Shown here piece by piece: positions 1 through 38,502 of a stretch of DNA of 38,502 nucleotides; the first letter of the stretch is position 1; each line of letters begins with the position of its first letter. A model generated the notes under the pieces. The model searched no databases and had not been told where the DNA came from. It saw only the letters and a list, made by a program, of their open reading frames with translations. The DNA comes from Candidatus Bathyarchaeota archaeon ex4484_205 (GTDB taxonomy: Archaea; Thermoproteota; EX4484-205), in NCBI GenBank assembly GCA_002255045.1, contig NJEE01000002.1, positions 1 through 38,502 on the forward strand, read 5' to 3'. Both the position numbers and the translations under genes were made by a program.

Positions 1-722
1 GAGGGAGTCATCTCCTTCCTTCTTTAGCTGATAGAAGGCTGCAGCCACCTCGTAGAGAGAGACAGAATCCTCCTCTGTCATAACACCATCTCGTGTACGC
101 CTAAGTTCAGCCATATGTGCGCCCACACCAGAGACAAGACCCCAATCATGTACTAGTTTACGTATGTAAGTACCAGATTCGCACCCCACCCTAAAAAGTA
201 AATGCCTCCCATCAAATTCTAGGAGCTGTAAATAGTAAATTATTCTTCTCCTAAGTCTCCTAGCTACAGAGGATCTTAAAGGAGGCTTTTGATAGATCTC
301 ACCTACGAACTCTCTGACAGTGTCTTCCAGCTTATCTAAGGAGAGCTCTCTATGAAACTCCGCTATACCTACATATTCTTTACCTAACATATGCAGAAAC
401 TCTATAACTTTCTTGGATTCGTAAAGACAGATGGGGAGTACACCAGTCACAGCGGGATTTCCCCAAGTACTTCTAAGGTCCCGCTGTGGCCGGCGTACTC
501 GATGCTGGCGAAACGTTTAACCCAGGATACTACATCATGACTGGTGGGTCCAGCAGGTTTATCCAGAACTATAATGCCGAAGCGGATATGCTCAGCGGGA
601 TCTCTTTCGTCGGGTTTTGAACCATATTTTGGATCAGTCTCGGCAGTTTCCCTCACTTTTACCTCCTTATGTCTTCTCCAGGGAGGAAGCATACCTGAGG
701 AGTATTTGATGTCTAACCTCAA
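1..722 (-). CDS. cbf5: Cbf5/TruB-family rRNA pseudouridine synthase (dyskerin homologue), interrupted by a short intron; 3' end outside window
   Basis: Catalytic subunit of the archaeal H/ACA ribonucleoprotein, converting uridine to pseudouridine in rRNA. The first exon carries the family signature LDKPAGPTSHDVVSWVK and GHSGTL. The frame then runs into a stop. Removing 459-472 joins it in frame to exon 2, giving GHSGTLDPAVTGVLPI with the catalytic Asp at about residue 84. Exon 2 stays open to the window edge and shows the expected KPPLRSSVARRLR, ESGTYIRKL and GAHMAELRRTR motifs. The PUA end lies outside. Start: TTG at 722, after GGGAGGAG at the end of rpl14e; ATG at 692 is the alternative. 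The usual neighbours eL14 and Cmk are directly upstream. Identity is certain; the splicing is inferred from sequence and fold. Confidence 0.93.
459..472 (-). other. 14-nt bulge-helix-bulge intron in cbf5
   Basis: On the minus strand the segment AAGTACTTGGGGAA separates TTAG from ATCCC. The flanks CACAGCGGGA and TCCCGCTGTG (479-488 and 448-457) are perfect 10-bp complements. Inside them CCTT (475-478) can pair with GGGG (461-464), using two G-U pairs. This leaves two 3-nt bulges, AGA (472-474) and AAA (458-460), the archaeal splicing-endonuclease substrate shape. Cutting after the second base of each bulge rebuilds a GAT codon and the text TLDPAVTG. The intron-internal stem is very weak. Protein-gene introns in cbf5 are established for several Crenarchaeota; whether the position is the same needs alignment. 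Confidence 0.85.
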
Positions 723-723
723 T

Positions 724-996
724 TTACTCCTCCCTACTTTGCACGAACTCAAGGAGTTTGGAACGTCTGAGTGCCGCCATAACTTCTTTGTCAGAGGCAC
801 CTCTCTTTATTTTGACAGTTTTGTCTGTAGGGTGTATATGTCTCACATTGACTCGACGTCTTCGGATCCCTGTGAGTTCCTTCGGACCGGTGATTACTAC
901 ATATTTCTCATCGATCTCGTCTACAACAATACATTTCAGCCCTTTTTCTCTTCCCCGCAACTTCACACAAATTCTACCCACATTGATTGCTGCCAT
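724..996 (-). CDS. rpl14e: 50S ribosomal protein eL14
   Basis: Archaeal/eukaryotic-type large-subunit protein with an SH3-like KOW fold. The N-terminus AAINVGRICVKLRGREKGLKCIVVDEIDEKYV matches the KOW stretch of eL14, and RRRVNVRHIHPT follows as in the family. The length, 90 aa, is typical for archaea. It starts 3 nt after the cmk stop. Its own last codons, AGG GAG GAG, supply a Shine-Dalgarno site for the cbf5 TTG start. Order cmk-rpl14e-cbf5 is widely conserved in archaea. Confidence 0.94.
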   Translation of the reverse strand: MAAINVGRICVKLRGREKGLKCIVVDEIDEKYVVITGPKELTGIRRRRVNVRHIHPTDKTVKIKRGASDKEVMAALRRSKLLEFVQSREE

Positions 997-999
997 ACT

Positions 1000-1545
1000 T
1001 TAAACACCCCTACTTCTAATATAAGCTTCTACCGCCACTTCAAGTATTTTAAGGTTTAATTCTATAGGGAAGAGAGCAGTATTAAGTATTAAGTCATATA
1101 TGGAAAGATCTGAGATGTCAAAGCCATAAAAGTCCAGAAATCTCTTTCTTTCCGATTCCTCACGGGACATTGTCTCTCTGAGGGCGACTTCATAGGACTT
1201 ATTTTCTCGATTGGCTATCCTTTCCACTCTCACTTTAAGAGGTGCAGACAAATAAATTTTGTATACATTTTCTATGTCTTTTGCTAACCAGCCTGCCAGA
1301 AGGCTGTCTAACACCACACCCCCTCGTTCCAGTAGTTCCCGAGACCTGTCATCAATCATCCTATCAATAGAAGAATTTTCTTCACAATATCTATTAAACT
1401 CCTCTACACTCATTTGATGTTCAGATGCGAGGGAACGAAAAAGAGTACCTGCAGAGACGTATTTCAGGTTAAATTTCTCAGAGAGATAGCGGGCATAGGT
1501 AGATTTTCCTACACCATGTGGACCACTTATAGTCACAGAGAACAA
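1000..1545 (-). CDS. cmk: Cytidylate kinase
   Basis: Phosphorylates CMP/dCMP using ATP. The P-loop GPHGVGKST is at residues 8-16, followed by the NMP-binding segment YVSAGTLFRSLA and a basic lid region (RVERIANRENKSYEVALRET). At 181 aa it is the short archaeal form. It lies between the EMC3-like gene (6-nt gap) and rpl14e in the conserved tail of the spc-type cluster. In many archaea rpl34e sits in this neighbourhood; it is not here. Confidence 0.92.
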   Translation of the reverse strand: MFSVTISGPHGVGKSTYARYLSEKFNLKYVSAGTLFRSLASEHQMSVEEFNRYCEENSSIDRMIDDRSRELLERGGVVLDSLLAGWLAKDIENVYKIYLSAPLKVRVERIANRENKSYEVALRETMSREESERKRFLDFYGFDISDLSIYDLILNTALFPIELNLKILEVAVEAYIRSRGV

Positions 1546-1551
1546 GAGGAG

Positions 1552-2010
1552 TCACCCACCATACCTGTATTTAAATACACGGTTCCAGATACTTTGAGCC
1601 CACATAAAGACTATGAAATACCACCAAATTATTGGCATGTAGCCGCTCTCAATATCCGTCAGGAGATATATGGTATATGGCGGATATCGTATTATAGGCT
1701 TAGTCGTAAATAAGGGAATCACAAACCAGAAGAATGGGAGGAGAATACCCATTGAAATAAACATCCGCTTCATATTTGCAGAGGACACCTTATTTCTCAA
1801 CTGTTGAATATACACCGCTTTCTTCTCAAGATTTCTTAAAGCTTTCTTATCTCCTGACTTTTTGGCTTCTTTCAACGCTTCCTCGAAGGCTTTCACCTCT
1901 TCGAGATACTGCTTCAAGACCTCAGGATGAAGAATCTTATTTGAAATAAAGGTAGTAGTGAAGGAGACAGCAAAAACTAATATAGTGAAGAGTAAAGCAT
2001 CTACGAACAT
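1552..2010 (-). CDS. EMC3/TMCO1-like (DUF106) membrane protein, Oxa1-superfamily insertase homologue
   Basis: Probable membrane-protein insertase. The 152-aa chain has an N-terminal membrane segment (about residues 4-24), a charged helical hairpin (about 30-75, rich in Lys/Glu) and two further hydrophobic segments (about 83-102 and 126-144). This is the layout of the archaeal DUF106 family, related to YidC/Oxa1, EMC3 and TMCO1. Its ATG overlaps the adkA stop (TAATG), with GGAGGT upstream, so translation is coupled. Location just after secY and adkA suits a role in membrane insertion. Assignment is by topology and context. Confidence 0.85.
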   Translation of the reverse strand: MFVDALLFTILVFAVSFTTTFISNKILHPEVLKQYLEEVKAFEEALKEAKKSGDKKALRNLEKKAVYIQQLRNKVSSANMKRMFISMGILLPFFWFVIPLFTTKPIIRYPPYTIYLLTDIESGYMPIIWWYFIVFMWAQSIWNRVFKYRYGG

Positions 2011-2603
2011 TAGGAGACACCTCCAAAGATGATGTCAAACATGTATTGGGAGGCGTCCCCCAACCTTCCTTCGTGATTCTCAACGATACCTATACTTGCA
2101 CCGGTTAGTATGCCTATTGTGAAGGCTGTTGAGATTGTCATCTCAACCTCCTTACGTATTTCATCCAAGGATAGAGAGTCTCTGACGCGAGTGGTGTCAG
2201 ACATTCTTCTCCTGGCTATCTCCTCAGGCTCTGCAACCACTACCAGTATGGAGTCAGGTTTCAGAGTGTTCAGAATACTATATGGTAATCCTACTAGATA
2301 CAATCCTTTTCCAGCTCTTATTATTGCATGGGTGTCTATTATTAAGGCGTCATATTTCCCACTCATCTCCACAAGCTTCTCAGCAGCTCTCTTCTGTAGA
2401 TGTTTCTGCACACTCAATGGGAGCTTTCGGAGCATATCTCTATCTCCCTTAAATCCCTCGTTTCTTGCAATTTCGAGCATCACACTCCCATATGTAACGC
2501 TGAGAGCTTTCTTTCTCTGTTCTTCAGCCAATTGGAGAAAGCCATTAACTACGCTTGTTTTACCAACCCCTGGTATACCTACAACTATGACTCTTAAACC
2601 CAT
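2010..2603 (-). CDS. adkA: Archaeal adenylate kinase
   Basis: Interconverts ATP plus AMP with two ADP. It belongs to the archaeal AdkA type, different from bacterial Adk: P-loop GIPGVGKTSVV at residues 9-19, then SVTYGSVMLEIARNEG, then DALIIDTHAIIRAGKGLYLVGLP. The length of 197 aa is normal. It lies 45 nt beyond secY. The C-terminus FGGVS is encoded by GGAGGT, which acts as the ribosome binding site of the overlapping DUF106 gene. Confidence 0.95.
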   Translation of the reverse strand: MGLRVIVVGIPGVGKTSVVNGFLQLAEEQRKKALSVTYGSVMLEIARNEGFKGDRDMLRKLPLSVQKHLQKRAAEKLVEMSGKYDALIIDTHAIIRAGKGLYLVGLPYSILNTLKPDSILVVVAEPEEIARRRMSDTTRVRDSLSLDEIRKEVEMTISTAFTIGILTGASIGIVENHEGRLGDASQYMFDIIFGGVS

Positions 2604-2648
2604 TAGAACTCGAAATACTACCTAGACTTTTAAAGATTGTTATGAGTA

Positions 2649-4067
2649 TTATTTCTCCCCAAGTAGACGAGAAAGCTCAGGATAGAGTTCCATGGCTTGC
2701 TCTCTCTGTAATAACTCATAGTATTGATATACTATCCCCACCGAGAGCAAGATACCTGTACCTGACCCATATACTCCTAGAAAATCACCTAACACTGATA
2801 TCAAACCAACAAGTAAACCACCTAGAATCGTTACTGCAGGTATATATCTAGAGAGAACTGTGGAGACCGGGGAGACTGCTCTTCTAAAGCCAGGTATCAT
2901 TACACCAGAATCCACAAGCTGTCTGGCTACACTATCAGGATCCATTCCGGAGATGGTGAGCCAAGTAGCCGAGAAGATAATGCAAATGGAGATTAGGATC
3001 GCCATATATATTAATGCCCTGAGAGGATCTAGGAGGACGTTTGTGACACCTCTTGGAGGGGTAATATAGTATATGAGGCCACTAATTGGTGTTCCAGTCG
3101 TTGAGTTAAATTTACCAATGAAGTCTGCCAATAAGGTCCCAGAGAGAGCAGGGTTGGATTGAACAATATTGCCCACCAGGTAAAGATCTGTGAAAAGGGT
3201 TGAAGCAAGTATTACAGGAATATTTGAAACATAGAGAAGTTTTACGGGGTATATACCACCATATCCTCGGAACTGTGAAGAAACTATTGGAATATTCACC
3301 TGAATCCCCTGAAGATATATCACGAAGATTATCATCGCAATGGTTACAACGAGGCCGAGCATAGTTGGTTGATAGGGAGACGGCCTAATGTAAAATGAGG
3401 CTATAGGATCCTCTCCTGCAAGTATGGCTTGGAAATATGCTATTATAGCACCATGTGCCTGACCGCCTTCCACAGGGAAGGGATTGAGAGCAGACCACCA
3501 GATAGCCTTCGCCACACCGGCAAGAATAAAGAGGCTTACACCACTACCAAGCCCCCAGCCCTTTTGGAGAAGCTCATCCATTAACATGAGGATTAGAGTA
3601 GCTATAAAGAGCTGAAGAATCATAATGAGCCCGGAGAAGAGAGGAAGATGCCCATACTGCCCACCTACTACATAAGCAATTGCCGAAAAGAGAGCTATGA
3701 GCAGTGAGAGAAACTTACTCGCAGTAGTGAAGAGAGCTCTATCTTCAGGGTTTGATGGATCATAAGATATTATACCGGAGCCGGCGAGAAGCTGGAGTAT
3801 AAGACCGCCAGTAACTATTGGACCTATTCCTAACTCAAGGATGCTTCCTCTGGATCCACCTACTATGACCCTAATTGGGGCAAAGGGATCTCCACCCTCG
3901 AGTGTGGCCACACCATAAAGGGGAACCTGTGACATAATGAGATATATAATAAGCACTAAGCCAGTCCAGATAAGTTTCCTACCTAGATCAACTCTCCTCT
4001 TTGGTGGTGCCACTTCAGGAAGAAACTTGGCGATTGGCTTGAATGTCAAAAAGAACCTACCTGCCAA
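2649..4067 (-). CDS. secY: SecY, protein-conducting channel subunit alpha (Sec61 alpha)
   Basis: Pore subunit of the Sec translocon in the plasma membrane. The 472-aa chain has ten hydrophobic segments. Diagnostic stretches include SQVPLYGV, GLGSGVSLFI in the middle, and the cytoplasmic-loop region RGYGGIYPVKLLYVSNIPVIL. A TTG start at 4067 lies two bases after the rpl15 stop. The partner SecE is encoded in the second ribosomal cluster at 25328. SecG/Sec61 beta is not seen in the window. Confidence 0.97.
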   Translation of the reverse strand: MAGRFFLTFKPIAKFLPEVAPPKRRVDLGRKLIWTGLVLIIYLIMSQVPLYGVATLEGGDPFAPIRVIVGGSRGSILELGIGPIVTGGLILQLLAGSGIISYDPSNPEDRALFTTASKFLSLLIALFSAIAYVVGGQYGHLPLFSGLIMILQLFIATLILMLMDELLQKGWGLGSGVSLFILAGVAKAIWWSALNPFPVEGGQAHGAIIAYFQAILAGEDPIASFYIRPSPYQPTMLGLVVTIAMIIFVIYLQGIQVNIPIVSSQFRGYGGIYPVKLLYVSNIPVILASTLFTDLYLVGNIVQSNPALSGTLLADFIGKFNSTTGTPISGLIYYITPPRGVTNVLLDPLRALIYMAILISICIIFSATWLTISGMDPDSVARQLVDSGVMIPGFRRAVSPVSTVLSRYIPAVTILGGLLVGLISVLGDFLGVYGSGTGILLSVGIVYQYYELLQREQAMELYPELSRLLGEK

Positions 4068-4069
4068 AA

Positions 4070-4495
4070 TCAGGAAGCCTCCTTAACCTCCACCACTCCT
4101 CCAGCAGCTTCTATCTTTTCAGTAGCCAATTTTGTGGAGTGGAGTGTTATTATATGATATGAGTTGGAGACGAAGCCTCCTCCGAGGAGCTTAACATACC
4201 CTAATTTAGTGAGGTCAATTATAGTTCTGCCATCCTTATTCTTCTTATTATTAAGATTAGAAGCCAGTTCATCGAGTGCCCCTACATTAATAACCCGAGG
4301 TTTCTTACGGAGAGGTTTCCTCACAAACCCGTATCTTCCTTCATACTTGGGCTCTGGAGGGTTCCATTTATGTTTATGAGTACCTGCCTTTCCTTTACCT
4401 CCTTTCATACCTGACTTCCTATGTTGACCTACTTGACCATAACCGTGTGTCCGACTGCCTCTGTATTTTCTGGTCTTCCTAAGTTTATGTGGCAT
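4070..4495 (-). CDS. rpl15: 50S ribosomal protein uL15
   Basis: Large-subunit protein. Its Gly/Lys/Arg-rich N-terminus (RKTRKYRGSRTHGYGQVGQHRKSG) matches archaeal uL15, followed by the globular part with VNVGALDELASNL and VKLLGGG. The length of 141 aa is usual. It sits between rpl30 and secY as in nearly all archaea, with GAAGGGTGTAGG ahead of the ATG. Confidence 0.96.
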   Translation of the reverse strand: MPHKLRKTRKYRGSRTHGYGQVGQHRKSGMKGGKGKAGTHKHKWNPPEPKYEGRYGFVRKPLRKKPRVINVGALDELASNLNNKKNKDGRTIIDLTKLGYVKLLGGGFVSNSYHIITLHSTKLATEKIEAAGGVVEVKEAS

Positions 4496-4513
4496 ATTCC
4501 TACACCCTTCAGA

Positions 4514-4990
4514 TTATATCATCCTATCTATTAATTTATTGATTTCAGGTCCCCAGTACCCTAATACACCTCCTTCTTTCACACCCTTCTTAACGGTACG
4601 TTTATATCCGCCTTTTGGAGGATGTAGCCTGAATACAGGTTTTACACCATCTAGTTTATTAAGAGAAATTGAGCCGTTGAGAAGTGCGTCTGCAAACTCC
4701 TCCAGCGAGGAGTAACCTATATCCTTAAGGAAGCCCTCAGTTAAAGGTCTATTGCCCCTCAACCTGCCTCTCTTTTTGAGAAGTTTAATTAGGATATCTC
4801 GGGAGATCTCTCCCCAGGCTATATAGTCCTTAACCTTTTGAAGCTGACCTTTTAATGACGGAGACATACGCAGAAGAACGGCATTATTCACATGATTAAG
4901 ACGGAGAGATCTTAAGGCATATGAAACATCATGACGTACATTCACGGTACCTCTAATCCGTACAAGGATTAGCAGAGAGTTTTCACTCAA
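4514..4990 (-). CDS. rpl30: 50S ribosomal protein uL30
   Basis: Archaeal uL30 with the N-terminal domain LILVRIRGTVNVRHDVSYALRSLRLNHVNNAVLLR and the archaeal C-terminal extension ending RTVKKGVKEGGVLGYWGPEINKLI. At 158 aa it is the long archaeal form. The start is TTG at 4990 behind GGGGGGTG at the end of rps5. It is the fourth-last ribosomal gene before secY in the usual order uS5-uL30-uL15-SecY. Confidence 0.95.
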   Translation of the reverse strand: MSENSLLILVRIRGTVNVRHDVSYALRSLRLNHVNNAVLLRMSPSLKGQLQKVKDYIAWGEISRDILIKLLKKRGRLRGNRPLTEGFLKDIGYSSLEEFADALLNGSISLNKLDGVKPVFRLHPPKGGYKRTVKKGVKEGGVLGYWGPEINKLIDRMI

Positions 4991-4993
4991 TTA

Positions 4994-5635
4994 TTACACC
5001 CCCCATAACTCAGGAGTCAATGTTGTCGCAGTCTTCTTCAACGCTTCAAATGTTGCATTGGCGAAGGAGATTGCAGTAGAGGTAGAGCCTCGGGTAAAAG
5101 ACCAACAATCCTGGATTCCAGCCATCCGGAGCACAGTCTTGGCAGTATCTCCTATAACTAGACCCAAGCCCCGTGGACCAGGCATTAGTTTAACCCTTAC
5201 ACTCCCACAGGAGCCCTCTACTATGAAAGGAAGAGAGTGAGGAGAGTTACATCGACACTCCCAGCTCCCACAACCACGCCTAACAACAATGATGTTTTTC
5301 TTGGCGTCAGCCACAGCTTTCTCAATGGCATCACGCACCTGAACTGCCTTTCCCCGCCCCAAACCTACATGACCACCCATATCACCCACTACCACCAATG
5401 CTCTGAACCTATTCCTCTCCCCAGCGTCTGTCTGCTTCTGGACGAGATCAATGGATATGACTTCTTCAGTTAATCTGGGAAGCAGTACATCCACTATTTC
5501 AGGCTCCCTGATTCGGAAGCCTCGCTGGAAAATCTCTTCTAGGGAGGAGATCTTTCCCTCCTTTACAAGACGACCTAACATTGTCTTTGGAGTCCAACTA
5601 TCCAGTATCGAATAAGAGGAAGCTTCATCAGACAT
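4994..5635 (-). CDS. rps5: 30S ribosomal protein uS5
   Basis: Small-subunit protein at the mRNA entry tunnel, involved in decoding accuracy. The double-stranded-RNA-binding-like domain reads [22 protein letters not shown], followed by [17 protein letters not shown] and [26 protein letters not shown] chose the ATG at 5635 (213 aa): GGAGGAG, encoded by the Gly-Gly of rpl18, lies just upstream, and the start overlaps the rpl18 stop by 8 nt. The upstream TTG at 5653 is the alternative. Confidence 0.95.
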
Positions 5636-6236
5636 TCCTATTTTCTCCTCCAAACCTCTTCAGGATCTCCTTTTCAATCTTCCGTATGAGAGTTGGGATT
5701 TTTTTACGTCCCAGCTTCTTCTTAACGAGACAGAACTGAACACCATCAAAATCAGGCATAGAATACAATTCATTAATATAGGAGTTGATATGCTCCCCAT
5801 AGATTCGGTTTTCATCTGGGAGAATAGCTGGGCTGTGTGGAACTTCGATGCCAGCCTTCACAACACCATATAGAGCAGCGAAGACCCTATTTCCTTTTGT
5901 TGGCCTCACCAGACCTATATCTAAAACAGCCTTTTTTATACCAACCTTCTCGGCTTTCAGACCAGCAATTAACCCCGTTAAGTAAGCGGCAGGCACACAT
6001 TTGAATGAGAGAGGCCAATTATATTTAGCAAGAATTTTCGAGAAAACAGCCATTTTAGTGTAATCTCCTTCAGGCTGGGCTTCTACAAATTGGATGTAAA
6101 TATATCTGTTTGAAGGCCTCACAACGAGGCGAGGGAGGCCGCTTTTGAGAAGGGCTGCACGCTGCCTATAGTCAGTGAGGTGAAGACGTCTCCTCTTTAG
6201 GGTAAGCCTGTATCTTGGACCCATATGTCTAGGCAC
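5628..6236 (-). CDS. rpl18: 50S ribosomal protein uL18
   Basis: 5S rRNA-binding protein of the archaeal/eukaryotic L5 type, 202 aa. Recognisable segments: [37 protein letters not shown] and [28 protein letters not shown] start at 6236, overlapping the end of rpl19e by 8 nt. The C-terminus FGGENRNV is encoded by GGAGGAGAAAATAGG, which doubles as the rps5 ribosome binding site. Confidence 0.95.
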
Positions 6237-6684
6237 TTCTGACGCCCTCCTTCATCATTCTTATAAATGATCTGAGAGCTCTCAAGCTATGGAAACTGCC
6301 TCCTTTAATTCTCCGATAAAGATAGCGGTATTCTTTCCTATCTAAGTATCCCTTTTCTCTCAGAAGACGGATATATCGTCTCTGGGCTCTGACCCTCATT
6401 ATCCAAAGTCTCTTGCGTGGCATCCTTGCATCTTTGCCTCCTTTCCTTGAGCCGTGACCGCGGCGTCTCCCTTTACGTCTCTTTTTAACTCTCTCCAACC
6501 ACCTCCCACGGGAATTACCCTTCCCAGGCAGTTTACGCACTATACCTAACCCTATAAGCTTCCTAACATCACCCCTTGTAATCGCATCTTCAACCTCATC
6601 CAGCCGTTCTGGATCGATCCACACTCTAGACTCACCGACCTTGAGAATATCTGCAGCCATCCTCCGCACTGTCTTCACACCCAT
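6229..6684 (-). CDS. rpl19e: 50S ribosomal protein eL19
   Basis: Archaeal/eukaryotic-specific large-subunit protein. It opens GVKTVRRMAADILKVGESRVWIDPERLDEVEDAITRGDVRKLI, then has the very basic strip KKRRKGRRRGHGSRKG and the C-terminal helix region RAQRRYIRLLREKGYLD. The length, 151 aa, is as expected. An AGAGAGGTAG site precedes the ATG and the start follows the rpl32e stop by 7 nt. Confidence 0.96.
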   Translation of the reverse strand: MGVKTVRRMAADILKVGESRVWIDPERLDEVEDAITRGDVRKLIGLGIVRKLPGKGNSRGRWLERVKKRRKGRRRGHGSRKGGKDARMPRKRLWIMRVRAQRRYIRLLREKGYLDRKEYRYLYRRIKGGSFHSLRALRSFIRMMKEGVRSA

Positions 6685-6691
6685 CTTTGTT

Positions 6692-7084
6692 CTACCTCTC
6701 TAGACGTGGCTTCTTATAAGGATTCAAGACCTTTAGACTCATTTCCTCCGCAATTTCTGTAAGAATCCTTCTCTTTCTAGCACCCAGCTTACCTGAAAGC
6801 CGAATGGCTATATCCGTTTGACCCTTAAGCCTTCTAAGTTCTTCCTCATTTCTAACATATACTTCTCTATATCCTGAAGGATGCAACCCCCTGATGATCT
6901 TTGGGGACCTATAGCCTATTTTTACTCTTACAGGCCAGCCTTTTCTCTCCAGCCTCATCTTGTTATCGATGCCTTTTGGTTTCCGCCATCCTGTCTCTAG
7001 ACGTTTATATCTCCAGCTCTCAAAACGTATGAACTTAGGTTTTTTAAACCGTCTTTTTAGTCTAGCAAGCTTAGCTGGATCCAT
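6692..7084 (-). CDS. rpl32e: 50S ribosomal protein eL32
   Basis: Archaeal/eukaryotic large-subunit protein. Conserved core: FIRFESWRYKRLETGWRKPKGIDNKMR, followed by VKIGYRSPKIIRGLHPSGY. The ATG at 7084 (130 aa, [15 protein letters not shown]) gives the normal length. An upstream in-frame start at 7120 would add 12 residues embedded in rpl6 and is less likely. The 3' end of rpl6 overlaps this start by 14 nt. Confidence 0.94.
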   Translation of the reverse strand: MDPAKLARLKRRFKKPKFIRFESWRYKRLETGWRKPKGIDNKMRLERKGWPVRVKIGYRSPKIIRGLHPSGYREVYVRNEEELRRLKGQTDIAIRLSGKLGARKRRILTEIAEEMSLKVLNPYKKPRLER

Positions 7085-7637
7085 TACCACCAAACCCCTT
7101 TTCCACCACATATATTCCATCTAGGAAGATACGGGTGTCCTTCCCTTTTATCACCGTTGCAAGCTCCAAGTTTGCCGCGGTTTGCGTTACTTTTTCAATA
7201 TCAATACCCTTAATAGTTATCTCTTCACCCTCTACCTTGACTTCGATATCAGGACTCATAATTCTCGCGACTCTCGGCGCTCTTTCCCCTATAAAGTTCT
7301 CTATGAGAATTTTATCTCTAACAACCTTTACATTCATAGGGAAGTGAGACTGAACCATTATTAGTTTACAGTAGTATCCCTCCTTCACCCCCCGTATCAT
7401 GTTCCTTATGTGCTTTACTATTGTGCCAACAATGGACTTTCCCCTCCTACCCTTTATAGTACTCACTACACTTATGACATTATTTTCTTTAATTAAGGAG
7501 ATAGGAGCATGGGAGAAATCACGCTCCAAGCTTCCTAATGGACCTTTCACTCTCACCTTTAGCCCCTCTACTTCGAGCTCAATATCATCAGGGATTTCTA
7601 CTGAACGCTTCCATCCTACTTCCTGCTCAGTAGACAT
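7071..7637 (-). CDS. rpl6: 50S ribosomal protein uL6
   Basis: Large-subunit protein near the sarcin-ricin loop. Two repeated alpha/beta domains are visible: [22 protein letters not shown] near the N-terminus and [26 protein letters not shown] in the second half. ATG at 7637 (MSTEQEVGW, 188 aa) is preceded by GGGAGG, encoded by the GG of the rps8 C-terminus. An upstream in-frame start at 7655 has less support. Confidence 0.95.
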
Positions 7638-8019
7638 ATGCCAGCAACCTCCCACCAGTATGTTTTGCTTTAGCTTCTCTATGGTCCATAACGCCCTGCG
7701 GAGTTGAAATAATTAGAACTCCAATATTACTTGCAGGAAGATATCGTCTCTCCCATTTCTCGATATCTCTAAACTTTACAGGGAATCTTGGTTTAATCAC
7801 GCCACATTTATTTATACGCCCTAGTAACTGGACCCTGAACTTCCCTGCACGGCCATCATCTATGAATTCAAATTCTCCAATATAGCCAGATTTCTGCATA
7901 ATTCTAAGAACTTGAGCAATCAGGTTTGAGGCAGGTTTTACAATACAATCTCTGTGATTTCTTGCCTCACTATTGTTTATTGCTGAGAGGGCGTCCGCAA
8001 GGGGATCGTTAAGTGCCAA
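7627..8019 (-). CDS. rps8: 30S ribosomal protein uS8
   Basis: Binds the central domain of 16S rRNA. The N-terminus [29 protein letters not shown] is the uS8 signature. The C-terminus has the conserved Ser-Thr loop ([17 protein letters not shown]) and ends GGRLLAYVY. 130 aa is normal for archaea. The TTG start at 8019 has a strong GGAGGTGA ribosome binding site five bases upstream. Confidence 0.96.
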
Positions 8020-8039
8020 TTATTTCACCTCCATAGTCG

Positions 8040-8201
8040 TCACATATATTTCCTGAAGCCCAAGTCTTCAGCCACCTCTCTAAAACAGTGCCTACAGTAA
8101 TATAATCCATAGAGTCTAATTATCGGTCCATAGCTTCCACATCGTATGCACTGCCGAGAACCTTTTCCGAATTTTCTTATTTTCTTACCTCGTTTTCCCA
8201 T
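8040..8201 (-). CDS. rps14: 30S ribosomal protein uS14, zinc-binding type
   Basis: A 53-aa protein starting [18 protein letters not shown]. It has a four-cysteine zinc site, CIRC near residue 18 and CRHC near residue 36, and ends [10 protein letters not shown], as archaeal uS14. The start ATG overlaps the rpl5 stop by one base (TAATG). Position between uL5 and uS8 is the universal one. Confidence 0.95.
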
Positions 8202-8752
8202 TATTTCTTATCCTCCACTATTTGAACATTGAAAGTGTTCCTCATAAACTCTATGGCTGCCTCCTTAGTTACCCTGTGTTTGGAGCCTATCTTGCTTCTC
8301 TTACGTTTCCGTAATGCAACTCTATATCCAGGTCTAGAAAGACGAACAATTATATCCATTCCAAAAATTCCAATTTCAGGATCATATTTCACATCAGGAA
8401 GTTGAATATGTTCCTTTATTCCAAACCCAAAGTTACCATATTCATCGAAGGAGGAAGCTCTTAATTTAAAGTCCACGGCCTCTAGAGCTTTCTTGAGGAA
8501 GCCTACTGCGGCGTCGCCTCTGAGAGTGACTCTTACAGATATTGGTTCTCTCTTTCTTATTCCAAAATCTCGTATAGTCTTCTTTGCTTTACCCTCAATG
8601 GGTTTCATGCCGGTCAGTATCTCTAAAAGGGTTCTAGCTTTCTCCAGGCGTTCTCCTGAAGTACCTACACCTATATGCACTATTACTTTGTCTATTTTTA
8701 TACTACGCATTATATTCTCTTCTGCTGTCACAAGCTGGGCAGACTGATCCAA
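8201..8752 (-). CDS. rpl5: 50S ribosomal protein uL5
   Basis: Binds 5S rRNA in the central protuberance. Conserved motifs: [45 protein letters not shown], and [24 protein letters not shown]. The TTG at 8752 (183 aa) has GGAGGTGA six bases upstream, encoded by the GGE of rps4e. ATG at 8710 is the alternative start, with only a weak ribosome binding site. Confidence 0.95.
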
Positions 8753-9456
8753 GGCTTTTCACCTCCAATTACCATCACAAGACTCATCGGAATGAAGACG
8801 GATACATTCTCTGACTCAATTTCAAGAAGCCTACGAGAGATCGGGGTAGAGCCATCACCCAGATTCTTCACTTTTCCAAATAATCCTGCTTTCGACCCTC
8901 CAGTAATCATGACAGAGACACCGGGAGATAAAGGTAAGTGCTCCAAAACTTTAGAGTTAGGAATTTCAAGTTTCACAGAGCCATAGAGGGGAAGATTTAT
9001 CTCAGCAGGTGGACGCAGAACCCTACCGTCATGGAATGAATAAGCAAATACACCTCCCTTCAATATATTTTTCTTAACTATTTTACAGACTTTGAAGCCA
9101 GCTTCCTTTTCGGAAATGGAATATGGAAATAGACATCTCTTTCTATCTATGAATATCCTATAACAACTGGTATCTGCGAGCTCTACAACATCCATAAGTC
9201 CTACTGGAAATCTGTGATCTCTCCTGACTACACCATCAACCTTTACCCTCCCCTTTTTTATGATCTTCTTAGCCTCCATGGCAGTATCCGCAAAGCCAAG
9301 GATATCCCTTACAAGAATTAAGAGAGGAAGGGAGGAAGATATAGGATGAGGGCCCGGCGATGGTTTGACTGTAAACACGTGAGCTTTCCTCTTAATGGGC
9401 CAAGAAGGGGGAGCAGCTAACCTCTTCAGATGTTTTGTTGCACCAAGTTTAGCCAC
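8728..9456 (-). CDS. rps4e: 30S ribosomal protein eS4
   Basis: Archaeal/eukaryotic small-subunit protein with an S4 RNA-binding domain ([33 protein letters not shown], about residues 43-75), a central domain, and a C-terminal KOW-like part ([20 protein letters not shown]). 242 aa is the standard length. GTG start at 9456 overlaps the rpl24 stop; GGGGGTGA lies just upstream. It overlaps the rpl5 start by 25 nt. Confidence 0.96.
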
Positions 9457-9823
9457 CTTGGCTCACCCCCTCAATTTTATTTCTACGCCATTCGTCTTCC
9501 AAGTTGAGCTCTGTAATTAGCAGATTGGCAGGCCTAATTGGAATTAAAATTTTCCTTCCATCAACGGTCTCTCGAGTGAGACCTTCTATATATATCATCA
9601 ACTTCTTTCTATCCACCTTCTGAACCTTACCTTCTACACCTGCATAATCACCCTTTAAAACCAGAACCTTGTCCCCCACACGAATAGGAAAGCTCCTATG
9701 ACCATACTTCTCTCTCAAAGCACGAGAAAGATGAACAGACAATAATTTTCCTCTCATATGGTGAGGAGCGTTAAAGAGACGTCTACGCTGGACTCTCCGC
9801 TTCTTGCTAATCACTTTACCCAA
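9449..9823 (-). CDS. rpl24: 50S ribosomal protein uL24
   Basis: Assembly-initiating large-subunit protein. Archaeal N-terminal region SKKRRVQRRRLFNAPHHMRGKLLSVHLS is followed by the KOW motif RVGDKVLVLKGDYAGVEGKVQKVD. 124 aa. The start is TTG at 9823, seven bases after GGAGGT; an ATG within that interval is in another frame and stops at once. Confidence 0.95.
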   Translation of the reverse strand: MGKVISKKRRVQRRRLFNAPHHMRGKLLSVHLSRALREKYGHRSFPIRVGDKVLVLKGDYAGVEGKVQKVDRKKLMIYIEGLTRETVDGRKILIPIRPANLLITELNLEDEWRRNKIEGVSQGG

Positions 9824-9836
9824 ATTTCATACCTCC

Positions 9837-10271
9837 TTAAATTATTATACTGGCCAATGCTGCTACCCGTGGCCATCGATCGGCAGCCTCTCTGGCGACA
9901 GGACCACGTATTTCCGTGCCCTTCAAGTCTCCAGTAGGAAGTACGAGAACAGCGGCATTATCCTCGAAAACTACACGCCACCCCTCGGGACGTCTTATCG
10001 GGAACCTCTGCCTCACTATTATGGCTTTAAAAACTTGTCTTCTGAGCTCGGGAATACCCTTCTTTACAGTAACACTCACAAGATCACCTACATTTGCAGA
10101 AGGTAGACGTCTTAGCCTACCCTTATATCCATGTACTTGAATTATTTCTAACTCCTTTGCACCACTGTTATCCGTACATACAAGCGTAGAACCTACAGGT
10201 AATCCTCTCGCGTGTCTAAGACGGTACTCCAGAATACCTCTTGCTGAGACAGCGCGAGACCTAACCGACAT
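9837..10271 (-). CDS. rpl14: 50S ribosomal protein uL14
   Basis: Located at the subunit interface and the aIF6 binding site. Motifs: [23 protein letters not shown], the [34 protein letters not shown] core, and [34 protein letters not shown]. 144 aa. GGGAAGGTGAGA at the end of rps17 precedes its ATG, giving an 11-nt overlap. Its binding partner aIF6 is encoded at 23303. Confidence 0.97.
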
Positions 10272-10596
10272 CGGATCTCACCTTCCCTAGTACAACGAAG
10301 TGGACTGTTTTGGAGAGAGGTCTGCACTCACCTATTTTTACTATATCCCCTTCCTTAATATCTAAACAGGGAGGAGAGTGAGCAGGAATTCTGCTCCTAC
10401 GTCGCTCATATCGCATATATTTCCGATCATATTTGAGGTATTCCCTCAACACAATAACTGTATTAGTCATCTTGGTGCTCACTACCTTACCTATTATATA
10501 CTTACCTCTAACTGAGACGTCTCCATGATAGGGACACTTTTTATCACTGCACGCCCTTTTCGGTGGCTCCAATGAGGGATCAGGTCTCCGCGCCAT
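10261..10596 (-). CDS. rps17: 30S ribosomal protein uS17
   Basis: Primary 16S rRNA-binding protein with an OB fold. Archaeal form, 111 aa, with the N-terminal [16 protein letters not shown], then [41 protein letters not shown] and [23 protein letters not shown]. Its ATG overlaps the stop of rnp1 (TAATG), as in many archaea. Confidence 0.96.
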
Positions 10597-10871
10597 TATT
10601 TATACAACCTCTTTACACGTTCTTCAGGCCTACATATAAGTGTAGACCCATCTACATATACGGAGGAACCATCAGGCAATATGAAACGAAACTTTGCAGC
10701 ACCCTTAAACACACTTATCTTTTTACCATTCTCCGAGAGAATTTTGAACATATTTCGACTCTCATCAACAACATATCCCTTTCTCCCCACTAGGGTTAAG
10801 TCTCTGCTTTCGACGATCTCCACTCTAAGCCCGATGAGTTCATGGGCAAGAAAATTACTCTGTGTAATCAT
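10596..10871 (-). CDS. rnp1: RNase P protein component 1 (Rpp29/Pop4 homologue)
   Basis: Protein subunit of archaeal RNase P, which trims tRNA 5' ends. The 91-aa sequence has the Sm-like beta-barrel pattern of Rpp29: LIGLRVEIVESRDLTLVGRKGYVVDESRNMFKI, then KGAAKFRFILPDGSSVYVDGSTLICRPEERVKR. Location between uL29 and uS17 is diagnostic. The start overlaps the rpl29 stop (ATGA), with GAGGAG upstream. The aIF1 (SUI1) gene that often sits beside it is absent. Confidence 0.94.
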   Translation of the reverse strand: MITQSNFLAHELIGLRVEIVESRDLTLVGRKGYVVDESRNMFKILSENGKKISVFKGAAKFRFILPDGSSVYVDGSTLICRPEERVKRLYK

Positions 10872-11068
10872 TTCTTGCTCTCCTCATTAAGGATAGTGAG
10901 TATCTTAGCAATAGTTCTTCGAACTTCTCGGATTCGTGATGAGTTTTCTAAACTTCTACTATGTCGTTGCATCTGTAGAAGACGTTGTTCATTATAGAGG
11001 TCTTTGAGAAGTTTTATTCGTTCTTCCCTAGACATCTTACGGATTTCTTCAGCTTTCAACCTCGGCAA
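10868..11068 (-). CDS. rpl29: 50S ribosomal protein uL29
   Basis: Small two-helix protein at the polypeptide exit. LKAEEIRKMSREERIKLLKDLYNEQRLLQMQR and the C-terminal IREVRRTIAKILTILNEE are typical. The start is uncertain. I prefer TTG at 11068 (66 aa), directly after GGTGGTGAAA at the end of rps3. The GTG at 11089 would make a 73-aa product, and the TTG at 11059 a 63-aa one. Confidence 0.92.
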   Translation of the reverse strand: MPRLKAEEIRKMSREERIKLLKDLYNEQRLLQMQRHSRSLENSSRIREVRRTIAKILTILNEESKK

Positions 11069-11678
11069 TTTCACCACCTGCCGGAGCACTCTTTAACTCC
11101 ACCACATCCGGGAATTTTGCATTGGGCGGGAGAATCTTCACTTTAATGCCAACCATTCCAGGCTTAAGAAGAACATGAACTACAGCTGTCTTAACCTGTG
11201 ATATTGCAGGCTCACCACTGTGTGGAAGATAACCGGCGGTAAGCTTCTCAAATCTGGAGCGTTCACTTCCCAATTTCCCAGTTATCATAATTTGAGCGCC
11301 GAGCGCCCCAGCTCTCATCATTCTATTTATGGCCCATCTTGCAACACGCCTATATCGTACACCTTTCACCAATGCATCTGCCACCCTGCAGGCAACTATA
11401 TAGGGTTCAAGGTCGGGGTTTTCTATAGGGACTACTGCAATCTGTGGATTACTGAGATTGAACTGCTTCTCCAAGATTTCTGTTAGCTCTCTAATGTTCC
11501 GACCACCGACACCAATAACTAACCCGGTTCTCTGAGCGTATATGGAAATTTGAGTACCTAATGGAGTGACGGACATAGACATACCAGCATAACCAGCTTC
11601 TCTAAGATAGTCCTTAAGGAAGCTATCCACTTTCAACCTCAATTTAGCCTTCTCTAAGTAATCTTTCCACTCTCTCAA
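11049..11678 (-). CDS. rps3: 30S ribosomal protein uS3
   Basis: Forms part of the mRNA entry site. The KH domain reads VTPLGTQISIYAQRTGLVIGVGGRNIRELTEILEK, and the C-terminal domain has RMMRAGALGAQIMITGKLGSERSRFEKLTAGYLPHSGEPA. The TTG at 11678 (209 aa) is favoured: GAGGTGG lies six bases upstream, within a GAGGTGGAATAG leader identical to that of rpl22. TTG at 11699 is the longer alternative. The C-terminus AGGEIAEVES overlaps the rpl29 start region. Confidence 0.95.
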   Translation of the reverse strand: MREWKDYLEKAKLRLKVDSFLKDYLREAGYAGMSMSVTPLGTQISIYAQRTGLVIGVGGRNIRELTEILEKQFNLSNPQIAVVPIENPDLEPYIVACRVADALVKGVRYRRVARWAINRMMRAGALGAQIMITGKLGSERSRFEKLTAGYLPHSGEPAISQVKTAVVHVLLKPGMVGIKVKILPPNAKFPDVVELKSAPAGGEIAEVES

Positions 11679-11679
11679 T

Positions 11680-12132
11680 CTATTCCACCTCTCTACCAAT
11701 TAGCTCTACATGAACGAGTTCCTTGATATACGGGGAGGATCTGCCGAAGGCCCTTGGAATATATTTCCTTACCTTTCTGGCTTTATGGACAGCTGCGTGA
11801 ATGATCTTAACATTATCGGGGTTCAGACCCTTAACTTCGGCATTTGCCTCTAGAGAGTCGAGTAGTTTTAAAATCATTTTAGCAGATTTTACAGGATATC
11901 TGCCAGCAGCCATCCCCCTTCGATGAGGCACTTTTTTCTTGAACCTCTTGTAGGGGACAGCCCTTCTAAGTGCAATCACACCCTCCAAAAACTCTCTTGC
12001 ATGAGGAAGCCGCATTCCTTTTAGACTTCTTAATAGCTCTCGAGTTTTCTTCATGGAGAGATCAACCTCCCTCAGACTAGCTTTAACCACATTCTCGTCG
12101 TCCAGCTTAGCACTGTAACTCCATTCTGGCAA
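11680..12132 (-). CDS. rpl22: 50S ribosomal protein uL22
   Basis: Lines the peptide exit tunnel. Conserved: LSMKKTRELLRSLKGMRLPHAREFLEGVIALRRAVPYKRFKKKVPHRRG at the N-terminal side, and NVKIIHAAVHKARKVRKYIPRAFGRSSPY near the C-terminus. 150 aa. TTG start at 12132 preceded by GAGGTGGAATAGGAT. It is the first gene of the cluster: the expected uS19, uL2, uL23, uL4 and uL3 are not upstream. The 97-nt gap to radA would have to hold the promoter. Confidence 0.95.
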   Translation of the reverse strand: MPEWSYSAKLDDENVVKASLREVDLSMKKTRELLRSLKGMRLPHAREFLEGVIALRRAVPYKRFKKKVPHRRGMAAGRYPVKSAKMILKLLDSLEANAEVKGLNPDNVKIIHAAVHKARKVRKYIPRAFGRSSPYIKELVHVELIGREVE

Positions 12133-12229
12133 ATCCTATTCCACCTCTCACTAGGACAGTATAGTTAGGAACCTTAATATTGTTTAATAAGCATTTCTAA
12201 TCTTTGGAATTTCTGTAAATGATTTATCC

Positions 12230-13195
12230 TTAAACTTCTTCCTCGTCAATTACACCTTCATTGGTTATCCTAAAGACACATTCTCCTTCAGGACGATCCA
12301 AGCTAACAACTAGTCTTGCAATTCTCAGCCCGGGTTTTCCATGAGCTTTCCTGATAAAAATTCTGGTGTGACTCCTATGCGCAATTATGTGACCACCTAC
12401 TGGATATGCACCCATTGAAAAGAAGTCATTTGGTCGAGACATGACTTGATTAGTGACTACAGCTACAGCGTTGAAGACTGTAGCAAGTCTTTCCAATCTG
12501 TGGAGATGTTTATTGAGTTTCTGCTGTCTTCTCGCCAAGAGCTCCCTTCCCAAATATTCGCTTCGAAAATGACTCATTACAGAATCAATTATTACAAGCT
12601 TGATGTTATTCTTCTTAATTATTTCATCTGCCTTCTCTAGGAGTAACATCTGGTGATCACTATTATACGCAGGAGCTACGAGTATGTTTTCCAACACTTT
12701 ATCTGGATCGAGACCTCTGTACTTGGCCATATCGACTATCCTATTAGGTCGGAAACTATTTTCAGTATCAATATAGAGAGCGCCACCCTCCAGACCACCC
12801 TCCTCATAGGAGAGCTGTACATTGACACAAAGTTGATGACATATCTGACTTTTTCCAGTACCAAACTCACCAAAGAGTTCAGTTATGGTGCTTGTCTCCA
12901 GTCCCCCACCTACAAGCTCGTCTAATGCCCTACTCCCTGTAGTGAGTTTTCGAATATTCTCCCTAAGTTTAAGAAGCTCCGAAGCCTGCAGAAATTCTAC
13001 ACGGATAACCTTTCTCGCCTCATCGATGATCATTCTCGCAGTTTTCTCTGGAATCCCTGCCTCCACTAATTCCTCAACAGTAGCCATTGCCACAGATTCC
13101 ACAGTATGAAAACCCATATTCCTCAATTTAGTAGCAGTAGAGGGACCAACTCTTGGAAGATCCTCAATGTCGCTATATTCTCTTTTCACACCCAT
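12230..13195 (-). CDS. radA: RadA recombinase
   Basis: Archaeal Rad51/RecA homologue that forms filaments on single-stranded DNA and catalyses strand exchange. The helix-hairpin-helix domain (LPRVGPSTATKLRNMGFHTVESV) lies at residues 13-35. The polymerisation motif FLQA follows in the linker, then Walker A GEFGTGKSQ (about 108-116), Walker B LVIIDSV and the VVTNQV segment. 321 aa is full length. It is transcribed divergently from the ABC exporter operon, with a candidate promoter between. Confidence 0.97.
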   Translation of the reverse strand: MGVKREYSDIEDLPRVGPSTATKLRNMGFHTVESVAMATVEELVEAGIPEKTARMIIDEARKVIRVEFLQASELLKLRENIRKLTTGSRALDELVGGGLETSTITELFGEFGTGKSQICHQLCVNVQLSYEEGGLEGGALYIDTENSFRPNRIVDMAKYRGLDPDKVLENILVAPAYNSDHQMLLLEKADEIIKKNNIKLVIIDSVMSHFRSEYLGRELLARRQQKLNKHLHRLERLATVFNAVAVVTNQVMSRPNDFFSMGAYPVGGHIIAHRSHTRIFIRKAHGKPGLRIARLVVSLDRPEGECVFRITNEGVIDEEEV

Positions 13196-13235
13196 TAAAT
13201 CACCACTTCTCCTCTATAGTTTTTACCATGAATAC

Positions 13236-13246
13236 ACTATTTAAGG
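13236..13246 (-). promoter_or_regulatory. Candidate TATA box of radA
   Basis: CCTTAAATAG on the minus strand, preceded by a purine/T-rich stretch, about 45 nt before the radA ATG. This is the usual archaeal promoter form. It predicts a leader of roughly 20 nt containing the GGAGAAGTGGTGA ribosome binding site. Prediction by eye only. Confidence 0.5.
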
Positions 13247-13300
13247 AAAAAGTAAGAATTAAATGTGGGAGTACAGTGAAAGAGGAAGTAGAACAATAGA

Positions 13301-14449
13301 ATGGGACTTTTGAAAATATGTGTAATGTATGCATTAAGGGATCTTAATAATCATAAGGTGAGAGCCTTTCTCACAATTTTAGGCATAATGGTGGGTATCG
13401 CAACGATGGTAGAGTTGACAATGGTAGGAAGTAGTATGGAAGCCAAAATAGAGATGGAATTGACTGAGTTAGTCGGTTCAGCAATAATTGTCCGAGATCC
13501 AAATGGAGAACCAATACCGATATATACTGCACAAGTACTCTCAGGCATACCGGGTACAACAAGCGTCATGCCTCTGGTCATAGACTATTGTACAATAAAT
13601 GGGAGGTTTGGTGTAATTTTGGGAGTGCAAGCAGATAAAGTTGAGGAATATGCCACAATAATTGAGGGACGGAATATCAAGAATGACAATGAGGGCGTGA
13701 TGGATATTGATAGTGGAAAGAGATTGGGAGTTAGTCTTGGAGACGAAGTTGAGATAACAAGTCAGACTTCACCTGTAGCTCAGAGAATAAAGATAGTTGG
13801 TTTTGTAGAGCAAGGAGCTATGACAAGAGGATTTGTAGCTGGAGGGGCACCAGTTTGCGTAGTAACCATCGCAAAGGCTCAGAACATTCTGGAGATGAGA
13901 GGGTATGTGAACACACTATTGGTAAAAGTTGGAGATGTGGAACACGTAAGGATAGTAGAAGAGTATATAAAGAGAGTCTATCCGTTTGTGGAGATCATAA
14001 CTCAGGAGGATATTCTGAAATCTGTGAACAAGATACTTGGAACAATAAGGGGAATACTTCTTGCATTGGGAGCGATAAGCCTTGTTGTAGCAGGCCTCGG
14101 GACAATGAATACAGTTATGATGGTAATAAGGGAGAAGACAAGAGAAATAGGAATAATAAAAGCCATTGGAGGAGAGAGAAGACATGTTATTGCTATTTTT
14201 CTCACAGAGACCTTGATAATAGGAATAGCAGGAGGAGGGATAGGGATAGCTGCAGGATATTGGATAGGGAGGTATCTCCTCCGGGAGTTTATACCTACGC
14301 TAATGGGCATCGAGCTCCCAATTGTATTCTCGGCAAACATAGCAATCCAAGGAATGGCTATCGCAATCGGAGTAACCATTGTAGCAAGCATAGTTCCCCT
14401 CTGGAGAGGGGCTAACATAAGGCCGATAGAGGCGTTGAGATATGAGTAA
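13301..14449 (+). CDS. ABC exporter permease, MacB/FtsX family
   Basis: Membrane subunit of a type VII (mechanotransmission) ABC system. It has one transmembrane helix near residues 20-42 (AFLTILGIMVGIATMVELTMV), an extracytoplasmic MacB-type domain (about 45-240), then three C-terminal helices of the FtsX domain (GILLALGAISLVVAGLGTMN to the end) with the family motif REKTREIGIIKAIGG. The ending IRPIEALRYE is typical. 382 aa. GAAAGAGGAAG precedes the ATG. It overlaps the ATPase gene by 8 nt, so the pair is coupled. Confidence 0.92.
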   Translation: MGLLKICVMYALRDLNNHKVRAFLTILGIMVGIATMVELTMVGSSMEAKIEMELTELVGSAIIVRDPNGEPIPIYTAQVLSGIPGTTSVMPLVIDYCTINGRFGVILGVQADKVEEYATIIEGRNIKNDNEGVMDIDSGKRLGVSLGDEVEITSQTSPVAQRIKIVGFVEQGAMTRGFVAGGAPVCVVTIAKAQNILEMRGYVNTLLVKVGDVEHVRIVEEYIKRVYPFVEIITQEDILKSVNKILGTIRGILLALGAISLVVAGLGTMNTVMMVIREKTREIGIIKAIGGERRHVIAIFLTETLIIGIAGGGIGIAAGYWIGRYLLREFIPTLMGIELPIVFSANIAIQGMAIAIGVTIVASIVPLWRGANIRPIEALRYE

Positions 14450-15329
14450 AGTAGCCTTGAAGTTGGAGAATGTGCATAAAATTTACAGAGTGACAAAGGA
14501 GATTTCTGTGCATGCCCTAAGAGGTGTGAATTTAGAAGTCAAAGAAGAGGAGATCATTGTCTTAATGGGACCTTCCGGCTCAGGTAAATCCACTCTCCTA
14601 CAAATTGTGGGTACATTAGACAAGCCAACCAAAGGCAGGGTTATAATTGGAGGCATTGATGTAACTGATTGGAATGAAAAGAGGCTAGCTTACGTGAGAA
14701 GAGAGAAAATTGGATTCGTATTTCAGTTTTTTAATCTCTTAACAAATCTAACAGCAGAAGAGAATGTTATGTTCCCACTCCTACTAAGTGGAAAATACAA
14801 TGATGAAGAGGCAAGGAAGAAAGCAAGGTTAATCCTATCAATCGTAGGATTACCTGAGGATAGGTGGAGAAATATACCAAGAAAATTAAGTGGAGGACAA
14901 CAGCAGATGGTTGCAATCGCCAGAGCTGTAGCAAATAATCCGACTTACATATTAGCTGATGAACCTACCGGAAATTTGGATGTTGACTCATCTACAAGGT
15001 TTCTAGAGGTTGTTAGTTGGCTTAACTATATAGCAGGACAGACGATGATAATTGTAACACACAACCCTGAGGTCTCACGTATTGCACATAGGGTGTTGTA
15101 CATTAGAGATGGAATACTTTATCAAAAAGCTCCTAAGAGGTTCATAAATGTAAAGGCAGTAAGAAGAACAGGAGAGGAAAAAAGAAGAAAGGAGCTATAT
15201 AAGAGGTTATTAGACGTTGAAATATCATCTCTGAGAAGAAGATATACAATAGGACTGATAGACACAGAGGAATTCCAAGAACGCAAAGAAGAAATAGAAA
15301 ATCAGATGGAAAAGGTGATGGAGAAATAG
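14442..15329 (+). CDS. ABC exporter ATP-binding protein, MacB/LolD-like, with C-terminal helical extension
   Basis: Drives the adjacent permease. Walker A GPSGSGKS at 43-50, Q-loop region FVFQFFNLL, signature LSGGQQQ at 149-155, Walker B YILADEPTGNLD at about 169-180 and an H-loop VTHNP. After the roughly 230-residue ATPase there is an extra 60 residues rich in Lys/Arg/Glu, ending YTIGLIDTEEFQERKEEI. That stretch looks like a SHOCT-type helical pair. It overlaps the next gene by one base. Confidence 0.92.
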   Translation: MSKVALKLENVHKIYRVTKEISVHALRGVNLEVKEEEIIVLMGPSGSGKSTLLQIVGTLDKPTKGRVIIGGIDVTDWNEKRLAYVRREKIGFVFQFFNLLTNLTAEENVMFPLLLSGKYNDEEARKKARLILSIVGLPEDRWRNIPRKLSGGQQQMVAIARAVANNPTYILADEPTGNLDVDSSTRFLEVVSWLNYIAGQTMIIVTHNPEVSRIAHRVLYIRDGILYQKAPKRFINVKAVRRTGEEKRRKELYKRLLDVEISSLRRRYTIGLIDTEEFQERKEEIENQMEKVMEK

Positions 15330-17527
15330 TGAGCAGACTGACCTCATCACTTTTAATACTACTTCTACTAACAAGCGAGTTTTCCTACCTAGATAATACA
15401 ACATCTTCGACTATTATACCACAAATATCTAAGAGGGTAGTTTATGAAATAGACATTGAATTAGGAAAAGTGCAAGAAAGAGAGGTAGTTGAATTAAAGG
15501 TTGAGGGGTACATGGGGAAGGTGTATGTTTTAGATTGGAACTTAGGGAGAGGTAACCCTGTCATAAAACGAGGGAAAATGAGGTTACTGGAGAAGAAGGA
15601 GCTTTATGATACCCTTACGCTTTTCCTATGGGAACTGGAAGTTAAGGAGAGGGAGGAGGTATTCGAGTACGAGATAAGTGGGGAAACGCCTCTTATAATA
15701 AAGTATGAGGTATTATTGAATGGAAAAAAGCCTAAATTTATAGAGGTTATGGGAACAAGTTTTATAGAGGCAGAAATAAATGATACGGTACGTTGTATAC
15801 TCACTATCATAAATAATGTATTTCTAATAAAAAATGGGAATACAACGCTTACACCTCCGCTCGATATGGATATAAGGACTAAGGTATATAGAAAATATTT
15901 TTCCCAGATCTCTTCTGACCCTGAACCTAATGCAACAGACTTAATGGAGGAAGGAGAAATGTTATGGAAAATTTATCTCAAAAATAATTTTACGCTTTCT
16001 ATGACATATAGAATAAACAGGAGTACAGAATGGGGCACTATCCCGATGGAGGGAATAACGATAAGGACACAGATGAATGAGGAGCTTATCCTAAAAATGC
16101 TTGAAAATCAGATTTTGGGACTGAAAAACATGCTTTCCCTTTTTCAAGAGCTCAATTCCAGTATAACGATGTTGAGTGAAGGATTTCAACAAATAGAGGA
16201 AGCACTAGATGGGATAGCTGAGGGACAGAGAGGATTAGGCAATGCAACGAGCGCATTAGCAGATGTGTTGGAAGATTTGACCTATCTCTACAGCAGTATA
16301 TATGAACAGATGGTATACTATGAGCCTCAGGTGACAGAGGCTGCAGAGAATATTGGGAAACTGGATTTGGAGGATGTATTTAATATCCTTAACGATACAA
16401 TGACAACCGCATTGGAGGGACTTGAACAAGGAGAGGAAGTAATAGAAGAGGCAAAGAACCAAACCTTACAATTGAACCAAACACTTACAGAAGTATATGA
16501 GGAGTTACCTCCAGGTTCTCTGAAAGATAGTGTATATAATGCAATTCAAATGGTTACAGCGGCATACATTCTACTTGGATATGTCGAGAGGGAGATAAAG
16601 CCTCTTGAGAGAGAGATTAAAAACAGACAAAGTATGCTAGAGGAGTACCTCAAAATAGCTACGGAATATAAGAGGCTTTCAACGATGCTTTTAGAGAGCT
16701 TTCTTCAGATGGTGGAGCTTCTAAACGGAAGCATTCAGACATTCATTTATCTAAATAAAGCATTAGAAAATGTATCAAATGCACAGTATGAAACGGCTTC
16801 TGTGCTCCAAGAGATTTCAAACAGCATAGGCAACATGACAGAAATGATAGAAACAAACTTCAGAAAAGAGAATTTCACCAATTTATCAGATACATATGAA
16901 GAGCTGAGTGAGCTCTATTATTTAGTTGGGTGGTTCCATTCGATTCTAAATGCACCTCTCCAAGCAGTAAATGAAACAACTTTCGATGGGAACTTCATCA
17001 ATGAACTTCACTTAAGTTATATTGAGAAAAATAGAAGTTGGGAACTCAAAGAAGTGAAGACACTCGAAGAGGCATGGGTATATCTACTTAAAGTAAAAAG
17101 TCCTTCAGGAATGTGCATACTAATTAATGGCCAAAACATAACAGATAATCAATTAAATAGATATCTTATATTTAAAGAAGATGATGAAATTATAATACCA
17201 ATCTTCAGGAAGGTAAATACCGGGGAAAATCTGCTTCAAACTTGGGATAGAAAGAACATTACTTTTCTCTGCAAAGAAAAGCCTTCTGCAGAGATCTTAA
17301 CGGGAAGTGGGAGAGAAGGGAATGAGTATCTTATTTCGGGATTTATCTACCAGCCATCCCTCGCAATAGCCATAACTATTCCAGAATGGGAGGAAGAAGA
17401 AATTGAGGAAATTGAGGAAATACCTGCTTTATGGCTACTGACAATTCTAGTAATTATTATATCTACTATTTTTGTAGTTATCTTATATAAGAAAAAAAGA
17501 AAGAGGACCAAGAAAGGAAAGGTCTAA
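15329..17527 (+). CDS. Secreted, membrane-anchored coiled-coil protein of the ABC exporter operon
   Basis: No family recognised. The 732-aa product starts (GTG) with a signal peptide (SSLLILLLLTSEFSYL). A beta-rich region follows (about 25-240), then a long helical region with heptad-like Leu spacing (about 250-530) and a second globular part (about 545-690). It ends with one transmembrane helix (ALWLLTILVIIISTIFVVIL) and a Lys/Arg tail. Many NxS/T sequons support an outside location. Coupling to a MacB-type permease and ATPase suggests an adaptor role comparable to MacA, but that is inference. The last 45 nt overlap the convergent phosphoesterase gene. Confidence 0.8.
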   Translation: MSRLTSSLLILLLLTSEFSYLDNTTSSTIIPQISKRVVYEIDIELGKVQEREVVELKVEGYMGKVYVLDWNLGRGNPVIKRGKMRLLEKKELYDTLTLFLWELEVKEREEVFEYEISGETPLIIKYEVLLNGKKPKFIEVMGTSFIEAEINDTVRCILTIINNVFLIKNGNTTLTPPLDMDIRTKVYRKYFSQISSDPEPNATDLMEEGEMLWKIYLKNNFTLSMTYRINRSTEWGTIPMEGITIRTQMNEELILKMLENQILGLKNMLSLFQELNSSITMLSEGFQQIEEALDGIAEGQRGLGNATSALADVLEDLTYLYSSIYEQMVYYEPQVTEAAENIGKLDLEDVFNILNDTMTTALEGLEQGEEVIEEAKNQTLQLNQTLTEVYEELPPGSLKDSVYNAIQMVTAAYILLGYVEREIKPLEREIKNRQSMLEEYLKIATEYKRLSTMLLESFLQMVELLNGSIQTFIYLNKALENVSNAQYETASVLQEISNSIGNMTEMIETNFRKENFTNLSDTYEELSELYYLVGWFHSILNAPLQAVNETTFDGNFINELHLSYIEKNRSWELKEVKTLEEAWVYLLKVKSPSGMCILINGQNITDNQLNRYLIFKEDDEIIIPIFRKVNTGENLLQTWDRKNITFLCKEKPSAEILTGSGREGNEYLISGFIYQPSLAIAITIPEWEEEEIEEIEEIPALWLLTILVIIISTIFVVILYKKKRKRTKKGKV

Positions 17528-18199
17528 AGAATATAATTCTGCTGCTTTCATATCCAATTTAAGCCAACGGAATAAGGGACCAATGTATTCCTCTTTCAGA
17601 TTTTTATTTATTACTAACCCCCCTACAAAGGGATTGAAGGCGGGCATTACAAGGAGAGATGGGTGACCTCTCAGATAAACCCAAACGGGAAGGGATGTTT
17701 TAAAACCGAACTCATCAATAAACTCTATCAAAGGATGCAGATGAGCCATAACAATTAGTTTGGAAGATCTAGCCTCCTCCGGAGGGAGAGCATGACCATG
17801 TAAAAGCCATATCTTGTTAATTTGAAAGCCACGCACATTTTTTATTTCAACATTGGAGGGAGTTAGGTTAAGAAGATTACCGTCATGATTGCCAGGAACG
17901 ATGGTGATGGAGACATTCATATCGAGAAGGGTATTCAAGAAGGAGGGAACAATTTGCCACTCTAAATCGGAAATACCTACCACATGATGCTTGATGTCTC
18001 CTAGAATTATAATCGTGTCAAAAAGGAGTTCCGAGTGTAATTTCTGTAGTAGTGAAGTGAAGTACTTAATTCTGGGAGGGAGCTTGATTCCATGTCTCTC
18101 CAGTTCGTATTCATAGCCCAGATGTAAATCCGCAATAATGAGTTTTTTATCTATGAGAAGAGCAGGAAAACCCTTTATCGGTCTAACTAATTTATACAT
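17483..18199 (-). CDS. Metallophosphoesterase, COG1407-like
   Basis: Calcineurin-type phosphoesterase fold with the metal-binding motifs in order: IIADLHLGYE (about residues 21-30), LGDIKHH (66-72), PGNHDG (101-106), LLHGHALP and MAHLHP. 238 aa. The family resembles the archaeal COG1407 group, whose substrate is not established. It is divergent from the SWIM-domain gene with only 25 nt between start codons, and convergent and overlapping with the coiled-coil gene. Confidence 0.85.
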   Translation of the reverse strand: MYKLVRPIKGFPALLIDKKLIIADLHLGYEYELERHGIKLPPRIKYFTSLLQKLHSELLFDTIIILGDIKHHVVGISDLEWQIVPSFLNTLLDMNVSITIVPGNHDGNLLNLTPSNVEIKNVRGFQINKIWLLHGHALPPEEARSSKLIVMAHLHPLIEFIDEFGFKTSLPVWVYLRGHPSLLVMPAFNPFVGGLVINKNLKEEYIGPLFRWLKLDMKAAELYSLDLSFLGPLSFFLI

Positions 18200-18224
18200 C
18201 CTTCCTCTATCTTTGAGTTGCCTA

Positions 18225-18614
18225 ATGGTAGAGAGTACCCAGAAATTAGATGAGGTTGTAGAGTTAATAAAGCTTAAACAAAAGTTGGATGCTAAGGAGC
18301 TGGAGAGTTACAGAAAGATATTTGGAGAGCGATTGGACAAAGCCATAGAGAGTGTAAAGAAAAAAAGAGTGAAAAAATACGTATTTAAGCCTTCAGGAAT
18401 AGTGAGATGGATCGTGGTAGGTAAACATAAGGAGCACATAATTCTTCCAGAGATAAGATTTTGTACGTGTGAAGACAGCTTCAGGCAGATGCTGGATGGG
18501 AAAAGACCTTTATGTTATCATCTAATAGCACAGAAGATTGCAGAGGCTATAGGGAAGTATGAGGTTATAGAGGAGAAGGATGAGATGTACAGATTTCTCT
18601 CTATAGATTGGTAA
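18225..18614 (+). CDS. SWIM zinc-finger protein, Sws1/Shu2-like
   Basis: A 129-aa protein with a helical, charged first half and a C-terminal SWIM motif CxC-x14-CxH: Cys80, Cys82, Cys97, His99, followed by Ala102 (CYHLIA). CxHxxA with an invariant alanine is the mark of the Shu2/Sws1 branch, which supports Rad51 function in eukaryotes; archaeal relatives are known. The ATG at 18225 is chosen; a longer reading from 18138 would run back through the divergent gene. radA is about 5 kb away. It overlaps nep1 by 14 nt at the 3' ends. Confidence 0.75.
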   Translation: MVESTQKLDEVVELIKLKQKLDAKELESYRKIFGERLDKAIESVKKKRVKKYVFKPSGIVRWIVVGKHKEHIILPEIRFCTCEDSFRQMLDGKRPLCYHLIAQKIAEAIGKYEVIEEKDEMYRFLSIDW

Positions 18615-19287
18615 AAACCTGCTCTAGAGAAGAGATTATTCTACACGTTACCGTGGGTGCTGAAAGAACGTTAGGATATATTGAAATGATGTCATTACAG
18701 CATTTCGAAAGTGTTTCTGGCGGTGGACCTCGAGGATAAGCACCAATGAAGAGCATGAACTCTCTATACTCACTTACACTTCGGAGATAATTCATTAAAT
18801 CTACAGACCTCCCCTTAGAGGAGAATAATATTTTATAACAATCAACTTGATTTCCAATCAATTCCGGTAATTTCTTATTGATGAAACGTATGAGGGGATT
18901 TTCTGGAGGAACATGGCCTATTTTAAAGAGTTGCTCCATCAACCCTATGAACCTGTTATAGTTCAAAGGGAGACGAGTTTTCGGATTTATCTCAAAAACT
19001 CTATCATTAATTGTATGTACGTAGATTTTCATGGTATACGTACGATTGAGGGGGGAGTCCAGGAGGAGTAGAAGGCAGCGGTGTAGGATGTCAGGCCTTC
19101 CTCTCATTCCGCTCCGGGTGAGGTGTTTCATGGCTCTGTGATGGAGGGATCTATCCAGGATGAGCTCTCGAGGGGGCTTCCCCCTCCTTCTAGCTGTTGA
19201 GATTACATCAGGGAAGGACCATAATTTCCTTGGAATGGTCTCGATTGAGGATTGGAAGAAAACGAAAGTAAAGTGGGGAGGATTCAT
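18601..19287 (-). CDS. nep1: Nep1/Emg1, 16S rRNA pseudouridine N1-methyltransferase
   Basis: SPOUT-class methyltransferase that methylates a hypermodified pseudouridine in small-subunit rRNA and helps ribosome assembly. Diagnostic stretch GMRGRPDILHRCLLLLLDSPLNR at about 60-82, then the IYVHTINDRVFEI segment, PLNYNRFIGLMEQL, and the SAM-binding C-terminus with GAYPRGPP. 228 aa from the ATG at 19287; a TTG lies one codon upstream. No clear ribosome binding site is seen. Confidence 0.93.
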   Translation of the reverse strand: MNPPHFTFVFFQSSIETIPRKLWSFPDVISTARRRGKPPRELILDRSLHHRAMKHLTRSGMRGRPDILHRCLLLLLDSPLNRTYTMKIYVHTINDRVFEINPKTRLPLNYNRFIGLMEQLFKIGHVPPENPLIRFINKKLPELIGNQVDCYKILFSSKGRSVDLMNYLRSVSEYREFMLFIGAYPRGPPPETLSKCCNDIISIYPNVLSAPTVTCRIISSLEQVFTNL

Positions 19288-19340
19288 CAATGGGTAATTA
19301 TGTAAGGGTGAAGAACACTTAAAATTATTGTCGGGGAAGG

Positions 19341-20579
19341 TTAGAGCTTGAAACCGGCCTCTACCATCAGTTTCTTGAACTCTTCCTCCTTAAGAGAGGA
19401 CTTTCTTTCTCCCGAGGCATATAGGGATCTCACAAGTTCGACTAGTCTCAAGATGCGTGGGTCATCTTCATCTATCTTTCTGCCGAGCACTTCCTCCGCT
19501 TTGTAACGGATAACAGCCTTACCAGACTGCTTTCCTATGGATATTCGGCGTGTGTTTCCAACTAGTTCGGGTGGGATGAACTCATAGGTTCTTGCATCCC
19601 GGAGAACACCATGTGTGTGGATGCCAGATTCATGGGCGAAAGCATAGGTACCTACAATGGCTTTGTTAGGAGGAATTACAACTCCAGTGGCAGCACTAAC
19701 GAAATCAGCTAACTCCTTCAACCTAGAAAGACCATGTTCAAATTTTCTGAACCCATGGTGGAAGTAAAGATTAACAATCACCTTCTCCGTTTCGGCATTA
19801 CCTGCACGCTCACCCATACCTAATACAGTTGTACTCACAAATATCTTGTCATATAAGCCGTTTGCGGCCCTTATCGCGGCCATTGTATTCTCCACAGCGT
19901 TGCCTAGATCGTCGTGGGCGTGAATTTCAATATTGGGTATTTTGGTCTCCCTCTTTATTGCTCGAATCTTAGCGAAGATGCCATTCGGCAGAGGAGCCTC
20001 TGGAAAGGATGTAGCAACACCAATAGTGTCACATATTCTATATACTGAGGCCCCAGCATCTGCTACAGCATTTATGAAGCTCCTCTCGAAGGACCATTTT
20101 GCTCTTGTACTGTCTTCCCCATGTACAAATACCACAAGTCCGTGATCCCTTGCATACTCAACTGCCTCCACGACCCTATTGATGAGTTCATCTTCAGATT
20201 TATCAGGCCATTTTGCCTTGAGATGGATATGAGAGACTGGGTGGGAGATTCCTATCTCACCTACATCCAGAGAGAGGGCAATATCGATATCCTTTTTGAC
20301 GGCCCTGCACCATGTGGCTATCTTAGCATTGAGCCCACGTTTCTGTATGAGTTTTATAGCTTCCTGATCAGGTTTTTGATACTGATGGAGCTCTATTCTT
20401 TCCACGCCTATTAAGTCCAAGAGGTAGGCTATATGGGCAGCATCCTCTGGAGAAACTGCCGTACCAGGCATTTGGATTCCATCACGCAAAGTGGTGTCGT
20501 CTATTATGACATCTATGTTTAGTGGAATTGTGGGTAGGTCGTTCCAGTGACTCACAATTTTAGAATCTTCCCTACACAA
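19341..20579 (-). CDS. HMGL-family acyl-CoA/2-oxoacid condensing enzyme (homocitrate/citrate/citramalate synthase-like)
   Basis: TIM-barrel synthase of the isopropylmalate/homocitrate synthase family. IDDTTLRDGIQMPG starts the barrel (residues 25-38), HAHDDLGNAVENTMAAI carries the metal-binding histidines, GMGERAGNAETE follows, and FAHESGIHTHG lies in the linker. 412 aa, with no LeuA regulatory domain. RDGIQMPG and RIELHQYQKPD differ from the usual RDGEQTPG and IEAGFP, so substrate cannot be assigned. It is third in an operon with both class I fumarase subunits, 4 nt after fumarase beta. Start: TTG at 20579, or GTG at 20555. Confidence 0.8.
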   Translation of the reverse strand: MCREDSKIVSHWNDLPTIPLNIDVIIDDTTLRDGIQMPGTAVSPEDAAHIAYLLDLIGVERIELHQYQKPDQEAIKLIQKRGLNAKIATWCRAVKKDIDIALSLDVGEIGISHPVSHIHLKAKWPDKSEDELINRVVEAVEYARDHGLVVFVHGEDSTRAKWSFERSFINAVADAGASVYRICDTIGVATSFPEAPLPNGIFAKIRAIKRETKIPNIEIHAHDDLGNAVENTMAAIRAANGLYDKIFVSTTVLGMGERAGNAETEKVIVNLYFHHGFRKFEHGLSRLKELADFVSAATGVVIPPNKAIVGTYAFAHESGIHTHGVLRDARTYEFIPPELVGNTRRISIGKQSGKAVIRYKAEEVLGRKIDEDDPRILRLVELVRSLYASGERKSSLKEEEFKKLMVEAGFKL

Positions 20580-20583
20580 ATCT

Positions 20584-21171
20584 TTAAACTTTTCGTTTTT
20601 TATTATAATCTTTCATAAAATTTCTTGCTCTTTCATGAACAGTTGTATATAAATTTTCACCCATTGCATCTATACTCACTATGCAGGGTCCGAAATTCTT
20701 TACTTCAATATGCCAAACAGCCTCCGGGATGCCCAAATCCATCCAGTAGACATCTTTAACCTTCACTACTGAGGAGGCAGCTATGACACCGGCACCCCCT
20801 ACAAAGGAGAGGTATGTTGAGGAGTACTCCCTAAATAAGTCATCGAAGGGTGGTTCAAAACCTCCTTTGCCCACAATGAGTTTCGCTCCAGCGGAGAGTG
20901 TAGCCTCTAGCAGAGCAGACATTCTGCCACTTGTAGTGGGCCCTATGGAACATATCACCCAGCCACCTTCAACCTTCCATGCTATTGGACCTGCATGATA
21001 TATGCAGGCACCCTCTAGATCGAAGGGAGGGGCGATATTTCTCTCCTGCAAACTCCGGAGACGTCTGTGAGCCATATCTCGTAGAGTGTACATCTCACCA
21101 TTTATCCAGACAATGTCCCCGACCTTCAGATGAGAGACGTCCTTGGTGGGCACCGATATATGATATTCCAA
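20584..21171 (-). CDS. Class I fumarate hydratase-type, beta subunit (C-terminal domain)
   Basis: Small subunit of a two-subunit iron-sulfur hydro-lyase that interconverts fumarate and malate; some family members act on mesaconate or tartrate. Start MEYHISVPTKDVSHLKVGDIVWINGEMYTLRDMAHRR fits the family, as does GPTTSGRMSALLE. I place the start at TTG 21171, just after the alpha stop, with GGAGGT ten bases upstream; this gives 195 aa. Longer in-frame readings extend deep into the alpha gene. Confidence 0.88.
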   Translation of the reverse strand: MEYHISVPTKDVSHLKVGDIVWINGEMYTLRDMAHRRLRSLQERNIAPPFDLEGACIYHAGPIAWKVEGGWVICSIGPTTSGRMSALLEATLSAGAKLIVGKGGFEPPFDDLFREYSSTYLSFVGGAGVIAASSVVKVKDVYWMDLGIPEAVWHIEVKNFGPCIVSIDAMGENLYTTVHERARNFMKDYNKKRKV

Positions 21172-21176
21172 ATCGA

Positions 21177-22019
21177 TCAACCTCCACATGATGTCTTTAT
21201 GGCATACTTTCTCAGAGCCCAACATTGAAGTGTTATAGATATAGGGAGGGAAGCAGTATGTGTACCACGCCACTCTATGTGCACATCGAGTGCAGTTGTA
21301 TCCCCGCCTAACCCCATGACCCCTATACCTAACTGATTTATCTCACTTAATAGGGAGTCCTCCAGAGAGCCATACTTATTGTCCCTTGAACCTATATCTC
21401 GCAACACCGCGAGTTCGGAGAGAAGCAGGGATTGTTCAGGAGAACCTCCTATGCCAATCCCCACAATTAAAGGGGGACAGGTATATCTGGCTCGATTAAT
21501 CACATGCTCTAACACTACTCTCTTCAGTTCATCAATCTCGTTTGGGGAGAACATTCCCAGAAAAGATGAGTTCATAGATCCAGCACCACGTGGAACTACA
21601 ACCATTTCCATTCCATCATAAGACTCATCAAAGTCTACTGATATATGGGGAAGACCCCACCCAACATTGGAATTTGAATTTACACGTGTAAAGGGTTCTA
21701 CAACATTTGGCCGTAAAGGAATTTTAGAAGATTCCTCTATTACGGCCTCCCTAAATAGCCTTTTTATGTACCCACATATCTCACAGTTCAGCCCAGCCTT
21801 AATGTATAGAGAAAGTAAACCGGTGTCTTGACATACAGGTTTCATCTCCTTTCTGGCTCTCTCAACGTTCTCCAATATCACCTCCAACTGTAGTTTTGCA
21901 TACTCTATACTCTCACGTTCCCATGCTTCTCTCAGAGCTCTCTCCACATCTGAGGGTAGAGAACACTCGGCTTCTCGAATTCCTTTTCTAAGCTGGAGGT
22001 AGAGCTTGTTCTGCTTCAT
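21177..22019 (-). CDS. Class I fumarate hydratase-type, alpha subunit (N-terminal domain)
   Basis: Catalytic, [4Fe-4S]-binding subunit. PVCQDTGLLSLYIKAG (about residues 59-74) and RYTCPPLIVGIGIGG carry conserved cysteines, and VPRGAGSMNSSFLGM is the usual Gly-rich loop. 280 aa. The C-terminus SCGG is encoded by the GGAGGT that serves as the beta-subunit ribosome binding site. Divergent from rps19e across a 72-nt gap, with a TATA-like AAAATTTATTTC about 30 nt before its ATG. Confidence 0.9.
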   Translation of the reverse strand: MKQNKLYLQLRKGIREAECSLPSDVERALREAWERESIEYAKLQLEVILENVERARKEMKPVCQDTGLLSLYIKAGLNCEICGYIKRLFREAVIEESSKIPLRPNVVEPFTRVNSNSNVGWGLPHISVDFDESYDGMEMVVVPRGAGSMNSSFLGMFSPNEIDELKRVVLEHVINRARYTCPPLIVGIGIGGSPEQSLLLSELAVLRDIGSRDNKYGSLEDSLLSEINQLGIGVMGLGGDTTALDVHIEWRGTHTASLPISITLQCWALRKYAIKTSCGG

Positions 22020-22062
22020 TCAAGTAGTGAATATACCCAGCTGAAATAAATTTTCCCAGTTT

Positions 22063-22072
22063 CTTTAAATAG
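22063..22072 (+). promoter_or_regulatory. TATA box of rps19e
   Basis: CTTTAAATAG, centred about 24 nt before the ATG of rps19e. With archaeal spacing, transcription would start at or next to the A of the start codon, so this mRNA is predicted to be leaderless. No Shine-Dalgarno site precedes this ATG, in contrast to the genes inside the operons. Confidence 0.6.
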
Positions 22073-22091
22073 TAGTTCTGTAAATGAGATT

Positions 22092-22535
22092 ATGAAATTG
22101 CCGACAGTATACGACGCCCCACCAGAAGAAGTGATTAGAAGGATTGCCCAACACCTAAAGGAGAAGGTGAAGGAGGTGGAGCCACCCCCTTGGGCAACGT
22201 TCGTAAAAACTGGAGCACATAAGGAGAGACCTCCTGAGGAACTTGATTGGTGGTATGTGAGGGCGGCATCTATTCTCCGAAAACTTTACTTGAAGGGACC
22301 AATAGGAGTAGAGAAATTGAGAAAGGAGTATGGAGGAAGAAAGAGATTCCCAATGAGGAAGGCACATAAGTGGAAGGGTGGAGGGAGCAATATAAGGAAG
22401 ATCCTTCAACAGCTGGAAAGGGCAGGGTTAGTTCAGACTGTGGAGAGAAAGGGCAGGGTTCTTACAAATAAAGGAAAAAGTCTATTAGATAAGATAGCAT
22501 CTCAAATCTTAAAGGAGGAGATTGTAGCACAGTGA
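22092..22535 (+). CDS. rps19e: 30S ribosomal protein eS19
   Basis: Archaeal/eukaryotic small-subunit protein with a winged-helix-like fold. Conserved: EPPPWATFVKTGAHKERPPEELDWWYVRAASILRKLYLKGPIGVEKLRKEYGGRKR and GGGSNIRKILQQLERAGLVQ. 147 aa. First gene of the second translation cluster, with a TATA box at leaderless distance. PDCD5 follows after 6 nt, the usual archaeal pair. Confidence 0.96.
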   Translation: MKLPTVYDAPPEEVIRRIAQHLKEKVKEVEPPPWATFVKTGAHKERPPEELDWWYVRAASILRKLYLKGPIGVEKLRKEYGGRKRFPMRKAHKWKGGGSNIRKILQQLERAGLVQTVERKGRVLTNKGKSLLDKIASQILKEEIVAQ

Positions 22536-22541
22536 GGGAAA

Positions 22542-22868
22542 ATGAGTGACGAATTAGAGGAGATAAGGAAGAGAAAGCTTGCAGAATACCAGGCAGCTTT
22601 AATGAGGCGGCTGGAAGAGGAGAAAAAAAGAAGAGAGAAGGAGGAATTGATAAGGAGACTTTCCCTTCTCACCTTCACTAAAGAGGCCAGACAGAGATTA
22701 GCCAATTTGAAACTAGTTAAACCTGAACTAGCAGAAAAGCTTGAAACGACATTAATTAGCCTTGCACAACAGGGGAGGCTGGAGACACCAATAACGGATG
22801 AGCAATTGAAAAGACTTTTATCGAGATTAAGTAGACAGAAGAAGGAGATAAGAATCAGGAGGTTATAA
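22542..22868 (+). CDS. PDCD5/TFAR19-family DNA-binding protein
   Basis: Archaeal homologue of human PDCD5. 108 aa: a charged N-terminal helix ([20 protein letters not shown]), then the three-helix core [31 protein letters not shown] and a basic C-terminus [11 protein letters not shown]. It is described as nucleic-acid binding in archaea, and the human protein binds the CCT chaperonin. The N-terminal helix resembles those of two other proteins in this window (29306 and 35477). Confidence 0.93.
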
Positions 22869-22872
22869 CCAA

Positions 22873-23028
22873 ATGACAAGCAGAAAGAGGAGTAACATGA
22901 AGCTTAAGTTGAGTAGAGAGGGTAGGAGAGCAAGAGGAATACCGGCATGGATTATCGTAAAGACTAAGGGGAAGGTACGGCTTTCAAATAGATGGAGACA
23001 CTGGAGAAGGAGCAAAATAAGACTATAA
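22873..23028 (+). CDS. rpl39e: 50S ribosomal protein eL39
   Basis: A 51-aa, very basic protein at the exit tunnel. The second half, IPAWIIVKTKGKVRLSNRWR followed by HWRRSKIRL, matches eL39 (compare the IPxWIrxKT and RRHWRRxKL pattern of the family). It lies 4 nt after the PDCD5 gene. The following eL31 gene starts 17 nt further on. Confidence 0.93.
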   Translation: MTSRKRSNMKLKLSREGRRARGIPAWIIVKTKGKVRLSNRWRHWRRSKIRL

Positions 23029-23045
23029 ATTGGAGGAAGAGAGGA

Positions 23046-23306
23046 ATGAGAGAGGAGAATATGATGAGAATAAAATTAGGGCGATGTGGAAGAATCTCAA
23101 AGAAGAAGAGAGCAGAGTATATAGCACGAAGATTGAGAGATAAGTGCAGGAGAATATTTAAGAAGAAAGTAAAGATAAGTCAAGAGTTGAATAAGTATAT
23201 ATGGAGCAGGGGGATGGAGAAACCACCTACATTCTTTGAAGTTGAGGTGAGCGAGGAGGAGGATTATGTTCTAATTTCACTTCCAGGTGAGAAAACCGAA
23301 GGATGA
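23046..23306 (+). CDS. rpl31e: 50S ribosomal protein eL31
   Basis: Archaeal/eukaryotic protein next to the exit tunnel. The ISKKKRAEYIARRLRDKCRRIFKK and VKISQELNKYIWSRGMEKPPTFFEVEV segments correspond to eL31. The ATG at 23046 is preceded by GGAGGAAGAGG, giving 86 aa. An ATG at 22992 would overlap rpl39e by 37 nt and lacks a ribosome binding site. The stop overlaps the eif6 start. Confidence 0.93.
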   Translation: MREENMMRIKLGRCGRISKKKRAEYIARRLRDKCRRIFKKKVKISQELNKYIWSRGMEKPPTFFEVEVSEEEDYVLISLPGEKTEG

Positions 23307-23974
23307 GTGAGATATATAAGATAAAGATAAGAGACAGCCCAAATATTGGAGCTTATTGTGTAGTAGTTGATAGATTTTGTATAGTTCCACCTATTTCAAA
23401 TAAGAGGTTTATAAAATATATTCATAAAGTTCTCCATCTACAGCCCGTAGTGACCACTATAGCAGGTACCATGGCAGTGGGGCTTATGGCTGTGGGCAAT
23501 GGCAATGGATTGGTTGTACCTAAATTAATTCATGAATGGGAAATTCAGAAGCTTAGAGATGAAGGAATAGAAATAAATGTTCTAGACAGCCGTTTTACTG
23601 CCCTGGGAAACCTAGTGGCGGTAAACGATAGAGGCGGTATAGCATCACCCTACTTATCTAGAAAGGATCTCAAGAAGCTCAGCGAATATCTGGGTATAGA
23701 GATAGAGGCACTTAGAATTGCAGGCTATCATACAGTCGGTACAGTTTTATATGCTACAAATAAGGGGGGGATTATACACCCATCCGTGACAGAAGAAGAG
23801 AGAAGTAAGGCTATGGAGTTGATGAAAGTTAGGCTGGAGGGATGTACAATAAACGGGGGTTCAGGACTGGTTAAGATAGGAATAATAGCGAATGAGGAGG
23901 GAATATTAGTTGGTTCAGATACAACTGGCCCTGAACTTATGCTTATAAAGGAGGCCTTCGACTCTCAAATATGA
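23303..23974 (+). CDS. eif6: Translation (anti-association) factor aIF6
   Basis: Binds the large subunit at uL14 and prevents premature subunit joining. The fivefold repeated fold is visible from SPNIGAYCVVVDRFCIVPP, VTTIAGTMAVGLMAVGNGNGLVVP, FTALGNLVAVNDRGGIASP and SGLVKIGIIANEEGILVGSDTTGPEL. 223 aa. ATG overlaps the rpl31e stop (ATGA). In many archaea the ribosomal protein LX gene follows; here prefoldin follows directly. Confidence 0.96.
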   Translation: MSEIYKIKIRDSPNIGAYCVVVDRFCIVPPISNKRFIKYIHKVLHLQPVVTTIAGTMAVGLMAVGNGNGLVVPKLIHEWEIQKLRDEGIEINVLDSRFTALGNLVAVNDRGGIASPYLSRKDLKKLSEYLGIEIEALRIAGYHTVGTVLYATNKGGIIHPSVTEEERSKAMELMKVRLEGCTINGGSGLVKIGIIANEEGILVGSDTTGPELMLIKEAFDSQI

Positions 23975-23980
23975 AGATTT

Positions 23981-24409
23981 ATGTCTGGAGAAACGACGGA
24001 TAAGGAGATTCAACAGGCATATGTTGAATTGAGACTTCTGGAGAATTTGGCCGAAGATTATAAGACAAGAGTCCAGTTAGTAAACTCTACACTCAATGAA
24101 TTACAAACTACAAAATCTGCCTTAACAAATCTTTCACAAAGCGAAGAAGAAACACCCATATTAGTTAATCTAGGGGGAGGGGTATATGCATCGGCAAAGT
24201 TATCAAACAGCTCGAAGATACTGGTGGATGTGGGCACTGGTGTGATAGTGGAGAAGGATTATGAGAGTGTAATACAGCTCCTAGATAAACGCATAAAAGA
24301 ACTTGAGGATGCCAGAGAGACCTTACAAAATCAGCTTGAAACCATCCTTGCGAAGATAAGTGAGAGTAGGGTGAAGCTCTCACAGATGGCTGCTAAAGAG
24401 AGAGGGTGA
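23981..24409 (+). CDS. pfdA: Prefoldin alpha subunit
   Basis: Subunit of the hexameric prefoldin that hands unfolded proteins to the thermosome. Two coiled-coil arms (about residues 5-50 and 92-140) flank the beta-hairpin core TPILVNLGGGVYASAKL and ILVDVGTGVIVEKDY. 142 aa. It starts 6 nt after eif6, where rplX is commonly found between them. Confidence 0.93.
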   Translation: MSGETTDKEIQQAYVELRLLENLAEDYKTRVQLVNSTLNELQTTKSALTNLSQSEEETPILVNLGGGVYASAKLSNSSKILVDVGTGVIVEKDYESVIQLLDKRIKELEDARETLQNQLETILAKISESRVKLSQMAAKERG

Positions 24410-24449
24410 CTGTGAACTGCTGGGAGTCTCAAATACAATAAGGAAATTC

Positions 24450-25322
24450 GTGGAGAGTATCAAGTATAGGGAACTGAGCAAGGAGGAACTAGAGAAAGGA
24501 GCAGAGAGATTGATATTAGAACTGGTGAGGAATGATGTTGCATATGAGCTTGCAGAGGAGATAGCGGAGAGAATAAAGGAGGTTTTATTAGGCAGGAAAA
24601 TAAAAAGGATAGGAGATAATGTAGAGGAGCTAATTAAGAGTGAGATCCAAAAATTCCTCAAAGAAGAAATACCGGAAAATTCCTTTGAACTGGAAGAGGG
24701 AATAAGAGAGGCAGTAAATGAGGGGAAACTCTATAAAGTTATGTTTATAGGAGTGAATGGTTCCGGGAAAACTACAACAATAGCAAAAATTGCATATAAG
24801 ATAAGAGAGAAATATCCAGTTTTAATGGTATGTAGCGATACATATAGGGCAGGGGCAATAGAGCAGTTAATTAAATTGGCAGAGAGACTCAAGGTGAGGT
24901 ATTTGAAGAGCGAGTATGGTGCTGATCCTGCTGCCGTGGCCTATGATGCAGTTAAACATGCTGAGAGTAGGGGAATTAAAGTGGTATTGGTGGATACTGC
25001 GGGCAGGATGCAAACAGATAGAAACTTAATGGAGGAGCTTAGGAAGATAAAGAGAGTGTTAGAACCTCAATTAACAATATTTGTGTTCGATGCACTTGCT
25101 GGAAATGATGCCCTTAGACAGGCGAGAGATTTCATGGGGGAGGTGGGATTCGATGTTGCAGTTGCCACCCGTATAGATGCAGATACAAAGGGGGGAGCCC
25201 TTCTCTCAGTTCTTTACTCAGTTAAGAGGCCTGTGGTTTACCTCGGTGTAGGGACAGAAATGGGGGCATTAATTGAATTTAATAGAGACAAATATTTAGG
25301 AGAGTTGTTAGGGAGGATTTAG
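24450..25322 (+). CDS. ftsY: FtsY, signal recognition particle receptor
   Basis: GTPase that docks the SRP-ribosome complex at the membrane. NG domain: helical N part to about residue 95, P-loop GVNGSGKTTT (about 99-108), DTYRAGAIEQL, DTAGRMQTD, and TRIDADTKGGALLS. 290 aa with only a short N-terminal region and no long acidic A domain. GTG start at 24450 preceded by AAGGA. Next to secE, its functional partner at the membrane. Confidence 0.95.
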   Translation: MESIKYRELSKEELEKGAERLILELVRNDVAYELAEEIAERIKEVLLGRKIKRIGDNVEELIKSEIQKFLKEEIPENSFELEEGIREAVNEGKLYKVMFIGVNGSGKTTTIAKIAYKIREKYPVLMVCSDTYRAGAIEQLIKLAERLKVRYLKSEYGADPAAVAYDAVKHAESRGIKVVLVDTAGRMQTDRNLMEELRKIKRVLEPQLTIFVFDALAGNDALRQARDFMGEVGFDVAVATRIDADTKGGALLSVLYSVKRPVVYLGVGTEMGALIEFNRDKYLGELLGRI

Positions 25323-25327
25323 TAGAC

Positions 25328-25480
25328 ATGAGTCTGAAGAGACTTGTGGAGATCTCAAAGAAACCTGATAAGAAAGAAATGTGGAGGTCCTTTAAGATAT
25401 GTATGTTGGGAATAGCGGCGGTGGGCGGGATAGCATATATTATCCAGTTGATAGTTAGCCTCATTCAGCTGGCGGTTTAA
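25328..25480 (+). CDS. secE: SecE, translocon subunit gamma (Sec61 gamma)
   Basis: A 50-aa protein. The amphipathic N-terminal helix (LKRLVEISKKPDKKEMWRSF) is followed by one transmembrane helix (about residues 24-48, ending IVSLIQLAV). This is the minimal archaeal SecE. It lies 5 nt after ftsY and one base before spt5, the conserved order. Confidence 0.93.
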   Translation: MSLKRLVEISKKPDKKEMWRSFKICMLGIAAVGGIAYIIQLIVSLIQLAV

Positions 25481-25481
25481 A

Positions 25482-25955
25482 ATGGAAGAAAAAAGGAAAA
25501 GTAAAGTTTTCTTAGTGCGAACTACCGCCGGCCAAGAGAAGAACGTAGCAGAACTCATATACGCAAAGAGCCTCGCCGAAGAGCTTAATATTCTATCTGT
25601 CGTAGCCCCAGAGGGACTTAGGGGATATGTATTTGTGGAGGCATATAGCCCCCATGATGTAGATGAGGCAATAAGAGATGTAAGACACGCACGGAAGAGA
25701 GTGCCAGGAATTGTAGACATGAAGGACGTGCTACAATATTTTGAGGAGAGAAAAATCATCGAGGAACTCGATGTAGGAGATAGAGTAGAGATAATTGCAG
25801 GCATATTCAAACACATGAAGGCAAGGGTAATAGCAATTAATAAACCAAGAAATGAAGTAACCATAGAACTTGAGGAAAGCCGAAGTCCTCTACCAATTTC
25901 CATAGATGCAGATAACTTGAAGATAGTTGAGAAGGCAAAGAAGGAAGAGGGCTAA
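25482..25955 (+). CDS. spt5: Transcription elongation factor Spt5 (NusG family)
   Basis: Processivity factor binding the RNA polymerase clamp. NGN domain: FLVRTTAGQEKNVAELIYAKS and APEGLRGYVFVEAYSPHDVDEAI. KOW domain: VGDRVEIIAGIFKHMKARVIAI at about residues 105-126. 157 aa. The secE-spt5-rpl11 arrangement is shared with bacteria. Confidence 0.96.
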   Translation: MEEKRKSKVFLVRTTAGQEKNVAELIYAKSLAEELNILSVVAPEGLRGYVFVEAYSPHDVDEAIRDVRHARKRVPGIVDMKDVLQYFEERKIIEELDVGDRVEIIAGIFKHMKARVIAINKPRNEVTIELEESRSPLPISIDADNLKIVEKAKKEEG

Positions 25956-25998
25956 GATATTTTAGGAAGTGAACAGGATAAGATAGAGGCAAGAAAGG

Positions 25999-26487
25999 TT
26001 GTCAGAGGAGAAGAGGATTTCAGTACTTGTGGATGGAGGAGAGGCTTCTGCGGGACCTCCACTAGGGCCCATGCTCGGACCTATGGGGGTAAACATCGGA
26101 GCAGTCGTCAATAAAATAAATGAGCTCACAAAGGAGTATAAGGGACTCAAAATACCGGTTACAGTGATTGTCAATCCGGAAACCAAGGAGTTTAAGGTAG
26201 AAGTGGGAACACCTCCAACCTCTGCACTCCTAGTGAAAGAGGCAGATATAGAGAAGGGATCGAGTAACCCTAGAGAGGAGAAAGTTGGGAACTTGACTAT
26301 ACAGCAGGTTATAAAGATTGCAAAACTCAAGAAGGATTCGATGAATACAAAGGATTTGAAGGCTGCTGTAAAGCAAGTGCTAGGAACTTGTGTAAGTCTG
26401 GGGGTAACGGTGGAGGGGGAGGACCCCCGAAAGGTAACTGAAAGGATAAACAGAGGAGAATATGATGAAATTTTAGGAGGTGAATAG
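25999..26487 (+). CDS. rpl11: 50S ribosomal protein uL11
   Basis: Base of the GTPase-associated stalk. GGEASAGPPLGPMLGPMGVNIGAVV is the N-terminal signature; the C-terminal rRNA-binding domain has LTIQQVIKIAKLKKDSMNTKDLKAAVKQVLGTCVSLGV. 162 aa. TTG start at 25999 after AAGAAAGG. The last residues LGGE are encoded by GGAGGTGAA, the ribosome binding site of rpl1. Confidence 0.96.
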   Translation: MSEEKRISVLVDGGEASAGPPLGPMLGPMGVNIGAVVNKINELTKEYKGLKIPVTVIVNPETKEFKVEVGTPPTSALLVKEADIEKGSSNPREEKVGNLTIQQVIKIAKLKKDSMNTKDLKAAVKQVLGTCVSLGVTVEGEDPRKVTERINRGEYDEILGGE

Positions 26488-26489
26488 GA

Positions 26490-27161
26490 ATGGTTTACAC
26501 TAAAGAATTTGAAAATGCAATACAGAAAGCTGTAAGTCCTGAGTATAATAAGAAAAGAAATTTTGTTCAGACTGTTGAGACCGTCATAAAACTTCGTGAG
26601 ATAGATGTGAAGAAAGAGAAGCTTAGGATTAATGAAACCATCGAATTACCGAATCCTATTGAGGGAAAAGAGCCTAAAATTTGTGTAATTACCGATAGAA
26701 GTTTTGTGATACAAGCGAGGGAATTAAAGTTGCCAATATTGACAAAGGAAGAAATACAGAGACTTGAGGGGAATAAGAAGGAGATACGTAAAATTGTCAA
26801 TAGCTATGATTTCTTTATTGCAGAGGCACCGCTTATGCCACTCATAGGTAGAATAATGGGGCAATTTTTGGGACCTAGAGATAAGATGCCAATTCCAGTA
26901 CCACCTACAGGAGATATAAAACCAGTAGTGGAGAGGCTTAAAAGAAGTGTTAAAATTCGTATGAGAAACCAACCTCTTGTGAGAGGCATTTTAGGTAATG
27001 AGAAAATGGAGCCATCCAAAATGGCTGAGAATATGGAGAAGATCTTTAATGTGGTGGTAGAGAAGCTTCCTCGACGGGAGAGGAATGTGGATTTCATAGG
27101 ATTTAAAACGACAATGGGAAAAATGGTCAAAATGGAAATAACAGGAGGAAAGAAGAGATGA
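26490..27161 (+). CDS. rpl1: 50S ribosomal protein uL1
   Basis: L1-stalk protein; in other prokaryotes also a translational repressor of its own operon. Conserved: LPNPIEGKEPKICVITDR, the MPLIGRIMGQFLGPRDKMPIPVP loop, and FKTTMGKMVKMEI. 223 aa. Starts 2 nt after the rpl11 stop. The C-terminus TGGKKR is encoded by GGAGGAAAGAAG, serving as the ribosome binding site for the next gene. Confidence 0.96.
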   Translation: MVYTKEFENAIQKAVSPEYNKKRNFVQTVETVIKLREIDVKKEKLRINETIELPNPIEGKEPKICVITDRSFVIQARELKLPILTKEEIQRLEGNKKEIRKIVNSYDFFIAEAPLMPLIGRIMGQFLGPRDKMPIPVPPTGDIKPVVERLKRSVKIRMRNQPLVRGILGNEKMEPSKMAENMEKIFNVVVEKLPRRERNVDFIGFKTTMGKMVKMEITGGKKR

Positions 27162-27934
27162 TGAGCAAAATGAGGCTCTCTGAGAGAAAAAAGAGGCTTT
27201 CAGAAGAAATTATTCAGAATTTAAAGAAGTATAAAACAATCGGAATAATAAGATTAGATAGGGTGAAAGCAGTACAGATAAATGACATAAGGAATAAACT
27301 GAGAGAGAAAGCATACATAAGGCAGGTCAGGAACACATTTCTAAGGAAGATATTAAAAGATATTAATGATCCTAACTTGGAGAAACTATTGAACTATCTC
27401 AATGGGCCAGGTTTACTCATCTCTACTGATATGCACCCTATAAGACTTCAACAATTCTTCTGGGAGAATAGAATGAGAATGAAGGCTAAATCCGGAGATA
27501 TAGCAACAGAGGACATAATAGTATATGCGGGGAATACAGGAATACCTCCAGGGCCTGCGATAAGTGAGCTTAATGAAGTTGGAATCCCAACGAGAATAGA
27601 AACAGGAAGCATATGGGTTACTAAGGATACTGTTGTTGCTAGGAAGGGAGATGTGATTTCTACACATCTGGCGGCAGTTCTCTCAAAACTTGGAATAAAA
27701 CCCATAGAAGATTACTTGAAATTGAGAGTAGCGTTGTATAATGGAACGATTTTCGATGAGGAGACAATAATGGAGACGATACCAGATAGAATAATTGAAA
27801 AATTAAAAGAGGCACACCAGAAGTATGTAGCACTCTCAACTCATATGTGGATCCCCACGAAAGAAAATATACACATACTTGTTTGGATGGCGCATCAACG
27901 GGCAGAAGCCCTCAAATCGGCTGTTGAGGGGTAA
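27158..27934 (+). CDS. rplP0: 50S ribosomal stalk protein uL10 (P0), C-terminally short
   Basis: Anchors L12/P1 dimers on the stalk. The rRNA-binding domain (MRLSERKKRLSEEIIQNLKKYKTIGIIRLDRVKAVQINDIR to FLRKILKD) and the archaeal insertion domain (GNTGIPPGPAISEL, RKGDVIS) are intact. After these only two P1-binding helices are visible (about RIIEKLKEAHQKYVALSTHMW and NIHILVWMAHQRAEAL). The product stops at 258 aa, without the third helix and acidic GLGALFG-type tail that archaeal P0 usually carries. No frameshifted remainder is seen downstream. Confidence 0.93.
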   Translation: MMSKMRLSERKKRLSEEIIQNLKKYKTIGIIRLDRVKAVQINDIRNKLREKAYIRQVRNTFLRKILKDINDPNLEKLLNYLNGPGLLISTDMHPIRLQQFFWENRMRMKAKSGDIATEDIIVYAGNTGIPPGPAISELNEVGIPTRIETGSIWVTKDTVVARKGDVISTHLAAVLSKLGIKPIEDYLKLRVALYNGTIFDEETIMETIPDRIIEKLKEAHQKYVALSTHMWIPTKENIHILVWMAHQRAEALKSAVEG

Positions 27935-27946
27935 AAATATAAATAG
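27935..27946 (+). promoter_or_regulatory. Candidate promoter for rpl12 (P1)
   Basis: AAATATAAATAG, a good archaeal TATA box with an A-rich upstream element, in the 39-nt gap between P0 and P1 and about 33 nt before the P1 start. It would allow P1, which is present in several copies per ribosome, to be made in excess over P0. Confidence 0.55.
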
Positions 27947-27973
27947 TATTTAAGGGAAGAAAACAGCACAGAG

Positions 27974-28261
27974 ATGTCAGAATATATACATGCTGCGTTA
28001 CTTCTCCATAGTGCCTCTAAGGAAATTAATGAAGAGAACCTAAAAGCGATAATAAAGGCGGCAGGCATCGAGCCTGACGAAGCAAAGATAAAGGCACTAG
28101 TTGAGAGCCTGTCTTCCATAAATATAGATGAGGTATTATCGACACCAGTTGCTGTAGCTCCTATTGCAGCACAACCTACAGAGGAGACTAAGCCTAAGGA
28201 AGAGGAAAAGAAGGAGGAGGAAGAGGAAGAAATTACAGGATTGGGTGCACTCTTCGGATAA
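27974..28261 (+). CDS. rpl12: 50S ribosomal stalk protein P1 (archaeal L12)
   Basis: Stalk protein that recruits translation GTPases. N-terminal dimerisation helices [46 protein letters not shown], then an Ala/Pro hinge, an acidic stretch and the factor-binding end ITGLGALFG. 95 aa. It likely has its own promoter at 27935. Confidence 0.96.
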
Positions 28262-28273
28262 AGGATTAAAGGC

Positions 28274-28945
28274 CTATATTAGCCGGGCTCCACAATTCGT
28301 GCAATATGCGGCGGTAGGAGAGTTTTCTGCACCGCATTTGGGGCATTTTTTGGTAGAAGTTTTCTTCTTCACTGATATGGGAGGAATATTAATTGATTGT
28401 GATTGTGTGAGCTTAGTGGGTGGGGATGGAGGTGTCTTTGATGGTTGAGGTGGCGGAGTAGAAGGTTTAGGAGGTTGAGAAGTTGGAGGCGTCAATGTAG
28501 GACGCTGTGTAATGAATTGAGCCATCTTCTTGGATGCAGATTTCATTTCATTCAGAAAAGTTATTAGATTCGTCCGCATTTTTCGAAGATTGTCAAGTTG
28601 TGATTGTAAGATTGCACTCTGGTGTTCATACATTGTGCTAGAAAGTTGCCCTATCTCATGCTTCACTTTTATTATTTCAAGCTCGTGTGCTATCTGAGAC
28701 TCCTCGGTTTCCAGTTTTTTTACACGATTGTTAATAGCCACTACTACTTCTTGAAATTTTTTTTCCAAGAATTGTCTACGTCTTAGTGTCTCATCCAAAA
28801 TTTGCCGATATACTGGATCACTCACAGCATTCTTCGCCTTTAAAGCAATCAGCTTCTCTATTTGACTGGAAATAGCTTTAAATTGCTTAGACAATAACTC
28901 CACTTCATGAACTAGATCTTCATCTTCAAGATATTCGTAGCTCAT
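28274..28945 (-). CDS. Coiled-coil protein with Pro-rich linker and C-terminal zinc ribbon
   Basis: No family assigned. Residues 1-150 are predicted long helices with heptad spacing. Residues about 150-185 form a Pro/Thr/Ser-rich linker, and the C-terminus carries KKCPKCGAENSPTAAYCTNC, a double CxxC zinc ribbon. No signal peptide or membrane helix, so probably cytoplasmic. 223 aa. It is convergent with rpl12 (12-nt gap) and its start lies 59 nt from the first tRNA, so it looks monocistronic. A structural or cell-organisation role is possible but unproven. Confidence 0.75.
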   Translation of the reverse strand: MSYEYLEDEDLVHEVELLSKQFKAISSQIEKLIALKAKNAVSDPVYRQILDETLRRRQFLEKKFQEVVVAINNRVKKLETEESQIAHELEIIKVKHEIGQLSSTMYEHQSAILQSQLDNLRKMRTNLITFLNEMKSASKKMAQFITQRPTLTPPTSQPPKPSTPPPQPSKTPPSPPTKLTQSQSINIPPISVKKKTSTKKCPKCGAENSPTAAYCTNCGARLI

Positions 28946-29004
28946 ATCCTACACTACTTAATTTAACTTCAGGATGGAAATTTAACTTTTAGCTTTCAAT
29001 ATTT

Positions 29005-29095
29005 TGGTGGGCGCGGCAGGATTCGAACCTGCGACCTTCCGCGCTTCCTTTCGTTAAGTCAGGCGGACGTCCTAACCCAACTGGACGACGCGCCC
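29005..29095 (-). tRNA. tRNA with intron in the anticodon loop, probably tRNA-Val(GAC)
   Basis: Acceptor GGGCGCG/CGCGCCC, D stem GTCC/GGAC, anticodon stem TCCGC/GCGGA, T arm GCAGG-TTCGAAT-CCTGC, A73 and an encoded CCA are all perfect. The anticodon loop has 20 nt (29043-29062), so 13 nt must be removed. Taking out TTAACGAAAGGAA (29045-29057) leaves CTGACGC with anticodon GAC (Val), and a fold with two 3-nt bulges around CCT/AGG is possible. A different junction would leave CTGAAGC (Phe, GAA). The D arm and acceptor favour Val. The identity is less sure than the presence of the gene. Confidence 0.8.
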
Positions 29096-29143
29096 CCATT
29101 TTGATTCATTATAAAGAGACTAATAAATCGTTTTCTTAGAAGA

Positions 29144-29221
29144 TGGTGGACCGGGTGGGACTTGAACCCACGACCTCCCCCATGCCAAGGGGGTGAACAT
29201 ACCAGTCTGTTCTACCGGCCC
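29144..29221 (-). tRNA. tRNA-Ala(GGC)
   Basis: Cloverleaf without intron: acceptor GGGCCGG/CCGGTCC containing the alanine identity pair G3-U70, D stem GAAC/GTTC, anticodon stem CCCCC/GGGGG with loop TTGGCAT (anticodon GGC), T arm GTGGG-TTCAAGT-CCCAC, A73 and encoded CCA. 78 nt. It lies 48 nt from the other tRNA on the same strand; the two may be cotranscribed. Confidence 0.93.
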
Positions 29222-29305
29222 ACTAAGAAAAGGAAAAAGAACCCATGATATTAACTTTATTCTCCTCAAGGTTTTTAAGTCTCTCTGTGAAAAGTAGTAA
29301 AGAAT

Positions 29306-29716
29306 ATGAGTGAAGATAGGGAACTAGAGGAGATAAAAAGAAGGAAAATGAGGGAGTTGCTATATCATCTAAAGAGAAAGGAGGAGGGAATGAAGTTACC
29401 CACTGGACCAATAGATGCAGATGCAGAGACTTTTTATAGATATATACAGAAGGAAGTACTTGTACTTGTAGACTTTTGGGCAGTATGGTGTGCTCCTTGC
29501 TTAATTATGCATCCAATCGTCGAGGAAATAGCAAAAGAGTTTAATGGAAAATTGATAGTTCTAAGGGTTAATGTCGATCTCAATAGAGATTTAGCCATGC
29601 GATATGGTGTTCAATCTATACCTACATTCATAATATTCAAGGAAGGGAAAGAAGTGAAGAGAATAATAGGTGCAGTAGGAGAATATCTCAAGGAAGTAGT
29701 AAAAGCATATTTATAG
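29306..29716 (+). CDS. Thioredoxin-fold protein with N-terminal charged helix
   Basis: Disulfide oxidoreductase of the thioredoxin family: VDFWAVWCAPC with active Cys62 and Cys65, VNVDLNRDLAMRYGVQSIPTFIIFKEG containing the cis-proline. 136 aa. The first 30 residues (RELEEIKRRKMRELLYHLKR) are not part of the thioredoxin fold and match the N-terminal helix of the PDCD5 protein at 22542 and of the protein starting at 35477. A TTTTTAAG box lies about 30 nt upstream. Followed by uS10 after 33 nt. Confidence 0.9.
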   Translation: MSEDRELEEIKRRKMRELLYHLKRKEEGMKLPTGPIDADAETFYRYIQKEVLVLVDFWAVWCAPCLIMHPIVEEIAKEFNGKLIVLRVNVDLNRDLAMRYGVQSIPTFIIFKEGKEVKRIIGAVGEYLKEVVKAYL

Positions 29717-29749
29717 GTCGGAAACGAAAGAAGAAGGGGTAATATAAAG

Positions 29750-30064
29750 ATGCCTCAGGTGGCAAGGATAAAAATTGCGAGCAAGAATCTACAGTCTCTT
29801 GAACAAGTTGTTAAGGAAATTAGAGAGGTTGCTGACAAATCAGGTGTGAAAATAGTGGGACCTATACCACTTCCAACAAAGAGACTAAAAATAGCCACCC
29901 AGAAGAACCCCAGTGGAGAAGGGACGATAACTTGGGATAAGTTTGAAGTGAGGATACATAAAAGACTTATTTACTTAGATGCGAGTAGAGGTGTTATGAA
30001 AAATCTCATGAGGATAAGGATACCTGATGATGTTTATATATCATTGGATCTCTTAAATGTCTGA
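29750..30064 (+). CDS. rps10: 30S ribosomal protein uS10
   Basis: Archaeal uS10: ARIKIASKNLQSLEQVVKEI, then VGPIPLPTKRLKIATQKNPSGEGTITWDKFEVRIHKR and RIPDDVYISLDL. 104 aa. AGAAGGGG precedes the ATG. In most archaea uS10 follows EF-1 alpha; here its neighbours are a thioredoxin and a membrane protease, so it has been displaced from the usual site. Confidence 0.96.
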   Translation: MPQVARIKIASKNLQSLEQVVKEIREVADKSGVKIVGPIPLPTKRLKIATQKNPSGEGTITWDKFEVRIHKRLIYLDASRGVMKNLMRIRIPDDVYISLDLLNV

Positions 30065-31649
30065 CAATTTGAGGAAAGGAGATCTGTATATAATTCTACT
30101 TCCCTTAATTTTGTTATTTTTAGTAATTGAAATAACTCCATATGAGGGCACTCCTGAGGAGAGAATAATTTACTATTTTCGTTTAAACTCAGATGGCTTT
30201 GAGGAGATACAGATAATCTATGAGACGTCTAAGGAAGAGGGAATCATGTGGATTGTGGTACCAGATACAGAGAGATATACAAACTGGACAATAAAAATTT
30301 CCAACGGAAGAATATACCAAGAGGAGTTAAGGGATGCAGAGATAGAAGGAGTTAAAATGTATTTTTACGATAATTTGTCTTTCCATTTTAGAGGGCCATT
30401 AAAACTTGGTATAAATTGGACAACTAGGCTGGGAGCATTAGTCGTCGAGCCAAATGCACTTTTCATAAGTCCGGCCATAATGTTCCGTGAAACAGATACC
30501 AGTATATGTGAAATCTGGAAGCCGGAGAACTTTAAAAAATTAAAGATGATGGTAGGAAGTAGTGGAAATATCCGATATTCTGAAGGGGACGACAGAATAG
30601 TTGTGGAGCCCCTCTATGGCAATGACAGAATTTATATGTTTTATTCGGTAAAGGGGAAGGAAAACTTAACTTATCATAAGGATGGGCCGATAATTTTGAG
30701 AATACCTTACAGATATTTCAAGGAGGGAGAAAAAATCCTAGAATGTTATAAGATGGCGATACCCCAACTGGAGGAGCTGACAGATGCCGAAATTAAGGAA
30801 GTGAAAGTCAGTTTCTTCGCTCCTAAAAACTGGGATGAGCTTCCTGTAGGAGGATTTGTGCCAGTGAATCCACACCTTAAGGTTGGAGAGATAAATCTAA
30901 ATCTCTTTTACTTTAGATGGGTTAGAGGATATATAGAAAGTATAGCGATCCACGAGCTAACACACCATTATCTTGTCGAGCTTGGAATCTCTACAGAGTT
31001 ACTGTGGGCGCATGAGGGGCTTGCAAATTACCTATCTATAAATCTTGCAGAGTACTTGAACCTAAGTGAGAAGGCTGTAAATCTGGAGGAAGATTTGCTT
31101 GAGGCATCTGATTTAGTTCCTCCAGAGAGTTACAACTTTCTAATATCTTGGAGAACATACTATACGGACCCTAGATACCCAACATTCGTACACTATGGAG
31201 TTGCATACAGAATATTCTATGAAATTTGTGAAGAGAATACAGAGGAAGGAGATATGTTCCCAGGTTCCCACTATCTGCATAGGGTTTTCTCAGACATCAA
31301 GGAATTAGGGGGGGTTAAGACAACAGAGGATTTGGTAAGTATTCTTATATTGGAGTCTAATAATCGAAAAGAGATAAGGGAGAAATTTAAAGTATGGGGA
31401 TTTCCATATCAGGAGAATATCAAAATAACTATGACAGAGAGGATGAGAAAAGAGATCAGAGAGAAAACTTCCCCCCTTTGGAGGGAGATCCTCGAGAGAA
31501 GATTAATGGAGAACTCAGAACTTTGGGAGAAATATGTCTATGAGGTGAGGATACTCGTGGAGGGAATCGATCGATTAAGTTCCTTAATGGTATTAACAAC
31601 ATTATTTATTGTAGTAGCATCTATTTCTAGGAGGTTAGAGAAATGGTGA
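30057..31649 (+). CDS. Membrane-anchored gluzincin-type metalloprotease
   Basis: Zinc protease-like protein with HELTHH at residues 299-304 (HExxH) and the likely third ligand Glu320 in WAHEGLANYL, the gluzincin (M1/M61-like) pattern. One hydrophobic helix near the N-terminus (ILLPLILLFLVIEI) and one near the C-terminus (LMVLTTLFIVVASI) suggest a membrane anchor at each end with the domain outside. 530 aa. It overlaps rps10 by 8 nt and mtnP by 7 nt, so it is cotranscribed with both. Substrate unknown. Confidence 0.82.
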   Translation: MSDNLRKGDLYIILLPLILLFLVIEITPYEGTPEERIIYYFRLNSDGFEEIQIIYETSKEEGIMWIVVPDTERYTNWTIKISNGRIYQEELRDAEIEGVKMYFYDNLSFHFRGPLKLGINWTTRLGALVVEPNALFISPAIMFRETDTSICEIWKPENFKKLKMMVGSSGNIRYSEGDDRIVVEPLYGNDRIYMFYSVKGKENLTYHKDGPIILRIPYRYFKEGEKILECYKMAIPQLEELTDAEIKEVKVSFFAPKNWDELPVGGFVPVNPHLKVGEINLNLFYFRWVRGYIESIAIHELTHHYLVELGISTELLWAHEGLANYLSINLAEYLNLSEKAVNLEEDLLEASDLVPPESYNFLISWRTYYTDPRYPTFVHYGVAYRIFYEICEENTEEGDMFPGSHYLHRVFSDIKELGGVKTTEDLVSILILESNNRKEIREKFKVWGFPYQENIKITMTERMRKEIREKTSPLWREILERRLMENSELWEKYVYEVRILVEGIDRLSSLMVLTTLFIVVASISRRLEKW

Positions 31650-32476
31650 AGATAGGTATAATAGGTGGATCTGGGTTATATGAACTCCTAGAAAGACCGA
31701 GAAGTTTAATTGTGGAAACACCTTATGGCAAGACGCCTCGAATAGAGATAGGAGAGATCAGAGGGATAGAGGTTGCATTCTTACCTCGACATTCGAAGCC
31801 TGGAAGCATGAAAGTGAGCCATGCAGTTCCTCCTCACAAAATAAATTATAGAGCGAACATCTTCGGATTTAAAAAACTGGGTGTGGAGAGAATTATTACT
31901 ACACAGGCAGTAGGGGCAATAAACCATGCAATACCACCTGGGACCTTCGCAATACTCACGCAGTTTATAGATATGACAAAGGGGAGAAAATGTACCTTTT
32001 ATGAGGGGGAAGAGGTGGTTCTACCAGATGGGCAGAAGATCCCGGGTGTTGTCCATATTGATGTAACCCAACCTTATTGTCCAGAAATTAGAAAAGCATT
32101 AGAAGAGGCATGTAAATCTGTAGGGGTCAAGTACGTAAGTAGTGCCACCTATGTCTGTACTGAGGGCCCCCGCTTTGAGACACCTGCAGAGATAAGAGCA
32201 TATAAGTTAATGGGAGCAGATGTAGTTGGTATGACAAATGTACCTGAGGTAATTTTGGCAAGGGAGCTGGGCATCTGCTATGCGGCCATTGCTATGTCCA
32301 CAAACTTCGCTGCAGGTACAGGACCTAAGAAGATCACACATGAGGAAGTAGCGGAGATATTTAAGAGAAACGTTAACAATGTTAGAAAGATAATTGCGGA
32401 GTGTGTAACCAAAATACCGAAGATAAGAAAGTGTAACTGTGCATATGCTTTAAAAGGAGCAATAGCAGAGCAATAG
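31643..32476 (+). CDS. mtnP: S-methyl-5'-thioadenosine phosphorylase
   Basis: Splits methylthioadenosine from polyamine synthesis into adenine and methylthioribose-1-phosphate. IGIIGGSGLYELL (phosphate-binding start), FLPRHSKPGSMKVSHAVPPHKINYRANI, TYVCTEGPRFETPAEIRAYKLMGADVVGMTNVPEVILAREL are family hallmarks. 277 aa. Overlaps the protease gene, and is followed by an 85-nt A/T-rich gap. Confidence 0.93.
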   Translation: MVKIGIIGGSGLYELLERPRSLIVETPYGKTPRIEIGEIRGIEVAFLPRHSKPGSMKVSHAVPPHKINYRANIFGFKKLGVERIITTQAVGAINHAIPPGTFAILTQFIDMTKGRKCTFYEGEEVVLPDGQKIPGVVHIDVTQPYCPEIRKALEEACKSVGVKYVSSATYVCTEGPRFETPAEIRAYKLMGADVVGMTNVPEVILARELGICYAAIAMSTNFAAGTGPKKITHEEVAEIFKRNVNNVRKIIAECVTKIPKIRKCNCAYALKGAIAEQ

Positions 32477-32561
32477 CAATACTAAACTTACTTTTAAAAT
32501 TAATTAAAAGAACAATTAAATATGGTTAAAGGAGCATCTTATGTAAAAAGGTGATAGAGGA

Positions 32562-32801
32562 GTGAGGGCATATATATTTATTGAAACTAAACCAGGGACA
32601 TCAGAGGAAGTTGTGAAGAAAATAAAAGAAAGAGTAAAGGAGGTTGTGCAAGCAGACTCAATCTATGGAAGATTTGATGCAATTATCCTAATTGAGGCAC
32701 CAGACTTAGAAAGTCTGAATGAAATTGTATATAAAGTGATAGAAAAAGATTCTAACATAATACACACTGAAACTTCTCTAGTTCTTTCTGGAAAAGATTA
32801 A
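32562..32801 (+). CDS. Stand-alone RAM (Lrp/AsnC ligand-binding) domain protein
   Basis: A 79-aa protein consisting only of the Lrp effector domain: AYIFIETKPGTSEEVV, YGRFDAIILIEAPDLESLNEIV and HTETSLVL. It lacks the DNA-binding half. Such proteins assemble in rings and may bind amino acids. GTG start after GGTGATAGAGGA. A paralogue follows. Confidence 0.85.
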   Translation: MRAYIFIETKPGTSEEVVKKIKERVKEVVQADSIYGRFDAIILIEAPDLESLNEIVYKVIEKDSNIIHTETSLVLSGKD

Positions 32802-32811
32802 GGTGGAAGAT

Positions 32812-33081
32812 ATGTCTAATAAGGATTTAAGAAGAAAGAGCATAAGAGCATTTGTACTAGTTAGGACTAAACCAGGAACCTCTGAGGATATTGTAAGGTC
32901 TAGGAGAATAAGAGGGGTAAAGATAGCGAACTCTGTGTTTGGTCGATATGATGCAGTGGTGGTGATAGAGGCAAAAACTTTGGATGAGTTAAAAAAAATA
33001 ATTTATGAGATGGTTGAGAAACATCAAAATGTGGTACATACAGAAACATTGATCTCGCTCTTTCAACCTCTGCTGGAATAA
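32812..33081 (+). CDS. Second stand-alone RAM domain protein, tandem paralogue
   Basis: 89 aa, closely similar to the preceding gene: AFVLVRTKPGTSEDIVRSRR, VFGRYDAVVVIEAKTLDELKKI and VVHTETLISL. The ATG at 32812 has GGTGG just upstream; a GTG at 32803 is possible. Starts 10 nt after its paralogue, most likely a tandem duplication giving a heteromeric effector. Confidence 0.85.
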   Translation: MSNKDLRRKSIRAFVLVRTKPGTSEDIVRSRRIRGVKIANSVFGRYDAVVVIEAKTLDELKKIIYEMVEKHQNVVHTETLISLFQPLLE

Positions 33082-33272
33082 GGGAAATAATAAAATAAGT
33101 TTGCCTTGCCCAGTTAAAGACAAAAGTTTCGCTGTAAGATTGATCATGAAATGGAAAAGTACAGCGGATAAAGTGCTGCGGAAGTATTATATGAATAATA
33201 TAGAAATCCAATTGGGAAGAACAGAGAGAAATATGTGAAACTGGTTCAAGAAAGTTTTTACACGGTGAGCCT

Positions 33273-34733
33273 TTATCCTTTTGCCACTCCGATAGGAGTC
33301 AATCGGACGACTTTCTTGGAGAGGCCGGCATTATGTGCTGCTTCTACAACTTCATCTGCACTCTTATAAGCACCAGGAGCCTCCTCTGCTATAACTCTCA
33401 TGCTGGCAGCCATAACTAAAATACCACGTTTCTCCAGATCACTCCTCACCTGACTACCCCAATATTTCCTTGTTGCCGCTTTGCGACTCATATATCTCCC
33501 AGCACCATGAGCAGTGCTCCCAAAACTGAGCTCCATTGCCCTCTCAGTACCTACAAGTACCCAGCTTGAGGTACCCATACTTCCCGGTATTAATACTGGT
33601 TGTCCAACATCTCTATAGTCAGGAGGAATGAGAGGATGGCCGGGTGGAAACGCGCGTGTCGCACCCTTTCTATGAACTACAACAGTTTTACGACTTCCAT
33701 CAACTTTATGTTCTTCAACTTTTGCAATATTGTGACATACATCGTATAGTAGATTCAAGCCAAGTTCCTCATCACGTTTTCCGAACACTTCTCGGAAGCT
33801 TTCCCTAACCCAATGCGTAATAAGCTGTCGGTTCAAGAAGGCATAGTTTACTGCACATTTCATTGCCTTAAAATATTCCTCACCTTCTTTACTCTTGAAA
33901 GGTACGCATGCTAGCTCGCGGTCGGGTGGATGGATTCCATGTCTGTGCATTGCCTTTTCCATTATTCTCACATAATCACTTGCAATTTGATGCCCAAAAC
34001 CTCGGCTTCCAGTATGGATCAAAACAACAATTTGACCTACATGAGTGATTCCAAATTTCTTTGCTATGGATTCATCAAATATTTGATTCACAACATCAAT
34101 CTCCAAAAAGTGGTTTCCGCTTCCCAATGTACCTAGTTGAGGGGCACCTCTCTGTTTAGCTCTATCACTCACAAAAGAGGGGTCAGCATCCTCCATTCTT
34201 CCTTCTTCTTCAATATGCTTAGCATCCTCAGGACGGCCGTATCCACGATCTATTGCCCATTCAACACCTTCTACAACGGCACGCTCAAGCTCATTAATAC
34301 TCAATCTGAGTTTCCCCCTTGAACCTACTCCGCTCGGAACATTTCTAAAGAGGGATTCAAGGAGTCTAGACAGTAAAGGACGGACATCTTTCTCTTCTAG
34401 TGTCGTGGTTAGAAGACGGACTCCACAGTTTATGTCATAACCCACGCCACCGGAGGATATTATACCTCCCTCTTCAATATCGAATGCTGCAACACCACCT
34501 ATACAGAAGCCGTAACCTTCGTGAGCATCACCAAGGGCGATGCTAAATTTTCTTATGCCAGGCAAAGTGGCTACGTTAGTAATTTGTTCCAAGGTTCTAT
34601 CTGTCCTCATCTTATCAAGTAGTTTTCTGGAGGCGTAGATCCTTGTAGGGACACGCATGCCTCTTTTATAGCTTTGAGGAATTTCCCATATGTAAGGAGT
34701 TATCTGATTGATTCGACCTGTGAAAGGACTCAT
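33273..34733 (-). CDS. rtcB: RtcB, tRNA-splicing RNA ligase
   Basis: Joins tRNA exon halves after the splicing endonuclease has cut, using GTP and Mn2+. GGVGYDINCGVRLL holds the metal-binding Cys103; LGSGNHFLEIDVV and IHTGSRGFGHQIASDYV follow, and STAHGAGRYMSRK (about 407-419) carries the histidine that is guanylylated. 486 aa, full length. Archease, which makes RtcB multiple-turnover, is encoded 1 kb away at 35729. Confidence 0.96.
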   Translation of the reverse strand: MSPFTGRINQITPYIWEIPQSYKRGMRVPTRIYASRKLLDKMRTDRTLEQITNVATLPGIRKFSIALGDAHEGYGFCIGGVAAFDIEEGGIISSGGVGYDINCGVRLLTTTLEEKDVRPLLSRLLESLFRNVPSGVGSRGKLRLSINELERAVVEGVEWAIDRGYGRPEDAKHIEEEGRMEDADPSFVSDRAKQRGAPQLGTLGSGNHFLEIDVVNQIFDESIAKKFGITHVGQIVVLIHTGSRGFGHQIASDYVRIMEKAMHRHGIHPPDRELACVPFKSKEGEEYFKAMKCAVNYAFLNRQLITHWVRESFREVFGKRDEELGLNLLYDVCHNIAKVEEHKVDGSRKTVVVHRKGATRAFPPGHPLIPPDYRDVGQPVLIPGSMGTSSWVLVGTERAMELSFGSTAHGAGRYMSRKAATRKYWGSQVRSDLEKRGILVMAASMRVIAEEAPGAYKSADEVVEAAHNAGLSKKVVRLTPIGVAKG

Positions 34734-34810
34734 CAGTAGTTAATAATTAGCGGGAGTCCCATATATTGTTTTACAGAAAAACTCACAATTTTTAGGATTT
34801 TCCTAGAAGG

Positions 34811-35095
34811 TTAAAAGGAGAAACCAAGTTTTCTAAGTTCTTGAAGGACATTATTATCTAGCTTTAAAAACCATAAACTTTCGAGTCCCATACCTTCAGG
34901 AGTCTCTATCTCCATACGTAGCAAGTTTTCTTCCTCCTGTGATATATCTTTTATAGCGGATTTTTCTATACTTATTTTGAAACCTCTCGAACCCAGAAAA
35001 GATCTTTGTGAGATATGCAGCGAATCCCCGGATACTTTGAGATCTACATCCATCCATTGACCATTTATCCCAAGTTTTAATTTGGATCTAGTCAT
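34811..35095 (-). CDS. Small protein of unknown function, possibly PH-like
   Basis: 94 aa, no family recognised. Alternating hydrophobic strands (KLKLGINGQWMDVDLKVSGDSLHISQ, GFKISIEKSAIKDIS, LLRMEIETPEG, LWFLKLDN) end in one helix (NVLQELRKLGF), the order seen in PH-like domains. It overlaps the upstream gene by 8 nt, with GAGGGAG before the ATG, so the two are translated together. rtcB follows after 77 nt on the same strand. Confidence 0.65.
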   Translation of the reverse strand: MTRSKLKLGINGQWMDVDLKVSGDSLHISQRSFLGSRGFKISIEKSAIKDISQEEENLLRMEIETPEGMGLESLWFLKLDNNVLQELRKLGFSF

Positions 35096-35477
35096 GTGAC
35101 TCCCTCAATTTTTCCCCAAGCGTCTTGAGCTCACCCTTTTCATAGTACATTATCCGTGTACGCAGTTTTACAGGGATACCAAGGCCTCTGAAGAAACCAT
35201 AAAGCTCCTCTCCACTTATCTTACCCCTTATACGACCAGAAAGAATCAATTTAGCGAGTAACGACAGAGCGAGCTGCGTAGCTTCAGGATATTGCGACTC
35301 TGCTGCATTTAGTACCTCAGACCCTCTACCAACCAGCCTACTGATTACTACATCGCGGGGACTTAAGGATTGTCTCTGCTGTTCACTTATTTTTTGTTTC
35401 GCTTGAAGTCTCCGTAGGAGTTGCTTCATTTTTTTCTTTTTTATTTCCTCTAATTCTCGGCTCTCATCATCAGTCAT
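35088..35477 (-). CDS. PDCD5-like protein
   Basis: 129 aa. The N-terminus RELEEIKKKKMKQLLRRLQAKQK is nearly the same helix as in the thioredoxin at 29306 and the PDCD5 protein at 22542. The second half (PEATQLALSLLAKLILSGRIRGKISGEELYGFFRGLG, then LRTRIMYYEKGE) resembles the PDCD5 core, with its RI/LxxxITxEqL pattern. Probably a divergent paralogue and perhaps nucleic-acid binding. Coupled to the PH-like gene, and upstream of rtcB. Confidence 0.7.
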   Translation of the reverse strand: MTDDESRELEEIKKKKMKQLLRRLQAKQKISEQQRQSLSPRDVVISRLVGRGSEVLNAAESQYPEATQLALSLLAKLILSGRIRGKISGEELYGFFRGLGIPVKLRTRIMYYEKGELKTLGEKLRESHD

Positions 35478-35543
35478 AAATATTCATTAGATGATGTGAA
35501 GGAGGAAGTATTAATTCTTTAAATTAGGGATTGGTAAAAATCT

Positions 35544-35650
35544 TGGCGCCGGGGGTGGGATTTGAACCCACGTGGCCACAAAGGGCCACGGGCTCTCAAG
35601 GCCCGCGCCATGGACCACAGATATGTGTATCCGGACTTGGCTACCCCGGC
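35544..35650 (-). tRNA. tRNA-Ser(TGA) with an intron in the D-loop
   Basis: Acceptor GCCGGGG/CCCCGGC, anticodon stem CGGGC/GCCCG with loop CTTGAGA (anticodon TGA), long variable arm GTGGCC/GGCCAC, T arm GTGGG-TTCAAAT-CCCAC, G73 and encoded CCA. The D stem GCC/GGC encloses 29 nt instead of about 11. Some 17-18 nt (about 35610-35627, CACATATCTGTGGTCCAT) are extra. GGAT can pair with GTCC, leaving a 3-nt bulge ACA and a second bulge ATG, a relaxed bulge-helix-bulge. A loss of function is unlikely since all other parts are intact. Confidence 0.88.
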
Positions 35651-35728
35651 TTCCTTAATGTATTGGCAGGAAATATCTCAAAAATATTTCTTAAGTTTAA
35701 ATTGAAGACTGAGGGGATTTAAATTGGG

Positions 35729-36151
35729 ATGAGATACAGATTTCTTGAGCATACATCCGATGCCTATGTAGAAGCTGAAGGAGATACTTTGGAGGAGGCT
35801 TTCGTAGAGGCAGCGAGGGGTATGTTTGATGTAATAACGGATCCTTCCACCATTGAAATATGTGTAAAAAGGGATATTACAGTAGAGGCAGAAGATCTGG
35901 AGAGCTTACTTTATTCCTGGTTGGAGGAACTGCTCTTACTATTTGATATTGAAGGCCTTGTAATAAATGATTTTAGTATAATAATTGAAAAAAGAAGTGG
36001 AGGATATATACTTCAAGGAGAAGTAAGAGGAGAACCCTTCAATCCCTCCAAACACCCTCCTGAGACTGATGTGAAAGCAGTGACATATCATGGAATGAGC
36101 ATAAAGAAAACTAACAACAAATATGTAGTTAGAGTGCTTTTTGATATCTGA
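35729..36151 (+). CDS. Archease
   Basis: Small acidic protein that activates RtcB by speeding guanylylation. The N-terminal MRYRFLEHTSDAYVEAEGDTLEEAFVEAARGMFDVITD is the family signature, with the metal-binding acidic residues; LESLLYSWLEELLLLFD and PETDVKAVTYHGMSI follow. 140 aa, complete. It is divergent from tRNA-Ser and 1 kb from rtcB, and convergent with the histone gene (7-nt gap). Confidence 0.95.
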   Translation: MRYRFLEHTSDAYVEAEGDTLEEAFVEAARGMFDVITDPSTIEICVKRDITVEAEDLESLLYSWLEELLLLFDIEGLVINDFSIIIEKRSGGYILQGEVRGEPFNPSKHPPETDVKAVTYHGMSIKKTNNKYVVRVLFDI

Positions 36152-36158
36152 GATGTTC

Positions 36159-36380
36159 TCAGCCGAGTCTGAGGACGCTTTTTGTTGCTTTCCTGATATC
36201 TACAGCCTTTACTGTCTTTCTTCCTGCATGTGCAGCGAGATCTACTGCCTCCCTGCCAATTTTTATGCCTATTTCTTCGAGGACCATTCCAAGTTCCTCA
36301 ACAGCATCTTCGCCCACCCTTTCCGCTCCGGACTTTTTAATTATCCTATGAATTGCAGATGAGGAAATTTCTTCCGACAT
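36159..36380 (-). CDS. Archaeal histone
   Basis: A single histone fold: SSSAIHRIIKKSGAERVGEDAVEELGMVLEEIGIKIGREAVDLAAHAGRKTVKAVDIRKATK. 73 aa, with a normal archaeal length, the loop residues AERV and RKTVKAVDI, and no tail. GAGGTGA lies before the ATG. Wraps or compacts DNA as dimers or longer multimers. Confidence 0.96.
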   Translation of the reverse strand: MSEEISSSAIHRIIKKSGAERVGEDAVEELGMVLEEIGIKIGREAVDLAAHAGRKTVKAVDIRKATKSVLRLG

Positions 36381-36413
36381 TTATTTATCACCTCAACTTT
36401 TCATAATATTTTA

Positions 36414-36426
36414 ATACTATTTAATT
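36414..36426 (-). promoter_or_regulatory. Candidate promoter of the histone gene
   Basis: AAATTAAATAGTA on the minus strand, with an A-run upstream, about 38 nt before the histone ATG. The predicted transcript would have a leader of about 12-15 nt holding the GAGGTGA site. The whole 36381-36624 gap is A/T rich; it must also hold the promoter of the rightward gene. No RNA gene was recognised there. Confidence 0.5.
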
Positions 36427-36624
36427 TTTTCTATCAAAAATGTGGAGAGGATAAGCCAAAAATTGAATATTTAAAAATTTTGTTATTCTCGCCAAGCTAA
36501 ATATAAGATCAGAATACAAGGAGGGGGAAACTCATAGCAATATACTCCTAATTGCACTTATGTAAAGTTTATTAAGAAAGTGAGAATGATATTCTTTCAT
36601 AGATACTGAAGGGTGAAAGGATAG

Positions 36625-37467
36625 GTGTCATTTGAGATACAGGAACTTCCTGACATACTCAGGGTAATTATATTGTTATCGCTAACTGAGAAGTGTGAGT
36701 GTGAGAAATCGGACCTTAAGAGGAGGGTCTCCAAATATCTGCGAGGATATGCACCCATCGATGAGGAGGAGATGAGTGAAGCACTCGAGGAGATGGTGGA
36801 GGAAGGACTCATACTAAATGAAAATGACAAGTTTAGATTATCGGAATTAGGTATAAAGATAAGAAAGGAGTGGGAGTCTCTACTCCTAAAAAAGGAACCA
36901 TTACTTGAGCTTATCGCAGGGCTTACAGACGGCACCATAACAGGTTTAGTCGTTATCCTTTCTGAATTCTTGGCAGGAGTGAAGGCGGAACTTGCGATAT
37001 TTACAGCGTTTTTGGCATTGGGTGCTGTGGCAATAACCAACTTCTCAAGTTTTATGCTGGGAGGAAGGACAGAGGATGCCGCGGATTTGCTCACATTAAA
37101 GAATTTGATTAATTTTAGTTTAGGGGATATACCAGATAAAGAAGAGAGAAATAAATCGCTTATAATCGTCAAAAATCTATTCACTATTCTTCAGAAGGAG
37201 ACTATAAAAACTAATTTGATATCCGCACTTATATGTGGGATTACGACATTCCTAGCGGGAAGCGTACCTATACTAGCATTTCTTACACTTCCAAGCCCTG
37301 AGAACCTTTTTTTATCTACTGGAATAATAGTGAGCCTGATAGGTATATTTCTCGTCTTCTACAGGTCAAAAAGATCAAAAATAAACCTCAAGGTAGCTCT
37401 ATTCGAAACACTAATAATAATTAGTATAGCTGTTTTGGCGTCTTTGGTCCTCGGACAGAGTATTTAA
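36625..37467 (+). CDS. Winged-helix domain fused to a VIT1/CCC1-like membrane domain
   Basis: 280 aa. Residues 1-85 look like a winged helix (LPDILRVIILLSLTEKCECEKSDLKRRVSKYL, EALEEMVEEGLI, KFRLSELG). From residue 90 there are about five hydrophobic segments; GLTDGTITGLVVILSEFLAG and LGAVAITNFSSFMLGGRTE recall the first two helices of the VIT1/CCC1 iron/manganese transporter family. Start: GTG after AAAGGATA. The domain fusion is unusual; function is a guess (metal transport or sensing). Confidence 0.65.
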   Translation: MSFEIQELPDILRVIILLSLTEKCECEKSDLKRRVSKYLRGYAPIDEEEMSEALEEMVEEGLILNENDKFRLSELGIKIRKEWESLLLKKEPLLELIAGLTDGTITGLVVILSEFLAGVKAELAIFTAFLALGAVAITNFSSFMLGGRTEDAADLLTLKNLINFSLGDIPDKEERNKSLIIVKNLFTILQKETIKTNLISALICGITTFLAGSVPILAFLTLPSPENLFLSTGIIVSLIGIFLVFYRSKRSKINLKVALFETLIIISIAVLASLVLGQSI

Positions 37468-37514
37468 AGAGAAAGTGTTTTGAGGCCAAAATAAAGAAAG
37501 GGGAAAGGGGAAGA

Positions 37515-38459
37515 TTACCACCTTTGAGATACTTCCTCCAATACTAATAATCGTTTCCATCTGGCATCCACCTGCTGCTGTATCTCATCGATTATATGTC
37601 GGTTTTGAGGTTCGAAGAGGTGTTTGAAACGACCTTGCAATTTGAGGTACTCCTCTATAGGTTTAAATGATTTAGGCTTCACATTTATTCTATAAACGCC
37701 GTTTATAACCTCGTATAATGGAAATATCTTCGTCTCCACAGCTAATTTACCTATTTCGACGGTCTTCGATGCATCAAATCTCCAACCTGTCTGACAGGGA
37801 GTGAGAACATGTATGAATGAGGGACCATCAGTTTCTAGAGCTCTCCTAACTTTGTTCACATAGTCTAGCCAATAACCTATCGAGGCCGTAGCCACATATG
37901 GGACTGCATGTGCCACCACAATACTTGCCAGATCTTTCTTGTATTCGAGCTTTCCTGGAATAACCTTACCAGCAAAGCTTGTAGTGGTCTCTGCACCCCT
38001 CGGTGTGGCACCACTACGCTGGATACCGGTATTCATATAGGCTTCATTATCAAGGCAGATATAGAGGAACTTATGGCCTCTTTCAAGTGCACCAGACAAA
38101 GCTTGTAATCCAATATCGAAGGTTCCTCCATCTCCACCAATGGCGATAACATCTGCATCTTCTGCCCTACCTTCTTTAACGAGTTTGTCTAAGGTCTCAA
38201 CTATCCCACTGGCAACTGCCGCAGTGTTCTCAAAGAGGACGTGGACCCAAGGTACCGCCCATGCAGTATAGGGATAGGGAGTTGAGGCAACCTCAACACA
38301 GCTTGTCGCATTGACGACTATTACAGGCTTTCTAATAGCCTTGAGAGCCAACCTTACAGCTATTGCAGGACCACATCCCGCACATAGTCTATGACCGGGG
38401 CCAAATAATTCTTCCCTCGGCAGATCAGTAGCCCGTCTGAAATATGTTTTTACTTCCAT
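37515..38459 (-). CDS. porB: Pyruvate:ferredoxin oxidoreductase, beta subunit
   Basis: Thiamine diphosphate-binding subunit oxidising pyruvate to acetyl-CoA with ferredoxin. LCAGCGPAIAVRLAL carries two of the iron-sulfur cysteines, IGGDGGTFDIGLQAL is the ThDP/Mg motif, DNEAYMNTGIQRSGATP follows, and LTPCQTGWRFD provides a further cysteine. 314 aa. The ATG lies 3 nt after the porA stop, with GGGAGGTGA ahead. Confidence 0.95.
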   Translation of the reverse strand: MEVKTYFRRATDLPREELFGPGHRLCAGCGPAIAVRLALKAIRKPVIVVNATSCVEVASTPYPYTAWAVPWVHVLFENTAAVASGIVETLDKLVKEGRAEDADVIAIGGDGGTFDIGLQALSGALERGHKFLYICLDNEAYMNTGIQRSGATPRGAETTTSFAGKVIPGKLEYKKDLASIVVAHAVPYVATASIGYWLDYVNKVRRALETDGPSFIHVLTPCQTGWRFDASKTVEIGKLAVETKIFPLYEVINGVYRINVKPKSFKPIEEYLKLQGRFKHLFEPQNRHIIDEIQQQVDARWKRLLVLEEVSQRW

Positions 38460-38462
38460 CGC

Positions 38463-38502
38463 CTATTCACCTCCCTTCACACCAATAAAGCCCATCCGTA
38501 TG
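38463..38502 (-). CDS. porA: Pyruvate:ferredoxin oxidoreductase, alpha subunit, C-terminal end only
   Basis: The last 12 codons of the upstream gene read IRMGFIGVKGGE and stop at 38463-38465. The position before porB and the ending suit porA, but so little is visible that this rests on context. The terminal GGE codons (GGA GGT GAA) form the porB ribosome binding site. Confidence 0.6.
   Translation of the reverse strand, partial: IRMGFIGVKGGE

Follow-up and report, generated by a model that had tools for sequence, protein, structure and literature searches.

Background

Archaeal tRNA introns outside the canonical site have reportedly been described at 20/21, 22/23 and 25/26 by Marck and Grosjean and by Sugahara et al. 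Positions 22/23 and 20/21 are listed among the non-canonical archaeal sites, and the heteromeric EndA enzymes found in intron-rich lineages are the lenient type (PMC4090602). Known archaeal tRNA introns range from 11 to 129 nt, with a median of 15 nt (PMC3218864), and an archease-rtcB operon is already known (PMC3973293).

The interrupted tRNA-Ser(UGA) gene

The window, the whole stretch of 38,502 nucleotides analysed here, is contig C108 of a 1.28-Mb draft genome estimated to be 90% complete with 6.9% contamination; its closest relatives in the comparison belong to families f2-f4 of the same order. It encodes a tRNA-Ser(UGA) that very probably carries a 17-nt bulge-helix-bulge (BHB) intron at position 22/23, which would be cut by EndA, with the exons joined by RtcB with the help of archease. 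The locus comprises the following features.

35547..35650, (-): tRNA-Ser(UGA) gene (Rfam RF00005, 50.7 bits, and stems read from the sequence)
35544..35546, (-): encoded 3' CCA of this tRNA (read from the sequence)
33273..34733, (-): RtcB tRNA-splicing ligase (PF01139, E 2e-175)
35729..36151, (+): archease, the RtcB cofactor (PF01951, E 4e-48), divergent from the tRNA and 78 nt apart

The RF00005 match at 35650..35547 (-) compares with a gathering cut-off of 29 bits (Rfam), and the coordinates given in the earlier note, 35544-35650, are exact when the encoded CCA (35546..35544) is counted. ARAGORN, run on the window, reported two of its three tRNAs and did not call this one, a case of a tRNA-Ser(UGA) with a D-arm intron being missed by common gene finders. 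The precursor is 104 nt long without CCA and would shorten to 87 nt once the intron is removed; the same tRNA measures 84-87 nt in relatives that lack an intron. The surplus of about 17 nt lies in the D-arm, in agreement with the 17-18 nt excess noticed earlier, and the stems elsewhere are perfect, as had also been claimed: the acceptor stem GCCGGGG/CCCCGGC (7/7) is followed by UA and the D-stem GCCA, the anticodon stem CGGGC/GCCCG (5/5) encloses the loop CUUGAGA with the serine anticodon UGA, and the T-stem GUGGG/CCCAC (5/5) encloses the T-loop UUCAAAU, next to a long V-arm. No second tRNA-Ser(UGA) was found among the 28 tRNA matches above the cut-off in this 90%-complete genome.

The intron and its bulge-helix-bulge motif

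All D-arm deletions of 10-31 nt were enumerated, keeping pairs 10-12/23-25, A14, G15, G18 G19 and A21. BHB geometry was scored as exon helix strand, bulge XX|X, inner helix, intron helix strand and bulge XX|X; this cut rule agrees with EndA-RNA structures, where the second base of the bulge acts as nucleophile (PMC12397907). Just one of the 26 mature-compatible cuts, the removal of the 17-nt ACAUAUCUGUGGUCCAU at 22/23, combines a 4/4 central helix with two 3-nt bulges. The elements assigned by this scoring are as follows.

35610..35626, (-): predicted 17-nt intron ACATATCTGTGGTCCAT, position 22/23; no other mature-compatible cut has both the 4/4 central helix and the 3-nt bulges (shuffle P ~0.005)
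35629..35632, (-): central helix, 5' exon strand GGAU (G18 G19 A20 U20a)
35612..35615, (-): central helix, intron strand GUCC
35626..35628, (-): 5' splice-site bulge AC|A, cut between bulge bases 2 and 3
35609..35611, (-): 3' splice-site bulge AU|G, cut between bulge bases 2 and 3

The GGAT/GTCC helix with bulges recognised in the earlier note is this central helix, GGAU/GUCC. The inner helix is CAU/GUG and the outer helix is partial (three of the first four pairs). A full BHB, defined in the shuffle test as a 4/4 central helix, at least three inner pairs and a sensible mature D-arm, is reached by 0.4-0.7% of shuffled or random inserts (P about 0.004-0.007). The insert fits best at 22/23, where the 3' strand of the D-stem borders the loop, and not in mid-loop. 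The junction itself may be off by one base, since shifting both cuts back by one position would leave the D-stem fully paired (A13-U22).

Removal of the intron would restore a standard tRNA, with a predicted mature D-arm GCCA-AGUCCGGAUA-CGGC. The mature D-loop AGUCCGGAUA resembles those of intron-less relatives, and its AG..CGGAUA pattern is the same as in the intron-less tRNA-Ser(UGA) GCCUAGCGGAUAAGGC (L030). At 13-22 the mature tRNA is predicted to have A.C in place of a Watson-Crick pair; A13.C22 also occurs in the tRNA-Ser(UGA) of a Helarchaeota contig (L062), which was read as GCCA..GGAUUA-CGGC, and a mismatch at 13-22 (G.A) is usual among the other tRNA-Ser compared.

Two longer cuts were rejected. 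The 24-nt cut at 15/16, modelled on the Ser(GGA) and His introns of the same genome (central helix GCCA/UGGU), was discarded because it leaves only three D-loop bases and no G18 G19, and the 31-nt cut, in which the D-stem is self-paired, was set aside on the same grounds.

A genuine intron located further up the D-loop, such as a 16-nt one excised around G18/G19 to leave AGUCCGGUCCA, is very unlikely, although it would keep the four-base D-stem perfectly paired (GCCA/UGGC) and GGUCCA D-loops are known in other tRNA-Ser (L038, L040, L043). The 16-nt cuts giving the GGUCCA product form 3, 1 and 2 of the 4 central-helix pairs and never all four, no GGUCCA-leaving cut with a perfect D-stem has a BHB, and the homologous introns of other families all lie at 21/22 or 22/23.

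Splicing machinery

The RtcB and archease genes flank the tRNA-Ser(UGA) gene, one on each side. Three EndA-like genes are encoded elsewhere in the genome.

C76:913-1170: EndA-like gene, catalytic Tyr-His-Lys present
C60:13459-13713: EndA-like gene without the catalytic His, with KPAK where the His is expected
C95:2354-2608: third EndA-like copy, full catalytic triad

The best match of the C76 protein is Aeropyrum pernix EndA (3p1z_B/3ajv_B, E 2e-50). Separate genes for a catalytic (C76) and a structural-type (C60) subunit are thus present, and the enzyme would be of the heteromeric crenarchaeal (alpha-beta)2 type. The other genomes of the order mostly carry two EndA copies, versus three here, and the C95 copy may be a paralogue or contamination. 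The earlier note had predicted an endonuclease of relaxed specificity and called for typing of its subunits: the genome holds a crenarchaeal-type catalytic subunit and a His-less one, a pair consistent with that prediction.

From these components we infer the course of cleavage and ligation and the EndA subunit make-up. The pre-tRNA-Ser(UGA) made from the gene would contain the 17-nt intron, located between 22 and 23. GUCC at the intron end would pair with exonic GGAU, which includes the invariant G18 G19, to form a BHB with bulges ACA and AUG; EndA would cut both bulges between their second and third bases (AC|A and AU|G), and RtcB with archease would join the exons into the 87-nt tRNA described above.

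Other tRNA introns in the genome

The type and position of this intron are already known in archaea. At 17 nt it lies near the known median, inside the 11-129 nt range and at a listed site outside 37/38. The rarity attributed earlier to a D-loop site of such minimal size does not hold, given that 22/23 is a listed position (PMC4090602), that 17 nt is close to the median of 15 (PMC3218864) and that the same genome contains at least five other D-arm introns, in tRNA-Ser(GGA) and tRNA-His (both at 15/16), tRNA-Ile, tRNA-Phe and the L024 tRNA.

Further irregular tRNAs were observed. The L021 tRNA, whose TGT anticodon would be that of threonine, has an apparent anticodon-loop intron and a T-loop insert, GTTCAAACATCAAAGGAACAAATCC. 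The tRNA-Asp(GTC) at L022 carries a variable-region insert, and a second, intron-less tRNA-Asp(GTC), possibly contamination, lies at L015. Across all contigs of the genome, none of the 28 over-threshold matches could be identified as a tRNA-Leu; the genes for leucine tRNAs may lie on contigs absent from the assembly, or be split, permuted or laden with introns.

Introns at the same site in other families

Counting the window, seven families supplied nine tRNA-Ser(UGA) genes with an intron at 21/22 or 22/23. The six other families of the phylum are f20, f27, f39, f46, f48 and f51, where the insert follows GGAUCAA, GGACUAA or GGACCAA and precedes GGCGC. The central helices are GGAC/GUUU (f20), GACU/GGUC (f27), GGAU/GUCC (f39), GACC/GGUU (f46), GGAC/GUCU (f48) and GACU/GGUA (f51, 3/4 pairs), and the inner helices comprise two to six pairs of differing sequence (UAGA/UCUA, UGAGU/ACUCA, CCUU/AAGG, UGA/UCA). 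Shuffle P values per gene range from 0.00005 to 0.013, and each cut in the six families leaves an ordinary D-arm. Together with the BHB of the window gene, these introns support the claim, first made in the earlier note, of a D-loop intron in this tRNA-Ser: on the combined sequence evidence the tRNA intron is real, non-canonical and almost certainly spliced.

In all cases the BHB exon strand includes G19, mostly as G18 G19, so that the intron pairs with bases that later form the D-loop/T-loop elbow; this pairing may delay elbow folding until splicing.

An unspliced tRNA-Ser whose permanently enlarged D-loop folds as a hairpin is extremely unlikely. Minimum-energy folding of the unspliced precursor does give such a hairpin, in another register of the same hairpin (CACA/UGUG, with a one-base A bulge) and not as the BHB. 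Yet the BHB is significant against shuffles, other families have this site interrupted by unrelated sequences of 16-27 nt, and D-loops are normal in intron-less orthologues. The D-loop left in place, 27 nt in the folded model and not the 29 nt stated earlier, would disturb the D-loop/T-loop elbow. That the gene is a decayed tRNA broken by an insertion is barely conceivable, despite the estimated 6.9% contamination of the draft genome, as all other stems are perfect, the CCA is encoded, the gene is the only tRNA-Ser(UGA) found in the genome and its context is conserved.

The gene belongs to a wider pattern, in which a single site of tRNA-Ser(UGA), 21/22-22/23, turns up interrupted in one family after another. 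The sister family f2 has syntenic orthologues that lack the intron, so either the window lineage gained it or f2 has lost it. Adjacency to archease identifies orthologues of tRNA-Ser(UGA), and the repeated interruption of a gene marked in this way makes it a usable case for weighing repeated gain at favoured sites against inheritance with loss.

tRNA-Ser genes beside archease

In the window, as in 12 of 58 relatives, no more than 160 nt separate archease from a tRNA-Ser(UGA or CGA). Within 250 nt, such a pair occurs in 14 of ∼47 sampled families (f1, f2, f8, f10, f20, f27, f29, f33, f36, f37, f46, f48, f50 and f51), a non-random sample because some loci were chosen for high archease scores or as new families. 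These tRNA-Ser genes are often divergent from archease and often intron-bearing. A tRNA-Ser is also close to archease in a Thermoprotei MAG (L063) and a Helarchaeota contig (L062). The archease-neighbour loci are listed below.

Window 35547-36151; L133, L136, L145, L147, L154, L161, L165, L168, L175, L179, L182, L189: archease-neighbour tRNA-Ser loci
L209, L210, L212, L215-L219, L222, L223, L228, L230, L231, L233; also L062, L063: further archease-neighbour tRNA-Ser loci

The Helarchaeota tRNA-Ser(UGA) beside archease (L062, 5707-5877) apparently contains three inserts, in the D-arm, the anticodon loop and the V-arm.

By our own estimate, random placement of four serine genes in 1.6 Mb would give such proximity in roughly 0.1-0.2% of genomes. 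A literature search found no published account of a serine tRNA beside archease; its repeated location there seems undescribed, and this neighbourhood may prove more valuable than the intron itself. A conserved regulatory pairing is an unlikely though conceivable explanation: a promoter region shared by the two genes would couple tRNA splicing to archease expression, and the D-arm intron would serve as a checkpoint by keeping G18 G19 masked until it is spliced out.

Comparison with known systems

The window gene adds a clear D-arm intron from a poorly known archaeal order. Like the introns of the six other families, it interrupts the same tRNA, at a site within one base, with an exon strand at G18 G19, and the genes of those families are likewise usually near archease. 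Those introns differ from it in sequence and length (16-27 nt), and D-loop length moves the register by one base in three of the six families. Like the archaeal introns at 20/21, 22/23 and 25/26 (PMC4090602), the window intron combines a 4-bp helix with two 3-nt bulges, is short and occupies a listed site, 22/23. A heteromeric EndA in an intron-rich lineage is common to the known non-canonical intron systems and, on our reading, to the window case, which differs from them in host lineage and sequence only.
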